A DNA stretch of 64,000 nucleotides from Flavobacteriales bacterium (GTDB lineage Bacteria > Bacteroidota > Bacteroidia > Flavobacteriales_D > Crocinitomicaceae): assembly GCA_947449575.1 (NCBI GenBank), contig CANFRV010000002.1, positions 124,001 to 188,000 on the forward strand. Reading direction: 5' to 3'. Below are positions 1 to 64,000 of the stretch, in pieces. A program made the position numbers and the translations under genes. Each line of letters opens with the position of its first letter. Position 1 is the first letter of the stretch. The notes beneath the pieces are model-generated. The model saw nothing but the letters and a program-made list of their open reading frames with translations, had not been told where the DNA came from and ran no database searches.

Positions 1-1212
1 AATGACGAAGAATTTATAGAAGCTTTTCAAAGTGTTTTTGAGCAGTCAATATCAACAAGAATGAATAGTGATAAACCAATTTCTGCGCTTTTAAGTGGTG
101 GGCTTGATTCATCAGCTATCGTTGGTATGTTGGCTAAAATACTTGAGAAAAAGAATCAAACCTTAAATGTTTTTTCTTCCGTACTTCCTGAGGATCAAAA
201 GACAAAGTTTAAGGATGAAAGATATTACATCGATCAATTTAAAGATAGATCGAATATCAATATACACTATGTTTCTGATTCCAATTTAGGAGTGATGAGT
301 AGTAAATTGTTTTCAGAAACGCAATTGATTAACCCTTTTTTTTCGTCTAGAATTTTTTTGTATGAAGCATTTGAAGAAAAGGCAAAACAATTTGGATCCG
401 AAATAATTTTTGACGGTATAAGGGGAGAAATTGGACCATCTTGGAATGCGAATGGATGTTACACTGAAATGTTTTTCGGAGGAAAATGGTTGATGCTGAA
501 AAATGAATTGTTAGGTAACAGTAAGCTAAAATCAAGATCTTTGATAAATTCAATAGGTAGAGAATTGGTAAAACCAATTTATAATTCTTTGGCAAATAAT
601 GGTGTGATTTCAAAAAAAACGATTTCTAACGTTTCAAATAGTCATTGTTTAACTGAAGAGTTTGTGCGTTATCTTTTTGATTGTAAAGATGTTAATAGTG
701 TTATTGAATTGCGTAAACACAAGGGATCCTTGTTTAGTGAGAAGGAAAACCATTTAGAAATATTAAGAAAAGTACAGGAAAAAGCTAATTCAAGACAACA
801 AAGCCCTAATGTTGAATATATGCTTCCATACACTGATGTCAGATTAATTGAATTTTGCTTAAATCTGCCACTCCATTATAAAGTAAGAAATGGATATCAA
901 CGTTTTCCTATTAGATTAGGGCTAACTGGCTTAATACCAGAGGAAATACAGTGGAGAATATCAAAAATGCCTTTTTCTCCAGATTATTATCGAAGATACA
1001 ATCAACAGCTAAATTTAATGTATACTTTTATCGATGATATTCCTCCAGAAGATGAGGTCAGAAAGGTTGTTGATTTTGTTAAATTGAAATCATGGTTGGA
1101 TGTTAAAATTAATGACAATGAGATTAGGCCAGTGGAACAAAATATTGCTTTGTTTTTGGTTCCTTCTGCTATTTTTTTGATTCAATTTCTTCGCAGATTT
1201 AAATCCTTTTAA
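1..1212 (+). CDS. Lasso peptide cyclase (asparagine synthetase-like, C protein), 5' end outside window
   Basis: ATP-dependent cyclase expected to adenylate the side-chain carboxylate of a core Asp/Glu and join it to the core N-terminus, forming the lasso ring. The PP-loop SGGLDSS lies at residues 13-19 counted from the Met at base 61, followed by the synthetase fold to the C-terminus (PYTDVRLIEFCLNLP segment, as in AsnB-like enzymes). The reading frame is open from base 1 with coding-like sequence (FIEAFQSVFEQSIS before the Met), matching the linker before the PP-loop in AsnB, so the Met at 61 is internal. The N-terminal glutaminase-like domain must lie upstream. One base separates it from the next gene, so it heads a same-strand run to base 6656. 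Cyclase rather than true asparagine synthetase is inferred from the precursor, protease and exporter nearby. Confidence 0.85.
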   Translation, partial: NDEEFIEAFQSVFEQSISTRMNSDKPISALLSGGLDSSAIVGMLAKILEKKNQTLNVFSSVLPEDQKTKFKDERYYIDQFKDRSNINIHYVSDSNLGVMSSKLFSETQLINPFFSSRIFLYEAFEEKAKQFGSEIIFDGIRGEIGPSWNANGCYTEMFFGGKWLMLKNELLGNSKLKSRSLINSIGRELVKPIYNSLANNGVISKKTISNVSNSHCLTEEFVRYLFDCKDVNSVIELRKHKGSLFSEKENHLEILRKVQEKANSRQQSPNVEYMLPYTDVRLIEFCLNLPLHYKVRNGYQRFPIRLGLTGLIPEEIQWRISKMPFSPDYYRRYNQQLNLMYTFIDDIPPEDEVRKVVDFVKLKSWLDVKINDNEIRPVEQNIALFLVPSAIFLIQFLRRFKSF

Positions 1213-1213
1213 A

Positions 1214-2131
1214 ATGGAAAATGAAAAGATAGTATTTATTTTAGGGATAATGCCTAGGTCAGGAACCCATTTTATAGCAAATTTAATCTGTAAACATCAA
1301 AATTGTCAAAGTACGCTAATACCAGAAGATTTTTTTATTGCAAATGTTAAAAATTTAAATAGATTTTCAAATGATTTAGTTCATACATGGAAAAAGCAAA
1401 AACATTTTGAAATTGAAAATATCAGCGAACTTCAAAGGGCTTTAAAATTCAATCTAGGAAGGTCAATTACTGAATTTATAGTTAACTCAGTACACAAAAA
1501 AAAAAAATGGGATGATAAGAAGAACAAAGATTTGTTTTATGTTACAAAGACCCCTTCAACGGAAGGTATTCAATTTTTTGATGATTTTTTTAATGATCAA
1601 AAGTTAATTGTTATCATAAGAGACATACGAACGTTAATGGAATCTTTTCAAAAATCATTTGCTAATGATTTTGAATTAATTGCGAGAGAATGGGTAAAAC
1701 AAGCAAGAGCTTTGATGTTTTTTTCAACTAAAAAATCTAAATATCATCTCGTTAAATATGAAGAATTACATACTGATTACAAAAAAGAAATTACAAAGGT
1801 GATTCAATTTTTAGGTTTAAGCATGGAGGAATATGATATGAATTCTGCTGAAAAACTTCCAGTTGTAGGTTCGTCTAATTTTAAAAGAGGGGAGGGGAAG
1901 ATTCATTGGACACCTGTTAAAAAGGATGATTCATTCCAACCTTTAAATTCAGCAGATAATTGGCCAAGGTGGAAACACGAAAGAATAAATTGGATGTGTA
2001 AAAAGGAGATGTTACATTTTGACTATAAACCCAAGACTTTTCAACATTGGAAATTTATCTATACTATCTGGAACATTTACAAGGATATAATCTGGTTTGT
2101 GTATAAAAAACGCCTTAGAATAAAAATATAG
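1214..2131 (+). CDS. PAPS-dependent sulfotransferase, first copy (lasso tailoring candidate)
   Basis: 305 residues with the sulfotransferase fold signature: a 5'-phosphosulfate loop at residues 11-20 (GIMPRSGTHF) and a 3'-phosphate-binding segment with Arg and Ser (IIRDIRTLMES) near residue 140. It would move a sulfuryl group from PAPS onto a hydroxyl or similar acceptor. The gene starts 1 base after the cyclase and 5 bases before a peptide kinase, so it is translationally tied to lasso biosynthesis. Sulfotransferases are known companions of kinases in some lasso clusters. The acceptor is not visible; core Ser11, Thr16 and Ser18, or an added phosphate, are possibilities. A second, divergent sulfotransferase lies at 5766-6656 and an APS kinase at 12306-12950. 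Confidence 0.8.
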   Translation: MENEKIVFILGIMPRSGTHFIANLICKHQNCQSTLIPEDFFIANVKNLNRFSNDLVHTWKKQKHFEIENISELQRALKFNLGRSITEFIVNSVHKKKKWDDKKNKDLFYVTKTPSTEGIQFFDDFFNDQKLIVIIRDIRTLMESFQKSFANDFELIAREWVKQARALMFFSTKKSKYHLVKYEELHTDYKKEITKVIQFLGLSMEEYDMNSAEKLPVVGSSNFKRGEGKIHWTPVKKDDSFQPLNSADNWPRWKHERINWMCKKEMLHFDYKPKTFQHWKFIYTIWNIYKDIIWFVYKKRLRIKI

Positions 2132-2136
2132 CATTT

Positions 2137-3117
2137 ATGAATTCTCACTTTTATCATATTTATGGACTTGTAATACAGAGTGATCGACCTATTAGTTTAC
2201 TGCAACTTATTCCAAGTGAAGATTTTGTGGATTTAAAAGTTCGATGGTTGGTTAAAAACGAGTCTTCAAACGAAATCGAGAATTCATGGCATAGGATTAT
2301 AACGATTGATTTAAAGTTGAGAAAAGGAATTAAATTTTGGAAGCAAAAGACAATATATGGGTTTCTAAATAAAATCAGTCTTGATACGAATCGTGGGACG
2401 GTAGATTTTGTTTTAAGTGAAGATCAAAATAATTTAGATATTTTTTATGAAAGCAACGATTGCTTTTCTGACCTTGATTCATTCTTTGTAAGTTCTATTT
2501 TAGGAGTTGTCTTAAGGTTAAGAGAGGTTGTTTGTCTTCACGGTTCTGTTATCAATATTAATGGTGAAGCAATTGTTCTTTTAGGTAAAAAGAGAAGTGG
2601 AAAATCAACGAATGCTGCTTATTTTTCTAAATTGGGTTATCAAATATTAAGTGAAGACATTGTTGTAATTAAAAAAGAGTCGTCAATTTTTTATGTGGAA
2701 TATGGATATCCTAAAGTAAGGTTGAGACCTGAGGCTTTCGATTTTTTTGTAGAACCTGAGTTGAGAGAAAAATGCAAGAGCGTATATTCTGATAGGGAAA
2801 TTAAATACATTGATGTAAAATGTTTACCTTCTAACACTAAACTTCCTTTAGGAGGAATTTACTATTTAAATCATAGTGGAGATAACAACGATCAACCTTT
2901 TATTCAATCTGTAAGTGTGAGCGAAACTCTTCTACTGTTGCAGTCAAATACGTTTTGTAGTTATATAATAACGCCAAATTTAAGAAAAAAAGAATTTTTC
3001 TTTTTGGCTAATATTTCCAATTGCATTCAATTTAAAACTTTAAATGTTGTTCACGATTTTAAACTTATAGATCTTCAAACTCAATTGATTCTTCAAAATA
3101 TAAAAAAAAATAGGTAA
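2137..3117 (+). CDS. HPr kinase-like lasso peptide kinase, copy 1
   Basis: 326 residues. The N-terminal half begins with the HYxIYGLxIxSD-like opening common to HprK-related proteins of lasso clusters, and the C-terminal half is an HprK-type P-loop domain with Walker A LLGKKRSGKST near residue 150 and a downstream acidic SEDIVVI strand. Characterised relatives in Firmicutes (the paeninodin kinase family) phosphorylate the C-terminal serine of the precursor; the precursor encoded just downstream ends in Ser, which fits. The gene sits between a sulfotransferase and the precursor. A role in HPr regulation is unlikely because there is no PTS gene here and a second copy lies in the same cluster (8364-9284). 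Confidence 0.78.
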   Translation: MNSHFYHIYGLVIQSDRPISLLQLIPSEDFVDLKVRWLVKNESSNEIENSWHRIITIDLKLRKGIKFWKQKTIYGFLNKISLDTNRGTVDFVLSEDQNNLDIFYESNDCFSDLDSFFVSSILGVVLRLREVVCLHGSVININGEAIVLLGKKRSGKSTNAAYFSKLGYQILSEDIVVIKKESSIFYVEYGYPKVRLRPEAFDFFVEPELREKCKSVYSDREIKYIDVKCLPSNTKLPLGGIYYLNHSGDNNDQPFIQSVSVSETLLLLQSNTFCSYIITPNLRKKEFFFLANISNCIQFKTLNVVHDFKLIDLQTQLILQNIKKNR

Positions 3118-3146
3118 GTTTTTATTAATATTTATTTATTTATTTA

Positions 3147-3154
3147 TAACTTTG
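3147..3154 (+). promoter_or_regulatory. Bacteroidota -7 box upstream of lasso precursor
   Basis: TAACTTTG is an exact match to TAnnTTTG and ends 14 bases before the precursor ATG. The -33 region is only T-rich, without a clear TTTG. It suggests that the precursor can be transcribed separately from the enzyme genes upstream, as expected for a peptide substrate needed in excess. Confidence 0.55.
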
Positions 3155-3168
3155 AAAAAAAATAAAAT

Positions 3169-3330
3169 ATGAAAGAGAATAATATTGTTTCAGAAGATTT
3201 AAATACACCGGGTAAAATTCCTTACATAGCACCTGACATTACAGAAATTGGCAGCTTGTCTTCACTAACACAGCATGTTCCAGGCGTAGGTCCAGATGGT
3301 GATTCTTGGCCAGATTGCACGCGTTCTTAG
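3169..3330 (+). CDS. Lasso peptide precursor (A), 53 residues
   Basis: Short ORF between the kinase and hydroxylase genes. It carries the full lasso leader recognition motif with exact spacing: Tyr19, Pro22, Ile24 (Leu position), Gly28, Thr34. Thr34 is the usual penultimate leader residue, so cleavage is predicted after Gln35, giving the core HVPGVGPDGDSWPDCTRS. Core position 8 is Asp, allowing an 8-residue macrolactam from His1 to Asp8; Trp12 and Arg17 are possible steric plugs. There is one Cys, so no internal disulfide. Core His1 is unusual, since Gly, Cys, Ser and Ala are more common; a 9-residue ring starting at Gln35 is the alternative. The C-terminal Ser18 fits the neighbouring kinases and Trp12 fits the halogenase. 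The gene is short but has a -7 promoter box, 14 bases upstream. Confidence 0.9.
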   Translation: MKENNIVSEDLNTPGKIPYIAPDITEIGSLSSLTQHVPGVGPDGDSWPDCTRS

Positions 3331-3351
3331 TCTGATGATTTAAAACGTTTT

Positions 3352-4512
3352 ATGAGTCTCGAATCTTTTTTTTCGAATTTTTTTTTTGAAAATTATTGGG
3401 AAAAAAAGATTTTTCACATAAAAGAGCGAAATTTTATTAATTCAAATGAGTTAATTGACGAAATAGATTTTTTTCTGAGCCGAAAAGATGTGCATTTGTC
3501 CAATGTTAGAATTGTGACAAAGGGTATAGATATACCCTCTAAATTGTATTCTTATTCAAGCAGAAATTTAAAGGGTGTTGAGGAGTTTTTCGTTGAACCT
3601 TTATCATTAATTACACATTTTAATGAAGGAGGTACTATAGTTATTAATTCAGCTAATGAATCTATATCTATTCTTAGAAAATTATGTTTTGATTTTGAAA
3701 AAAAACTAAACATGAATTTTCAGGCAAACATCTATATTACTCCTCCGAACTCTCAGGGGTTTAAGCCTCATTATGATAATCATGATATTTTTTTATTTCA
3801 AGTCAAAGGGACAAAATTGTGGAATTTCTACAAGGATGGATTTGAATTAGCAACTAATTTTAGCCGAAAAAATGAAGTAAATGAAATTGATTTTTCACTT
3901 TCACTAGAGGAAGAGGATTTATTGTATCTTCCAAGGGGAATAGTTCACGAAGCATTTTCCGAAAATCAGTCTTCCATACATGTGAATTTTATTGGAAAAC
4001 CGCGCTATGGATTTAACTTAGTAGAAGATTTTGCGAATCTTGTTCAGGATAAATTTGTTTTTTTTAGAAAAACAATGCCTACAAAATATTCAGACAATGA
4101 AGAAAAACAAAAATATTTATCACTTTTTAAAGAAAATATTAAACAAGTGATTGATAATTTTAGTTTTGAAGATTTCAATGAAAACCTTTCAAATAGTCAT
4201 TATAAGACATCATCACTTAATTTATCGGGTAGATTTCGTAATATTATAGAAGTTGATAACATAACTGAACAAACAGAAATCAAGGCTAACTTTAATATGT
4301 GTGTTCTTATAAAAGAAGAAAATGGTGATTTAATTATTAAATTAAAGGATATTCAAATGATCATCCCAAAAATTATTGATTCTTCTTTCGTCAACAAGTT
4401 GACTTCATTTAAAGTTAAAGAAATTCAAGGATTGTTATCGAATAAAGGGAAAATTGAATTTGCAAAACAATTAATCAGGTTTGGTGTATTTGAAATAGTG
4501 GACTTGACATGA
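3352..4512 (+). CDS. JmjC/cupin_4 Fe(II)/2-oxoglutarate hydroxylase (lasso tailoring candidate)
   Basis: 386 residues resembling the ribosomal oxygenase group (YcfD, MINA53, NO66). The start has the family's FFxNYWEKKxxHI segment (residues 11-22). The metal triad is visible as His140-x-Asp142 (FKPHYDNHD) and His199 (LPRGIVHEA), with the KGTKLWNFY strand at 152-160 that is typical of the family. Such enzymes hydroxylate Arg or His side chains of ribosomal proteins; a different Fe/2OG enzyme hydroxylates Asp in the lasso peptide canucin. The core offers His1, Asp8/10/14 and Arg17. It lies 21 bases after the precursor and its stop overlaps the next start by 4 bases, indicating an operon. Which residue it acts on is inference. 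Confidence 0.8.
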   Translation: MSLESFFSNFFFENYWEKKIFHIKERNFINSNELIDEIDFFLSRKDVHLSNVRIVTKGIDIPSKLYSYSSRNLKGVEEFFVEPLSLITHFNEGGTIVINSANESISILRKLCFDFEKKLNMNFQANIYITPPNSQGFKPHYDNHDIFLFQVKGTKLWNFYKDGFELATNFSRKNEVNEIDFSLSLEEEDLLYLPRGIVHEAFSENQSSIHVNFIGKPRYGFNLVEDFANLVQDKFVFFRKTMPTKYSDNEEKQKYLSLFKENIKQVIDNFSFEDFNENLSNSHYKTSSLNLSGRFRNIIEVDNITEQTEIKANFNMCVLIKEENGDLIIKLKDIQMIIPKIIDSSFVNKLTSFKVKEIQGLLSNKGKIEFAKQLIRFGVFEIVDLT

Positions 4513-4952
4513 TTCTTAGCTTTGTTTTTTTTTTCGCTGTAATATTCGTGTTGGCTTTTATAACTTATAAGGGAATAGAATTTTATCCTTTTTCTTCCTT
4601 TCCAATGTTTTCTAATTATCTAGAAAAAGAACAAATAAAAATTTATAGAATTTTACTGAAAAATGATTTGGGACAAGTAGAGTGGTGGAATCCCAGGTTT
4701 GACCGTTATCAGATTTATATTGGCTCTGAGCTCAAAAAATGTTATTCAACACTTGACTCACAAATAGTAAATAGAGCTATTATTAATCTAAATAAAAAAA
4801 AGATATTGAGATTTGTGCACGAAATGATAATTTGTGATAATGTTAATGATTTTAAGATTGATACATTTGAAATTATAGAAAGAAAAAAAACAGAAAATTG
4901 TATTGTTGAAGTTACCGTTGATGTTTTTAGGCTAGAAGAACTACTAAAATGA
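4509..4952 (+). CDS. Small membrane-anchored partner of HTTM protein
   Basis: 147 residues: one N-terminal membrane helix (about residues 3-20) followed by a FYPFSSFPMFSNY segment and a soluble domain of mixed strands and helices. No catalytic motif was recognised. The start overlaps the hydroxylase stop by 4 bases and the stop overlaps the next start by 4 bases, so it is co-translated with both. Small proteins with a PFSxFPMxS segment are often found before HTTM-domain genes; here too it probably forms a complex with the downstream HTTM protein. Its function in the lasso cluster is unknown. Confidence 0.65.
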   Translation: MILSFVFFFAVIFVLAFITYKGIEFYPFSSFPMFSNYLEKEQIKIYRILLKNDLGQVEWWNPRFDRYQIYIGSELKKCYSTLDSQIVNRAIINLNKKKILRFVHEMIICDNVNDFKIDTFEIIERKKTENCIVEVTVDVFRLEELLK

Positions 4953-5797
4953 ATATAACAGAAAATTTACAGTACATTTCATTTAATCTTTTTGTCAAGT
5001 GTTATTGTTTTGTATTAGCAATTATATTTCTTGTAAATAGTCATAATCAACTTCTTTATTTTAAATCTAATGTTAAGAGAAAATACATTAATTCTCAAAA
5101 AATATTTAATTTAATTACAATACCACTTATTACAAAAAAAGTATTTGTTTTTTATGGATTTTCATTTGTTATTTCTTTGATTTTTATTGTTTTTGATTTT
5201 TTTACCACCATATCAGGATTGTTGGCTATTTTTTTTTATTTCATGTATTTCAGTCAAATACAGTCTCTTTCGTATATTCAAAGGAAAACAAATACGATAC
5301 CAATCATATTATTGGTTATTGTGGTTTCTAGTATTTATAATTTTCCGACTTACATTTTTGGTCATGTTTGGGAAATATTGCTTTTAAAAATAGTATTTTC
5401 TCAAATGTATTTATCGGCAGGGATCAATAAAATTAGATTAGGAGGATTAAGATGGTTAAATGGGCATTCGACCCAAGCGTATTTATTAGAAAATTATCTA
5501 TGGAATGGGAATAAATTGACTTTATTAATCTCTAATAATATTGTTTTTTGTGCTTTTTTAAGTTATTTAATTTTCTTATATGAAGTAAGTTTTTGGATAA
5601 TTATTATTTATCCGCAGTTTACCTTATTTTTTGTATTATTTTCTCTTTCTTTTCACTTATCGACAAATTATTTGATGAAGATAAATTATTTAAAATACTT
5701 AGCTCCTTTCTATTTCATTTTTTTTATAGATAACAAAACTTTCATTTTTGAATTACTTAAATATTATGATCAATTTATCCTATTTTTCAAAAGATGA
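4949..5797 (+). CDS. HTTM-domain (vitamin K carboxylase-like) membrane protein
   Basis: 282 residues with several membrane helices. The segment YLSAGINKIRLGGLRWLNGH (about residues 150-170) followed by STQAYLL matches the conserved core of HTTM proteins, the bacterial relatives of the gamma-glutamyl carboxylase membrane domain, including a lysine near the position used as catalytic base in that enzyme. Bacterial HTTM proteins mostly lack a proven reaction. It overlaps both neighbours (4 bases upstream, 32 bases downstream by the ATG at 5766), so it is an integral operon member. It might modify, bind or export the peptide at the inner membrane; the core has Asp but no Glu residues, so classical gamma-carboxylation is not supported. 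Confidence 0.65.
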   Translation: MNITENLQYISFNLFVKCYCFVLAIIFLVNSHNQLLYFKSNVKRKYINSQKIFNLITIPLITKKVFVFYGFSFVISLIFIVFDFFTTISGLLAIFFYFMYFSQIQSLSYIQRKTNTIPIILLVIVVSSIYNFPTYIFGHVWEILLLKIVFSQMYLSAGINKIRLGGLRWLNGHSTQAYLLENYLWNGNKLTLLISNNIVFCAFLSYLIFLYEVSFWIIIIYPQFTLFFVLFSLSFHLSTNYLMKINYLKYLAPFYFIFFIDNKTFIFELLKYYDQFILFFKR

Positions 5798-6656
5798 ACT
5801 GCTTCTTCAATTGAGAAGCCATGTGGGATTTATCCCAACACAGATTCTTTTTGAAGAAAATAAAATAGTGTGGACTGATGTTGGTAAATATCATTTTTTT
5901 GAGAGTTTTTTTCATCGTTCCATTAGTAACTATATTACTCTGAATAAGGGAAAAGTTACGCAATTTTACACCGATTTAAGTGTGTTAGAAGATAGTGATA
6001 TTCTTTCACCTTATATATACCCAAATGGTTTTATATTTCATTTTGGACGATCTGGTTCAACATTGTTGGCAAAGGCATTTTCTAGTTCGAAGAAAAATTT
6101 AGTGGCTAGTGAACCAAATATTCTCAATCAAATTCTTCTAAAGCAATTTAGAACTGATAGTAAAGGTTTTTTTGAAACAGAAAAGTCAAAAATCATGTAC
6201 AAAAATTTGGTTTTATTGTTACTATCAAGAAGGTTGAAATCACATGAAAATGCGATCATTAAGTTTACTTCTTTCAATATTAATTTTTTGCAGACAATTT
6301 TAAATATTTTTCCAGATGTGCCTGTTGTTGTGCTTGAAAGGGATGTTTTTGAAATTGTAATATCTAACGAGAAAATTCCTATGGGTATGCAGAGTTTGTC
6401 ACCCGAAGATTTATTTTTTTTTACTAAAATTAAGGATTTTGACACCCAAAAGATAGTTGAAGTTTATAAACATTTTTTAATTAATTTTCATTATGAAAAT
6501 CTTTTGATTGTTAATTACACTGATTTAGCTGATAACTTTATTAAAATTATATCTCACTTTAAGTTGTCATTTTCTAGTGAAGAGATTGATTTAATGAAAG
6601 CTCAATTTAAATTTTATTCTAAAACTGATTTTAAAAAAAATCTCAATCAAAGTTGA
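5766..6656 (+). CDS. PAPS-dependent sulfotransferase, second copy
   Basis: About 296 residues. The P-loop FHFGRSGSTLLAKAF lies near residue 90, preceded by a roughly 85-residue N-terminal extension, and the 3'-phosphate segment VVVLERDVFEIVIS follows near residue 200. It differs clearly from the first sulfotransferase in sequence and layout, suggesting a different acceptor. ATG 5766 is preferred; the longer reading from TTG 5748 adds six residues and increases the overlap with the HTTM gene. Last gene of the forward run that begins with the cyclase; the next gene is on the other strand. PAPS could come from the APS kinase at 12306-12950. Confidence 0.75.
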   Translation: MINLSYFSKDELLLQLRSHVGFIPTQILFEENKIVWTDVGKYHFFESFFHRSISNYITLNKGKVTQFYTDLSVLEDSDILSPYIYPNGFIFHFGRSGSTLLAKAFSSSKKNLVASEPNILNQILLKQFRTDSKGFFETEKSKIMYKNLVLLLLSRRLKSHENAIIKFTSFNINFLQTILNIFPDVPVVVLERDVFEIVISNEKIPMGMQSLSPEDLFFFTKIKDFDTQKIVEVYKHFLINFHYENLLIVNYTDLADNFIKIISHFKLSFSSEEIDLMKAQFKFYSKTDFKKNLNQS

Positions 6657-6743
6657 TTTCTGTTTTTTTTAGTACTTTAAGCTATGGATATAAAAAGTAA
6701 TTATCAATTAATAATTCCAGATTACTTTCTTTCGTTTTTTAAT

Positions 6744-8282
6744 TTATTCTGTTGTTTCAAACCAATTTTCGATAAGGTTAAACGGTTCTTCTTCTATAAT
6801 AGCTAAAGCTTCTTTATGAGGGATAGCATGATTTACTAAAAACTGATTTATTTTGTATATATTTTCCCATTTCTTCTTTTCCATTAAATTATTTTTGGCT
6901 TCGTTTTCAAAAAATTCGGAATTGACCCCAAGGCCTACCAAATTAATATCAAAAGCGGAGGTCCCGAAAATAATATCTTTGTTCATTTTACTATAAATTG
7001 GGTGCGATGGGTGCCTGTGAATAGGACCTTTTTGCATAAAATAGTCAAGATAATCTTCAATTTCATCAACATCAATGTTTTCTTGGCATTCTTTCCAGAA
7101 TGGAGTTGATAATTTATGATTATATTTAAAATGTATTGCAATGAAATATTTTAGATAATCCCAAGATTTGTTAACTTTTGTGTTGTATTTCAATCGTGAA
7201 TCAGCAATCTCTATATTATTCGATAATGATTTCACAAAGCGTTTTAATTGAAAAATAATCATGTGAATTCCTGTTGACTCAATAGGTTCTATAAAAGAAA
7301 ATGAATTACCAATAGCAATTGTGTTTCCTTTCCAACTGTTTTCATAGCGGCCAGTTTTGAATGATATAACTTTTTCATTATTTATACTAGTACAATGTTT
7401 CTTTAATTCAGAAAAAGCTTCGTCATCACTGCAGAATTCTTCCCCAAAAACATAACCAAGATGATCAACTGTTTGAGTAGGAGTATTCCATAGCCATCCA
7501 TGATTTAATGTACTGGCAGTGGTGTACGGCTTAATGTTATTTTCATTATTTCGACTTCCTATGATTGCTCTGTTTGTTTTCAGGCTAGAAGAGTAATCAA
7601 TCCATTTACTATCTAAAGATTTACCCAATAATAGAGATGAAAAGCCTGTACAGTCTACATATAAATCATATTTTAAAATGCAATCATTGTTTGTAATTAA
7701 GGTTTCAATACCCTTATTTTCATCTACTACTATCGCTTTTTTTATTGTAGTGTCTAAATAAATGCATCCACTTTGAGCTAATTTTTCTTTTAAAAATTTA
7801 ACTAATAGTTCATTGTCTATATGGTAAGCAAAACCTTTATCTAGTTTAATTTGGGTAATCTTATTTTTTATTCTTATTAAAGGGGATTTATTTGCAGACA
7901 TTAACATAGCTGAAATATTACTATCATTAATATTTTTGTTATAACACATCGCTTCATAAATGTTATATGTGCCAAATGGATTATTGTAATGATAATTTCC
8001 TGTTTTACCAAATTCAAATTTTACGCCTAATTTTAATGTTGGTTTTGTTTTTTTAAAAAAATCTTGAATATTGTAACCTAATGTTTTGTGTAAAAAATTC
8101 ATGATCAATGGAGTTGTAGCTTCACCTACACCGATAATTGGAATGCTTGAGCTTTCAATTAAAGTGACTTCTTTTTCGGGATATGTTTTTTTTAAAAATA
8201 AAGCCGAGAAATAACCAGCACTTCCTCCACCAATTATTCCAATCGTTTGTATTTTGTTTTCTGATGAAATTTTGTCAATCAT
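6744..8282 (-). CDS. Flavin-dependent tryptophan halogenase
   Basis: 512 residues, the usual length for the family. The FAD-binding GGGSAG is at 18-23 and the GVGEATTP segment at 51-58; a lysine in TLKLGVKF (Lys84) sits where the catalytic Lys is expected. The halogenase WxWx(I/T)P motif appears as WLWNTP at 263-268, with Thr in place of the usual Ile, and the EPIESTGIHM segment at 332-341 contains the conserved Glu335. It should use FADH2, O2 and chloride or bromide to halogenate an aromatic ring; a partner flavin reductase is not in the window. The only Trp of the predicted lasso core (Trp12) is the obvious candidate substrate. It has its own consensus promoter (8304-8334). Halogenation of free Trp or a leader-bound peptide cannot be separated from sequence. 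Confidence 0.85.
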   Translation of the reverse strand: MIDKISSENKIQTIGIIGGGSAGYFSALFLKKTYPEKEVTLIESSSIPIIGVGEATTPLIMNFLHKTLGYNIQDFFKKTKPTLKLGVKFEFGKTGNYHYNNPFGTYNIYEAMCYNKNINDSNISAMLMSANKSPLIRIKNKITQIKLDKGFAYHIDNELLVKFLKEKLAQSGCIYLDTTIKKAIVVDENKGIETLITNNDCILKYDLYVDCTGFSSLLLGKSLDSKWIDYSSSLKTNRAIIGSRNNENNIKPYTTASTLNHGWLWNTPTQTVDHLGYVFGEEFCSDDEAFSELKKHCTSINNEKVISFKTGRYENSWKGNTIAIGNSFSFIEPIESTGIHMIIFQLKRFVKSLSNNIEIADSRLKYNTKVNKSWDYLKYFIAIHFKYNHKLSTPFWKECQENIDVDEIEDYLDYFMQKGPIHRHPSHPIYSKMNKDIIFGTSAFDINLVGLGVNSEFFENEAKNNLMEKKKWENIYKINQFLVNHAIPHKEALAIIEEEPFNLIENWFETTE

Positions 8283-8303
8283 GTAATAATTTTTGCTTGT
8301 TTA

Positions 8304-8334
8304 CAAAGATATTAAAATATATAAGTGATTCAAA
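8304..8334 (-). promoter_or_regulatory. Full-consensus Bacteroidota promoter for the halogenase
   Basis: On the minus strand TTTG (8331-8334), exactly 19 bases, then TATCTTTG (8304-8311): a perfect match to TTTG-N19-TAnnTTTG. The halogenase ATG follows 21 bases downstream. Confidence 0.75.
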
Positions 8335-8363
8335 TGTGATTCCTCTTATTCTAAAAATATACT

Positions 8364-9284
8364 TTATTTATTAATTTCCAAAATTCTTTTTTCTATAAAT
8401 TTTAAACTTTCTTGCATACACTGTACTTTAGATGAACGATTAAAATAATTCATTTCGACTGTTGAAATTAAATTCAATAAAACATTGGCATTAAGCTTAA
8501 ACGTCGGAAGAAGAGCTCCCATTTTTGCTCTATATATATGTCTTGTAATTTCTTTTAGTCTATTACTACCTTTCAATTCAATAATTTCATTAATATTCAA
8601 GTTATCATTGAATTCAGGAAAATAAATATGAGAAATTGGATATTCGGAAGACTGATCCATATTCTTCATTGGGAAGGAATATTTCAAAATGTTTGCTGGA
8701 ATTATGTCGAGACCTTCAGGTGATTTTCCAATTCTCTGTAATGCATCTTTTGATAATTTAATCCTTGGAACTGAAGGTAATGCAGTTGCTTTACCGAATT
8801 TGTTGACATAGATATTTGTAACATCATCAGCTAAAACAGTGTATCCTTTGGCATAAAAATAGGCTGCTAAGCTAGATTTACCTTTTCCAGTTTTTGCACA
8901 AAATAAAACAGCTTTATTGTTAATAACAATTGATGCAGCATGTAGAGAAAAGTTACCTAAACAATTTGACAAGAGCATAGAAAGTGATCCCAATATGATC
9001 ATTCGAATATAGGCTTCGTCATTTTTTATGAGAGGTGTCATTTCAATATCTCTATTGTTCCAAATCGCAATGAATCCCAAGTTATCATGATTTATGCAAA
9101 CTAAATTTTGTTCTTCATTTCGATAAACGGGAGTCTTTAATGCTTCTTTTGGAACTTTATGATCAATGCTTTTAGTAATTGTGATACTTCCATTTATTTT
9201 TTCTTTCGACGAAATAAGTTCTGGAAATTCGACATTTGTTTCAAATGTATAACCAGATAAATGATATGCGTATTTTTTTTCCAA
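8364..9284 (-). CDS. HPr kinase-like lasso peptide kinase, copy 2
   Basis: 306 residues with the same layout as the kinase at 2137: an N-terminal beta-rich half opening with YHLSGYTFETN, then an HprK-type domain with Walker A FCAKTGKGKSSLAAYF near residue 130 and a Walker B-like YTVLADDV. The P-loop is closer to the canonical form than copy 1. The two kinases could add successive phosphates (polyphosphorylation by a lasso kinase is known), act on different residues, or one could prepare the substrate for the nucleotidyltransferase. It lies 81 bases upstream of the halogenase gene on the same strand and is divergent from the exporter. Substrate assignment is inference. Confidence 0.78.
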   Translation of the reverse strand: MEKKYAYHLSGYTFETNVEFPELISSKEKINGSITITKSIDHKVPKEALKTPVYRNEEQNLVCINHDNLGFIAIWNNRDIEMTPLIKNDEAYIRMIILGSLSMLLSNCLGNFSLHAASIVINNKAVLFCAKTGKGKSSLAAYFYAKGYTVLADDVTNIYVNKFGKATALPSVPRIKLSKDALQRIGKSPEGLDIIPANILKYSFPMKNMDQSSEYPISHIYFPEFNDNLNINEIIELKGSNRLKEITRHIYRAKMGALLPTFKLNANVLLNLISTVEMNYFNRSSKVQCMQESLKFIEKRILEINK

Positions 9285-9296
9285 CTATTTTTTTTC

Positions 9297-9304
9297 CAAA
9301 GTTA
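9297..9304 (-). promoter_or_regulatory. Bacteroidota -7 box for kinase copy 2
   Basis: TAACTTTG on the minus strand ends 12 bases before the ATG at 9284. A TTG 22 bases upstream could be the -33 element. Confidence 0.55.
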
Positions 9305-9383
9305 CGAATAGATTTTTAGCCATAGGCAATATTCAGTTCTAAATGCTTAATTTTGTTATCGTTTTAATAAATATAGGTGGAGA

Positions 9384-11108
9384 ATGAAAGAATCAATTTC
9401 GTCTTTGAAATGGTTAATAAAAGGCTTTGATAAAAAAGGGTACTTGTCTTTGATCCTTTTTATTTTTCTTGGTTTTTTTCAAGGTGTTGGTATTGTTTTG
9501 TTAGTCCCAATGCTTTCTCTTACTGGTATGAAAAATACGTTGGGAGGAAATGAAAGTTCATTGATTACAAATGCAAGAGATTTTTTGAATGCATTCCATA
9601 TCCCGATTACTTTTGTAAGTGTCTTAATTTTGTTTTTGATTATTATCTTTTTATATGCTATTTTAAAGTACAGCAGTACGCTTTTGAACAGTAAGATTTC
9701 TCAAGACTTTTCCAATAAATTAAGGAAAAAATTGCACCATGCTATCATGGAAACGGAGTGGATCTCAATTATTAAAATAAGAAGTTCAGACTTGGTAGGA
9801 ATGCTCTCAAGAGAGATTAGTCAAATTTCATTTGGAATTACTACTTTAACGCAGCTTATTGGGGGCATTATTCTACTTTTTACAAACATCGGGATTGCTT
9901 TATTAATATCTCCTCAAATTACGCTGTATGTATTGGGGTCGGCAAGTGTTTTGTTTGTTATCCAACGTAAATTATTTTCTACCTCTTTAGAAAATGGGAA
10001 AAGAAACATGAATTTACTGAAATTTTTACAAAGTAATTTACAAGAACATTTTCAGAATATAAAATTGGCGAAAAGTCAAAATTTAAATGATCATCAAAAA
10101 AAATCGTTGGATAAAATTTCAAATGACATGAACGATAATCAAGTAGCTTTTACTAAAACAAAAGCAAAATCTGATTTTTCTTATGATGTTGGATCAGCAG
10201 TAATGATTTGTATATTTTTGTACGTAACTTTCGTTGTTTTTTCTGAGCCAATTTTGGATTTGGTACTTTTAATGTATGTTTTTTCTAGAATTCTCCCAGG
10301 ATTTAAATCACTTTTCACTCAAATTCAAACTCTTCTAAATATTGTGCCTATCATCAAGGATGTGAAAGAAAAAATTGCACTTTTTGAATCGAATAAAGAA
10401 AACATTGGAAAAGAAGATTTGGAATCCATACAATTAGAAGAACAATTTGAAATAAAAAATATTACCTTCCAATATTCTGCAGACAAAATTATTTTAGAAA
10501 ACACATCGCTATTAATTCCAGCTTCTAAAATAACGGCAATAACTGGGAATTCAGGTGCAGGTAAAAGCACCTTAGCAGATATAATCACTGGATTGTTGAA
10601 ACCATCAGCAGGGCTAGTGTTGGTAGATGGAAAGGAATTATCTGAAATTGGCTACAAAAATTGGAGAAATAGTGTTGCTTATATGACACAAGAGCGTTTT
10701 TTGTTTCATGATTCGATACGTAATAACTTATTGTGGTCAAAAGGGGATGCGACTGAAGAAGAAATTTGGGAAGCGTTAGATCAGGCCAATGCAAAAGAAT
10801 ATATTCAAAATTTACCTAAAGGAGTGGATACAATTGTTGGGGATAGGGGAATTCGACTTTCAGGAGGCCAACGGCAGCGAATAGCATTGGCAATGGCTTT
10901 AATTCGTAAACCATCTCTCTTAATTCTAGACGAAGCGACCAATGAATTGGATGAAAGCAATGAAAAAGAAATTTACGATACGATTTTCAGATTGAAAGAC
11001 AAGATGACTATTTTTATTATCACCCATCGTTTGTCTTCAATGAAAATGGCAGACCATCCTTGGCAAATAAAAGATGGGCAATTTCAAAAATGGGTTGAAT
11101 CGAATTAA
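9384..11108 (+). CDS. ABC exporter, fused permease-ATPase (lasso D protein)
   Basis: 574 residues: about six membrane helices in the first 300 residues, then a nucleotide-binding domain with Walker A GNSGAGKST, signature LSGGQRQR, Walker B LLILDEATNELD and switch His in IITHRLSS. A half-transporter expected to act as a homodimer, exporting the mature lasso peptide and giving self-protection, as McjD does for microcin J25. There is no N-terminal C39 peptidase domain, consistent with leader removal by the separate B2 protein. It is transcribed divergently from kinase copy 2 and its stop abuts the convergent nucleotidyltransferase gene (11109) with no gap. Confidence 0.88.
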   Translation: MKESISSLKWLIKGFDKKGYLSLILFIFLGFFQGVGIVLLVPMLSLTGMKNTLGGNESSLITNARDFLNAFHIPITFVSVLILFLIIIFLYAILKYSSTLLNSKISQDFSNKLRKKLHHAIMETEWISIIKIRSSDLVGMLSREISQISFGITTLTQLIGGIILLFTNIGIALLISPQITLYVLGSASVLFVIQRKLFSTSLENGKRNMNLLKFLQSNLQEHFQNIKLAKSQNLNDHQKKSLDKISNDMNDNQVAFTKTKAKSDFSYDVGSAVMICIFLYVTFVVFSEPILDLVLLMYVFSRILPGFKSLFTQIQTLLNIVPIIKDVKEKIALFESNKENIGKEDLESIQLEEQFEIKNITFQYSADKIILENTSLLIPASKITAITGNSGAGKSTLADIITGLLKPSAGLVLVDGKELSEIGYKNWRNSVAYMTQERFLFHDSIRNNLLWSKGDATEEEIWEALDQANAKEYIQNLPKGVDTIVGDRGIRLSGGQRQRIALAMALIRKPSLLILDEATNELDESNEKEIYDTIFRLKDKMTIFIITHRLSSMKMADHPWQIKDGQFQKWVESN

Positions 11109-12305
11109 CTATTTTGACTTCTTAAATCCTTTGAGGGAATCAACAAATACGCGTTTAAGATAATAGAACGGAAGTGAACTTTTATTTTTTATTGAATAAT
11201 TTCGCATCATAAATTCTTTACTAGGAAAGAACAAATGTAATAAGAAACGTATTTTTTTCCCATTTCCATCAATCGATTGAAATTTTTCGAATTTATGTTT
11301 GAAATTAATTTTTGATAAATAAACTTCTATTTCTTCATGATTATTTCGGAGATAATTTACAAAAAGATATTGACAGTCGATCAATGAATTTCCTTTAAAT
11401 TTTTCGAGTACATTTGATTCTATAGGAGTTTCAAAATAAGCTTTACAAATGGAAAGAATTTCTCTTACTTCATTTACGCAATTATATTGGATGCTTCTTT
11501 CTAGTAATTGCTCCCAATTAATTTCGGTTTGATATTTAGTAATAACTTCAGAAATATCACAAAAATGCTTTAGAGTAATGGATTTTTCATCAATTAAATG
11601 CTTGTGAAGGTGAATACATAAATGTTGAATAAAATCCATTAAGTGAAAATGATAGGCGGAATTTCCATAAAAATCAATTTTACTAGATCGATCCCAATAA
11701 TCATTGATATTGATTTGATAGGAATATAAACTAGGGTGAAGACTTTTGTGCAATTCAACTTTGGTTTTACCCAAGACAAACGTATAGGGATGATGAGTTT
11801 CGCTCACTTGAGCTATAAAATTTGATTCAATAGGATCATCATATATTTCCCATTTTGAATTTAAAAATATATTTTTACATGTTTCAATGTCTTTTTCTTT
11901 AACAAGAATATCTATATCTGACATACTCCTCAAACCACAATCTTCGTAAATGTATTTAATTAGAATCAACCCTTTTAATGGAACGAAATCAATGTTATTC
12001 TCATTTAATTGTTTTGCTATAGCAGAGAAATCTTTTATTTTTAACGTATTTTTAAATAAGATGTTTATGTATTCTTTTTTTAAATTCGCTAATAAAAAGG
12101 CAGGTATTTTTTCTGAATTTGGAAGCTTTTTAAAATTTGAATAAACGAAAGGAGCTAATCCGTTTTGGAATATTTTTTTTGAAAAAGCAGGCCAATCGGA
12201 TATTTGTGAAATAAAATCATTGATAACAAGAAGTTCGTCTTTGCTAAGTTGTAACTTAGAACAAAGTAAGAGGATGTGTTCTTTTGGCGTTAATTTTAAA
12301 GACAT
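11109..12305 (-). CDS. NTP_transf_5-type nucleotidyltransferase (lasso cluster-associated)
   Basis: 398 residues. The nucleotidyltransferase core is seen as LKGLILIKYIY (110-120) followed by LRSMSDIDILV, where Asp130 and Asp132 are the metal-binding pair; this KG...SDIDIL arrangement is typical of the NTP_transf_5 group. Such proteins recur in RiPP and lasso clusters, often with HprK-like kinases and sulfotransferases. A plausible job is transfer of a nucleotide to a phosphorylated or free hydroxyl on the peptide, but no reaction can be read from sequence. One base separates its start from the APS kinase stop, so the two are co-transcribed. Confidence 0.72.
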   Translation of the reverse strand: MSLKLTPKEHILLLCSKLQLSKDELLVINDFISQISDWPAFSKKIFQNGLAPFVYSNFKKLPNSEKIPAFLLANLKKEYINILFKNTLKIKDFSAIAKQLNENNIDFVPLKGLILIKYIYEDCGLRSMSDIDILVKEKDIETCKNIFLNSKWEIYDDPIESNFIAQVSETHHPYTFVLGKTKVELHKSLHPSLYSYQININDYWDRSSKIDFYGNSAYHFHLMDFIQHLCIHLHKHLIDEKSITLKHFCDISEVITKYQTEINWEQLLERSIQYNCVNEVREILSICKAYFETPIESNVLEKFKGNSLIDCQYLFVNYLRNNHEEIEVYLSKINFKHKFEKFQSIDGNGKKIRFLLHLFFPSKEFMMRNYSIKNKSSLPFYYLKRVFVDSLKGFKKSK

Positions 12306-12950
12306 TTAGACAGTTTCTAATTTAGTCATTAAGTAATCGTAAATAATGGTGACACATTCTTCAATTTCAAATGCTTCGGTGTCAATAATTATTTCTGAAT
12401 GAGTAGGTGTTTCAAAGCTAGATGAAATACCAGTAAAATTAGTCAAATTACCAGTTCGGGCTTTTCTATACAAGCCTTTCACATCTCTCTTTTCACATTC
12501 TTCAATACTACAATTTACATAGACTTCTATAAAGTTTTTTTCACCAATAATATTTCGAGCAAGTGCTCTCATTTTTTCAGAAGGCGTAATAAATGAACAG
12601 ATGGTAATAAAATTACTTTCTACAAATAGTTTCGCTATTTCAGCGGCACGTCTTATGTTTTCCATCCGATCGTCCTCGGTATATCCTAATCCTGCATTAA
12701 TTCCATTTCTTAGTATGTCGCCATCTAATTCTTTACAGTTTAACTTAATTTTATTTATTTTTTCATAAAGCGCATTGGCTAAAGTGCTTTTTCCGGCACC
12801 TGAAAGTCCTGTGAACCATATAGAGATACCAGTAGAATTATCACCGTTGAATTTTTTATTTATCAAAATTGTTGTTATTTGTCGTTCAAAGATAAGAAAA
12901 CAAATTAATTTCAAATCTTGGGCTCGTTGTTTAGAGATTGTTTTGTTCAA
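12306..12950 (-). CDS. cysC: Adenylylsulfate (APS) kinase
   Basis: 214 residues. GISIWFTGLSGAGKSTLANAL at 41-61 contains the P-loop (48-55), followed by LDGDILRNGINAGLGYTEDDRMENIRR, the classic APS kinase sulfate-nucleotide segment, and a GLYRKARTG lid. It converts APS to PAPS, the donor used by sulfotransferases. A gene for PAPS supply inside a cluster with two sulfotransferases is strong context evidence that sulfation is part of the pathway. No cysD/cysN ATP sulfurylase is here; APS must come from elsewhere in the genome. The first 38 residues precede the kinase fold and may include a misplaced start, but no better in-frame ATG is seen. Confidence 0.88.
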   Translation of the reverse strand: MNKTISKQRAQDLKLICFLIFERQITTILINKKFNGDNSTGISIWFTGLSGAGKSTLANALYEKINKIKLNCKELDGDILRNGINAGLGYTEDDRMENIRRAAEIAKLFVESNFITICSFITPSEKMRALARNIIGEKNFIEVYVNCSIEECEKRDVKGLYRKARTGNLTNFTGISSSFETPTHSEIIIDTEAFEIEECVTIIYDYLMTKLETV

Positions 12951-12956
12951 ATTTGG

Positions 12957-12964
12957 TACTTTTG
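12957..12964 (+). promoter_or_regulatory. Bacteroidota -7 box for the B2 protease gene
   Basis: TACTTTTG, exact TAnnTTTG, 18 bases before the ATG at 12983. It sits in the divergent gap beside the APS kinase start and supports 12983 rather than a downstream TTG as the real start. Confidence 0.55.
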
Positions 12965-12982
12965 TTTTGTAATTAATAAGTA

Positions 12983-13436
12983 ATGTTTAAAAAGGTATCT
13001 AAGGTTTTTCAACATTTTGTTTTTGGTTCTTTTCGTAAGAAAAGATTGTATTTGGAAGCTTTAAAATGGTCTATTGTTATACGTTTTTGTATGGTTTTTT
13101 TTACCATTTAAATACTATCGAGGACTTTTTGGTAAATCACAAGAAGCTACAGTCACCAATTATGATGAAAAACAACTAGAAGATGCATTGAAAATCACAA
13201 ATATTGTTTTGTCAATTTCTAGAAACACTCCTTGGGAAAGTAAATGTCTTGTCCAAGCATTAAGTTGTAAAAAAATGTTGCAAAAAAGAGGTGTTATAAC
13301 GACCCTATATTTGGGTGTTTGCAAGGATTACAATGACAAAGAATTAGCTGCTCATGCTTGGTTGAAAATGGGGGATTTCATTTTAACGGGTAGGAGTGGG
13401 CATAAAGATTTTAAAGTTGTAAATTATTATAGTTAA
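12983..13436 (+). pseudogene. Lasso leader protease B2, interrupted by +1 frameshift in a T8 run
   Basis: Transglutaminase-like cysteine protease that removes the leader. Starting at ATG 12983 the frame reads MFKKVSKVFQHFVFG... to LEALKWSIVIRFCMVFF, then hits TAA. In the next frame the family continues as LPFKYYRGLFGKSQE through TPWESKCLVQALSCKKML (catalytic Cys in KCLVQAL), AHAWLKMGDF (catalytic His) to the stop at 13436. The break falls in a run of eight T at 13095-13102; seven T would give an uninterrupted 150-residue protein, the normal B2 size, reading RFCMVFLPFKYY across the join. It could be a homopolymer sequencing error, a real mutation, phase variation, or slippage. The second part alone could start only at a TTG (13074), lacking the conserved N-terminus. 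Confidence is for B2 identity with a frame break. Confidence 0.85.
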
Positions 13437-13659
13437 AAGATGATGTGAATTAAGTTCGAAAAAATTGGACTCAGGAAGCAAATTGTCAGGTATATTTCCA
13501 TCTCTCTTTTTTACTATCTATTAATTTCGAAAATTGGGTTCAATTTTTAAAAATGAGAAAATACAATTGTGTTTATTTAATAGTAACGTTTATTTTATAG
13601 CACCAACAAAATCATCTTATAAGAAAACAGGTTTTATTAAAAAAAGTATTATTTTTTTA
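13437..13659. other. Intergenic region after lasso cluster, no gene seen
   Basis: About 220 AT-rich bases between the B2 stop and the gene remnant at 13660. Searched on both strands for a PqqD-like B1 gene and for a second precursor with the Y-P-L-G-T motif; neither was found. No clear terminator hairpin. Confidence 0.5.
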
Positions 13660-13827
13660 TCAAGTGCATAAAATGAAAATGATATTTTTTTTTAAAGTAA
13701 TTGTATCAGTTCCTTTTGCCAACATCACTGAAATTGAATCAATGTCGCTATATTTTTTAGGGTGTTTAAAATCTATTTTGAAATAAGGTAATGTGTTTAA
13801 TTCATCAATTCTATTTCCGATCATCAT
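13660..13827 (-). pseudogene. Fragment homologous to the C-terminus of the adjacent membrane protein
   Basis: A 55-residue reading frame (ATG 13827 or 13824) whose sequence IGNRIDELN...YSDIDSISVMLAKG aligns with the last 60 residues of the 13938-15770 product, VGHRIEEID...YSMIDSIGVTLHKG. A stop codon lies four codons upstream of the first ATG, so only the tail module is present. A TATCTTTG box at 13850-13857 would allow transcription. Best read as the remnant of a second, diverged copy, although a small real gene is possible. Confidence 0.55.
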
Positions 13828-13937
13828 GTCAAGTTCTTATTTTGAATTCCAAAGATACAAAAAGCAATTCGTTTGTAATCCGAAAGGTAATTTATTGAAT
13901 ATTGGTAGATTGATATTCTTAATTCCTTAATTTTCGA

Positions 13938-15770
13938 TTAATTTTTTAAAAAATAAAAAGTATAACTCATGTTTTTTATCTCAGTATTGGGAATACCTTT
14001 GTGCAGGGTTACTCCAATCGAATCAATCATTGAATACTTGTAATCACCAATATAATCAGCAGAAAAAGTCGAAAATTCATCGATTTCTTCAATGCGATGC
14101 CCCACGTAAATTTCTTCATTTTTTACAAGAATCCCCTTTTTATAAAGTGAAATTGAAAATGATGGATTACTTTCCGGATTGTGAAGCATCATTTTTCCAG
14201 CAAGGCGAACCCCTATTTTGGACGTATTCCACGAAAGTTCAGGATGAAAGAAGTATTGAGGATCAGGATCTTCATATTTGAGGACATATTCATTCTCTGT
14301 AGTCATCTTTTTAGACCATAAAAAATTGCTGGTATTCAAATAGAATTTTTGAGAACTTTTGATCGTCTCTTTTTTAATAGTGTATTCTTTAAAATGGAGC
14401 ATCCATGAGAATCTTTTATCGGTTTTTAAAAATATATCCCAATAATTTTCAGCACTCATCTTGTCATAATGAATTATATTTAAATTAAATTGAATCTGAA
14501 GGATTTGATAAAAATAAATCATTATTACTGAAAATGTAAAGACTAAAACTTTTAGAATATATGAAATATTTTTTAATAAAAGAGCAATTGGTAAAATCAA
14601 AAAACTCATATAATCTACCATGGGTCTCATTCCTAATCCTCCGCCATACCACCAGCACCACCAGGACGATGTAAGATAGATGAAAAGAATAAACACGATT
14701 AGCCAGCCCCAAGTGAGGTATTTATTCGTTTTAAATTGATAAAATATAGCAGGAATGAGTAATAACATAATGGGAGCATATACGAAAAATCCTTTTCTAT
14801 ATCCAAAGAGAACTTCATAGATTTTAGGGTTCAAAAGGAAATCAAAATGCTCATCATTATAGGTGTTGAAAGTCCATTTACCTATTTGATTATAAGTAGA
14901 GTAAAGTTGTAAGAAAATGAGGAAAAATAAAACTAAGGTAGAATAAAAGATACTTTTTTTATTGTTTTTGAAAAGAGTTAAAATTTCATCAATAAAATGT
15001 TTCCAACTGTTGAAAAAGAAAGGAATAAATAAAACAATTAAGCTATTTGTTGGCCTAATAATAAAGATTAAACCTAATAAGAACCCTAAGCGAAGTGGTA
15101 ATTTTGGATGATTTGTCATTCCCCACATTTTTCCATAATACAAAAACCAAGTGATTGCGCAAAATGAGTACACATGTGAGAAGGAGGGAAAGTATACAGA
15201 ATAGAAATTCAAGTCCGTCCCCAAAGAAATAATTCCAATCATCAACGCGATGATTGAATTTGAAATTTCAAATGCCCTTAATAATTTAACTAGTCCAATG
15301 ATACCCAAGAGCCAATAAAAAATCGCCGCAAATGATACTGTGAATTGATAACTTTTTGAATAACCATCACCATTTCCATACACCAAATTATTGACAAAAT
15401 GATTGACCAAAAAAAATGGCGCAATGCAAATAGGGGTTCCAATACAGTATTTATCAATCCCTTTTTTTGCTTTGTAGTCAAAGTAAAGTCCAGAAATAAA
15501 ATTATTTTTTTTATATTTTTGAGATATTTTTTCTATAAAATTAAAATGTAAAGAATCTCGATATATAAACCATTGCGGTAAATATGCGTAGTATCCTGAA
15601 CCGTCTGAATGAATGGTTGCGAGATGTTCAGTAGTCGTGTTTTTTGGATTTGACCAGCCAAAGTATTTATCACTCTGTCGACCTTGTGTATATAAGCAGA
15701 TCAATATAATGACAATCAAAAATACTTTGTGATTCAAATATTTGAAAATGGAATTATATATACTGTTCAT
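13938..15770 (-). CDS. Polytopic membrane protein, possible GT39-like glycosyltransferase
   Basis: 610 residues. About ten membrane helices fill residues 15-450, and a roughly 130-residue soluble tail follows. After the first helix comes HSDGSGYYAYLPQWFIY, an early acidic loop in the position where GT-C glycosyltransferases keep a catalytic Asp, so transfer of a sugar from a polyprenyl-phosphate donor is possible. No family signature is strong enough to name it. Its C-terminal module occurs again as the remnant at 13660-13827. It ends the stretch beyond the lasso cluster and precedes aroC on the same strand by 27 bases. Confidence 0.5.
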   Translation of the reverse strand: MNSIYNSIFKYLNHKVFLIVIILICLYTQGRQSDKYFGWSNPKNTTTEHLATIHSDGSGYYAYLPQWFIYRDSLHFNFIEKISQKYKKNNFISGLYFDYKAKKGIDKYCIGTPICIAPFFLVNHFVNNLVYGNGDGYSKSYQFTVSFAAIFYWLLGIIGLVKLLRAFEISNSIIALMIGIISLGTDLNFYSVYFPSFSHVYSFCAITWFLYYGKMWGMTNHPKLPLRLGFLLGLIFIIRPTNSLIVLFIPFFFNSWKHFIDEILTLFKNNKKSIFYSTLVLFFLIFLQLYSTYNQIGKWTFNTYNDEHFDFLLNPKIYEVLFGYRKGFFVYAPIMLLLIPAIFYQFKTNKYLTWGWLIVFILFIYLTSSWWCWWYGGGLGMRPMVDYMSFLILPIALLLKNISYILKVLVFTFSVIMIYFYQILQIQFNLNIIHYDKMSAENYWDIFLKTDKRFSWMLHFKEYTIKKETIKSSQKFYLNTSNFLWSKKMTTENEYVLKYEDPDPQYFFHPELSWNTSKIGVRLAGKMMLHNPESNPSFSISLYKKGILVKNEEIYVGHRIEEIDEFSTFSADYIGDYKYSMIDSIGVTLHKGIPNTEIKNMSYTFYFLKN

Positions 15771-15797
15771 CTATGAATATAGAAAATTACACTTTAT

Positions 15798-16877
15798 TTA
15801 TAAATGATCTAGACGTGCATTATTTCTTAAAAGCATATCAAGAATTACGATTGCTGCCATCGATTCAACAATAGGAACAGCCCTCGGTACAACGCAGGGA
15901 TCATGTCTTCCCTTGCCAAGAATAAGTGCTGGATTGTTATGTTTATCAATTGTCTCTTGCTGTTGAATGATTGTTGCCACAGGTTTAAATGCGACTCTAA
16001 AATAAATAGGCATTCCATTTGAAATTCCTCCCTGAATTCCTCCACTATAATTTGTTTTTGTCGCACCATCGACTAAGAATCCGTCATTATGTTGAGAACC
16101 TCTCATTTCAACTCCAGCAAAACCAGAACCATACTCAAATCCTTTTGCGGCATTTATTGACAGCATAGCTTTTGCAAGTTCAGCATTTAATCGATCAAAA
16201 ACAGGTTCACCTAATCCTATTGGCACACCTTTTATTTCACATCTCACGCATCCACCTATCGTATCGCCTTCTTTGCGAATTTCTCGAATAAGTTGTTCCA
16301 TTTCTTCTGCTTTGGAAGGCACCGGGCATCGCACTGGATTCGATTCGATGGAATTATAATTTAGCTCAAGGATTTCTTTTTCAGTTAAGATGATGGATCC
16401 CACTTGATCTACATATGCTTGAATTTGAATGTTTTGTTTTGCTAAGATTTGCTTTGCAACAGCTCCTGCGACTACTCTTGAGGCAGTTTCGCGTGCGCTT
16501 GATCTTCCACCACCTCGATAATCACGGTGACCGTATTTTTTTTCATAGGTGAAATCCGCATGTGACGGACGAAAAGCATCTTTAATATGGTCATAATCGG
16601 TCGATTTCTGATCTTCATTTTGAATCAGGAAGCCAATGGGAGCGCCCGTTGTTTTTCCTTCAAAAATTCCAGACAGAAATTGAACTATATCAGACTCTTT
16701 CCTTTGTGTTACAATGGCAGATTGTCCAGGTTTTCTTCGATCTAATTCTAGTTGAATTTGAGATAAATCTAGTTCGATATTGGAAGGAACTCCGTCTAAT
16801 ACGCCACCAATTGCCGCGCCATGGGATTCACCAAAAGTCGTCAGTTTAAAAATTAATCCGATTGAAGATCCAGCCAT
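15798..16877 (-). CDS. aroC: Chorismate synthase
   Basis: Makes chorismate from 5-enolpyruvylshikimate-3-phosphate with reduced FMN as cofactor, the last step of the shikimate pathway. 359 residues, the usual size. Signatures: [19 protein letters not shown] near the N-terminus, [35 protein letters not shown] in the middle (split here as adjoining motifs [15 protein letters not shown] and [15 protein letters not shown]), and [18 protein letters not shown] near the C-terminus. ATG 16877 gives the expected N-terminus. It follows the promoter side of a gap shared with the divergent ATPase gene. Confidence 0.97.
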
Positions 16878-16963
16878 TTTTTATCAATTATTTTTTACTA
16901 CAAACTAGACAAATTTAATACTTTAATCATTGTCATCAACGCTTATTTTCATTAAAATATACT

Positions 16964-16994
16964 AAAATGACCGTTTATTCTCATTTTAATTTTA
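16964..16994 (+). repeat. Imperfect inverted repeat with AAAATGACCGT, left of DUF4143 ATPase
   Basis: AAAATGACCGT at 16964-16974 begins an imperfect hairpin (ACCGTTTATTCT against AGAATAACGGT). The same 11 bases recur at 18228-18238 just downstream of the ATPase gene, also starting a hairpin. The pair brackets the gene and could be insertion ends, operators or coincidence. Confidence 0.45.
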
Positions 16995-17013
16995 GAATAA
17001 CGGTATTAATTTG

Positions 17014-17021
17014 TATATTTG
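17014..17021 (+). promoter_or_regulatory. -7 box that fixes the start of the DUF4143 ATPase
   Basis: TATATTTG, exact TAnnTTTG, ends four bases before ATG 17026. A start at TTG 17011 would lie inside the promoter, so 17026 is chosen; the transcript may be nearly leaderless. Confidence 0.5.
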
Positions 17022-17025
17022 GTGT

Positions 17026-18213
17026 ATGATTAAACGATTTAAGACGGCGGAAATTAGTATTTTATTAAAGCAATTCCCTGTTGTTGCTATAATAGGGCCA
17101 CGTCAGTGCGGGAAAACTACCTTGACTAAAATGGAAGTATTAAAGCATAAGAAAACTGGCTTGTATTTTGATTTAGAAAGTCCTAAAGACTTTTCTCGAT
17201 TTTATGATAGTGAATTTTTTCTTGAATCTATATCTTCGCATGCAGAATGTATAGTCATTGATGAGATTCAGCGAATGCCAGAGTTATTTTCGGTGCTTCG
17301 TTCTTTGGTGGACGAAAAAAAACAGAGAGGTAAGTATGTTTTACTTGGTTCAGCCTCGCCTGAATTAGTGAAGGGTGTTTCCGAGAGTTTGGCAGGCAGA
17401 ATTGCTTATTGTGAAATCTCTCCTTTTAACATTACCGAAATTTATAAGAGTAAAGCAGATATTGAAAAACTTTGGTTTCGAGGAGGTTTTCCAGATGCTT
17501 GGCTATGCGAAAATGACAGTGATTGGTTTAGATGGATGGATAATTTTTTCAGAACATTTATTGAACGAGATTTAAATACACTTTTTGGTGTTTCATTTTC
17601 GGCAACTGTTATGTATAAACTTTGGCGAATGTTGGCGCATAATCATGGGCAAATTTTGAATTCACAAAGTATTTCCAAAGGATTAGACATTAGTCCCACA
17701 ACGGTAAATAGATACATTGATTTTTTAGAAGGTGCTTTTATGGTTCGCAGACTGCCAGCTTATTTTACAAATGCTAAGAAAAGATTAATAAAAAGTCCCA
17801 AAATATACATACGAGATTCTGGTTTAGCGAATTACTTGCTCGACATTACCAAAGAAAAAGATATTCATTTTCATTCTAATGTCGGAAACAGTTGGGAAGG
17901 ATTTGCTCTAGAACAAATTTTGCAGCATTTACCAAATTTCATAAAACCATTTTATTACAGAACACATGATGGGAGTGAAATGGATTTAGTATTGGTGAGA
18001 GGTATTTCTCCGATAGCGTGTATCGAATTAAAAACAACGAATAATCCAACGGTGACAAGAGGATTTTATGAGAGTGTAAATGATCTAAAATGTAAAAATA
18101 ATTTTGTAGTGACGCCACATCAGGATGTTTCCTACCAATTAAATGAACATACTTTAGTGTGCGGTCTTGTTGACTTTATAAATAAAACACTATTAAAGTT
18201 AATAGAAGTTTAA
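17026..18213 (+). CDS. AAA ATPase with DUF4143 domain
   Basis: About 395 residues. N-terminal P-loop VVAIIGPRQCGKTTLTK, Walker B-like IVIDEIQRMPELF, and sensor LLGSASPELVKGVSESLAGR, then a DUF4143 C-terminal region with a winged-helix-like segment (SPTTVNRYIDFLEGAFMVRRL) and a PD-(D/E)xK-like end (GSEMDLVLVRG...CIELK). This family is widespread in Bacteria and Archaea, patchily distributed, and without a firm role; many genomes carry several copies. It stands alone, with its own promoter and a strong terminator, bracketed by a short repeat, which fits a mobile or self-contained accessory gene. Confidence 0.88.
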   Translation: MIKRFKTAEISILLKQFPVVAIIGPRQCGKTTLTKMEVLKHKKTGLYFDLESPKDFSRFYDSEFFLESISSHAECIVIDEIQRMPELFSVLRSLVDEKKQRGKYVLLGSASPELVKGVSESLAGRIAYCEISPFNITEIYKSKADIEKLWFRGGFPDAWLCENDSDWFRWMDNFFRTFIERDLNTLFGVSFSATVMYKLWRMLAHNHGQILNSQSISKGLDISPTTVNRYIDFLEGAFMVRRLPAYFTNAKKRLIKSPKIYIRDSGLANYLLDITKEKDIHFHSNVGNSWEGFALEQILQHLPNFIKPFYYRTHDGSEMDLVLVRGISPIACIELKTTNNPTVTRGFYESVNDLKCKNNFVVTPHQDVSYQLNEHTLVCGLVDFINKTLLKLIEV

Positions 18214-18232
18214 ATAAATCCCTATATAAAAT

Positions 18233-18275
18233 GACCGTATATCGTCAGTTTGATATTCGATATACGGTCTTTTTT
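18233..18275 (+). terminator. Intrinsic terminator of the DUF4143 ATPase
   Basis: Perfect 12-base stem GACCGTATATCG (18233-18244) with CGATATACGGTC (18258-18269), a 13-base loop, followed by six T. The left arm overlaps the repeat AAAATGACCGT (18228-18238). Confidence 0.85.
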
Positions 18276-18281
18276 AATACG

Positions 18282-19691
18282 TTAATTACAAATTGTTTCT
18301 TCTGTCATTTTTAATATTTCTCTAACTTCTTCCATCGTTGGCGCTTCGGCATATGTTCTTAAAACAGGTTCTGTGCCAGATGGACGAATCATCATCCAAC
18401 GGTTTTCGTCAAAAATATATTTAAAACCATCAATTGTTTTTACTTGCTCCACTTTATACGTTCCAAAAGATTCATATGCATTTTCCTTGCATTTGTCAAT
18501 AATCTTTTGTTTCAATTCTTCTGTGATGTGTAAATCACTTCTTTCGAATTTAAATCCTCCAACTATTGAATAAACTTCGTTGATTAGATCATCCAAAGTC
18601 TTACCTGATTTCGCCATAAATTCCCATACAATCAATCCCATCCAAATACCATCTCTTTCTGGAATATGCCCTTTTACAGCGATTCCGCCAGATTCTTCCC
18701 CTCCAATAAGCACGTCTTGCTCAACCATCATCTTGGCAATATATTTGAAGCCAATTTTCACAACTTCTGAATCTAAATTATAATGCTTCGCCAATTTCTC
18801 TACCCTTGGAGTTGTGCTAAAAGCTGTAACCACTTTCCCTGTCATGCCTTTGTATTTTACCAAATAGTGCATTAACAGTAAAATAATGTGATGAGAGTCA
18901 ATGAAAACGCCTTTTCCATTGTATAAACCAATTCTATCAGCATCTCCATCTGTCGCTAGAGCGCAATCAATCTTACCATCGTTAATTATAAAAGCTTCTA
19001 ATTCTTTTAAGTTTTTTTCAATCGGTTCAGGCGCTTGTCCATAAAAAGAAGGATTGTGTTCGCAGTGTAAAAGGTGCGTTTCAGGAAGAATTCTTCGCAT
19101 TACATTTTGGCCTGCGCCATACATCGCATCATAGGCAAATCGCAATCCTGAATTTTGAATTGCTTCTAAATCGAAATTAGCCTTCACGTGATCAACGTAT
19201 CTTGTTTCTAGATCAACTATTTCAATCATCCCATTTTTTATTGCATCTTGAATTGATATTGTATTCAAATCTAAATTCGATGTATCTGGAATAATATCTT
19301 CTATCTCTTGAACTAACTCAGGTGAAAGTGGACCTCCAAAATGAGATTTTAGCTTATAACCATTGTAATCTGGAGGATTATGACTTGCTGTTAAAACAAC
19401 ACCAACAGAGCATTTCAACTGAACGCACGCCAAAGAAATCATTGGAGTGGAAATGAATCCTCTAGCCATTTTTACGTGGACTCCTTGACTTACAAAAACT
19501 TTCGTTGCTGTATTCACAAAAAGTTCACCAGCAAATCGACAATCATGACCGATTACGATACTTGGTTTGTCAAAATTTTTCTTTACCCACACACTAGTAG
19601 CAAGTGCAACTCTAGCAACATTTTCTACTGTAAAGTCATCAGCTATTATTGCTCTCCAACCGTCCGTTCCAAATTTAATTTTATCTTTCAA
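18282..19691 (-). CDS. Phosphoglucomutase/phosphomannomutase family enzyme
   Basis: 469 residues, alpha-D-phosphohexomutase fold. The phosphoserine loop TASHNPPDYNGYK, the metal loop ATDGDADRIG, the sugar-binding GGEESGG and the phosphate-binding RPSGTEPVLRTY appear in the correct order. It interconverts hexose 1- and 6-phosphates for glycan or nucleotide-sugar supply; glucose, mannose or glucosamine preference cannot be told. The family start KIKFGTDGWRA follows a TTG codon at 19691; a TATCTTTG box at 19711-19718 on this strand lies 20 bases upstream, supporting that start. Confidence 0.9.
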   Translation of the reverse strand: MKDKIKFGTDGWRAIIADDFTVENVARVALATSVWVKKNFDKPSIVIGHDCRFAGELFVNTATKVFVSQGVHVKMARGFISTPMISLACVQLKCSVGVVLTASHNPPDYNGYKLKSHFGGPLSPELVQEIEDIIPDTSNLDLNTISIQDAIKNGMIEIVDLETRYVDHVKANFDLEAIQNSGLRFAYDAMYGAGQNVMRRILPETHLLHCEHNPSFYGQAPEPIEKNLKELEAFIINDGKIDCALATDGDADRIGLYNGKGVFIDSHHIILLLMHYLVKYKGMTGKVVTAFSTTPRVEKLAKHYNLDSEVVKIGFKYIAKMMVEQDVLIGGEESGGIAVKGHIPERDGIWMGLIVWEFMAKSGKTLDDLINEVYSIVGGFKFERSDLHITEELKQKIIDKCKENAYESFGTYKVEQVKTIDGFKYIFDENRWMMIRPSGTEPVLRTYAEAPTMEEVREILKMTEETICN

Positions 19692-19727
19692 TTTATTTAT
19701 TATTATGGAGCAAAGATATTAAACTTT

Positions 19728-19879
19728 TTTTTTACCACAGATTAAGCAAAGTTTATCAAATAGTATCACTGAGTTTTTATTACTTTTATTTTTTCACTGT
19801 AATTTTAGTAAACCAAATCCAATGAAAAAGAACTTTGTGAACACTGTGTTTTCAACTCTGCGCACTCTGTGGTAAAAAA
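19728..19879. repeat. Inverted repeat with TTTTACCACAG arms between phosphohexomutase and rocD
   Basis: Left arm 19728-19751 (TTTTTTACCACAG...GCAAAG) and right arm 19856-19879 (CTCTG...CTGTGGTAAAAAA) are imperfect reverse complements. The inner part of the right side carries CTTTGTGAACACTGTG-type sequence, resembling the ACCACAGAG-rich intergenic repeats seen in many bacterial genomes. It fills the gap after rocD and may also act as its terminator. Confidence 0.5.
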
Positions 19880-21124
19880 TTATCTTTTAAACTCAGTAAT
19901 TGTTTTTTCTATGATTGCCACACATTCCATTAGTTGATCTTCATTCATTACTAAAGGAGGAGCAAAACGAATAATATTTCCATGTGTTGGTTTCGCTAAT
20001 AAACCATTATCTTTTAGTTGTACACAAAGGTTCCAAGCTGTTTCACTTTGCTCAGTATCATTGATAATAATTGCATTTAATAAACCTTTTCCACGAACCG
20101 AAACAACTAAATCTGTCTTATCGATAATTCGTTGCATTTCTTTTCTAAAAATAGCTCCCAAATACAGTGCATTTTCAGCTAATTTTTCTTCTTTTACCAC
20201 TTCAAGCGCTGCCATAGCAACTTTTGCAGCAATTGGGTTACCGCCAAATGTTGAACCATGTTGTCCTGGTTTAATAACCATCATGATATCATTATTTGCA
20301 AGTACTGCTGAAACAGGGTAAACCCCACCTGATATTGCTTTTCCTAAAATTAAGATATCTGGCTGAACATTTTCATGATAAACAGCTAACAATTTACCTG
20401 TTCTCGCTATGCCTGTTTGAACTTCGTCAGCAATGAAAAGTACATTGTGTTTTTTACAAAGATCATATGATTTTTTCAAATATCCATCAGCAGGAACGTA
20501 AACTCCAGCTTCTCCTTGAATTGGTTCTACTAGGAATCCGACAACGTTTTTATTTTCTAATACTTTTTCTAACGCATCAACATCATTGTAAGGAATAGAA
20601 ATAAAACCAGGTGTAAAAGGTCCAAAGTTTTTTCTAGCACCCTCGTCATTTGAAAAAGAAACGATTGTTGTTGTTCTTCCGTGAAAGTTGCCATCACAAA
20701 CTACAATAACTGCTTGATTTTCGTCCACACCTTTTTTCTCATATGCCCATTTTCGACAAAGTTTAATAGCCGTTTCCACTGCCTCAGCTCCCGTATTCAT
20801 TGGTAATACTTTGTCAAAACAAAAATATTCAGTAACGTATTTTTCGTATTCCCCTAAGGTATCATTGTAAAAAGCTCTTGAAGTTAACGTCAGTTTTTGT
20901 GCTTGTTCAATCATTGCTCCAATAATTTTTGGGTGACAATGACCTTGGTTAACTGCAGAATAAGCAGATAGAAAATCAAAATATTTTTTTCCTTCTACAT
21001 CCCACACATAAACACCTTCTCCTCGCGCTAGCACAACTGGCAAAGGATGATAATTGTGCGCTCCGTGCTTATCTTCTAATTCGATTAAATCAGTTGATGT
21101 CAGTTTTTCCATTGTTAAATTCAT
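19880..21124 (-). CDS. rocD: Ornithine aminotransferase
   Basis: PLP-dependent class III aminotransferase, 414 residues, converting ornithine and 2-oxoglutarate to glutamate semialdehyde and glutamate. Family marks: [19 protein letters not shown] at the N-terminus (typical of ornithine transaminases), [13 protein letters not shown], the [11 protein letters not shown] segment, [15 protein letters not shown] with the PLP-contacting Asp, and [15 protein letters not shown] with the Schiff-base Lys. A shorter start at the Met four codons later (MEKLTS) is possible. Role: arginine and ornithine catabolism or proline supply. Confidence 0.93.
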
Positions 21125-21416
21125 AAATTCAAGATCACTTATAATTCACTTTTTGCGGACAGTGAAATATCCTTTCCTTGTTCTTTATAGGATAGAAATC
21201 ATCCATTTGTTATGCAAATATAAGCAAGTTAGACTCGATATCTAAATTATTAGGTGTTTTTATTTATATTTTAACAAAAGATTGATTTATTGTTAAAATA
21301 ATAAAACCTGGAAATCGTAAGATACTGGTTTTGAAAATTATTGTAAGAAAAGATAATCTCTTTTTTCGGTTCTTTAGTCAGAAGCCACTTGTTTCAAATC
21401 AATTTTTTTGGGATTT

Positions 21417-24089
21417 CTAAAATAATTTGGGTTGGTCATCATCGCCGTTGCTTAAATCCCATTCTATCGTATTGTCTCCATCTTCATCATCATCACTGTC
21501 ATCAGAATCTTCATCCTCTACGATTTCAATTGCTTCTTCTGGCCAAGGTTCCCCTCCTTCAATCGGATGCTCTAAAATAATTTCTTTTACTTTTAATTTT
21601 GAAACTTGATTTCCTTGCGCTTTTAATCCTTTCGTCTCAATGATATCTGCAATTTGAAGCACGTTATCTGGTAAATTCTTAGTTTCTTTTAGGAGTTTAT
21701 TGTATACGATTCTTGCAACAGGCCTATATGCTGTAGAAACAACATGCATAAATGACCCTTCACTTTCACTGATAAATGAAACTTTTTTGTCGGTTGTTAT
21801 TTCACATAAGAAACGTTTTACATAGTGCATTTCTTTTTCGCTATCGTAATAAACTGCAGAAATTGCTCGATCTGGATGCCATTTTTCAATATGAATCATA
21901 TCTTCATCAAAATGGTTAGAAATATCGAAGTTCGTTAATCTATATTCGCCCGTTTTGTAAAGCGTTAAAATTTTGTCTGCCCCTTTGAAGGATCCTAGAA
22001 AAGTTCCTCTGCCATCATCATTTAATCGACTCACAATTGGGTCATACCAAATTTTACAAGCTGCTAGAGTGGATCCGCCAACTTCTTTTTGCGTAATTTT
22101 TTGAATAATCTCTTTCGTGACACGATTACCTGATGAACTTCTTGCCTTGATTAACATATCTCCCATATCAATGTCAAAACGCAAACGTTTTAAATGCGGT
22201 CTAGGTCTTAACATGATGGTAACAACCTCTCTTTCTCCATTAGGATGTACGGAAAAATAAAGCATTTTAGAGCCTTTTGTGCCTTTTGTTAAATCATATT
22301 CTGTGTCTCTCGTGATACTATTCACAAAGAACCTTTTCATCATAGCAGCACCTCCAAGTCCATCTTGATATATTAGATGATAAATAGTTCGTTTATCACC
22401 TTTTTTCCAAACGTCTGCATGGACGATTCCTTTACCAACAAATTTCTTATCGGTCACTTTGGTAATCATCATTTTTCCAGATGCAAAGAAAATAATGATA
22501 TCATCTATTTCTGAGCAGTCATTGACAGATTCAGTTTTCTTTAAGCCATAACCAATAAATCCTTCTTCGTAATCGACGTATAATTTACGATTAGCAATAA
22601 TTACTTTTGAAGCTGTAATTGTGTCAAATTGTTTAATTTCTGTTTTACGATCTCTTCCTTCTCCAAATCTTTTCTTTAAATCTTTGAAATAGTCAATGAC
22701 ATATTCAATAAGATTTGCTAATTTTTCTTTGACAGCTAACATCTCCTCTTCAATTTTCAATAAAGCATCATCTGCCTTACTGCCATCAAAGCGGGTAATA
22801 CGAATCATTTGAATTTGTGTTAATTTCAACAAATCCTCATCTGAGATCTCTCTTATTAATTGTTTTTGAAAAGGCTCAAATCGCTTATGAAGATAAATAT
22901 ATAATGTTTCTTTGTCTTGGTAGTGCTTAAAATCTATATACATTTCCTCATTAATGAAGATCTTTTCTAACGTAGAAAAATGCCATTGTCTCTCCAATTC
23001 ATCTAACCGGATTTCCAATTCCATTTTCAGTAACTGAACGGTATTGTTGGTGCTAAATTTCAGGATTTCACTTACACCTAAAAATCGAGGTGTATCTCTA
23101 TCAATAATGGATGAATTCGGAGAAATACTAACTTCACAGTCAGTGAATGCGTATAGTGCGTCTAATGTTCTGTCAGGTGATGTTCCTGGTGTTAAATGTA
23201 TTATTATCTCTGCATTTGCAGATGTATTGTCCTCAATCTTTTTAACTTTTATTTTTCCTTTTTCATTTGCTTTGATGATTGATTCTATCAAAGAACCAGT
23301 TGTGGTCCCAAAAGGGATTTCATGTATGATTAAGGTTTTGTTATCTGCGATCTTAATCCTTGCTCTAACTCTTACTTTTCCACCTCTCAATCCATCGTTG
23401 TAGTTAGAAAAGTCACCCATTCCTCCATTCAAGAAATCGGGATAAATTTCAACTTTTTTTCCGCGTAAATGATTAATAGATTGATCGATTAACTCATTAA
23501 AATTGTGGGGAAGAAATTTACAAGCCATTCCAACGGCAATACCTTCTGCTCCTTGTGCTAATAGCAACGGGAATTTAATTGGTAAATGTTCTGGTTCTTT
23601 GTTTCTGCCGTCGTAACTAGTTAACCAATTGGTTGTTTTTGGGTTAAATACGACATGAGCTGCAAATTTGGAGATTCTAGCTTCGATGTAACGCGCTGCT
23701 GCTGCGCCATCTCCTGTTAGAGTATTTCCCCAGTTTCCTTGACAATCTATCAAAATTTCTTTTTGCCCCAATTGCACTAACGCGTCTCCAATTGATGCAT
23801 CGCCATGTGGATGATACTTCATCGTATTTCCAATGATGTTAGCTACTTTGTTGTAACGTCCATCATCTAATTCTTTCATAGAATGCAGAATTCTACGTTG
23901 TACTGGCTTCAAACCATCCCATAGGGAAGGAACAGCTCTTTCTAAAATCACATATGAAGCATAATCTAAGAACCAGCTTTCATATAGTCCGCTGACGGGA
24001 ATTATCTTATCATCTATTGATTTCCCTTCAAATGGATTTATAGGATTTTCCTGATCTCCAGTGTTTTCTTCCAATTCGTCTTCCGCCAT
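21417..24089 (-). CDS. parC: DNA topoisomerase IV subunit A
   Basis: 890 residues. Type IIA topoisomerase breakage-reunion domain: LKPVQRRILHSM, MKYHPHGDASIGDALV, and AAAARYIEARIS carrying the active-site Tyr. The C-terminal half is shortened and ends in a very acidic tail (EDEDSDDSDDDEDGD). It makes the double-strand gate for chromosome decatenation with ParE. One base separates it from the parE stop, so they form one operon with parE first. Confidence 0.93.
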   Translation of the reverse strand: MAEDELEENTGDQENPINPFEGKSIDDKIIPVSGLYESWFLDYASYVILERAVPSLWDGLKPVQRRILHSMKELDDGRYNKVANIIGNTMKYHPHGDASIGDALVQLGQKEILIDCQGNWGNTLTGDGAAAARYIEARISKFAAHVVFNPKTTNWLTSYDGRNKEPEHLPIKFPLLLAQGAEGIAVGMACKFLPHNFNELIDQSINHLRGKKVEIYPDFLNGGMGDFSNYNDGLRGGKVRVRARIKIADNKTLIIHEIPFGTTTGSLIESIIKANEKGKIKVKKIEDNTSANAEIIIHLTPGTSPDRTLDALYAFTDCEVSISPNSSIIDRDTPRFLGVSEILKFSTNNTVQLLKMELEIRLDELERQWHFSTLEKIFINEEMYIDFKHYQDKETLYIYLHKRFEPFQKQLIREISDEDLLKLTQIQMIRITRFDGSKADDALLKIEEEMLAVKEKLANLIEYVIDYFKDLKKRFGEGRDRKTEIKQFDTITASKVIIANRKLYVDYEEGFIGYGLKKTESVNDCSEIDDIIIFFASGKMMITKVTDKKFVGKGIVHADVWKKGDKRTIYHLIYQDGLGGAAMMKRFFVNSITRDTEYDLTKGTKGSKMLYFSVHPNGEREVVTIMLRPRPHLKRLRFDIDMGDMLIKARSSSGNRVTKEIIQKITQKEVGGSTLAACKIWYDPIVSRLNDDGRGTFLGSFKGADKILTLYKTGEYRLTNFDISNHFDEDMIHIEKWHPDRAISAVYYDSEKEMHYVKRFLCEITTDKKVSFISESEGSFMHVVSTAYRPVARIVYNKLLKETKNLPDNVLQIADIIETKGLKAQGNQVSKLKVKEIILEHPIEGGEPWPEEAIEIVEDEDSDDSDDDEDGDNTIEWDLSNGDDDQPKLF

Positions 24090-24090
24090 T

Positions 24091-25989
24091 TTATGAAGCT
24101 ATTTCAATGTTATCAATGTCGTTTTTTTCATCTTCAACTTCGTCATTGGTTTGTGCTAAATCTTTTTCAACACGTAAATTATCAATAATGAAATTTTGTC
24201 TCTCGGGTGTATTTTTACCCATAAAATAGGATAGAATAGAATCAATCGAACGGTCTTTTGACAAGATTACGGGTTCTAGTCGAATATCCGCTCCTATAAA
24301 ATGTTTGAACTCGTCCGGTGAAATCTCACCCAAACCTTTAAATCGAGTTATTTCTGGGTTTTTACCTAATTCTTCCAGGGCACTTTTTCGTTCTTCTTCT
24401 GAGTAACAGTAGATTGTTTTCTTTTTGTTTCTTACCCTAAAAAGAGGTGTTTGTAATACATACACATGATTTCTCTTAATCAAATCAGGGAAAAATTGAA
24501 GAAAAAATGTCAATAATAGCATTCTAATATGCATACCATCTACATCGGCATCTGTGGCAATTACGATGTTGTTGTAGCGCAAATTATCCATTTCATCTTC
24601 GATGTCTAAAGCAGCCTGAACAAGATTGAATTCTTCATTTTCATAGACTACCTTTTTTGTCATTCCGTAGCAATTTAATGGCTTACCACGCAATGAGAAA
24701 ACAGCCTGCGTATTGACATCTCTTGATTTTGTAATTGAACCACTAGCAGAATCCCCTTCAGTAATAAATAAAGTAGTTTCTTCTCTCCTAGGATCTTTCA
24801 AATCTGTCAAGTGAATTCGACAATCGCGCAATTTTTTATTGTGAAGATTTGATTTTTTTGCTCGATCTCTCGCAATTTTACGAATACCAGAAAGTTCTTT
24901 TCTTTCTCTTTCTGATTGTTTTATTTTGCGTTCAATCATTTCAGCAGCCTCAGGATTTCTATGCAGGTAGTTATCCAATGATTCTTTCAAGAAATCATTA
25001 ATAAATGCTCTCATTGATTTTCCATCTGGCTCAATTTCTTGGGAACCTAGTTTCGTTTTTGTTTGTGATTCAAATACCGGTTCAACCACTTTTACGGCGA
25101 TTGCAGCAACGATTGACTGACGAATGTCAGATGCTTCATAATTTTTGTTGTAAAAATCACGAATTACTTTGGCTATTGATTCACGAAATGCACTTTGATG
25201 TGTTCCTCCTTGTGTCGTGTGTTGACCATTTACAAACGAATAATAATCCTCGCCATAGGTCCTTCCATGCGTGAATGCTACTTCAATATCTTCTCCTTCT
25301 AAATGAATAATAGGGTAGAGAGGATCTCCATCCATATTATTTTCTAGCAAATCTTTTAAACCATCTTTCGATTGAAATTTTTCTCCATTGAAATACATTG
25401 ATAACCCTCGATTAAGGTAACAATAATTCCACATCATTTTCGCTAAATAGGTAGTCTTAAATGCGTATTTTTTAAAGATATTTTCATCAGCTATGAACTC
25501 AACATAGGTACCATTTGTTTCATCTGTTTTTTCTATAGAAAGGTCCTCTACTAGCTCTCCACGGACAAAAGAAGCTGCTTTTTTCTCTCCTTCACGAACT
25601 GAATAGACCTTGAAGCTAGAGGAAAGGGCATTGACCGCCTTTGTTCCAACACCATTTAGACCTACCGATTTTTTAAATGCTTTTGAGTCATACTTACCTC
25701 CAGTGTTCATTTTTGACACTACGTCAACAACTTTCCCTAAAGGAATCCCTCTTCCATAATCTCTCACAGAAACCACACCGTCTTTCACTTTTATATCGAC
25801 GCGCTTCCCATTTCCCATCACGAATTCGTCGATACAGTTATCAACAACTTCCTTGACAAGGATGTAAATCCCATCATCGGCAGCAGCTCCATCACCCAAT
25901 TTACCAATATACATTCCCGGACGAAGGCGAATATGCTCCTTCCAATCTAACGATCGTATATTGTCTTCTGTATATTGATTTTCTGACAT
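24091..25989 (-). CDS. parE: DNA topoisomerase IV subunit B
   Basis: 632 residues: GHKL ATPase domain ([33 protein letters not shown]), then a TOPRIM domain with EGDSASGS and [10 protein letters not shown]. It supplies the ATP-driven clamp of topoisomerase IV. Promoter box TATATTTG lies at 26017-26024 on this strand, 28 bases before the ATG. Gyrase B is an alternative, but the pairing with the acidic-tailed A subunit and the short length favour topoisomerase IV. Confidence 0.93.
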
Positions 25990-26211
25990 TTATTATTTTT
26001 TTTAATCGATAACCTACAAATATAACCTTTACACCTTGATGTTTAACGGATTCTCAAGGTTAGTTTTGAACGTATGATTGTTGGATAAAAAATTGGTTCA
26101 TTTTATTTAAAACTGTTAATCAGACATAAAACTAATCAAAAAAATGACTATATACTAATCATTTGTGTACTTTTTTTATTTTATAGAAAGAACAATTCTT
26201 TTTTTTATGAT

Positions 26212-27123
26212 TCAGACGTCATAAACAGCTCCATCTTCTACAACTTCCACATTTTCAAAAATGGTTTTCGCTTCATTTTCGTGTTCTTGTCCAGTATCAT
26301 AACGAGCACTTAAGTGTCCTAGGATGAGCTTTTTGACATTTGCTTGTTGAGCAATTTTTGCAGCATCTTTCGCTGTAGAATGAAAAGTTGCTTTTGCTCT
26401 ATGTGCTAAATCTTCTGTAAAAGTGGCTTCATGGTAAAGTAAATCAGCATCTATTATTGATGGAATTACTTTTTCGTAATACATTGTATCTGAACAATAA
26501 GCATATTTTTTTGGATGTGGCGGTGGTATCGTATAGTCTTTGAAATAATGTGTGATACCATTTTCATCTGTTACATCTTGTCCTTTTTTGAATTTTGGGA
26601 TATATGTTAATGATAAGCCTTCTGCTTTGAACACTTCCGCTAATAATGTATATTCCTTCCTTTTTTCACAGATAATAAATCCGTTCGTAAAGATTCTATG
26701 TTTTAAAGGGAAAGAGTGGATTTCAATGATTTTATCTTCGAATAATAGTGTGGGTATTTTTCCTTCTAATGCTATAAAAGTAATTCCAAAACCTAATTTA
26801 GATCCTTCAATTTCTAACTGACTCCGAATAATGTTTTCGAGTCCGAAAGGTCCATACACAATAATACCTTGATCTCTGCCCAATAAATGCATAGTACTCA
26901 GTAAGCCAACTAAACCAAAGAAATGGTCGCCGTGAAGATGTGAAATTAAAATGTGTGTTAATCGCTGAAATTTAATACCAAATTTCCGCATTTGCATTTG
27001 TGTTCCTTCTCCACAATCAATTAAAATGTGGCGGTTATTGCATTCGATATATTGTGATGTTGGATTTCTAGAAAAGGTTGGTAAGGCGGCGCCAGAACCC
27101 AAAATTGTTACTTGGAAACTCAC
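26212..27123 (-). CDS. rnz: Ribonuclease Z
   Basis: 303-residue metallo-beta-lactamase fold endonuclease that trims tRNA 3' ends. Metal-binding HLHGDHFFGL, N-terminal GSGAALPT and CGEGTQMQMRKF, later SDTMYYE, LYHEATF and GHLSARY are all present. The start is GTG, overlapping the upstream STAS gene's stop codon (GTGA), so translation is coupled. Confidence 0.95.
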   Translation of the reverse strand: MSFQVTILGSGAALPTFSRNPTSQYIECNNRHILIDCGEGTQMQMRKFGIKFQRLTHILISHLHGDHFFGLVGLLSTMHLLGRDQGIIVYGPFGLENIIRSQLEIEGSKLGFGITFIALEGKIPTLLFEDKIIEIHSFPLKHRIFTNGFIICEKRKEYTLLAEVFKAEGLSLTYIPKFKKGQDVTDENGITHYFKDYTIPPPHPKKYAYCSDTMYYEKVIPSIIDADLLYHEATFTEDLAHRAKATFHSTAKDAAKIAQQANVKKLILGHLSARYDTGQEHENEAKTIFENVEVVEDGAVYDV

Positions 27124-27461
27124 ATTTCAATTGCTTTGATTGCTTCTTCTTGGTTTTCTGACAAAAGTAAAACTTTGTCTAATTGAGCAATCTGAATTAC
27201 TTTTAAAACACTTGGCTGAAGTCCACAAAGAATAAATTTTCCATTCGTGTCTTTGCATAAACGATTCCCTATTAAGATTGAACTCAAACCTGAAGAATCG
27301 CAATATTTTGTCGAAGAAAGGTCTAGAATAATGGTGTTCACTCCATTTTTATTCAAAATCATCAATTCTCCTTTTAACTCAGGTGCATTTATTGCGGTCA
27401 GTTTTTCCACGTTACATTTGATAACGGCACTTTGTTTATTTTGTATCGTTTGAAAGTTCAT
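27120..27461 (-). CDS. STAS-domain anti-sigma factor antagonist-like protein
   Basis: About 113 residues forming a single STAS domain: a beta-strand start, then DLSSTKYCDSSGLSSILIGNRL, in which the Ser of DSSG is the usual phosphorylation site. Such proteins are switched by serine kinases and phosphatases in partner-switching systems. The start at 27461 is chosen because a TATATTTG promoter box lies 16 bases upstream at 27478-27485; a longer reading from 27506 would begin inside that promoter and overlap pyrB. A SiaB-like kinase is at 58792-59373, but a link is only a guess. Confidence 0.85.
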   Translation of the reverse strand: MNFQTIQNKQSAVIKCNVEKLTAINAPELKGELMILNKNGVNTIILDLSSTKYCDSSGLSSILIGNRLCKDTNGKFILCGLQPSVLKVIQIAQLDKVLLLSENQEEAIKAIEM

Positions 27462-27477
27462 TGTAGTGTGTTTATGA

Positions 27478-27485
27478 CAAATATA
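27478..27485 (-). promoter_or_regulatory. -7 box for STAS-rnz unit
   Basis: TATATTTG on the minus strand, just beyond the pyrB stop codon. It shows that the STAS-rnz pair can be transcribed apart from pyrR-pyrB. Confidence 0.55.
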
Positions 27486-27492
27486 CTTAAAA

Positions 27493-28425
27493 TTATTGAC
27501 GATCAATTTTTGAAGCTAATAAATAGATCACTGCCATTCTAATAGCAACACCGTTTTCTACTTGTTGCAAAATGACAGATTGTTTTGAGTCGGCAACATC
27601 ACTTGTAATCTCAACTCCTCTATTGATTGGTCCGGGGTGCATCACTATGATTTCTTTAGAAAGTGAATCTAAAATCTCTTTGTTTAATCCAAATTGCATA
27701 GAGTATTCTCTCAGTGATGGAAAGTATTTTATTTCTTGTCTTTCAAGCTGAATACGAAGCATATTGGCAACGTCACACCATTCTAGTGCTGCTCGCAAAT
27801 TATGTTCAACTTTTACGCCTAATTCGTGAATATATTTCGGGATTAATGTGGTGGGTCCACAAACCATCACCTCAGCACCTAATTTTTGTAGGCAATAGAT
27901 GTTCGATAAGGCTACGCGAGAATGAAGAATGTCACCTATAATAACTACTTTTTTTCCTTCTACAGATCCTAATCTTTCGCGAATTGAAAAAGCATCTAAT
28001 AAAGCTTGAGTAGGATGTTCATGTGTTCCATCGCCTGCATTTACTACTTTTGCACCGATTCTTTCTGATAAAAATTTGGCTGCTCCTGGGTTTGGATGAC
28101 GCATTACAACCATGTCCACTTTCATGGCTAATATATTGTTGACTGTGTCAATTAATGTTTCTCCTTTTTTCACTGAACTACTAGAGGCGCTGAAATTAAT
28201 AACGTCTGCAGAAAGTCGTTTTTCAGCTAATTCAAATGACAATCTGGTTCTGGTAGAATTTTCAAAAAAGAGATTGGCGATCGTAATATCTCTTAAGGAA
28301 GGAACTTTTTTGATAGGTCTATTGATTACTTCTTTAAAACTATCAGCTGTTTTGAAAATTAATTCAATATCTTGACGTGTGAGGTCTTTTATTCCGGTGA
28401 GATGTTCTACGCTTAAATTATCCAT
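27493..28425 (-). CDS. pyrB: Aspartate carbamoyltransferase catalytic subunit
   Basis: 310 residues, forming carbamoyl-aspartate in pyrimidine synthesis. Carbamoyl-phosphate loop FFENSTRTRLSFELA, the KKGETLIDT loop, HPTQALLDAF and the late MHPGPINRGVEI all match ATCase. Start overlaps the pyrR stop by 8 bases. No pyrI regulatory subunit is next to it, so regulation is probably through PyrR and not through an allosteric chain. Confidence 0.95.
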   Translation of the reverse strand: MDNLSVEHLTGIKDLTRQDIELIFKTADSFKEVINRPIKKVPSLRDITIANLFFENSTRTRLSFELAEKRLSADVINFSASSSSVKKGETLIDTVNNILAMKVDMVVMRHPNPGAAKFLSERIGAKVVNAGDGTHEHPTQALLDAFSIRERLGSVEGKKVVIIGDILHSRVALSNIYCLQKLGAEVMVCGPTTLIPKYIHELGVKVEHNLRAALEWCDVANMLRIQLERQEIKYFPSLREYSMQFGLNKEILDSLSKEIIVMHPGPINRGVEITSDVADSKQSVILQQVENGVAIRMAVIYLLASKIDRQ

Positions 28426-28966
28426 TGTTTTCCGGTGTATACAAAACTATTTTATCTTCTCCTTCAATTTCTTTCCATTCCACAGAAACACGCTCTGACT
28501 GTAAAGTATCGATTGCTTTCCCAATATAATCCGCTTGGATAGGGAGATCTCTTTGAAATCTTCTATCAATTAAGGTAAGCAATTCAACTTTTTTAGGTCG
28601 ACCGAACGCGAGTAATGCATCTAATCCTGAGCGAATTGTTCTGCCAGTATATAAAACGTCATCCACAAGAACCACATTTTTATTTTCAATGACAAAATCA
28701 ATATTCGTCGTGCTAGGGATAATTGACTTTTCTCTCCGTCTGAAATCATCTCTGTAAAACGTAATATCTAAATTTCCGCAGAGGATTTCCTTTTTTAATA
28801 TAGTTTCTAATTGAGTTTTTAAACGTGCTACAACGTTAATACCTCTCGGCTGCAAACCTATCAGTACCGTATTAGAAAAATCAGTGTGAGTTTCGATGAG
28901 TTCATAGCAAAGTCGATTTAGTGTCAACTCAAAATGTCTTGTATTAAGAATAATTTGCTTTTCCAT
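28418..28966 (-). CDS. pyrR: PyrR-type uracil phosphoribosyltransferase/regulator
   Basis: 182 residues, type I phosphoribosyltransferase fold with the PRPP loop VVLVDDVLYTGRTIRSGLDAL and the GLQPRG segment near the N-terminus. PyrR proteins bind pyr mRNA or act as minor UPRT; next to pyrB it is likely the pyrimidine regulator. A TATATTTG box at 28972-28979 lies only six bases from the ATG, so the mRNA would have almost no leader and no room for a PyrR attenuator upstream of pyrR itself. Confidence 0.92.
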   Translation of the reverse strand: MEKQIILNTRHFELTLNRLCYELIETHTDFSNTVLIGLQPRGINVVARLKTQLETILKKEILCGNLDITFYRDDFRRREKSIIPSTTNIDFVIENKNVVLVDDVLYTGRTIRSGLDALLAFGRPKKVELLTLIDRRFQRDLPIQADYIGKAIDTLQSERVSVEWKEIEGEDKIVLYTPENNG

Positions 28967-29050
28967 CGATACAAATATAAGAAGAATTCAATTTGGGTGA
29001 AAGGGTTAAGTAAAAAATAAAAAATTATTATTTTTTCACTGATTGTTTTA

Positions 29051-30238
29051 TTAATTCCCCGAAATTTTTAAAACCTTCTGTATAACGCCTTCCACAATAG
29101 AATCTGGGCAAGAGGCTCCAGAAGTAATTATAATTGTGGTCACGTCCTCATTTTTTGGTAAAAAGGAATCTAAAGCTAGCACAGTTTTTGAATGAATGTC
29201 AAACGAAGAAATTGTATCTTCATCTTTTATACTCGCCTCTGATTGAATGAAAAAAGTAGTAAATTTTTGCTCCAATAATTCAACTAAATGTGTGGTGTTT
29301 GAACTGTTATAGCCGCCTACTACAATTGCTAAATCGGCCGTTTCTTCTAGTAAACCAAGGGTTGCAGATTGATTGTCATTGGTTGCGTAACATAAGGTGT
29401 CGCGTGTATCTGCGATATGGTCGGTGAGTGATTCTTCTCCATATTTTTCACTCATTACAGTTCTTAAATATTCTGCAATCTCTTGTGTTTCTGAGGCTAA
29501 CATGGTGGTTTGATTGATGACCCCGATTTTTTTCAAATCCATATCAGGATTAAAATTTTCTGAATGTTTTCCTTTGAATTGTACATAAAAGTCAGCGGAG
29601 GAGCTTTCTCCTAAAATCACTTTTGCTAATAATTTTGCCTCGTTAAGATCTTTAATTACAATCGCGTGTGCATTTTGGTTACTGCGAGAAAAGGTTGCTC
29701 TTGTTTCTTCGTGACTATGTTTTCCATGAATGACAATGGTGTGATTTTTCGACCCTAACGTTTCTGAACGATTCCACACTTTTTCTACAAAGGGGCACGT
29801 TGTATTGTATTTCGCAACATTTACTCCAATATCGGTCAGTTTTTTTTCAATTTCGACCGTTGTTCCAAATGCTGGAATTATCACTATATCATCTGATTTT
29901 ATATCCTCCCAAGGAATGAGTTGCTTACCAGAAGTGTCTTGAATAAAGGTAATATCATGACTCAATAAATCGGCATTAACATCAGGGTTATGAATCATTT
30001 GACTTAATAAAAAGATACGTTTGGTGGGGTTTTCATGAATTGCCTTGTAGGAAATTTCAATCGCATTTTCAACACCATAACAAAACCCAAAATGACGCGC
30101 AATTAGAAAACGTATTTTACCAAAGTCAAGCAGAGTAGGGGTGAAATCCTTTTTTCTAGGATCTTCTAATTTTCTTTGCGCTTTAACTTTACTGATAATA
30201 GAAGAACGATAAAAGTCAGGAATTTCAAATTTTTTCAT
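29051..30238 (-). CDS. ispH: 4-hydroxy-3-methylbut-2-enyl diphosphate reductase
   Basis: 395 residues, longer than the E. coli protein but normal for Bacteroidota. Last step of the MEP isoprenoid pathway, yielding IPP and DMAPP with a [4Fe-4S] cluster. The three cluster cysteines are visible in HFGFCYGVENAIE, NTTCPFVEKVWN and SGASCPDSIVEGVI. It stands alone between pyrR and a divergent membrane protein gene. Confidence 0.94.
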   Translation of the reverse strand: MKKFEIPDFYRSSIISKVKAQRKLEDPRKKDFTPTLLDFGKIRFLIARHFGFCYGVENAIEISYKAIHENPTKRIFLLSQMIHNPDVNADLLSHDITFIQDTSGKQLIPWEDIKSDDIVIIPAFGTTVEIEKKLTDIGVNVAKYNTTCPFVEKVWNRSETLGSKNHTIVIHGKHSHEETRATFSRSNQNAHAIVIKDLNEAKLLAKVILGESSSADFYVQFKGKHSENFNPDMDLKKIGVINQTTMLASETQEIAEYLRTVMSEKYGEESLTDHIADTRDTLCYATNDNQSATLGLLEETADLAIVVGGYNSSNTTHLVELLEQKFTTFFIQSEASIKDEDTISSFDIHSKTVLALDSFLPKNEDVTTIIITSGASCPDSIVEGVIQKVLKISGN

Positions 30239-30405
30239 GTTCTATGTTTTTCTACTTTTATAAAATTCGGTTTTTATTTTCCTGAAATACTTCTTATCTA
30301 GAAATAGTCCACTGATAATTATGCAAAAATACAAATACTGTTCAAAATATTTTAATTTTACAGTTGAATAGATTAAGCTTTTTTGTTAAAATAGTTTACA
30401 AGCGC

Positions 30406-31917
30406 ATGAGATTCGTAAAAATGAATACATATAAGATTGGATTTATTCTACTGCTCCTTTGTTTGTTCTTTTTTTTTAATTTTCAAGAATACTTTTTTCT
30501 GCACCCGCAGGGTGTGCATTTTATTAGACAAACGGATAGTCTATCTTTTGTGTCCAATTATTACCATTACGGCTTCGATTTTTTTCACCCTTCCTTATTT
30601 AATTTAATGAGTGTTGATGGAAGGGGAGCATGCGAATTTCCCTTGGTGTATTATTTTGTTTCATTGCTGTATTGTGTTTTTGGAGAAAAGGACTTTTTAC
30701 TGAAGTTCGTCCATTTAATCATCTTTTTTATCGGGATTTTTCACCTTTTTAATCTAATTTTCCTCCTAGTGAAAGATTATTTTTATGCTTTTGTGATTCC
30801 ACTTTTTCTTTTTTCTTCTGTTTCACTAGTGTATTATTCATTTAATTTTCTTCCGGATATTGCTGCGTTGGGACTGTCTTTTTCTGGATGGTATTACTAT
30901 TTTAAATATAGAGAAAAAGAAGAATTGAGCATTTTGAAGATTAGTTTTTTGTTTTTCACTCTTAGTTCATTACTAAAAGTCACGTATTTGATTAATCCTC
31001 TGGCTATTATTGGTTTATTTTTAGTTGAATTATTTATTTTCAAGCGCACAGATGAAAAGTTCCTTCTTCATAAAAAGAAAATAATAGTGACATTTTTTCT
31101 CTCTTTGGTGGGTGTTTTACTATGGAATATATATGTCAAGTATTATAATTCATTGTACAATTCAAGTTATTTTACAACAAGTCCAATACCTTTTTGGAGC
31201 GCAGATAAAAAAACTTCCTCTCTTGTAATGGAAGGTATTTTTTCAGAATGGTATAAAAAATATTTAGCCCAGTCCTCATTTCATTTTTTAGCGCTTGTTT
31301 TTATTTTTATCATTCTATCATTCAGGAAACTAAATAAACAAATAACCGTACTTTTTTTGTTTTTAATGTTCGGAAGTATTTGCTATTTTTTATTGTTTTT
31401 CGTTCAATTTAGGTTTCATGATTATTATTTTTTATTGTTTTCTCCCGTCCTTATTTTTCTCTTAATTCTTGGAGTTCAGAATGTTCAAAGCTTGAAGTTG
31501 AAAATAGTGTATCAAATCATTTTAAAAGTTTTTTTGTTACTTATTGTGATTGCTGGAATGAATTATTCCCGAATAAAAGTGGGAGAAAGATATCAGAATG
31601 GAAATGATGTGCATTCCAAAGTAGGTTTTATTCTGAAGAAAAATGGCCTATTAATTTCCAAGTTGAAAATTCCTGCTGATTCAAAAGTGATTATCGTGCC
31701 TGATTTAAGTATTAATGGAGGACTCTATTTTTTAAAACTAAAAGGATGGAATATTAATTCCAAGAAGGATTTGACGGAGGAAAAGATCCGAGATTTAAAA
31801 GAAAAAGGGGCTGATTTTATGTTTGTTGTCGACAAAGACAGTACACTTTTGAATATTGGGAAAAAATTTGGAACGCCTATTTTAAAAAACGATGACCTAA
31901 CGATTTATAAATTTTAA
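30406..31917 (+). CDS. GT39-like membrane glycosyltransferase candidate
   Basis: About 503 residues with ten or more predicted membrane helices and a small soluble C-terminal domain. The first periplasmic loop reads HPQGVHFIRQTDSLSFVSNYY, matching the H/Q...RQxD loop of GT-C family 39/83 enzymes where the Asp is catalytic. It may add a sugar from a polyprenyl-phosphate donor to a lipid or glycan. ATG 30406 or 30421 are both possible starts; a TTG at 30364 would be longer and is less likely. Confidence 0.65.
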   Translation: MRFVKMNTYKIGFILLLLCLFFFFNFQEYFFLHPQGVHFIRQTDSLSFVSNYYHYGFDFFHPSLFNLMSVDGRGACEFPLVYYFVSLLYCVFGEKDFLLKFVHLIIFFIGIFHLFNLIFLLVKDYFYAFVIPLFLFSSVSLVYYSFNFLPDIAALGLSFSGWYYYFKYREKEELSILKISFLFFTLSSLLKVTYLINPLAIIGLFLVELFIFKRTDEKFLLHKKKIIVTFFLSLVGVLLWNIYVKYYNSLYNSSYFTTSPIPFWSADKKTSSLVMEGIFSEWYKKYLAQSSFHFLALVFIFIILSFRKLNKQITVLFLFLMFGSICYFLLFFVQFRFHDYYFLLFSPVLIFLLILGVQNVQSLKLKIVYQIILKVFLLLIVIAGMNYSRIKVGERYQNGNDVHSKVGFILKKNGLLISKLKIPADSKVIIVPDLSINGGLYFLKLKGWNINSKKDLTEEKIRDLKEKGADFMFVVDKDSTLLNIGKKFGTPILKNDDLTIYKF

Positions 31918-31940
31918 TTTCACTATTCAGTTCTTTCGTT

Positions 31941-31948
31941 TAACTTTG
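31941..31948 (+). promoter_or_regulatory. -7 box for the lipoprotein gene
   Basis: TAACTTTG, exact TAnnTTTG. The ATG at 31954 would sit at the predicted transcription start, so the second ATG at 31963 is favoured. Confidence 0.5.
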
Positions 31949-31962
31949 GTGTAATGTTTTTT

Positions 31963-32607
31963 ATGAAGTATATTTTTAGCGCTTTTCTTGGATTTTTTTT
32001 CTTGTTTTCCTGTGCTTATAAGCCAGATGAAAAAGTGCTTAAATTAGAAGATCTGACACCTTCTTCAGAACGATATAAGGAAACTGATAGTGCTAAAAAT
32101 AGGCTAAATCAAACCACCTCTTTTATGGATTCTATACCCGCTTCTTACAAAGAAGTTTTCGACTTTTTGAAATGGGACCATGATAGCGTTCACCTTTATT
32201 CTACTGATTTATTTGCAGATCGGTTTAAAGCAAATTCAAAATATAAGTTTTATTGGAAAAATGGACTTGATTCAGTAGTTTTCATGGATTGGGTGTTCAA
32301 GGATTCTCTTCACACCTCAACCGCATTTTATAATTTATTAGATTGTTTTGGTCCGTCGTGTAAAACCATAAAAGTGGGAGAAAAAGTGAGTTTTCAAAAG
32401 CAAAATTTATTACTTTTAGTGAATGATCAACATCTTCTTATTATTGATTCTGAAAAAAAAATAAATCAAGAACTATGGCTGAAAGTGCTTAAAGAGCAAG
32501 ATTTTGGAAAAAATTGGAAGTATGTTGTGGCACAACCGAAGAAAGGGAAGGCAAAATGGATGATGATTAAAGATGATATTTTAACAGAGGTTTTACAAAA
32601 AATATAA
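31963..32607 (+). CDS. Predicted lipoprotein of unknown function
   Basis: About 214 residues. The N-terminus MKYIFSAFLGFFFLFSCAYK is a lipoprotein signal peptide with lipobox LFSC, so the mature protein would be lipid-anchored at Cys17, followed by charged, soluble sequence. No domain was recognised. It precedes by four bases a small acidic protein gene on the same strand, which it may be translated with. Confidence 0.7.
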   Translation: MKYIFSAFLGFFFLFSCAYKPDEKVLKLEDLTPSSERYKETDSAKNRLNQTTSFMDSIPASYKEVFDFLKWDHDSVHLYSTDLFADRFKANSKYKFYWKNGLDSVVFMDWVFKDSLHTSTAFYNLLDCFGPSCKTIKVGEKVSFQKQNLLLLVNDQHLLIIDSEKKINQELWLKVLKEQDFGKNWKYVVAQPKKGKAKWMMIKDDILTEVLQKI

Positions 32608-32611
32608 TTTT

Positions 32612-32944
32612 ATGAACTTATTAAATAGAGGTTTTTTAGCGGTAACACCTAAGCAGAGCTTTTGGAATTGGGCCAATACAATAGATACTGAATTGCAATT
32701 TTCTGTGGAAGATGACATCGAGCCGACAACTTATTTAATAACAGAAGATTTTTTTGATATCGAGCCAATTATTGAGCAACATTTCAAGAAAATTTTTAAA
32801 AATGAACTTTTTGCAATAACTGAAGATGAAAATTCTTGGCCAACGGAAAGAAATATGAATGTTTTTCTTGAATGGTTTGATATAAAAGTTGGATCAATGG
32901 TTTTTGACCTAGAAAAGAGTAATATCTTGTCTGAAAAGATTTAG
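32612..32944 (+). CDS. Small acidic protein of unknown function
   Basis: 110 residues, rich in Glu, Asp, Trp and Phe (KQSFWNWANTI, ENSWPTERNMNVFLEWFD). No signal peptide, membrane helix or known domain. Starts four bases after the lipoprotein gene, so probably its co-transcribed partner. It looks like the VOC-free cytosolic small proteins common in Bacteroidota, but I cannot assign a family. Confidence 0.65.
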   Translation: MNLLNRGFLAVTPKQSFWNWANTIDTELQFSVEDDIEPTTYLITEDFFDIEPIIEQHFKKIFKNELFAITEDENSWPTERNMNVFLEWFDIKVGSMVFDLEKSNILSEKI

Positions 32945-32953
32945 AAAGTTATT

Positions 32954-33403
32954 TCAGCATTTATCAATAAGACGAGAGTTATAGAATTCAATATTGTCTG
33001 ATACATCTTGTAAAACCCAATCTGGCGACTCAAAAGTTTCTTCTTCGGATGATAACTCAATTTCAGCAATAATCAGACCTTCTAATTTCCCTTGAAAAAC
33101 GTCAACTTCCCATAGGTGTCTGCCACATGGAATCGAATATCGATATTTTATGAGCGTTTTATCTACTAATGTTTGGATCATTTGCTGAGCGTCCTCCAGA
33201 GGGATTTCATATTCAAACTCTGATCGACTTATGCCAATTGTTTTTCCTTTGACGGTGAGAAATCCTTTGTCATCTTTTATTCGAACTCGAACGGTGCAAG
33301 CGGCATTTTTGGACAAGTAACTTTGCGCAATTAATTGAGGTTCTGGCTTAGAAGCTAAATCCCATTTTATATAATCCACTGTGAATTTTCGTTCGATTTC
33401 CAT
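32954..33403 (-). CDS. CYTH-domain protein (triphosphate tunnel enzyme)
   Basis: 149 residues opening with the diagnostic ExExK motif (MEIERKFTV), with basic residues on later strands (TVRVRIKDDKGFLTVKG, SEFEYEIP) and IAEIELSSEEE. CYTH enzymes act on triphosphates such as tripolyphosphate or thiamine triphosphate, or as class IV adenylate cyclases; the short single domain fits a bacterial triphosphatase. Convergent with the preceding small gene. Confidence 0.88.
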   Translation of the reverse strand: MEIERKFTVDYIKWDLASKPEPQLIAQSYLSKNAACTVRVRIKDDKGFLTVKGKTIGISRSEFEYEIPLEDAQQMIQTLVDKTLIKYRYSIPCGRHLWEVDVFQGKLEGLIIAEIELSSEEETFESPDWVLQDVSDNIEFYNSRLIDKC

Positions 33404-33583
33404 TAAAAGATGATTTTTAGTATGCTATTAGTACACGTGTGTTTTGTAAAATTATAATTTAATCGTCAGTATTTGATATAAATAACTTCTATTTCTTTTA
33501 CTTTTACGTGCAGGAAATATCAAAAAAAGAAAGATACCTGTATAGCGAGCGACATATTTACAGATGAAAAAAGCGTAATCCAT

Positions 33584-34570
33584 ATGAATATTTTTCTAAC
33601 ATTTGATTATGAATTGTTTTTCGGTGAAACTACTGGATCAGTCGAAGGTTGTATGATAGATCCAACGAATAATCTTCTTGCTATTTCAAAAAAGTATTCG
33701 ATTCCAATGACTTTTTTCGTTGATGTAGGCTATTTAATTCGTTTAGAAGCAGAATCTGTAAAGCACTTGAAACTAAAGTCTGACTTATCAAAGGTTAAAA
33801 TCCAAATTCAGGACATGATTGAAAATGGCTGTGATGTGCAGCTTCATATTCATCCGCACTGGGAACGAGCATATTATACCGGTGAAAAATGGGTGATTGA
33901 CATGAATGGTTGTTATAAATTGGATGATTTTCACCAGGATGAAGTGGAAGATATTGTGACGCGATACAAAGCTTATTTAGACAATTTAACGGGAAAAGTT
34001 TCTCACACTTTTAGAGCTGGCGGTTGGTGCATTCAGCCATTTGACCGTTTAAGGAGTCTGTTTAAAAAAGTGGGAATTAAATATGATACAAGTGTTTTTC
34101 CTGGCGGACATTTTGAATCGAAACATTATTTTTTTGATTTTAGAAAAGCTCCTTTTAAGGCAAATTATCGGTTTGAAGAGGACGTTTGCGTTGAAAATGT
34201 AGACGGTTTTTTTCATGAATATCCAATTTCATCGCTTAAATATTCGCCATTATTTTACTGGCGTCTATATATTCTAGGAAGAATGTTTCCCCGTTCTCAC
34301 AAAATGGTGGGTGATGGAATTTTTCTCTCACAACCAGGCAGAAAAAAGTCAGTTTTGACTAATTTTACATGGAATCATGTGAGCACGGACGGCTATTATT
34401 CATCTAAATTAGAAACCAGTTTACGCTCTTTTCAGTTGAAGAATTTTACTGATATGGTTACGATTGGACATCCTAAGAGTAATACCAACTATTCTATTTC
34501 TGTTTTGGAATCTTTTGTAAGAAAGAATCATAAAACACATACTTTTACGTCGTTCAAAGATCTAGAATAA
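33584..34570 (+). CDS. Polysaccharide deacetylase-like protein
   Basis: 328 residues with a NodB-like arrangement: TFDYELFFG at the start (catalytic Asp region), QLHIHPHWE (metal-binding His pair) near residue 88, and FRAGGWCIQPF in the middle. Members remove acyl groups from polysaccharides or act on surface glycans. No signal peptide, so probably cytosolic, as in WalW-like proteins of glycan loci. It lies upstream of a PglF/CapD-type dehydratase, consistent with surface-polysaccharide metabolism. Confidence 0.75.
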   Translation: MNIFLTFDYELFFGETTGSVEGCMIDPTNNLLAISKKYSIPMTFFVDVGYLIRLEAESVKHLKLKSDLSKVKIQIQDMIENGCDVQLHIHPHWERAYYTGEKWVIDMNGCYKLDDFHQDEVEDIVTRYKAYLDNLTGKVSHTFRAGGWCIQPFDRLRSLFKKVGIKYDTSVFPGGHFESKHYFFDFRKAPFKANYRFEEDVCVENVDGFFHEYPISSLKYSPLFYWRLYILGRMFPRSHKMVGDGIFLSQPGRKKSVLTNFTWNHVSTDGYYSSKLETSLRSFQLKNFTDMVTIGHPKSNTNYSISVLESFVRKNHKTHTFTSFKDLE

Positions 34571-34607
34571 TAGGTAGTGGATTAGAATTTCATTTAAATA
34601 AAGTATG

Positions 34608-34615
34608 TATATTTG
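34608..34615 (+). promoter_or_regulatory. -7 box very close to the dehydratase start
   Basis: TATATTTG ends four bases before ATG 34619, implying a nearly leaderless transcript. It argues against the TTG at 34613 as start. Confidence 0.45.
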
Positions 34616-34618
34616 CTT

Positions 34619-36499
34619 ATGAATTTACCAAAAACTAACATTCCTCGCTGGATGATTATCTTGATTGATTTGTTTTTGTCAATCATAGGGTTGTTTTTTG
34701 CGTACCTAATCCGTTTTGACTTAAAAGCTGAGGCAATTTTAATCGAACAAGAATTAGATATTCTATCCAAATCAATCCTTGTATTTATACTCGTTAAATT
34801 CATTGTTTTCTTTCAATTTAAAATTCATCGAGGCCTAGTTCGACATACCTCAACCGAAGATCTTAGAAGAATATTTTTTGCTTCATTTATTTCATCTGTT
34901 GCGTTTGTAGTTTTAGGAATAGTGCGATTTAACTTTTGGGATGGCTATTATTTATTTCCAATGTCTGTCCTTTTGATTGAATTTCTAGCTTCTTTCGTTT
35001 TTATGATTGGTTTTAGGTTTGCTGTTAAATTAGTATACTTGGAAGCTCTAAAACCAAAAGATTCTCGTGAACGTGTTCTAATATATGGCGCAGGAGTTTC
35101 TGGCCTAATAACCAAAAGAACGATAGAAAAAGACACAACTATTTCGTATGATATTATTGGATTTATTGATGATAATAAAAAAATGGATAAATCTCGATTA
35201 CAAGGGGTTACCATTTTTCATTCTTCGAAATTAGATGAAATAATAAAAGAACAAAGTGTTTCACAATTGATTATTGCTATTCAAAATCCCAATGAAGAAA
35301 ACAGAAAAAACATCGTTGAAATTTGTCTGCAAAATAATGTTTTAGTGCATAAAGTTCCAAATCCTGAAAGTTGGATCAATGGTGAATTCTCAACGAAGCA
35401 AATTGGGAAAATTAAAATAGAAGATTTACTTGGAAGGAAATCGATTGTGTTAGATGCTACAAAAATTTCAAATGAACTAAAAGGAAAAGTGATTTTAGTC
35501 ACGGGTGCTGCTGGTTCAATTGGTAGCGGAATGGTGATGCAAATCGCAAAGTATGAGCCATCACTTTTAATCTTATTAGATCAAGCAGAGTCTCCTTTGT
35601 ATGACTTACAAAATGAATTGAACCGATTATTTTCAAACTTTTCCTATGAAATTGTGATTGGTGATATTAGGAACAAAGAGCGCATGGAGAAATTATTTGA
35701 ACATTTTAATCCTCAATATGTATTTCACGCAGCAGCCTATAAACATGTGCCTTTAATGGAAGATAATCCTTCTGAAGCGATATTTACAAATGTGAAAGGA
35801 ACCAAAAATTTAGTGGATTTATCAAATAAATTCAACGTAGAGAAATTTGTGATGATTTCAACGGATAAAGCAGTTAATCCCACCAATGTGATGGGAGCTT
35901 CTAAAAGAATCGCTGAGATTTATGCACAAGCTTCTAGTTTACATTCATCAACGAAATTTATAACTACTCGTTTTGGAAATGTGTTAGGTTCTAACGGTTC
36001 TGTAATTCCATTGTTTCAAAAACAAATCGAAAATGGCGGTCCTATCACCTTGACAGATGAAAGAATTACGCGTTTTTTCATGACGATTCCAGAAGCTTGT
36101 CAGCTCGTCCTTGAAGCGGGTTCCATGGGGGAGGGTGGAGAAATATTTGTTTTTGACATGGGTGAATCGGTAAAAATTATCGATTTAGCTAAAAAAATGA
36201 TTCAACTAAGCGGATTAGAAATCGGGAAAGATATTGAAATCAAAATAACAGGTTTAAGGCCTGGAGAGAAATTATATGAAGAACTTTTAGCCGCTGAGGA
36301 AAATACGTTACCAACCCATCATCCGCAAATTCTTAAGGCAAAAGTGAGAGTAGAAGAAACTAAAACCATACTTTTGATAGATGACTTGATTGGACTATTT
36401 GAAGGGCAACACAATGAAAATATTGTCTCCAAAATGAAAGAAATTGTGCCAGAATATATTAGTAATAATTCAGCTTTTGAATTACTAGATAAAAAATAA
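34619..36499 (+). CDS. CapD/PglF-like nucleotide-sugar 4,6-dehydratase, membrane-bound
   Basis: About 626 residues: four membrane helices in the first 140, a Rossmann-like CoA-binding type region (LIYGAGVSGLITKR), then an extended SDR dehydratase domain with NAD-binding VTGAAGSIGSGMV near residue 295, a FHAAAYKHVPLME segment and STDKAVNPTNVMGASKR. It would convert UDP-GlcNAc or similar into a 4-keto-6-deoxy sugar for surface glycans. The usual catalytic Tyr of SDRs is replaced by Met in the MGASKR element, a known feature of this family. Confidence 0.9.
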   Translation: MNLPKTNIPRWMIILIDLFLSIIGLFFAYLIRFDLKAEAILIEQELDILSKSILVFILVKFIVFFQFKIHRGLVRHTSTEDLRRIFFASFISSVAFVVLGIVRFNFWDGYYLFPMSVLLIEFLASFVFMIGFRFAVKLVYLEALKPKDSRERVLIYGAGVSGLITKRTIEKDTTISYDIIGFIDDNKKMDKSRLQGVTIFHSSKLDEIIKEQSVSQLIIAIQNPNEENRKNIVEICLQNNVLVHKVPNPESWINGEFSTKQIGKIKIEDLLGRKSIVLDATKISNELKGKVILVTGAAGSIGSGMVMQIAKYEPSLLILLDQAESPLYDLQNELNRLFSNFSYEIVIGDIRNKERMEKLFEHFNPQYVFHAAAYKHVPLMEDNPSEAIFTNVKGTKNLVDLSNKFNVEKFVMISTDKAVNPTNVMGASKRIAEIYAQASSLHSSTKFITTRFGNVLGSNGSVIPLFQKQIENGGPITLTDERITRFFMTIPEACQLVLEAGSMGEGGEIFVFDMGESVKIIDLAKKMIQLSGLEIGKDIEIKITGLRPGEKLYEELLAAEENTLPTHHPQILKAKVRVEETKTILLIDDLIGLFEGQHNENIVSKMKEIVPEYISNNSAFELLDKK

Positions 36500-36532
36500 G
36501 GATTTCAATTAATTTAGAATTTGTAAAAACAG

Positions 36533-36931
36533 ATGGAGCAGCCTATAAAAATTCAAGTTCGATTTTCCGATTTAGATACACTGGGTCATGTTAATAATGC
36601 TGTTTATTTAAGTTATTTTGAAATGGCAAGAATCGCATATTTTACTCCATTATTAGGAGAGAATTGGGATTGGAAAAAGTTTGGGATAATTTTAAGAAAA
36701 AATGAAGTAGAGTATTTTTCTCCCGTTTTATTGCATCAAATACCAGAAATCACGATTTTTACCATGGAAATTAGAACAAAAAGTTTTACTTTAGGATATG
36801 AATTAAGAGTAAATGGTGAAGTTTATACAACAGGATCTTCTGTTTTAGTAGGATACGATTCTGTTACTGAAAAGACGATCGAAATTCCAGAAAAAATGAA
36901 GATTGTCTTGGAGTCTTTAAAAAGGGAATAA
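36533..36931 (+). CDS. Acyl-CoA thioesterase, hotdog fold
   Basis: 132 residues. VRFSDLDTLGHVNNAVYLSYFEMAR is the 4-hydroxybenzoyl-CoA thioesterase/YbgC active-site segment containing the catalytic Asp and the HVNN turn. It hydrolyses acyl-CoA thioesters; the substrate is unknown. It is 33 bases after the dehydratase gene. A second, only distantly similar member is at 48567. Confidence 0.87.
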   Translation: MEQPIKIQVRFSDLDTLGHVNNAVYLSYFEMARIAYFTPLLGENWDWKKFGIILRKNEVEYFSPVLLHQIPEITIFTMEIRTKSFTLGYELRVNGEVYTTGSSVLVGYDSVTEKTIEIPEKMKIVLESLKRE

Positions 36932-37035
36932 ATTTTGGTATGTTGGTCAATATTTATAAAAGAGAGGTATTACAAGCACATTTGCGAGTAAAAAGTGAAG
37001 CTAAACATAAATGAAAATAAAAAGGGATATTAGAT

Positions 37036-38073
37036 ATGTCTATTAAAAAAATAAATTATGTACCTATGAAAGCTAAAAATATTTATACAGCCATATTTAT
37101 TATGGTATTTGCTACCATCGCTTCAGCACAATCTGAAAAATGTTATGCAAAATCCGACCTGCGAAAGAAAAATGTAAAGTATGCAGAATGGGAATGCGGA
37201 AAAAGAGCGGGTACGATTGATTGCAATGAAAAATTATCATATAATCAAGACAATAATACTTTTTTAGCTGGGATGGATGGTACTCCATACAATGGTAAAT
37301 GCGAGACGTGTCATAACAATGGTATGCTGGAAAGAACGGTCTCTTTTGTGAATGGGAAAGAAGATGGTATAGATACAACCGTGTATGAATCTGGCTGTCC
37401 TCAAGTTATTCGATCCCACGTCCAAGGCATTAGAAACGGGACGTGGATTTATTATTACGATAGTACAAAAATGGTCGCTTGGGAAATGAACTATTTTACC
37501 GGAGAGCAGCATGGTCGAAGTATTTTTTTTACAAAAAAAGGAGATACCACTTTGTCTGAAAATTATAATCATGGCTTGATGCATGGTGTGCAGAAAACAT
37601 ATTTCACCATGTCAAGATTACAAAAAGAGGTGTATTATACCAATGGAATTTTTGATGGACCCTTTAAAATGTATAATGAAAAAGGGGTCATAATTCAGGA
37701 TTTATTCTATAAAATGGGCAAAAAAAATGGTGAATTTAAATTTCTGTATGATGATGGGGTACTTCTTCGAACCGAGCATTGGAAAATGGATGTGAAGGAT
37801 GGTGAATTTAAAACTTTTTATTATGAAGGTCAAATTCAAGATGTCGAAATTTATAAAAAAGGAATCAAAGAAGGAACCGCCCAAGAATTCTATCCCGACA
37901 CTAAACTGAAACATAAAACAATTTATAAAAAGGGTAAAGTAATAGAAGAATATAAATACGATGAACATGGCCGCGAAACGTATTCTTTCGGTGCTCCCGA
38001 AGAAAAAGATGGGAAGGAAGATGATGCTGTGATGTCTGGTCAATCAGGAAAGAAGAAAAAAAAGAAGAAGTAA
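37036..38073 (+). CDS. Exported YwqK/MORN-variant repeat protein with Lys-rich tail
   Basis: 345 residues. Signal peptide in the first 35 residues (cleavage after ATIASAQ), then a cysteine-containing stretch and seven or more MORN-variant repeats of the type NGxxxGxxxxYY (for instance GKKNGEFKFLYDDGVLLR), ending in a highly basic tail of Gly-Lys7. Proteins annotated YwqK-family antitoxin have these repeats, but that function is unproven and an exported copy is unlikely to be an antitoxin. ATG 37066 is an alternative start. Confidence 0.8.
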   Translation: MSIKKINYVPMKAKNIYTAIFIMVFATIASAQSEKCYAKSDLRKKNVKYAEWECGKRAGTIDCNEKLSYNQDNNTFLAGMDGTPYNGKCETCHNNGMLERTVSFVNGKEDGIDTTVYESGCPQVIRSHVQGIRNGTWIYYYDSTKMVAWEMNYFTGEQHGRSIFFTKKGDTTLSENYNHGLMHGVQKTYFTMSRLQKEVYYTNGIFDGPFKMYNEKGVIIQDLFYKMGKKNGEFKFLYDDGVLLRTEHWKMDVKDGEFKTFYYEGQIQDVEIYKKGIKEGTAQEFYPDTKLKHKTIYKKGKVIEEYKYDEHGRETYSFGAPEEKDGKEDDAVMSGQSGKKKKKKK

Positions 38074-38163
38074 TAAACTCAATAAGAACGGTTTTTTTAA
38101 GTTTCAACATTCTATAAAAATCTCAAAGTTGATTAATTTTTAATAATTTTTCAATTAGATTTA

Positions 38164-38192
38164 TTGTTGAAAGGTATTTATTTTTACTTTTG
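38164..38192 (+). promoter_or_regulatory. Promoter of the 32-residue membrane peptide gene
   Basis: TTG (38164-38166), 18 bases, TACTTTTG (38185-38192): a near-consensus Bacteroidota promoter. ATG 38211 lies 18 bases downstream. Confidence 0.6.
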
Positions 38193-38210
38193 ATAAAAAA
38201 ATATAATTTT

Positions 38211-38309
38211 ATGTCTGACAATTTCTTCGAAGGTTCAACAGCTGCAATTGCTACTATTTACACAATCTTAGTATTAGGAATTGTTGCAAGTCTTATAATT
38301 TGGGGTTAA
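38211..38309 (+). CDS. 32-residue single-span membrane peptide
   Basis: Short ORF with a hydrophilic N-terminus (MSDNFFEGST) and one hydrophobic helix (IYTILVLGIVASLIIWG) to the end. It stands alone with a near-consensus promoter 18 bases upstream and a strong terminator 30 bases downstream, the layout of a well-expressed monocistronic small gene. Comparable tiny proteins stabilise membrane complexes such as oxidases or transporters; no partner is encoded nearby. An alternative is that the transcript is a regulatory RNA and the ORF is incidental, but the codon pattern and clean TM helix favour a protein. Confidence 0.65.
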   Translation: MSDNFFEGSTAAIATIYTILVLGIVASLIIWG

Positions 38310-38338
38310 TTCAACCTTTTTAAAGGCGAATAAAACTG

Positions 38339-38367
38339 AATCCTGTTCTTTTTGAGCAGGATTTTTT
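38339..38367 (+). terminator. Intrinsic terminator after the small membrane peptide
   Basis: Ten-pair stem AATCCTGTTC (38339-38348) with GAGCAGGATT (38354-38363), one G-T pair, five-T loop, then a T run. Confidence 0.85.
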
Positions 38368-38439
38368 GTTTTGTTTCGTATATGTCATTTTTTTTACCCA
38401 ACTTTATATAAGTATTAATTAATTCAAAGAAAAGTAAGG

Positions 38440-39975
38440 ATGCCGTTCAATTCCATTTTTGCATGGATACTCAAAAAGCGAATTCATCAAATTGATTTGT
38501 TTCGTAAATATCCTTTGGAGGTACAAAAGGAAACGCTTGAAAAATTAGTACAAAAATCGGCTAAAACAGTGTGGGGAATACAAAATAATTTCTCAAATAT
38601 TCACGACTATAATGCATATCGATTGTCGGTACCACTTCAAGAATACGAAGATGTGAAACCTTGGATTGATCGATTACTGAGCGGAGAACAAAATGTTTTA
38701 TGGCCTACAGAAACAAAAAAATTCGCAAAATCATCTGGTACGACTTCAGAGAGAAGTAAATTAATACCAGTTTCTCCCGAAGCACTTGCAGATTGTCAAA
38801 AAAAAGCAGGGAAAGATTTATTAGCTTTATACTACAATAATCATCCTGGGGCAAAACTATATAAAGGAAAATATTTGGTACTAGGAGGTAGTACTGAAAT
38901 TAACCCACTTTCAGAAGATTCCTATTGTGGAGATTTATCTGCGATCATAATGAAAACATTGCCTTGGTGGGCTGAAATTCGCAGAACTCCTTCGAAAGAA
39001 ATCGCATTGATGACGGAATGGGATAAAAAAATCGAACAGATTGCTTTACATACGATCGATCAGGATGTGTGTATTCTTGTGGGCGTTCCAAGTTGGACAA
39101 TGATCTTGGCTAATAAAGTTTTAGAGATTACGGGTAAGAAAAATTTAAAAGAAGTTTGGCCAAATCTGGAATTATTCATGCATGGAGGAGTCAGTTTTGA
39201 ACCTTATAAAGAGGAGTTTCACAAATTAATTCCTGATCGTTCAATGAATTATGTTGAATCATATAATGCTTCAGAAGGTTTTTTTGGAATTCAAGATAAT
39301 AAGGAATCCAAAGATTTATTATTAATGCTGGATTACGGAATATTTTACGAATTTATTCCAATGGATCAATTTGAAGGAAAGAATTCTAAGAAAGTAATTG
39401 ATTTATCTGAGGTAGAAATAGATAAAAATTATGCGCTAGTTATTTCTACAAATGCTGGTTTGTGGAGATATATAATTGGCGATACAATAAAGTTTACTTC
39501 CACACATCCCTATCGAATTTTAGTGACAGGAAGAACAAAAAGCTTTATCAATGCTTTCGGAGAGGAGTTAATTGTTGAAAATACTGAAAAAGCGATAGCT
39601 GAAGCATGTTTAAAAACGAATTCTCAAATACGGGATTATACAGCCTGTCCCGTTTATATGGAAGATAAAGCAAGAGGTAAGCATGAATGGTTGATAGAAT
39701 TTATTCAGCCGCCATCAAATATTGATGATTTTGGAATCGTTCTTGATAGGGCACTGAGAGCACTAAATTCAGATTATGATGCCAAGCGAACAAATAATAT
39801 GGTGATTGAAGCTTTAAAAATTACAAGCGTTGAAAAGGGTACTTTTGATGAATGGTTGAAGTCAAAAGGGAAACTCGGAGGGCAAAACAAAGTGCCAAGG
39901 TTGTCTAACAATCGAGAATATTTAGAGCAAATTCTTCTTTTTAATAACGAACGATTTAATACTCAAACCAATTGA
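38440..39975 (+). CDS. GH3-like acyl-adenylate-forming protein
   Basis: 511 residues matching bacterial GH3 family proteins: an ATP/AMP-binding loop AKSSGTTSERSKLIPVS near residue 105, YNASEGFFGIQ in the middle, and GLWRYIIGDTIKFTS with VTGRTKSFINAFGEELIVEN towards the end. Plant GH3 enzymes conjugate amino acids to hormones through acyl-adenylates; bacterial substrates are unknown. Stop overlaps the next gene's TTG start (TTGA). Confidence 0.9.
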   Translation: MPFNSIFAWILKKRIHQIDLFRKYPLEVQKETLEKLVQKSAKTVWGIQNNFSNIHDYNAYRLSVPLQEYEDVKPWIDRLLSGEQNVLWPTETKKFAKSSGTTSERSKLIPVSPEALADCQKKAGKDLLALYYNNHPGAKLYKGKYLVLGGSTEINPLSEDSYCGDLSAIIMKTLPWWAEIRRTPSKEIALMTEWDKKIEQIALHTIDQDVCILVGVPSWTMILANKVLEITGKKNLKEVWPNLELFMHGGVSFEPYKEEFHKLIPDRSMNYVESYNASEGFFGIQDNKESKDLLLMLDYGIFYEFIPMDQFEGKNSKKVIDLSEVEIDKNYALVISTNAGLWRYIIGDTIKFTSTHPYRILVTGRTKSFINAFGEELIVENTEKAIAEACLKTNSQIRDYTACPVYMEDKARGKHEWLIEFIQPPSNIDDFGIVLDRALRALNSDYDAKRTNNMVIEALKITSVEKGTFDEWLKSKGKLGGQNKVPRLSNNREYLEQILLFNNERFNTQTN

Positions 39976-40793
39976 ATATAAGATTTATCATAGTATCCTT
40001 CTTTTTATTTTTTGGCTTTGCAGTTATAGCGCAAGACTCAATTGTGTGGAAGGAAAAAGCAAAATTCACTATTGATACAACTGACATTTGGACGTCTGAC
40101 GTCTTGGGGAATGTGTATGTCACGAAAAAGGAACTAATTCAGAAATATGATTCTACAGGTGTATTAAAATTTTCTCAAAGTCAGAAAGCAATAGGTAGAT
40201 TATCATCCTTAGATCCAATTAATACGATGAAATTGATCTTTTTCTCCGAAGAACAGCAAATTTTTTGTTTTTTAGATAATACCTTAACGCCTTATGAATC
40301 TTGCATCGATTTAAGTGATTATGATATTGGAAATGCATCTTTAGTCACGATTTCTTCTCAGCCAAATAAATTTTGGGTATTTGATCAGTTAAATTCTCGC
40401 CTCCATTTGTTATCTCTCACGCAATCAGCACAATCGCAAGAAGTTGAAAATTTAAGAGGAGTTCTTAATTCAATTCAAATTTCATCCATGCTTGAACAAA
40501 ATAATTTACTGTATTTAGTAGACACAACGAATGGTGTTTTTATATTAGATATGTATGGATCATTAGTGAATACGTATAGAAAATCAGGGGTGAAAGAAAT
40601 ACAAGCGGATAGTAAGTTTTTGTATTTATTGACAAATGATGGTATGATTTCTATTGTCGATTTAGCAACAAATGTCGAGAAATCAATCGCTTGTCCTCTT
40701 GAGAATACAATCGAATTTAGAAAAAATGGGAATTATTATTTTTTTAGGTCAAAAACAGAAATAAAAAAATACAAACTTCTTTTCGTTGAATAA
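39972..40793 (+). CDS. Exported protein of unknown function, beta-propeller-like
   Basis: 273 residues. A signal peptide ends at about residue 21 (FFLFFGFAVIAQ). The rest is a series of beta-strand repeats with alternating TSD/DLYx-like turns (WTSDVLGNVYVTKK, LVDTTNGVFILDMYGSLVN), like a short propeller or WD-type exported domain. The TTG start overlaps the GH3 gene's stop, so translation is coupled, but a functional link is unclear. Confidence 0.7.
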   Translation: MNIRFIIVSFFLFFGFAVIAQDSIVWKEKAKFTIDTTDIWTSDVLGNVYVTKKELIQKYDSTGVLKFSQSQKAIGRLSSLDPINTMKLIFFSEEQQIFCFLDNTLTPYESCIDLSDYDIGNASLVTISSQPNKFWVFDQLNSRLHLLSLTQSAQSQEVENLRGVLNSIQISSMLEQNNLLYLVDTTNGVFILDMYGSLVNTYRKSGVKEIQADSKFLYLLTNDGMISIVDLATNVEKSIACPLENTIEFRKNGNYYFFRSKTEIKKYKLLFVE

Positions 40794-40869
40794 CTTGTAA
40801 AGTTATTCAATTTTAGTAATTTAGTAACCCTGTTTGCATAATGCACTCAGGCAGGCAAAAAAAAAGATT

Positions 40870-41484
40870 ATGCATATTGCGATAGCAGGAAATATTGGTT
40901 CAGGTAAAACGACACTAACTAACTTATTAGCAAAACATTATAATTGGGATACACATCTTGAGGACGTAGAACAAAATCCCTATTTAAATGATTTTTATGA
41001 AGACATGCAGAGGTGGTCATTTAATCTTCAAATTTATTATTTGAACAGCAGGTTCACGCAAATTCAAGAAATAAAACAGACAGATAAAAGTGTCATTCAG
41101 GATCGTACGATTTATGAAGATGCATTTATTTTCGCTCCGAATTTACATTCAATGGGCTTGATGACCACGAGAGATTTTGAGAATTATTTTTCATTATTTA
41201 ATTTGATGGATTCTTTTGTTTCTGCTCCAGATTTATTAATTTATTTGCGTGCAAGTGTACCAACCTTAGTTAGCCAAATACAGCAAAGGGGAAGAGAATA
41301 TGAAGAAAGTATTCGTTTGGATTATTTGAAACGTTTAAATGAAAGATATGAAGCCTGGATTTCGACGTATGATAAAGGTAAATTATTAATTATCGATATT
41401 GACAATAATCGTTTCCCCGAAAGTCAAGAAGATTTAGGGAAAATTATCAATTCAATTGATGCTGAAATTAATGGCTTGTTTTAA
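40870..41484 (+). CDS. Deoxynucleoside kinase
   Basis: About 204 residues. P-loop IAGNIGSGKTTLTNLLA at the N-terminus, then the ERS/DRS-like base-specificity segment QDRTIYEDAFIFAPNL and the lid RGREYEESIRLDYLKRLNERYEAW. It phosphorylates deoxynucleosides in the salvage pathway; purine versus pyrimidine preference is not readable. ATG 40870 gives the family N-terminus; a longer reading from TTG 40834 has no support. Confidence 0.9.
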   Translation: MHIAIAGNIGSGKTTLTNLLAKHYNWDTHLEDVEQNPYLNDFYEDMQRWSFNLQIYYLNSRFTQIQEIKQTDKSVIQDRTIYEDAFIFAPNLHSMGLMTTRDFENYFSLFNLMDSFVSAPDLLIYLRASVPTLVSQIQQRGREYEESIRLDYLKRLNERYEAWISTYDKGKLLIIDIDNNRFPESQEDLGKIINSIDAEINGLF

Positions 41485-41547
41485 ATAATTACAGCAAGAT
41501 GTGTGCTCGATTCACAATTGTAGTCTTACTCTAAATCTCTCAAAAAA

Positions 41548-42513
41548 ATGATAATTGTAACTGGTGCTGCTGGGTTTATTGGCAGTTGTTTAGTAAGTAA
41601 ATTAAACGCAGCTGGAATTAATGATATTGTGGTCGTTGATGATTTCTCTAAAACAGAAAAAGCTGAAAATTTAGAAGGTAAAACGCTAATTTCAAAAGTA
41701 GGTCGAAAGGATTTTATTTCTTGGTTGAAAGATTTTGGTCCAGAAGTAGATTTTATCTATCATCTTGGAGCAAGAACGGATACTACTGAGTTTGACAAAG
41801 CTATTTTCGATGATTTGAATCTTGGATATTCAAAACAAGTTTGGAATTTGTGTGTCGAATTTAATATTCCTTTAGTCTATGCTAGTTCAGGTGCTACTTA
41901 TGGATTAGGAGAATTTGGCTATAAAGATGAGCATTCTTTGGTGGAAAAATTAAAACCATTAAATCCATATGGAGATTCTAAAAATGATTTCGATAAATGG
42001 GTGCTGAAACAAACAAAAGTCCCACCATTTTGGGCGGGATTAAAGTTTTTCAACGTGTATGGACCAAACGAATATCATAAGAGCAGAATGGCGAGTGTTA
42101 TTTTTCATGCGGTTAATCAAATTAATGAAAAAGGGGAGATGAAATTATTTCGCTCTCATAATCCCGATTATACAGATGGAGGTCAATTACGTGATTTTGT
42201 ATATGTAAAAGATGTGGTAGAAGTTTGTTTGTTTTTGATGACAGAAAAGCCGGAAAGTGGCATTTATAATTTGGGCACAGGCAAAGCTAGAACGTTTTTA
42301 GATTTAGTGAAGAATACGTTCAAAAGTATGGGGAAAGAGGAACAAATCTCATTTATTGACACGCCAATAGACATAAGAGATAAATACCAATATTTTACGG
42401 AAGCAGATATCACTAAATTATTAAATGCTGGTTATAAAGGTGGTTTCCATTCACTAGAAGAAGGAATTAAGGATTATGTGCAAAATTATTTACTTGAACA
42501 TACGTTTTATTGA
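41548..42513 (+). CDS. rfaD: ADP-L-glycero-D-manno-heptose 6-epimerase
   Basis: 321 residues, extended SDR. NADP-binding VTGAAGFIGSCLVSKLN, a substrate segment YHLGARTDTTE, YASSGATYGLGEFGYKDE, and the catalytic Tyr/Lys in NPYGDSKNDFDKWV. It makes the heptose of LPS core, implying a Gram-negative outer membrane. The symbol is by family match. Confidence 0.88.
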   Translation: MIIVTGAAGFIGSCLVSKLNAAGINDIVVVDDFSKTEKAENLEGKTLISKVGRKDFISWLKDFGPEVDFIYHLGARTDTTEFDKAIFDDLNLGYSKQVWNLCVEFNIPLVYASSGATYGLGEFGYKDEHSLVEKLKPLNPYGDSKNDFDKWVLKQTKVPPFWAGLKFFNVYGPNEYHKSRMASVIFHAVNQINEKGEMKLFRSHNPDYTDGGQLRDFVYVKDVVEVCLFLMTEKPESGIYNLGTGKARTFLDLVKNTFKSMGKEEQISFIDTPIDIRDKYQYFTEADITKLLNAGYKGGFHSLEEGIKDYVQNYLLEHTFY

Positions 42514-42553
42514 TTTTCACAAGTGTTAACAAAATTTCTTTCAAATAGAAAGA

Positions 42554-42590
42554 CAAAAAAAAACTCGACCATCAGTCGAGTTTTTTTTTA
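42554..42590. terminator. Bidirectional intrinsic terminator
   Basis: Stem ACTCGAC (42563-42569) with GTCGAGT (42575-42581), loop CATCA, flanked by an A run and a T run so it works for rfaD on the plus strand and the DUF2795 gene on the minus strand. Confidence 0.9.
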
Positions 42591-42809
42591 ATATTCATCC
42601 TCATTAAAAAGGAAATCTTCCCTTGAAGGATAATCAGGCCAAATATCTTCAATACTTTCGTATGTGTCTCCTTCATCTTCTAAAGCTTGTAGGTTTTCTA
42701 CAACTTCCAAAGGTGCTCCCGCTCGTATAGCGAAATCGATTAACTCATCTTTAGTAGCAGGCCATGGGGCGTCTTCAAGATAAGATGCAAGTTCTAATGT
42801 CCAGTACAT
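42588..42809 (-). CDS. DUF2795-type small protein
   Basis: 73 residues with the DUF2795-like fold pattern: LASYLEDAPWPATKDELIDFAIRAGAP, helical and then acidic. Function unknown; common in Bacteroidota and other bacteria. Promoter CTTG, 19 bases, TACTTTTG (42840-42870 on the minus strand) supports expression from the ATG at 42809. Confidence 0.85.
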   Translation of the reverse strand: MYWTLELASYLEDAPWPATKDELIDFAIRAGAPLEVVENLQALEDEGDTYESIEDIWPDYPSREDFLFNEDEY

Positions 42810-42839
42810 TTTCTTAGTGTTTTATTATTTTTATTGGCG

Positions 42840-42870
42840 CAAAAGTAACTTTTTTTTCAAAGTTTACAAG
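42840..42870 (-). promoter_or_regulatory. Promoter for the DUF2795 gene
   Basis: On the minus strand CTTG (42867-42870), exactly 19 bases, TACTTTTG (42840-42847). The ATG follows 30 bases downstream. Confidence 0.6.
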
Positions 42871-42966
42871 TAATTCGTTGAAAACTTTACAATTATTTTT
42901 CTGAGCAGTAAAAATTACTTCAAAATATCATCAATTATCGCCAAGAATTTAAAGTCAAATACGATG

Positions 42967-43515
42967 TCACATTCTTGGTTTCCAGGGTTGTTCGGTGATG
43001 TTTAAGTCTTTGGATAACTTTCTAGATATTACAAAGAGATAATCACTCAATCGGTTGATGTATTTGAATACAATTTCTGAAACAAACTCATGCTCATGAA
43101 GAGAAATAATTACCCGTTCTGCTCTTCTACAAACGCAGCGCGCAATGTGGCAGTAGGAAACCGTTTGATGTCCGCCAGGTAGTACAAAAAATTTCATTTC
43201 AGGCAGTTCTTTATCCATATCATCCATACTTTGTTCAAGAAATTGAATGTCAGATTCTAATAGATCAGGTATTTTCATTTTTGATTTGTGAGGATCTGAA
43301 GCAAGACTAGACCCAATAGTAAAAAGTCGATCTTGAATTTCTATCAGCTGTAGCTTGTATCTTTCATCTATTTCTTGGTCTCTTATTAGTCCAATAAATG
43401 AGTTTAATTCATCTATCGTTCCGTATGATTCAAGTCGGAGTGAACTTTTAGATACTCTTGTTCCTCCAATTAATTGTGTTGTTCCAGTATCTCCATTTTT
43501 TGTATACACTTTCAT
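42967..43515 (-). CDS. Cob(I)alamin adenosyltransferase, PduO type
   Basis: 182 residues opening KVYTKNGDTGTTQLIGGTRVSK, the ATP-binding N-terminus of PduO-type adenosyltransferases, followed by a helical bundle with GGHQTVSYCHIARCVCRRAERVI and YINRLSDYLFVISR. It transfers the adenosyl group from ATP to cob(I)alamin, giving coenzyme B12. Start is six bases after the neighbouring cyclase gene's stop on the same strand. Confidence 0.92.
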   Translation of the reverse strand: MKVYTKNGDTGTTQLIGGTRVSKSSLRLESYGTIDELNSFIGLIRDQEIDERYKLQLIEIQDRLFTIGSSLASDPHKSKMKIPDLLESDIQFLEQSMDDMDKELPEMKFFVLPGGHQTVSYCHIARCVCRRAERVIISLHEHEFVSEIVFKYINRLSDYLFVISRKLSKDLNITEQPWKPRM

Positions 43516-43521
43516 TTCATT

Positions 43522-45234
43522 TTAATTTTTTCGAGACTCAATTTCGTCCTCGTAATTATATATTTTTTTTAGTTCTTGTATGCGTAGATTTTTCCCAAAT
43601 AATCGAATATTTTTAGCTGTTTCAGTATAAAATACATGGACATTTTCTAAATAGTTGATTTGAAAACGAACCCAATCTTTATTCGTCATTACTGTACCAT
43701 AATTTTCAAGTTCTATTCTCAATTTTTGAGCAACTGTATAATAATCAGCTCTACCGAAGTAATCGTGATCTGCATCGCACATGATTTTTTCTAGTAACGT
43801 TACTGGCAAACTATTACTGTGTTGCGTAGCTTTTATAATCTCAACTATTTGATCTATTTGTTCTGAATTAAAACCATATTTGGGAAGTGTTTTTATGGCT
43901 AGATTTACGGCGTATTTTTCATTCTCAATATTACTAATTATGTATCCTGCATCATGATATAACACAGCAGTTCTAAGAATGAGCGTTTCTTCTTCATTTA
44001 AACCTTCTAGTTTAGCTAATCGAAGAGCCGCTTTTTCTACATCTAGAGTATGCGAAAGATCGTGGTAAACAATTTCTTCTGGTAAGGATGCTTTCAGTTT
44101 GTTTAAAATCTCTTTCCTCATACGTGAAGAATCGACGTTAGAAAGCATACATAAATTTCGGAGCTCTCCATTTGCTATTTTCCCCTCATTGTATAAGCTG
44201 AATTCATTTTTTATTTGTCCAATAAGAAACATTTCAATATCTTCTCCACGATTTTTTATATCTATTTTCCCTAGGGAATGAATTTCAAAATAAGGAGCTA
44301 ATTTTTCTGACATTGCTTCCGTTACATTAATTGAATTTGGAATTGCACTCAATTCTGCCCTTGATGCAATGTTGATAGTTTCGCCCCAAACATCAAAGCT
44401 GAATTTTTTCTCTCCAATAATTCCTGCAATTAGAGGTCCCTTATTGATTCCAATTCTAATTTCCCAGAAATCTACATTCATAGCTTCAGAAACTGCTTTT
44501 TCATTGTTCATGAAATTTCTAATCTCTAACGCCGCAAGACATGTTCTAATTGCGGGTTCGTCGTTTTTTTCAGTTACCCCGCCAATAGCCATATATGAAT
44601 CGCCAATTGTTTTAATTTTTTCTAAATTATATCTTCCAATTATTTCATCAAAGTGAGTGAAATAATATTCAAGTTTTTTCAAAAGTTGTAGGGGGTCAAT
44701 CTTTCGTGTTTTAGAAGAAAAATTAACAAAGTCGGTAAAAAGTACGACTCCATTTTCTATTTTTTTTGGTGAAAACTTCCCGTTTTTATTTAAGGTTTCT
44801 AAAACTGTTTCTGGAAAAATATTAGTAAGTAGTTGATTTATTCTTTGGTCTTTGTAAAATAAAGATTTATAGACTTCAATTTTCGCTTCTACTAAATTAG
44901 TAGTAAAAGGTTTTGTGATAAAATCAATGGCCCCTTCATTTAAACCTTTTACCATTTTTACTCCAGAATGAGAGTTATTGGTGATTGCGACAATATAAAT
45001 ATTTTTATTTGAACTTATTTCTTTGATTGTTTTGAAGGTTTCAAATCCCGGGAATGAAGATTGGTCGATATTAATCAATAAAATGCCTATTTCTTTTTTA
45101 GAAAGAATGGGTAGGGCTTCATTGATGCTATTTGCAATTAATGTATTGTTGCCTTTCCCTCTAAGAATTTGTCTTAATTCCCCTTGAGATTTTTGATCAT
45201 CATCGATAATTAATAAATTGATGAATCTTTCCAT
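43522..45234 (-). CDS. Receiver - class III adenylate cyclase - HD fusion protein
   Basis: 570 residues. Residues 1-125 resemble a response-regulator receiver (LLIIDDD at 7-13, conserved Lys in FITKPF), but the acceptor region reads ILLINIDQS, with Asn55 or Asp57 where the phosphorylated Asp belongs. Residues 155-330 form a class III nucleotidyl cyclase (VLFTDFVNFSS metal Asp; ETINIASR), with Lys in EKIKTIGDSYMA and Asp in FDVWGE, the pattern of adenine-selective enzymes. The C-terminal HD region has YHDLSHTLDVEKAAL and LYHDAGYI, a metal-dependent phosphohydrolase arrangement. A cyclase and a hydrolase-like domain in one chain is unusual. No His kinase is next to it. Confidence 0.87.
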   Translation of the reverse strand: MERFINLLIIDDDQKSQGELRQILRGKGNNTLIANSINEALPILSKKEIGILLINIDQSSFPGFETFKTIKEISSNKNIYIVAITNNSHSGVKMVKGLNEGAIDFITKPFTTNLVEAKIEVYKSLFYKDQRINQLLTNIFPETVLETLNKNGKFSPKKIENGVVLFTDFVNFSSKTRKIDPLQLLKKLEYYFTHFDEIIGRYNLEKIKTIGDSYMAIGGVTEKNDEPAIRTCLAALEIRNFMNNEKAVSEAMNVDFWEIRIGINKGPLIAGIIGEKKFSFDVWGETINIASRAELSAIPNSINVTEAMSEKLAPYFEIHSLGKIDIKNRGEDIEMFLIGQIKNEFSLYNEGKIANGELRNLCMLSNVDSSRMRKEILNKLKASLPEEIVYHDLSHTLDVEKAALRLAKLEGLNEEETLILRTAVLYHDAGYIISNIENEKYAVNLAIKTLPKYGFNSEQIDQIVEIIKATQHSNSLPVTLLEKIMCDADHDYFGRADYYTVAQKLRIELENYGTVMTNKDWVRFQINYLENVHVFYTETAKNIRLFGKNLRIQELKKIYNYEDEIESRKN

Positions 45235-45318
45235 TTTACTATTTTAACTTTTAAAGATAAAAGAATACCACGTAAAACAGTTCATTTCGTAAAATTGTTT
45301 TCGGTTTAGATCTACAAT

Positions 45319-47565
45319 TTATTTTAGAAGGGCCTCTAATTTTCTAAACGACACCTGATTTTGAGCGCTCTTAAAGGCAATTTCTATTTTTTGTTTTTCG
45401 TTTTTCGTAAGATGCCATGAAAGAGAGATTCTATCTTGTTTATTTTCTCTCAGATTGAATGTGATGGTATTGATAGGGACTTTAAAATCTGTTAACCCTA
45501 TTTTAATCAATTCTTCTTGGTCAAAATCTTGCGTTTTTGTAAAGTTTTTATACATATTTCCAAAGGGAAGCGTGATTTTATCAAGCATTGAAATTTTCTC
45601 ATATGTTTCTTTATTTAATATTTTTTTCGTGTCTCTAATTTGCAGTATAACAACTCCAGAAGTATTTTTATCTATCCAGTCTTTCATAACGTAGAGAAAT
45701 TCCATCATCGATTTCCCACCATAATTATCTCGTATTCCAGCATCCATTAATTGCACCCCAGGATTTGTTGGCATTGTGACCATTGGAAGGACAAAAGGAA
45801 ATGTGGCCTGCGCACGAAGTACCGTTGAAAATCGAATGTCATTTGGTTTATTTGATTTGAAAAAACTTTGATAATCGATATTCTCATACACTTGTGTCAT
45901 TGGACTAGCACCTTTAGATGAAGCGGACATGAAGTTCAATGATTGAGAAGAGATATAGAGTCTTCTGCCATCATTTACAATGGTAGGACTAAAAAGCATC
46001 ACTGGTATTATCGCCTTTGCTTCGTAGGGCTTGTAATATCCAAGACTATGGTTTAGCATGTCGTCGGTGTTTTCATGCAGTTGTTGTTCAAAGGAATACC
46101 CACGATCTTTGGTGTATTGATAGCCATTGATCAACACATGTTGATATCTAAAGAGTAAATCATTAGATGCTGCCGAAAAGCACAATTTATTCAATAAATC
46201 TTTAGCAATTTTTTCTCTATATTCACCTGAATACATGTTTAATAATTGTCCTTTTTGATAGCTTAAGAGAATCTCCCTAAAATAAGCAGCTCCAATCATG
46301 CCGCCTGATGCTCCGGTCATTAAATGTAAATGTTTTGCTAATTGCCCCTTTAATAATTCGTCGGTTTTTTGAAGAACAGTAAAAGACCATAATGCGCTTC
46401 GAGAGCCACCGCCAGATGAGTTGGATATGATTAATTTTGGTTTTTCTTCACCTGTTTTTGCTTTCCATTCGTCGAGTATTTTTGTATACGCAATGATTGT
46501 TTCTTTTACATTTTTTTTTGATGATCGTTCAATTTCATTTATTGAATATTCATTCTTAGACTCGTTGTCGTAGGATAAGCCATATGCATAATTCTTAAAA
46601 GTAAAAAAATTAGAATTTATACTAAGGTAGTTCATAGAAAATATCACGATAAAAACGATCGGATAAGTCCATCGGTGAAACCACGATAGCATGGCGCTAA
46701 AAAGCATTAAAATAACGGTAAGCAATAACACAATACTCATTGCAGCTGGAATTTCAAAGAGAGTATATTCTCTAAATAATCCGACTGAAATATAGAAAAT
46801 AATAGTAAGCACTTCAAAAACAGAAGTATTTACGCGGTTTGAATTGAAAATTTTTTCTTTTAAAGTTTCATCAAAATGGGTAATACTTCTACTGTTATAC
46901 AACTTCAGTTGCTTTCCGATATATATGTAGTCTTTTTCCTTTACTTGATTAAAAAAACCAGACCATTTTTCTTTTTTGTTGATCAATGATACCTTTTTTT
47001 TTGAAAAACTTTCTTCGGAGTCCGTGTTGTTTAATGTATTTAAAATAGAATTTTTACGAGGAAAGAAATACAGCATTGATAAAAACATAAAAGTGCCAAA
47101 TCCAATAATATATGATACTATATATATGAAAATGTCCATTTTAGAAGCAAATTCTTCCAAGATTTGAAAGGATGAGAATTTAACTATATACAACACACTG
47201 AAAATGATTGGTATGATTGAATTGTTCAAACAGAATTTTAAAAAGGGCTTCCTTACCACCAATAAAAATGGAAAATGTGTACCAATACGAATGTAGCTAT
47301 ACGTATTAAAACCCATTGTGAATCCTCCAATGGAGAACCCGATAAAGAAAAAGGAAAAACCACTTACTTCACCTAAATATTCTGGAGAATAGAATAAAAG
47401 CGGAATTCCGAATGAATATCCTAGACTATCTGTAATAATTAGAAAAAGAATAAACCAATAAAAAAGGGCTAATAAATTATATTTAACATGACTAATTAGA
47501 AGTTGAACAGGAAAAAAAGCCCTAAAAAACTGTCTTATCGAAATGCTTTGGCCTCTTGCTTCCAT
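45319..47565 (-). CDS. Membrane-anchored patatin-like phospholipase
   Basis: 748 residues. Residues 1-350 have two groups of membrane helices separated by a soluble linker; residues 385-748 form a patatin domain with oxyanion loop SGGGSRSALW, nucleophile elbow TGASGGMIG and the dyad Asp in MDAGIRDNYGG (DAG in place of the usual DGG/DGA). It probably hydrolyses acyl chains of lipids facing the cytoplasm or membrane. No obvious operon partner. Confidence 0.8.
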   Translation of the reverse strand: MEARGQSISIRQFFRAFFPVQLLISHVKYNLLALFYWFILFLIITDSLGYSFGIPLLFYSPEYLGEVSGFSFFFIGFSIGGFTMGFNTYSYIRIGTHFPFLLVVRKPFLKFCLNNSIIPIIFSVLYIVKFSSFQILEEFASKMDIFIYIVSYIIGFGTFMFLSMLYFFPRKNSILNTLNNTDSEESFSKKKVSLINKKEKWSGFFNQVKEKDYIYIGKQLKLYNSRSITHFDETLKEKIFNSNRVNTSVFEVLTIIFYISVGLFREYTLFEIPAAMSIVLLLTVILMLFSAMLSWFHRWTYPIVFIVIFSMNYLSINSNFFTFKNYAYGLSYDNESKNEYSINEIERSSKKNVKETIIAYTKILDEWKAKTGEEKPKLIISNSSGGGSRSALWSFTVLQKTDELLKGQLAKHLHLMTGASGGMIGAAYFREILLSYQKGQLLNMYSGEYREKIAKDLLNKLCFSAASNDLLFRYQHVLINGYQYTKDRGYSFEQQLHENTDDMLNHSLGYYKPYEAKAIIPVMLFSPTIVNDGRRLYISSQSLNFMSASSKGASPMTQVYENIDYQSFFKSNKPNDIRFSTVLRAQATFPFVLPMVTMPTNPGVQLMDAGIRDNYGGKSMMEFLYVMKDWIDKNTSGVVILQIRDTKKILNKETYEKISMLDKITLPFGNMYKNFTKTQDFDQEELIKIGLTDFKVPINTITFNLRENKQDRISLSWHLTKNEKQKIEIAFKSAQNQVSFRKLEALLK

Positions 47566-47596
47566 AGATTAAATGTTTTGTTGACAATTTTCGATA

Positions 47597-48577
47597 CTAC
47601 TTGGTACTATTTATTTTTATAAAATCAGCCACCAAATAGGAAATCGTTTTTCCGATAACTTTTTTTTCACTTTCAGATTGAGGAGCTCCCTCTGGTAAAT
47701 GAAGATAGGCAATATTTTTTAAAGTTGCTACTTCTCTCATGTAATTTCTAGCTTCTTCGATGGAAAAACCACTCGGAGTGAAAGCGGATGAAGGCATCAT
47801 CGAAATGCTATCTAAGTCTAATTCAATACCTAACGCCAATTCCGCGCTTCTTTTTGCAGAAATTGAATGAATATCGTCTCTCAAATTTCTTTTTTTGTCT
47901 AAATAATCTTCAAAAAATGTATACGTAAAATTATTTTTATCTAGATATGTGTAAATCTTTTCACTATTGTATTGTTGGTGCAAGCCAAGAACTGTGTAAT
48001 GATTTAAAAATCCTCTTTCTTTCGCGTAGGAAAATGGATTACCACTGTGTCGACCTTCCAAGTCTCTGCAATCAGCATGAGGGTCAAGATTGATCACGTC
48101 AATTGATTTTTTTAATTCGGAAAAACATGATTTTATCAAAGCATATGCATTATTATGTCCACCTCCAATGACAATAGGTATTTTCCCTAAGGCAATAAAT
48201 GGTTGAATAATTTCTTGAACAAATTCATCCAGCAGCTCAATTCTCTTTCGTCCTTCTTCGACAGAAATAAAAGGAGCTGATTGTACAATTTCTCCAAAAA
48301 CACAGATTTCATCCCCCTCTAAAAAACGATTGGATTGTATATTAATAAAACGTGATAAAAAGGCATCGAAGGCAAATTTAGAACCTTTCAATCCAAGGTT
48401 TGCTTGTGGACCAATATCTTCTGAAATTCCTATAATGACATATTTGCATTCGGGAGAACTGTGATCATAGTTTAGTCTTTCACCAATTTTAGTTTCACCT
48501 TCTCTTGTTGAAAGATAGTTAGAAATAGCTTTACCAGTAAAAGGGATGAATTCAAAGAAATCTGATTTACTTTCCAT
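47597..48577 (-). CDS. Arginase/formimidoylglutamase-family ureohydrolase
   Basis: 326 residues, with the binuclear-manganese ureohydrolase signatures IVIGGGHNNAYA, NLDPHADCRDLEGRHSGNPFSYA and GIELDLDSIS. Such enzymes cleave guanidino or formimino groups (arginine, agmatine or formimino-glutamate); the GGGHN and DPHAD forms are closest to formimidoylglutamase. No other hut genes are here. The start overlaps the preceding thioesterase stop by 11 bases. Confidence 0.8.
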   Translation of the reverse strand: MESKSDFFEFIPFTGKAISNYLSTREGETKIGERLNYDHSSPECKYVIIGISEDIGPQANLGLKGSKFAFDAFLSRFINIQSNRFLEGDEICVFGEIVQSAPFISVEEGRKRIELLDEFVQEIIQPFIALGKIPIVIGGGHNNAYALIKSCFSELKKSIDVINLDPHADCRDLEGRHSGNPFSYAKERGFLNHYTVLGLHQQYNSEKIYTYLDKNNFTYTFFEDYLDKKRNLRDDIHSISAKRSAELALGIELDLDSISMMPSSAFTPSGFSIEEARNYMREVATLKNIAYLHLPEGAPQSESEKKVIGKTISYLVADFIKINSTK

Positions 48578-49004
48578 GTTTCGTTAATAAAGTTAAAAAT
48601 AAAGTCGGTGGAAGTATAGGTCTCATCGTTTCCTTTGAGACAAAAGCTAATGTTATTTTCGAAGTAGAAATTAGTCTTCCATCCGCATTTGTTATTTCAT
48701 GTTCAAAATAGATACGTGAACCATTAATACCAACTATTTTAGATTTGATAAGAAGTTCATCATCATATTTTGCAGGAAATAAGTATTTCACTTGGAATTC
48801 TGACACGGGTAGCATTACGCCATCTGCTTCCATTTCCTTGTAGCTCATTCCTATATCTCGTAAAGCTTCAACTCTCCCTACTTCAAGGTATTGCGCGTAA
48901 TTTCCATAGTAGCAATAGCCCATTTGATCCGTTTCTCCGTATCGAACCCTTAATTTTGTCACATGAGAAAATTCAACTTCCATATTATTGTCTAAATCTA
49001 TCAT
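48567..49004 (-). CDS. Acyl-CoA thioesterase, hotdog fold (YbgC-like)
   Basis: About 145 residues. VRYGETDQMGYCYYGNYAQYLEVGRVEALR is the 4HBT active-site segment with the Asp and the MGYxYYGNY turn. It hydrolyses acyl-CoA. The ATG at 49004 is chosen because a near-consensus box lies at 49017-49024; ATG 48983, closer to the family start, is the alternative. Confidence 0.82.
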   Translation of the reverse strand: MIDLDNNMEVEFSHVTKLRVRYGETDQMGYCYYGNYAQYLEVGRVEALRDIGMSYKEMEADGVMLPVSEFQVKYLFPAKYDDELLIKSKIVGINGSRIYFEHEITNADGRLISTSKITLAFVSKETMRPILPPTLFLTLLTKHGK

Positions 49005-49028
49005 TAAAATCCTGTATAAATATAGCAA

Positions 49029-49348
49029 TTTGTTTGATGTACGTTATTCTTCAAGTGGGAACTTTTTATTAATTAAAATAAATTGAATTTTATTTTTTAT
49101 TTATTTTTATTTAATTTAAAATGCTGATTAATAGTATTTTAAAATAAATTATTAAAGTTATTCTTCTTACACTGTAAAAGATATTTATAAACCAATACCT
49201 TTTTGATTTTTTTTTTAACTTTTTTATGTAAATATTTGTACACTGAAAAAAACTTATGAAAAAAATTAGAATTAGCAAAGGTTCTAGCTATTCATAAAGT
49301 TTTGAACATATAAAAGTAACAACTAATTACAATTAAAGTACAATAGAA
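49029..49348. other. AT-rich region upstream of dnaA, origin not proven
   Basis: About 320 very AT-rich bases between the thioesterase gene and dnaA. This is a classic place for oriC, but I found no clear cluster of DnaA boxes (TTATNCACA in either orientation). A dnaA promoter must lie here; none of the boxes is a clean TAnnTTTG match. Confidence 0.4.
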
Positions 49349-50779
49349 ATGGGGAGTAATCACAATGATGCATGGAACGCATGCTTGAAGGTAATAAAAG
49401 ATAATATTTCTTTGCAAGCTTTTAAAACTTGGTTTGAGCCAATAATTCCGGTAAAATTGGAAGAAAATGTATTAACCATTCAAGTGCCGTCACATTTTTT
49501 TTATGAGTGGTTGGAAGAAAATTATATCACTTTATTAAAAAAAGTAATTCAAAAAGAGTTAGGCGTTGAAGGGCGACTGGAATATAGCATTGTGATGGAA
49601 AATAATACCACTAATTCTACTCCATATACGGTTCGACTTCCTGCATTAAATAGAAGAGAATTAAGAAATACTCCCGTTTCGATGCCTCTGAATTTGAATG
49701 AAAATCAAATTAGAAACCCTTTCATCATCCCAGGATTAAAAAAGGTGAATGTTGAATCTAATTTAAATCCTTCTTATTCTTTTGAGAACTTTGTTGAAGG
49801 TGATTGCAATCGTTTGGCTAGAGCTTCTGGTTTTGCAGTTGCAAATAAGCCTGGAGGGACCGCTTTTAACCCATTATTGATATACGGAGCAGTTGGTTTG
49901 GGTAAAACACATTTGGCGCAAGCAATTGGGATTTCAATTAAAAATCAATTCCCTAGTAAAACAGTACTTTATGTTGGTTCTGAGAAATTTGCGCACCAAT
50001 TTATAGATGCAATTAAAAATCAATCGACGAATGATTTTATTCATTTTTATCAAATGATTGATGTGTTAATTATTGATGACGTTCAATTCTTCTCAGGGAA
50101 AGAAAAAACACAAGATGTATTTTTCCATGTTTTCAACCATTTACACCAAAATGGGAAGCAAATTATCTTAACATCTGATAAACCACCTGTAGAAATGCAA
50201 GGGATGGAACAACGCCTTCTTTCACGTTTTAAATGGGGATTGTCGGCTGATTTAAGTTCTCCAGAATTGGAAACTCGTATTGCTATTCTTGAAAAGAAAA
50301 TGTATGGCAACGGTATTGAGTTGCCAAAAGATGTTGTGGAATATTTAGCGTACAGTATTAATACCAATGTACGTGAAATGGAAGGTGCTTTAAATACTCT
50401 TCTTGCTCAAGCTTCATTAAACAAAAAAGCGATTACAATTGAATTGGCTAAGCAAATGGTGGACAAATTTGTTAAAAACACTGCTCGTGAGGTTTCAATT
50501 GAATATATTCAAAAAGTGGTGTGCGATTATTTTGATCTGGCGCTTGAGATATTAAAATCTAAAACACGTAAACGAGAAGTTGTGCAAGCAAGACAAATTG
50601 CAATGTATTTTTCAAAACGTATGACAAAATCTTCTCTTGCGAACATTGGTGCTCACTGTGGAGGAAAAGACCATGCTACTGTATTGCATGCTTGTAGAAC
50701 GGTCACAAATTTAGCTGAAACAGATAAGCAGTTTAAAGTTTATTTAGCTGACTTAGAAAAAAAGTTAACGATACAATAA
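49349..50779 (+). CDS. dnaA: Chromosomal replication initiator DnaA
   Basis: 476 residues. Domain I (ACLKVIKDNISLQAFKTWFEPI) to about 90, a linker, AAA+ domain with Walker A GAVGLGKTHLAQAIG and Walker B VLIIDDVQFFSGK, and the DNA-binding domain IV at the C-terminus (SSLANIGAHCGGKDHATVLHACRTV). It melts the origin and loads the helicase. Followed by a strong terminator. Confidence 0.98.
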   Translation: MGSNHNDAWNACLKVIKDNISLQAFKTWFEPIIPVKLEENVLTIQVPSHFFYEWLEENYITLLKKVIQKELGVEGRLEYSIVMENNTTNSTPYTVRLPALNRRELRNTPVSMPLNLNENQIRNPFIIPGLKKVNVESNLNPSYSFENFVEGDCNRLARASGFAVANKPGGTAFNPLLIYGAVGLGKTHLAQAIGISIKNQFPSKTVLYVGSEKFAHQFIDAIKNQSTNDFIHFYQMIDVLIIDDVQFFSGKEKTQDVFFHVFNHLHQNGKQIILTSDKPPVEMQGMEQRLLSRFKWGLSADLSSPELETRIAILEKKMYGNGIELPKDVVEYLAYSINTNVREMEGALNTLLAQASLNKKAITIELAKQMVDKFVKNTAREVSIEYIQKVVCDYFDLALEILKSKTRKREVVQARQIAMYFSKRMTKSSLANIGAHCGGKDHATVLHACRTVTNLAETDKQFKVYLADLEKKLTIQ

Positions 50780-50784
50780 TTTCA

Positions 50785-50820
50785 AAGGGGCTGTCTCAAA
50801 AGGACAGCCCCTTATTTTTA
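50785..50820 (+). terminator. Intrinsic terminator of dnaA
   Basis: Perfect 11-pair stem AAGGGGCTGTC (50785-50795) with GACAGCCCCTT (50803-50813), a 7-base loop, then an AT-rich T run. Confidence 0.92.
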
Positions 50821-50832
50821 AGCATTAATGTT

Positions 50833-52017
50833 TTATTCTTTAATTAAAATTTTAGAATCTTGCTTGTCTACATTCACAAAATACATTCCTTTTTGATTGT
50901 TTTCAATTGAAATTGATTGATTTGAATTTATATCTTGTTCCAAAACAATCTTTCCACTGATGTCTGCAATTACAATTGAATGACTTTCATTATCTGCGAA
51001 TTTGAATGAATAAACGCCTGATGATGGATTAGGGTAAATAGTAAAATCCTCCTCTTTTTCTGGCTCTATAATACCTGTCATAGTTTCTCCACATCCCCAT
51101 TGACTAAAATCTGAACTTGTCGTTTGCCAAGCTTGAAAAGCTGCGAAAGATTCACCTATTGTTGCCCATTGTAATTCAGAGTATGGAACACCTGCTAAAC
51201 CATCAAGAACGTTTTGAAGTTTAGTGAAAAACGCTGATCCATAATCGCTTTGATTCGTCATGATTCTCATTACATAGAATTTATCAGCTGGCCATTTTCC
51301 AGTTTGAATACTATCAACCTGCCCAAGGATCAAGTCAATAATTTCTTGTTCATTAGTAGTATCAGTTAGCACAGGAGCACACCCTACTCCTATACACCAT
51401 AAATTTTTAGATGGGTCATGAGTTGTAAAATCAGCTTCCGATTTTGGCTTAAAACATCCAAAATTATTATAATCATTATCATGTGGAGGATAACTTCCTG
51501 CTCCAGTAATCAAATCACATTGCCATGAATTCCCGTAAATATTCCCAATGATAGGAACTCTATACTCTTCCCAATCTAAGGGATGATTTGCAATATCTGT
51601 CGACGAATAAATACAACCACCTAAACTATGAGAAGGATTTGCTCCCAAGGAATCTAAAAGATACCACTGATCTGCAATGTTTCTTCCATTCATGTTTTTA
51701 TATCTAGGATCGATCTGTATATTATCAACATAAGGAGCATTTGCTAGGGTTTTAAAAATGTTCGTACTTGTTGCCGCTTGATCTACAAGTGCTCCTAACA
51801 CAAAACCATCAGAAGTTTGAACATTCCATTTTACATTGTATGTATTTACCATAGCAGCCATCGTTAACATATTCGCTTTAGCTATTGAATAATTTAAATT
51901 ATACTGTAAATTATCTGCAGGTTCATTATGAGATACCAATTGGATGTATAGTTTTGGGATTTGACCAAATGAAATAGTTGTTATAAATAACAACGCGAAA
52001 AGAAGTGTAGTTTTCAT
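50833..52017 (-). CDS. Type IX-secreted protein of unknown function
   Basis: 394 residues. Signal peptide at 1-18 (FITTISFGQ), then a 300-residue domain with several conserved-looking Cys (GCIYSS, WQCDLITG, GVGCAP, WGCGE), and a C-terminal sorting domain of the T9SS type A kind at about 325-394 (FTIYPNPSSGVYSFKF ... KGMYFVNVDKQDSKILIKE). It is therefore exported to the cell surface or medium. The central domain starts LYIQLVSHNEP and has a barrel-like strand and helix pattern suggestive of a carbohydrate-active fold, but no family could be assigned. Confidence 0.8.
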   Translation of the reverse strand: MKTTLLFALLFITTISFGQIPKLYIQLVSHNEPADNLQYNLNYSIAKANMLTMAAMVNTYNVKWNVQTSDGFVLGALVDQAATSTNIFKTLANAPYVDNIQIDPRYKNMNGRNIADQWYLLDSLGANPSHSLGGCIYSSTDIANHPLDWEEYRVPIIGNIYGNSWQCDLITGAGSYPPHDNDYNNFGCFKPKSEADFTTHDPSKNLWCIGVGCAPVLTDTTNEQEIIDLILGQVDSIQTGKWPADKFYVMRIMTNQSDYGSAFFTKLQNVLDGLAGVPYSELQWATIGESFAAFQAWQTTSSDFSQWGCGETMTGIIEPEKEEDFTIYPNPSSGVYSFKFADNESHSIVIADISGKIVLEQDINSNQSISIENNQKGMYFVNVDKQDSKILIKE

Positions 52018-52208
52018 AATTTCTATTTTTTAGTTTTACTAAAGATAACAAACACTCCTACAAAAAATAAAAAAATATAGGTAAATGATCAAAATCTATC
52101 GGTAAATGAATATTGTTGGACTTTTTTTTATCGAGCGGACTTAAAATACGAGAGGGCATCTAGTATTTTGAATAATGAACAAATCAAAAGAAATATAGAA
52201 CGATTCCC

Positions 52209-53387
52209 TTAAAATTTTATGATCGATTCTGATTGCTTAAAAAAGGATTCAGAATTTATGTTTTTGAAATAAACAGCAGGGAAATAATATTGTGCTATCT
52301 GAAGGTAGTTATAGCCATATTTAGCCATTTTCATCGCTCCTTCCTGGCAAAGTCCTACGCCATGACCGAATCCTCTTCCGTCAATAACGACATCGTTTCC
52401 ATCGGGATAACAACTAAAATACGTAGATTTTAAGTTAAATTCTTCTCGTATGTCTCTCAGAGGAATTCCAAGTATTGGACTTTGATAAAATGCTAATCGA
52501 TCTGGTTGGTTGAAAGTGAAGATAAGTGCACCATAAACGCTATCTGTAAAAGGATAATTATATTTTGAAATTAGAAACTTTTGCCATTTGTATTGACTCA
52601 CTCTTTTTTGCCATGTTGCTTGTTTGGTGTAGATGCAAAAAGTATCTCTAAATGAATTTAGATAGGGTATTGATTTATTCCAAACGATTTCCGGTTCACT
52701 AGTTTGGCCTCCACAATTGGCATGAAAATAAGCGTCTAATAGTTCATTGTTTTCATCCATCATTACGATCCCATTTGTTTGAATAACAGCAGAATCAATT
52801 ATTGGTGTGTATTTCATCATGTTATGATATGCCTGGCAGTGGATGCGGTCACACAATTCAAATCCTTCTTTGGCATGTCTATTTTGATACTTGATGGCAT
52901 ACGTTCGGCTCATAAGTGCTTGAACTTTATAGTATTCCATCGCTCTTCCTGACCCGCCTTCTGATTCGAGTACGCCAGCCAGGTAATTATTGATATCTAC
53001 TAAATTAACGACATTTAAACCATCAATCCCTGCTGTTATTTCAAAGTCATCTTTGTACTTGCGTTCTTTGGCTACGGGTGATTTAAGCGTTAAAGTTAGC
53101 GAAGTATTTACATAATTTTGAGTGATTAGCACCTTTGAAAATTTCCCCACTTCTGTAACGCCTTTTTTTAGAGTAACTTTCCCATTTGAAGCAGTGGAAA
53201 CATCGACAAATTCATTCGGTAAAATAGAACCAAATGCAATAGAATCTCCGTAAATAGAATAGCTACCATTATTGTAAGCAAAAAGAATTCGTTGCGTTTT
53301 ATAATCGCGAAAAATCCCAATATGCATTTGCTGTCCAAAAGAAGAATTGGAGATCAATAAGAGAAGTAGAAAAATATAAACTCTCAT
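52209..53387 (-). CDS. SpoIID/LytB-domain protein
   Basis: 392 residues with a signal peptide (LLLLISNSSFGQ). The SpoIID region is seen as GVLESEGGSGRAMEYYKVQALMSRTYA, AYFHANCGGQTSE and VIDGRGFGHGVGLCQEGAMKMAKYG. SpoIID enzymes are lytic transglycosylases cutting denuded peptidoglycan; the conserved catalytic Glu of the family matches VLESE. It is likely periplasmic. Followed on the same strand by lpxB upstream, without overlap. Confidence 0.88.
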   Translation of the reverse strand: MRVYIFLLLLLISNSSFGQQMHIGIFRDYKTQRILFAYNNGSYSIYGDSIAFGSILPNEFVDVSTASNGKVTLKKGVTEVGKFSKVLITQNYVNTSLTLTLKSPVAKERKYKDDFEITAGIDGLNVVNLVDINNYLAGVLESEGGSGRAMEYYKVQALMSRTYAIKYQNRHAKEGFELCDRIHCQAYHNMMKYTPIIDSAVIQTNGIVMMDENNELLDAYFHANCGGQTSEPEIVWNKSIPYLNSFRDTFCIYTKQATWQKRVSQYKWQKFLISKYNYPFTDSVYGALIFTFNQPDRLAFYQSPILGIPLRDIREEFNLKSTYFSCYPDGNDVVIDGRGFGHGVGLCQEGAMKMAKYGYNYLQIAQYYFPAVYFKNINSESFFKQSESIIKF

Positions 53388-53423
53388 ACTACAAAAATAA
53401 TAGAAGCTAAAATTGATTTTAAG

Positions 53424-54578
53424 CTAATCTTGAATAGTTTTCAACAAGGATTGTGCAACTTTTTGACTTGCACCTCCTTCGCCTAATATTTTTCTCATTT
53501 TAGAATACTCAGCAAGCATTTTTTCTCTGTTTTCACCTCCTTTTAATAGAAGACTTAATTCATATCGAATTGAATCTGGATTGCATGCATGTTGAATAAG
53601 TTCCCTTACGACTTCTTTGTCCATGATAAGATTGACCAAAGAAATGTATTTAATTTTAATTAATCGCTTTGCAATAGCATAAGAAATTCCCGATGTTTTA
53701 TAACATACTACCTGAGGAATATTTAGAATTGCTGCTTCTAGCGTTGCAGTTCCAGAAGTTACAATAGCCGCTTCTGAAGCACTTAATAAATCGTAGGTTT
53801 TACCATGGACAATGTGCACAGAATCGGATTGAATGAATTCAGAATAAAAGGAAGGATCTAAACTTGGAGCACCAGCAATTACAATTTGGTAGCCTGTCAT
53901 ATTTTTTACTGCTTGTAGCATCACAGGAAGTTTCAATCTAACTTCTTGTTTTCTGCTACCGGGTAAAATTGCGATGATAGGTTCGGATTTTAAGTTGTTT
54001 TTTTGAATGAACGTGTCTCTTGACAATTTGATTTTTTCGTATTGAAGAATTGCATCAATCAAAGGGTTGCCAACATATTCCACGGGGTAATCAAATCGTT
54101 TATAGAACTCTTTTTCAAAGGGAAGAATGACAAACATGTGATCAATAATCCGTTTTATTTTATGAACTCTGGATTGCTTCCAAGCCCAAATTTTTGGTGA
54201 AATATAGTAAATGGTTTTAATGCCTTTGCTTTTTGCCCATTCAGCCATTCGAATGTTAAAACCAGGATAATCAATCAATACTAGTGCATCAGGTTTGAAT
54301 GCTTCAACATCTTTTTTACACTCTGAAATATTCCTAAAAATCGTACGTAAATTTTTAACAACTTCCAAGAAGCCCATAAAAGCTAACTCCCGAATATGTT
54401 TAACTGGTGGATGCCCTACTGCTTCAATCATTAAGTCACCTCCCCAAAAACGAATATCAATTTTAGTAGAATCTGTATTTTCAGAGTTCTGCTTAATAAG
54501 TTCTTTTACTAAATTACTGCCATGTAAATCACCCGAAGCTTCCCCTGTTATGATGTATATTCTTTTTGAAATTGACAT
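53424..54578 (-). CDS. lpxB: Lipid-A-disaccharide synthase
   Basis: 384 residues, GT19 family: IITGEASGDLHGSNLVKEL at the start, GFLEVVKNLRTI, YISPKIWAWKQSR, ILPGSRKQEVRLKLP and TSGTATLEAAIL. Makes the disaccharide of lipid A from UDP-diacyl-GlcN and lipid X. It follows surE and a small membrane protein gene on the same strand, an arrangement common in Bacteroidota. Confidence 0.95.
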   Translation of the reverse strand: MSISKRIYIITGEASGDLHGSNLVKELIKQNSENTDSTKIDIRFWGGDLMIEAVGHPPVKHIRELAFMGFLEVVKNLRTIFRNISECKKDVEAFKPDALVLIDYPGFNIRMAEWAKSKGIKTIYYISPKIWAWKQSRVHKIKRIIDHMFVILPFEKEFYKRFDYPVEYVGNPLIDAILQYEKIKLSRDTFIQKNNLKSEPIIAILPGSRKQEVRLKLPVMLQAVKNMTGYQIVIAGAPSLDPSFYSEFIQSDSVHIVHGKTYDLLSASEAAIVTSGTATLEAAILNIPQVVCYKTSGISYAIAKRLIKIKYISLVNLIMDKEVVRELIQHACNPDSIRYELSLLLKGGENREKMLAEYSKMRKILGEGGASQKVAQSLLKTIQD

Positions 54579-54584
54579 GTAATT

Positions 54585-54866
54585 TTAGTATTTGAAATAA
54601 AGCATCACGATCATACTTAGAAAAGTGGAAAGTATAAGTCCCATGCAATAATCATATTTTTTATTTTTCATAAATAGATGGAAAGCAGGTAGATTTGCTA
54701 TAGCAGCTAAGGAGATTATTCTACTTTTAGTATCATCTAAAAACCATAATTGCCGATTTCCGAACGCATTAAATAGCTGCAGTATAATTGGAATGAAAAT
54801 TACGGTGGTAATAATTCCTAATAAAAGTCCCAATGTGTGTTCTTTTGACCAGTTTCTTAAATTCAT
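54585..54866 (-). CDS. Small membrane protein between surE and lpxB
   Basis: 93 residues with three membrane helices (LGLLLGIITTVIFIPIIL, IISLAAIANLPAFHLF, YCMGLILSTFLSMIVML). Six bases from lpxB and 16 from surE on the same strand, so in the same operon. Unknown function; possibly linked with envelope lipid synthesis. Confidence 0.7.
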   Translation of the reverse strand: MNLRNWSKEHTLGLLLGIITTVIFIPIILQLFNAFGNRQLWFLDDTKSRIISLAAIANLPAFHLFMKNKKYDYCMGLILSTFLSMIVMLYFKY

Positions 54867-54882
54867 TTTTTAATTCTTAACG

Positions 54883-55653
54883 TTAATCCAATTTCCACTT
54901 TTTGATTTCTTCGACAGCATTGTATGATGTCATGTCATATTGGGTAGGAACGATGCTAGCAAAGCCTTCCGAAATAGCAAATATGTCTGTATCTTCTCCG
55001 TGATCAAAATTCCCGAATTCGCCAGTTAACCAGTAATATGGTTTATTAAATTGATCCATTCTTTTTTCAAAACGATCTTCCCAAAAAGCATCAGCTTGAC
55101 GAGCAATTTTGATTCCCTTCATATCTTTGATTGGAATTTTGGGTATATTGACATTTAAGCAAATATTGTTTGGAAAAGAATTTTTAAAGACTAATTCTAT
55201 TGTTTTTTTTACAATTACTTTCGCTCCCTCAAAATCAGCATCAGCATCAAAATCGCATAAGGAAAAACCGATAGAAGGAATGTTTTCCATAGCCCCTTCC
55301 ACAGCTGCTGACATTGTTCCAGAATACAAAACATTCGTAGAAATATTTCCTCCATGATTTATTCCTGAAACAAGCAGGTCAGGTTTTCGTTTCATTACCT
55401 CAGAAATTCCTAATTTCACGCAATCAACGGGAGTTCCTGTGCAAGTGTAGGATTCATGTTTTGAAAAAATTAAGTCTTTGTTCAATCTCAGAGGTTGATT
55501 TAACGTAATAGCATGTCCCATTCCTGATTGTGGTTTATCTGGAGCAATAATAACAATATCTCCAAATTTTTCTACCACTTCTACTAATGATTTTATTCCT
55601 TTTGAGAAAATTCCATCATCATTTGTTACAAAAATTAACGGTTTTTTTTCCAC
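54883..55653 (-). CDS. surE: 5'/3'-nucleotidase SurE
   Basis: About 256 residues: LIFVTNDDGIFSKGI with the metal Asp pair at the N-terminus, APDKPQSGMGHAIT, and SGINHGGNISTNVLYSGTVSA-like segment (seen as SGINHGGNISTNVLYSG). It removes phosphate from nucleoside monophosphates. The GTG at 55653 begins directly at the family start; the longer reading from ATG 55722 adds 23 residues unlike SurE and may contain the promoter. Confidence 0.88.
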   Translation of the reverse strand: MEKKPLIFVTNDDGIFSKGIKSLVEVVEKFGDIVIIAPDKPQSGMGHAITLNQPLRLNKDLIFSKHESYTCTGTPVDCVKLGISEVMKRKPDLLVSGINHGGNISTNVLYSGTMSAAVEGAMENIPSIGFSLCDFDADADFEGAKVIVKKTIELVFKNSFPNNICLNVNIPKIPIKDMKGIKIARQADAFWEDRFEKRMDQFNKPYYWLTGEFGNFDHGEDTDIFAISEGFASIVPTQYDMTSYNAVEEIKKWKLD

Positions 55654-55848
55654 GTACTGTTTGAATATGTTTTTGAAAGTATTATCAAGATTCAAATGTA
55701 AGAGAAAGTAACGAATTATCATTCTTTCTTGGATTATTTGTCATCAAAATAGTAAGTTAATTGATCGTAAAAAAAGAAAAGTAGAATTTCTGCTTGTTTA
55801 TCTTAAAATTCATTATAAATTTGAGAAGCATTAAATTTAAGCGCGTTC

Positions 55849-56427
55849 ATGACTACAAAACAGCTCATAGAAGATATTAGAGCGATTACCCTGAAAAATT
55901 TAGAGATTATTCGTGAAACATTGGTTTCTTTGAATGAAAATCAGAAATCTTGGAAACAAAATGAGTCTTCTTGGAGTATCAATGAAATTTTCGCCCATGT
56001 AAATGAGTATGCTAAATTTTATCATGACGCTTTTAAGTTAAGAATTGAAAATACGCGTTTTACGGAACCTAAAATAACGTTTATTTCTTCTCCTTTAGGT
56101 AGGTCGGCTTGGCAATCTATGAAGTTAGGAAATGCTAGAAATATTAAAAGAAAATTCAATTCACCTAAAGCATATAATCCCACTGTAGATGTAAGTCTTT
56201 TAAATGGAAATGAACTTTCAGATTTTGAAAAAGGACAAGTTGAATTACTCGAAATTATTGAAAAGGCTGAAAAAGTAAATCTTAGAAAAGTTAAAATTCC
56301 GCTTTCAATTTCAAAAATCATTCGTTTTCGTTTAGGTGACGCATTGATGTATGTTATTTATCACAATGAAAGACACATGCAACAAGCATTGAACGTGCTG
56401 GCGAACCCTAATTTCCCAAAAAAATAA
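55849..56427 (+). CDS. DinB-like four-helix protein
   Basis: 192 residues, all helical, with SWSINEIFAHVNEYAKFYHDAF and YVIYHNERHMQQALNVL, matching the metal-binding His positions of the DinB/YfiT superfamily. Members include thiol-dependent transferases; the substrate here is unknown. Its stop overlaps the next gene's start by one base. Confidence 0.8.
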   Translation: MTTKQLIEDIRAITLKNLEIIRETLVSLNENQKSWKQNESSWSINEIFAHVNEYAKFYHDAFKLRIENTRFTEPKITFISSPLGRSAWQSMKLGNARNIKRKFNSPKAYNPTVDVSLLNGNELSDFEKGQVELLEIIEKAEKVNLRKVKIPLSISKIIRFRLGDALMYVIYHNERHMQQALNVLANPNFPKK

Positions 56428-57185
56428 TGGCTGATAAATTTGGCTTTTGCAAAGTTAGCATTGCTCCTGTTAGGGCTGAAAATAAAGATCAGTCGGAAAT
56501 AGTAACTCAATTACTTTTTGGTGAAATAATTGAAATCCAAGAAATAGTGGGGTCTTGGAGTAAAATTACAACCTTCTCGGACAATTATGAAGGATGGATT
56601 GATTCCAAACATTTTTTGCCGCTGACTCATAAAGAAATGAATCGATGGAACAATGGATTGAGTTTTGAAAAATCAATTTGTAGAACCCTAGAAACACCGT
56701 GGGGGATGCAAAGAATTGTAAAAGGTTCCTTTGTCCCATTTGATTGTGAAGAAGAATTTAAAATTGCCAATGAAACCTTTCGATTTCTTGATCACTCTGT
56801 AAATACGGTTGCGTCATCGATTTTTGAAGTAGCAAAAGAATATCTAAATACACCTTATTTATGGGGAGGTAAATCTCCTTTTGGAATTGATTGTTCAGGG
56901 TTAACGCAAGTTGTTTTTCGCTTCTTTGATAAGAATTTACCAAGAGATGCTTCGCAGCAAATTGATCATGGTATGGATGTTGATTTTTCTGAAATACTTC
57001 CTGGTGACCTTGCATTTTTTCATAATAAAGAGGGTAAAATTATTCATGTCGGAATTTTAAATGGGGAAGGTTTAATTATTCATGCAAGTGGCTGTGTTCG
57101 CATAGACAAGTTCACAAAGGAAGGAATAATACATGCAGAAACTGGTTATTTGACGCATACATTGAATAGAATAAAGCGGGTTTAA
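56427..57185 (+). CDS. NlpC/P60 cysteine peptidase with SH3-like domains
   Basis: 252 residues. The first 120 form bacterial SH3-type modules (VRAENKDQSEIVTQLLFGEIIEI), then a C40 peptidase with TPYLWGGKSPFGIDCSGLTQ (catalytic Cys), HVGILNGEG (His) and a third polar residue near IHASG. It hydrolyses peptidoglycan stem peptides, such as the D-Glu-diaminopimelate bond. No clear signal peptide, so probably a recycling enzyme of the YkfC kind. Start codon overlaps the DinB stop. Confidence 0.87.
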   Translation: MADKFGFCKVSIAPVRAENKDQSEIVTQLLFGEIIEIQEIVGSWSKITTFSDNYEGWIDSKHFLPLTHKEMNRWNNGLSFEKSICRTLETPWGMQRIVKGSFVPFDCEEEFKIANETFRFLDHSVNTVASSIFEVAKEYLNTPYLWGGKSPFGIDCSGLTQVVFRFFDKNLPRDASQQIDHGMDVDFSEILPGDLAFFHNKEGKIIHVGILNGEGLIIHASGCVRIDKFTKEGIIHAETGYLTHTLNRIKRV

Positions 57186-57269
57186 ATTGAAATATCAGTC
57201 GAACTTAGGTTACTAATATATTTTCAAGTTATTGTTAACAAAAAATCATATTATTAGTCGATTTGAAAA

Positions 57270-57299
57270 TTGTATAACAAAGATATGGGATTATCTTTG
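57270..57299 (+). promoter_or_regulatory. Promoter of glyA
   Basis: ATTG (TTG 57270-57272), exactly 19 bases, TATCTTTG (57292-57299). The glyA ATG is 52 bases downstream, leaving a short leader. Confidence 0.65.
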
Positions 57300-57351
57300 C
57301 TACAGAATTGCATAAAATTAGAAGATACAAGAAAAAATAAGTGTTAGCATT

Positions 57352-58626
57352 ATGAAAAGAGACCAAGAAATATTTGATTTAATTGGGGAGGAAAAAGAAA
57401 GACAACTTCATGGTATTGAGTTAATCGCTTCAGAAAATTTTGTGAGTGATGAGGTTATGAAGGCAATGGGCAGTGTTCTAACAAATAAATATGCTGAAGG
57501 CCTGCCTGGTAAAAGGTATTACGGTGGATGCGAAGTGGTTGATAAAGTGGAGCAATTAGCGATTGATCGTTTATGCAAATTATTTGGTGCGACATGGGCA
57601 AATGTTCAACCGCATTCTGGAGCTCAAGCAAATGCAGCTGTGTTTCTTGCTTGTTTAAATCCTGGAGATAAAATATTAGGATTTGATCTTTCGCATGGTG
57701 GACATTTAACACATGGTTCTCCAGTTAATTTTTCGGGAAAATTGTACGAACCACATTTTTATGGTGTCAATAAAGAAACTGGTCGGGTTGATTATGATCA
57801 ATTAGAAGAAGTTGCGTTAAGGGTAAAACCTAAAATGATTATTTGTGGTGCATCTGCTTATAGTCGTGATTGGGATTATGCTCGTATTCGCAAAGTGGCT
57901 GACCAAATTGGAGCAGTCATTTTAGCAGATATTTCTCATCCAGCAGGATTGATTGCTGCTGGTTTACTTTCAGATCCTTTAGATCACTGTCATATTGTAA
58001 CAACTACTACTCACAAAACTTTGCGTGGACCAAGAGGAGGTGTTATCATGATGCGAAATAATTTTGAAAATCCATGGGGAATAAAATGGAATAATGGTAA
58101 TCTTCGTTCAATGGGAGCTTTGTTGGATGCAGCAGTTTTTCCAGGTATTCAAGGAGGCCCTTTAGAGCATGTTATTGCGGCTAAAGCGGTGGCATTTGGG
58201 GAAGCTTTATCGGATAATTATAAAGTATATATGAAGCAAGTGAAATTAAATGCTTCTGTGATGGCAAATGAATTTATCAATAAAGGATATAAAGTTATCT
58301 CTGGAGGAACAGATAATCACTCCATGTTAATTGATTTACGATCAAAAAATGTGACAGGAAAAGATGCTGAAAATACTTTAGTTTTGGCTGATATTACTGT
58401 AAATAAAAACATGGTTCCTTTCGATACAGAATCTCCTTTTGTTACGTCTGGGATTCGTGTTGGAACATCAGCATTAACTTCAAGAGGTGTAAAAGAAACT
58501 GAAATTTCTCGAATCGTAGATATGATTGATCGGGTTTTAAGTGATATTTCAAATGAGTCTACTATTGCATCCGTTCGAGCGGAAGTAAATGAAATGATGA
58601 GTAATCGTCCTTTGTTTCAATGGTAA
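57352..58626 (+). CDS. glyA: Serine hydroxymethyltransferase
   Basis: 424 residues. [51 protein letters not shown]-like segment, and the PLP-Lys in [14 protein letters not shown]. It converts serine to glycine and supplies methylene-tetrahydrofolate. Monocistronic, with promoter and terminator. With folD (61623) it feeds one-carbon metabolism. Confidence 0.97.
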
Positions 58627-58646
58627 TCACAATTAATTACTATAGG

Positions 58647-58682
58647 AAATCTCCTTGCATTCAGTTGTAAGGAGATTTTTTT
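58647..58682 (+). terminator. Intrinsic terminator of glyA
   Basis: Stem AAATCTCCTT (58647-58656) with AAGGAGATTT (58669-58678), extended by three weaker pairs, then a T run. Confidence 0.88.
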
Positions 58683-58791
58683 GTTCACGTTAAAAATTTT
58701 GAGAACTAAATACGATCTCTTATTCGTCGAAAAAGCGAATAGTGATTACGGAAAAATATACAATTACCTCTAGCTTAAATCAGCTTCGAAA

Positions 58792-59373
58792 CTACAATAT
58801 TCTATTGAGAATAATTTCAAATGAAAAAAGGGATTGCTTTTCCGTGAGAGGGATAATGGAATAGCTTAAGTCATTATTTGATTTCATTTTCATGGTTATA
58901 AAACCTAAGCCTGCGCCTCCTTTGTCAGAATAGATATCATTCGTTAATACTTTCATATAAAGCATTTTTATATCTTCAGTTGGTAACGAATTTAATTGGT
59001 CAATTTTAGAAATAATGGAAGATTTTTCGGTTTTATTTATAATATTTCCGAAGTTAAGTTTATAGGTTTCCTTCTCTTTCGCAATTACAATGAATCCTAT
59101 TTGTTTCCCTTCCTCATCTTTTCCACCGTGAGCGCGAATGTTTTGCAAACCTTCAATTAAAATAGAAAAAACACGTTTTATTAGAACTTTTTTGTCCCCT
59201 ACAGAACTCAATAATTCTTCATTTCCTTCTACTAAACTGTTTATTAAATCTTGAGAAAAAACACCACAGTGCGAAATTAAAATCACTCTATTTTCAACTG
59301 AGACGTAGCTTTCAATACAATTCGTGAAAAATTGTCGAATACGAAAAGCAATTAAATCGTCTTTAATTTCCAT
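58792..59373 (-). CDS. SiaB-family protein kinase-like (DUF6272)
   Basis: 193 residues with a GHKL-type ATP-binding pattern: IEGLQNIRAHGGKDEEG (N box) and DKGGAGLGFITMKMKS (G box). Similar proteins act in partner-switching systems with STAS or SiaC-like proteins, where the kinase phosphorylates the partner. No such partner lies beside it; an STAS gene is at 27120 but unlinked. Confidence 0.8.
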   Translation of the reverse strand: MEIKDDLIAFRIRQFFTNCIESYVSVENRVILISHCGVFSQDLINSLVEGNEELLSSVGDKKVLIKRVFSILIEGLQNIRAHGGKDEEGKQIGFIVIAKEKETYKLNFGNIINKTEKSSIISKIDQLNSLPTEDIKMLYMKVLTNDIYSDKGGAGLGFITMKMKSNNDLSYSIIPLTEKQSLFSFEIILNRIL

Positions 59374-59492
59374 GTTTTAGCAGAGCCTATCTATAAACAG
59401 CTAAATTATTTCAAATTAATTAATTATCCTATAGATAGTAAAACTATTTTTTGCGTTATTGTTAACAATAAAAGAACTTTTTTAATCGTCTT

Positions 59493-59978
59493 TTATGGAT
59501 GTTTTAATGTGATTTGTTCCATGATTTGAGCTACTGCAGGACAAATTTCAGAATTTTTCCCTGTCAAAATTAGTAATTGCGACATGTTTTTGCGATTTGT
59601 ATGTGGGTATTCCCTACAAGCTAATGGTCGGTCTTCATAGATGTCACATTTATTGTCAGCGCCAAGAAATGAGCAGGGAGCAACTTTTAAAACGTAATCA
59701 TTTTCTTCATCCATTCTCAAATACGTTGAAATAAATTGCATTTCACTTGTCCTAAATCTTTTAGAAATTCGCTTTATATCAACATCTCTAAATATAGGGC
59801 TAGTTGTTTTACAACAGTTGGCGCATTCTAAGCAGTCAATTTTACTGAATGCTTTCTCATGTAAGTCCGCAAAAAGATCGTCAACAAATTTTGGTTTTTT
59901 CTTTTTTAATCGTTGAAGAGTTTTTTCATTAATTTTTCTGTTTTCGATAGCTAACTTGAGATCTTCTTGATATTTCAT
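59493..59978 (-). CDS. YkgJ-family cysteine-cluster protein
   Basis: About 161 residues. CLECANCCKTTSPIF and CSFLGADNKCDIYEDRPLACREYP give the metal-binding Cys pattern of the YkgJ/UPF0153 group (zinc or Fe-S type). Function unknown. ATG 59978 is chosen over an upstream TTG (60014). Confidence 0.85.
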   Translation of the reverse strand: MKYQEDLKLAIENRKINEKTLQRLKKKKPKFVDDLFADLHEKAFSKIDCLECANCCKTTSPIFRDVDIKRISKRFRTSEMQFISTYLRMDEENDYVLKVAPCSFLGADNKCDIYEDRPLACREYPHTNRKNMSQLLILTGKNSEICPAVAQIMEQITLKHP

Positions 59979-60034
59979 TTGAGATTTAATAATTGTTTTT
60001 ACTGTAAAAACCAATATCTTGAATAAAAGGTATT

Positions 60035-60042
60035 TATATTTG
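60035..60042 (+). promoter_or_regulatory. -7 box of the flavoprotein gene
   Basis: TATATTTG, exact TAnnTTTG, 19 bases before ATG 60062. Confidence 0.55.
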
Positions 60043-60061
60043 TTACAAATTTAATTAAAAC

Positions 60062-61552
60062 ATGGATAAGTTTGATTTAATTATTCTAGGAGGTGGCCCA
60101 GCAGGTTATGCTGCTGCTATGAGAGGAATTGATTTCGGTAAAAAAGTTTGCTTAATTGAAAGAAGTCGCATTGGTGGCACCGGTGTTTATAATGGTGCTC
60201 TTTCTTCGAAAACTCTCTGGGAATTGTCATCTCGCGTTGCCAATGTCAATAATATGATTGTTTCAAACGGGAGATCTAAATTTGAAATTCCATGGAAAGA
60301 TGTTAAAAAAACGATTGATGAAGCTGTTTTTGAAAGGAAATTTCAATATTCTTGTCACATTAAATTATTACAAACAGAATCAATGCATAAACTTCTCCAT
60401 TATGAAAGAGGTGATGGTATGTTTCTTTCTAAGAATGAAATAAAAATTACGCATGAAGGAACCGAAAAGGTAGTTTGGGGTGAAAATATTATTATTGCAA
60501 CGGGAAGCAGGCCTAAAATGATTCCAAATATTATTGCTGATCATAAAACTATTTTAACGAGTGACACCATTGAGCACATAGATGATTATCCAAAAAGTTT
60601 AGTGATTGTAGGAGCTGGAGTTATTGGTTGTGAATATGCTACCATGTTTTCAAATTTCGGAAAAACGAAAGTATATATTATAGATCGCCAGGATAGAATT
60701 CTGCCATTTGAAGATGAGGATGTTTCTTCATTGGTAGCGTCTAATTTAGAAAATAAGGGAGTTACGATTCATCATAATGCCTCTTTGGAAAGAATGGTTT
60801 CAATCGATAATGAAGTCGAATATGAATTATCGTATCCAGATGGATCTCGAGAGGTTATTCGCGTTGAAAAAGCATTGCTTTCAATTGGTAGAATTCCCAA
60901 TATCGAGAATTTAGGAATGGAAAATGCAGGCATTTTGATGTCAAAACGTGGTCTGCACATTGGTGATGAAGATACGCGAACGAATATTCCAAATATTTAT
61001 GCAGTTGGTGATGTTTCAGGGAGAATTGCGCTTGTTAATGTGGGAGAAATAGAGGGGAGACATGCCGTAGAAAAAGCATTCAATGTCAATAAAGGCCCAT
61101 TGAGCTATGATAATATTTGTACGATTATGTTTCTTCAGCCTGAAGTAGCTTCCGTTGGAATTAATGAACAATATTGTGAAGAAAACAATATACCTGTTAA
61201 AATAGTGAAAGTTGATTATTCTGTGATCGCTAGGGCAATTGCTATGCGTCAAACGCAAGGTTTTTTCAAAATTATTGTGACAAATGATGCTGAAATGAAA
61301 ATTTTAGGAATGCGTGTGATTGGTGAACATGCTTCAACTGCTATTCAGGGGGTGGCATTGTTAATTAAATTGGGAGCTTCCATTGAGGCCTTGGCTGAAT
61401 TAATTCATCCTCATCCATCCATTGTAGAAGGAATTCAAGAATGTGCTCGAATGCTTCTCAATAAATCAATTTTTAAGTCTTCTGTATTTAAAGATAAATT
61501 GTCGTGTTATTCATTAATTGATGGTGTGAAAACTCCGCTGGAAAGACTTTAA
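60062..61552 (+). CDS. Lipoamide dehydrogenase-like flavoprotein lacking the redox cysteines
   Basis: 496 residues of the pyridine-nucleotide disulfide oxidoreductase class: FAD-binding IILGGGPAGYAAAM at the start, NAD-binding VIVGAGVIGCEYATMF, YAVGDVSG and HPHPSIVEG at the dimer interface. The motif that should read GGTCLNVGCIPSK reads GGTGVYNGALSSK, so Gly41 and Ala46 replace both active-site Cys. It cannot use a CxxxxC disulfide; other members without it (for example soluble transhydrogenase) pass hydride between nicotinamides. It might be a transhydrogenase or a diaphorase. Monocistronic with its own promoter. Confidence 0.85.
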   Translation: MDKFDLIILGGGPAGYAAAMRGIDFGKKVCLIERSRIGGTGVYNGALSSKTLWELSSRVANVNNMIVSNGRSKFEIPWKDVKKTIDEAVFERKFQYSCHIKLLQTESMHKLLHYERGDGMFLSKNEIKITHEGTEKVVWGENIIIATGSRPKMIPNIIADHKTILTSDTIEHIDDYPKSLVIVGAGVIGCEYATMFSNFGKTKVYIIDRQDRILPFEDEDVSSLVASNLENKGVTIHHNASLERMVSIDNEVEYELSYPDGSREVIRVEKALLSIGRIPNIENLGMENAGILMSKRGLHIGDEDTRTNIPNIYAVGDVSGRIALVNVGEIEGRHAVEKAFNVNKGPLSYDNICTIMFLQPEVASVGINEQYCEENNIPVKIVKVDYSVIARAIAMRQTQGFFKIIVTNDAEMKILGMRVIGEHASTAIQGVALLIKLGASIEALAELIHPHPSIVEGIQECARMLLNKSIFKSSVFKDKLSCYSLIDGVKTPLERL

Positions 61553-61622
61553 AATGATGTTGGATGTTGAATTTTTGATGATGAATTAATTAAACATTCA
61601 ACATTAAAAATCAAACATCATT
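61553..61622. repeat. Long imperfect palindrome filling the gap between two convergent genes
   Basis: AATGATGTT... (from 61553) and ...AACATCATT (to 61622) form arms of about 33 bases with several mismatches. It exactly fills the space between the flavoprotein stop and the folD stop and could form a cruciform or act as a two-way terminator. It resembles AT-rich intergenic repeats with GTTGAATG units seen in related genomes. Confidence 0.6.
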
Positions 61623-62501
61623 CTACTTCCCTTTTAACTCCATTGCCTTAAGTGTGTTTATCATCAAAGAAGCAATTGTCATTGGACCAACGCCACCAGG
61701 TACTGGGGAGATAAAGGAACATTTTGGAGCTACATTTACAAAATCCACGTCACCACTCAGATACCAACCTGCTGCTTTGGAAGGGTCAGGAACTCTTGTT
61801 GTGCCCACGTCAATCACGACTGCTCCCGTTTTTACCATTTCTTCTGTTACAAAGCCTGGTCTTCCAATTGCAGCAACTAAAATATCGGCTGTTAGGCAAA
61901 TTTCTTTTAAATTTTTGGTATAACTATGTGCCAAAGTAACGGTGCAATTTCCTGGATCTGTATTTTTCGAAAGCAATATACTAAGGGGGTGCCCAACAAT
62001 GTTACTTCGTCCAATAATTACACAATTTTTCCCTTTTGTTTCGATATTATTTCTTTTCAGTAATTCTACAATTCCCGCTGGAGTTGCAGGGAGAAAACTA
62101 GGGATGTTTAAAATCATATTTCCTAAATTAACAGGATGAAACCCATCAACATCTTTTTTAGGATCAATTGCTTGTGTTATATTTAATTCATTAATATGTT
62201 TAGGTAAAGGAAGTTGAACGATAAATCCGTCAATTGAATCATCTTCATTCAATTCTTTGATCTTAGCCAAAAGAATTTCTTCAGTGATTGAATTATCATA
62301 TTTAATTAAAGAGCTTTCAAAACCAATTTCATCACATGCTTTTACTTTTGCATTTACATACGTCATCGATCCGCCATCATTCCCTACTAGGATTGCAGCT
62401 AGGTGAGGAATTTTTTTTCCGTTTTTTTTGCGGTCAAAAATGGCAAGCGATAATTCCTTTTTTATCTCCTCTGATGTAGCTTTCCCATCTAATAGTTGCA
62501 T
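61623..62501 (-). CDS. folD: Bifunctional methylene-THF dehydrogenase/cyclohydrolase
   Basis: 292 residues. Signatures: [24 protein letters not shown] (with catalytic Lys), [37 protein letters not shown] and [12 protein letters not shown]. It oxidises methylene-THF to formyl-THF, linked to glyA. Promoter box at 62519-62526, 18 bases upstream. Confidence 0.96.
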
Positions 62502-62518
62502 GTTTATGTAGTTTTACA

Positions 62519-62526
62519 CAAATATA
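62519..62526 (-). promoter_or_regulatory. -7 box of folD
   Basis: TATATTTG on the minus strand, 17 bases before the ATG at 62501. Confidence 0.55.
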
Positions 62527-62677
62527 CTGCGACATGATCGTAAAAAAAAATGAATTACTTATTATAATTGAATTCTAAGAGAATTTAGAAAGGTTCTAAA
62601 TTTAATCTGTTTTTAATTTTTTTCAGTTAAAACTCACATCTATAGTTGATATTAGTACATTTGTCAAAAAAGTGAAA

Positions 62678-63301
62678 ATGATAAAAAGAATAATTCTTTC
62701 AAGTATAGTTCTAATTCTTTCCTTTATTTCTAGTGAAAATGTTTACGCGCAAGGTACAACTGGATCTGAGCTTGGATTGGAAGGATATGTGGGCGCTTCA
62801 ACGTTAGGCGGTAATTTTGGCTTAGGATTAAAATATGGATATCGAGTAAATGAAAATATCATAATTGGGCCATCCGTGCGAATAATGAAAGGGTGGTCAA
62901 GCACGAATGGGACAAATTATACATATTCTATTTATGGAGGAGGTGGATTTGCCCATGCTCGTTATGGAAATATGGTTTTTGGAGGTGTTGAATTAGAAAT
63001 TTTACATTCACCTTTTAATCTAGGGGCATATTCTAAAGCTACAAATTGGGTGCCGACTTTGTTTGTAGGTGGCGGATTTTCAAGAGAGTTTAAAGAAATT
63101 ATTCGGATCAATGCAGGTGTTTTTTATGACGTAATTAATAGTGTCAACAGTCCTTTTAGAACAAGTTATAAAATGACTAAAACAAATTCGTTAACAGGTC
63201 AAGTAAGCGGATTTATCCCTATTATTTATAGGATTAATTTCTTTATCAGGATAGGGAAAGGCAAAGAAATCAAAACTGCCGAAGAAGAGGAAGAGTTGTA
63301 G
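62678..63301 (+). CDS. Predicted outer-membrane beta-barrel protein
   Basis: About 207 residues. A signal peptide (IILSSIVLILSFISSENVYAQ) is followed by alternating Gly- and aromatic-rich strands (GYVGASTLGGNFGLGLKYGYRV, YSIYGGGGFAHARYG), the pattern of small outer-membrane barrels. ATG 62678 is used; a GTG two codons earlier is possible. Function unknown. Confidence 0.72.
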   Translation: MIKRIILSSIVLILSFISSENVYAQGTTGSELGLEGYVGASTLGGNFGLGLKYGYRVNENIIIGPSVRIMKGWSSTNGTNYTYSIYGGGGFAHARYGNMVFGGVELEILHSPFNLGAYSKATNWVPTLFVGGGFSREFKEIIRINAGVFYDVINSVNSPFRTSYKMTKTNSLTGQVSGFIPIIYRINFFIRIGKGKEIKTAEEEEEL

Positions 63302-63334
63302 TTCATGGATGCTGATTTAGATCGATATTACAAT

Positions 63335-63360
63335 AAAAAAGCTCCTAGAGGGAGCTTTTT

Positions 63361-63361
<1 letters not shown>
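63335..63361. terminator. Bidirectional terminator
   Basis: AAAAAAGCTCC with GGAGCTTTTTT around loop TAGAG: five-pair GC core, six-pair A/T extension. Serves the barrel gene and the convergent FKBP gene. Confidence 0.85.

Positions 63362-64000
<639 letters not shown>

Follow-up and report, generated by a model that had tools for sequence, protein, structure and literature searches.

Does the open reading frame (ORF) of 53 codons at 3169..3330 (+ strand) encode the precursor of a lasso peptide, and if so, what product would the enzymes encoded around it make? The window, by which we mean the whole stretch of 64,000 nucleotides that was analyzed, corresponds to G000:C2:124001-188000 of a 3.5 Mb genome, which we assign to Bacteroidota from its gene content and relatives. 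The ORF begins with ATG, ends with TAG, and its translation, written as leader|predicted core, is MKENNIVSEDLNTPGKIPYIAPDITEIGSLSSLTQ|HVPGVGPDGDSWPDCTRS. Residues 1-35 constitute the leader peptide (3169..3273, +), in which Y19, P22, I24, G28, and T34 come to lie at positions −17, −14, −12, −8, and −2 when Gln35 is −1, and the Thr(−2) rule then predicts the core HVPGVGPDGDSWPDCTRS (3274..3327, +). In a published alignment of lasso leaders, YxxPxL occupies positions −17 to −12, and position −2 is conserved, in most cases as Thr (PMC10368454); the ORF carries such a YxxPxL-type leader with Thr at −2 in exact spacing. The translation and motif positions given in an earlier note on this DNA were exact, and its placement of the ORF between a kinase and a hydroxylase gene was confirmed: the precursor starts 51 nt past the stop codon of an HPr-kinase-like gene (2137-3117), and a JmjC_2 oxygenase gene (3352-4512) follows 21 nt downstream on the same strand, so that the precursor is embedded between same-strand genes of a tight operon. 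The GC content of the core is 53%, compared with 29% for the cluster. A Bacteroidota −7-like element, TAnnTTTG (TAACTTTG; 3147..3154, +), precedes the start codon by 14 nt, and as this motif occurs 56 times on the + strand of the window, which is about chance expectation, the element is weak evidence.

The identification as a lasso precursor, already proposed in the earlier note, is supported by motif statistics and by a complete core pathway consisting of B1, B2, cyclase, and ABC exporter. A motif filter that demanded the exact leader spacing, a start codon, a core of 8-45 residues, and D/E at core positions 7-9 gave one match in 80 kb (the window and the 16 kb preceding it) versus one in 4.8 Mb of an order-2 Markov control, and when it was applied to 0.84 Mb of other loci, the remaining matches (L062, L127, L129, and L130) were all within lasso-gene loci. 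The generic NCBIfam lasso leader model NF033521 would miss the precursor, which scores 16.1 bits at a cut-off of 19. Since the window opens inside the cyclase gene, B1, B2, and the cyclase start had been out of sight for the earlier note. The 3' part of the lasso cyclase gene (C) occupies 1..1212 (+), and the gene starts at G000:C2:123392 (L002:15392) in the upstream stretch L002. The cyclase of 606 residues contains an SGGLDSS loop, and the lasso cyclase model NF033535 is its best match of all models (E 4e-89), followed by asparagine synthase TIGR01536 (1.6e-46); the NF033535 score is 300 bits at a curated cut-off of 525, and the TIGR01536 match is likewise below its cut-off. No close relative of the cyclase was found, the best match having ~31% identity, and a scan of genome contigs with the cyclase as query gave only ~24% matches. 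In the same upstream stretch, B1 matches PqqD (PF05402, E 4e-16), with the lasso PqqD model NF033536 as best NCBIfam match below its cut-off, and B2a reaches 41.3 bits with the lasso B2 model NF033537, above the cut-off of 33. The locus thus encodes A, B1, B2, and C, the complete essential set, together with an ABC transporter with fused ATPase as exporter D (9384..11108, +). We conclude that 3169-3330 very probably encodes a lasso peptide precursor.

Precursor searches in 395 genomes of the class and 240 genomes of the family gave low-scoring matches only and no homologous precursor with which Asp8 or any other core residue could be compared. Of the matches that were checked, those in G351 and G411 were rejected as they lie inside or antisense to long unrelated ORFs, and the match in G103 is a genuine lasso precursor whose core is unrelated. 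Lasso B2 was detected in 17 of the 395 class genomes and, among 12 genomes of the genus, in the source genome only. We compiled 18 Bacteroidota cores from lasso-B2, same-genus, and JmjC-associated loci. Their first residue is G (8), S (3), K (3), then V, A, N, or H, and 13 of them end with Ser or Thr. The earlier note had called His at core position 1 rare, and His1 is indeed unique in this set, yet 10 of the 18 cores start with a residue other than Gly. Most of their leaders, as in most of the Bacteroidota kinase clusters, have a W..P...T spacing of 13 residues; a spacing of 15 residues is found here and in L062, L127, L129, and L130. Two JmjC-associated precursors (L057:9776-9952 and L059:14435-14608) have the cores GGTLSCNSPGDDSWYTS and GGGGGPSPSGDDSTTYDS, and the Thr(−2) rule places their first acidic residue at position 11, outside of 7-9. 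A small ORF from the same genus (L113:2497-6935), with the core AGVPGVTSDAACSVLS, adjoins a cyclase-like gene and an AMP-ligase/carrier protein; its core and HVPGVGPD have VPGVxxD in common (random chance ~0.3% over 17 cores, post hoc), which comes nearest to indirect support for Asp8, but as its genome has no B2, it is not a proven lasso precursor. Other loci showed further features: L051 encodes four distinct precursors of the lasso type, each with Arg/His-Thr at its end, and in L056, L120, and L126, inspection by eye revealed two or three tandem small tail-collar-like proteins (GEIRAFAGDYAPVNW...) and a recurring formyltransferase-like gene near the lasso genes.

Judged by sequence, we consider it highly probable that the ORF encodes a class II-type lasso precursor with predicted cleavage after Gln35, a predicted His1-Asp8 ring, and predicted decoration by the enzymes of the cluster; the core has one Cys only and therefore would be without an internal disulfide, as expected for class II. 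We infer the cleavage site, the ring, the threading, and every modification of the product. The macrolactam requires Asp or Glu at core positions 7-9, and Asp8 is present there. The earlier note regarded cleavage after Gln35 as fixed, which is the best prediction but too strongly worded, as Ile or Val at −2 is known in other lasso leaders (PMC10368454). The 8-residue ring to Asp8 also stands as the best prediction, tempered by the two JmjC-associated precursors, in which a cut one residue past the motif Thr leaves no acidic residue at 7-9. These exceptions, together with the unusual His1, would suit a lasso precursor with another cleavage site or ring, for example with closure on Asp10 or with an N-terminus other than His. 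We regard this as unlikely, as no Thr other than Thr34 is correctly spaced from Tyr19, positions 7-9 contain no acidic residue besides Asp8, and the register is that of characterized YxxPxL leaders.

Signs of decay have to be weighed as well. A second B2 protease gene (B2b, 12983..13436, +; NF033537, E 3e-20) outscores B2a with the lasso B2 model, and a frameshift in a T8 run (13095-13102) splits it, with the N-terminal part in one frame and the Cys/His part in another; this may reflect a sequencing error, decay, or slippage. With kinase and B2 genes in pairs but a single precursor, the locus may have arisen by fusion of two clusters, and of the 12 genomes in the genus, only one contains it. 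That the cluster is dead or decaying, with the precursor as a relic and no lasso peptide made, could account for this, but B1, B2a, cyclase, precursor, ABC transporter, and all tailoring ORFs are open, and their genes overlap in the manner of a tight operon, which makes this reading very unlikely. A different RiPP that uses the PqqD/asparagine-synthase-like set without threading is highly improbable: threading is invisible in sequence, and the genus does contain the similar small ORF by a cyclase-like gene and an AMP-ligase in a genome that lacks B2, but for each of B1, B2, and the cyclase of this locus, the best-scoring model is a lasso model, and the core contains Asp8. That the ORF arose by chance between the tailoring genes could be argued from its length of only 53 codons and the missing homologues, but is hardly credible in view of the rarity of motif matches in the control, the elevated GC content of the core, and the position next to the kinase in a lasso operon.

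In kind, this orphan precursor is unremarkable, although its His1 is unusual. More notable, and more informative than His1, are the tailoring genes around it, whose enzymes predict an unusually heavy decoration with chlorine, sulfate, hydroxyl, and phosphate groups. Genes for sulfation are prominent among the tailoring genes. Two sulfotransferases are encoded, ST1 (1214..2131, +; Sulfotransfer_3, E 1.4e-16) and ST2 (5766..6656, +; PF13469, E 1.9e-6, above cut-off), as well as an APS kinase (12306..12950, −; PF01583, E 5e-57), which makes PAPS. This APS kinase is the sole one in the genome, and CysD is on another contig; PAPS supply therefore appears, on genomic grounds, to be dedicated to the lasso cluster. 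As the core lacks Tyr, sulfate would need Ser, Thr, an enzymatically added hydroxyl, or an added sugar, and with three oxygenases and two sulfotransferases present, "hydroxylate, then sulfate" is a natural hypothesis, not a result. A sulfotransferase gene has been noted in some Firmicutes lasso clusters (PMC8498205), and we found no demonstrated sulfated lasso peptide in reviews of the open-access literature, where a report could have been missed. Among the relatives, Sulfotransfer_1 genes are in or near the lasso loci of G200, G031, G157, G126, G114, and G073, and in several of these loci, the sulfotransferase directly adjoins an HPr-type kinase. In L120 (G073; 4958-12367), genes for sulfotransferase, HprK, B2, cyclase, CysD, and a CysN/APS kinase fusion are grouped, and we propose L120 as a second candidate sulfated lasso cluster, independent of the locus described here. 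Together, these comparisons suggest that Bacteroidota lasso clusters have a looser first core residue, and that a sulfotransferase next to the HPr-type kinase is a frequent feature of them.

The predicted core contains a single Trp12, a single Cys15, and the C-terminal Ser18, and for two of these residues, candidate modifying enzymes are encoded. A flavin-dependent tryptophan halogenase of the peptide type (6744..8282, −; PF04820, E 9e-97) has MibH as its best solved match (5uao, E 3e-97), followed at a distance by 9luq (6e-53). MibH is the peptide halogenase of a lanthipeptide, and for ChlH, which halogenates the lasso peptide chlorolassin at the stage of the linear precursor, an identity of 58% to MibH is reported (PMC12518702). 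The combination of a peptide-type FAD halogenase with a core Trp is thus found here as in chlorolassin. No flavin reductase was recognized within the cluster. When 17 other genomes with a lasso B2 were searched, strong halogenases of this family were seen in G200 alone, both of them in a lasso locus, where the precursor ends with GDDSWYTS; the best plasmid halogenase match was discarded as a RiPP parallel, as it is part of an NRPS cluster. Two HPr-kinase-like proteins are encoded. HprK1 (2137..3117, +), whose Hpr_kinase_C match is below cut-off, aligns with a catalytic set H-K-E-D and carries Glu where relatives carry Asp, and HprK2 (8364..9284, −) aligns with the intact H-K-D-D set that is reported to be essential (PMC9266682). 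Kinase-associated lasso cores end in Ser, the paeninodin rule (PMC8498205, PMC9266682), and Ser18 together with HprK2 agrees with this. An NTP_transf_5 nucleotidyltransferase (11109..12305, −; PF14907, E 3e-53) is a possible counterpart of PsmN.

Three Fe(II)/2OG-type oxygenases belong to the cluster. The JmjC_2 enzyme (3352..4512, +; PF08007, E 1.5e-21) has NO66/MINA histidyl hydroxylases as nearest solved structures, and two 2OG-FeII_Oxy_3 oxygenases in the upstream stretch share 35% identity and both contain the HxD...H residues. The kinship of the JmjC_2 sequence with NO66/MINA and the His1 of the core raised the idea that this enzyme hydroxylates His1, yet His is missing from most cores of the related JmjC clusters, which lend the idea no support. 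A scan of viral contigs with the JmjC protein found nothing. Two proteins without assigned role, one of 147 residues (4509..4952, +), whose gene overlaps those on both sides, and one HTTM-like membrane protein (4949..5797, +; PF05090, E 3e-5, below cut-off), are encoded at 4509-5797 by genes that overlap one another and the JmjC gene, forming one operon. AlphaFold models of the HTTM protein (pLDDT 58) and of the second 2OG oxygenase (pLDDT 48) were too poor for structure searches.

From these assignments, a pathway can be proposed in which B1, as PqqD-type recognition domain, would bind the YxxPxI leader, and the tailoring enzymes would act mostly on the linear precursor, in analogy to PadeK/ThcoK, CanE, and ChlH. 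The halogenase would chlorinate Trp12, an HPr-type kinase would phosphorylate Ser18, with the nucleotidyltransferase possibly extending the phosphate, the three oxygenases would hydroxylate core residues, and the two sulfotransferases would O-sulfate the peptide with PAPS from the APS kinase of the cluster. B2a would cut after Gln35, and the cyclase would adenylate Asp8 and join it to the α-amine of His1, trapping the tail in the 8-residue ring. The ABC transporter would export the product. For the lasso peptide without modifications, the calculated [M+H]+ is 1863.808, to which Cl would add 33.961, OH 15.995, phosphate 79.966, and sulfate 79.957. As a tentative proposal, which we consider possible rather than probable, the lasso peptide would have a His1-Asp8 ring and carry sulfate, chlorine, hydroxyl, and phosphate groups, and the APS kinase of the cluster would be the only PAPS supply of the cell. 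If true, this would be the first demonstrated sulfated lasso peptide. With the sole APS kinase of the genome encoded in the cluster, the sulfation hypothesis becomes concrete and readily testable, and the pairs of halogenase and single core Trp, and of kinase and C-terminal Ser, are two further site-specific predictions for one short peptide.

Known systems resemble parts of this cluster. The paeninodin-type systems (PadeK, ThcoK) and pseudomycoidin (PsmK, PsmN) have in common with it the split B1/B2, the cyclase, an HPr-type kinase, a Ser-ending core, and a nucleotidyltransferase gene, but they come from another phylum, and here a halogenase, oxygenases, and an APS kinase are added. Chlorolassin shares the combination of a lasso cluster, a MibH-related Trp halogenase (ChlH), and a core Trp; its host, however, is an actinomycete, 5-chloro-Trp is formed at two sites, and the accessible part of the report describes no sulfotransferase or APS kinase (PMC12518702). 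An Fe/2OG oxygenase in a lasso system is also known from canucin A, where CanE acts on the lasso precursor (PMC9266682), whereas a JmjC_2/NO66-type enzyme and two 2OG-FeII_Oxy_3 enzymes are present here. A parallel to the leader register is BsfA of Bradymonas, which has YxxPxL at −17 to −12, is kinase-associated, and has a proposed 8-residue ring to Asp8 (PMC10368454); BsfA has Gly1 and Ile(−2), whereas the precursor described here has His1 and Thr(−2).
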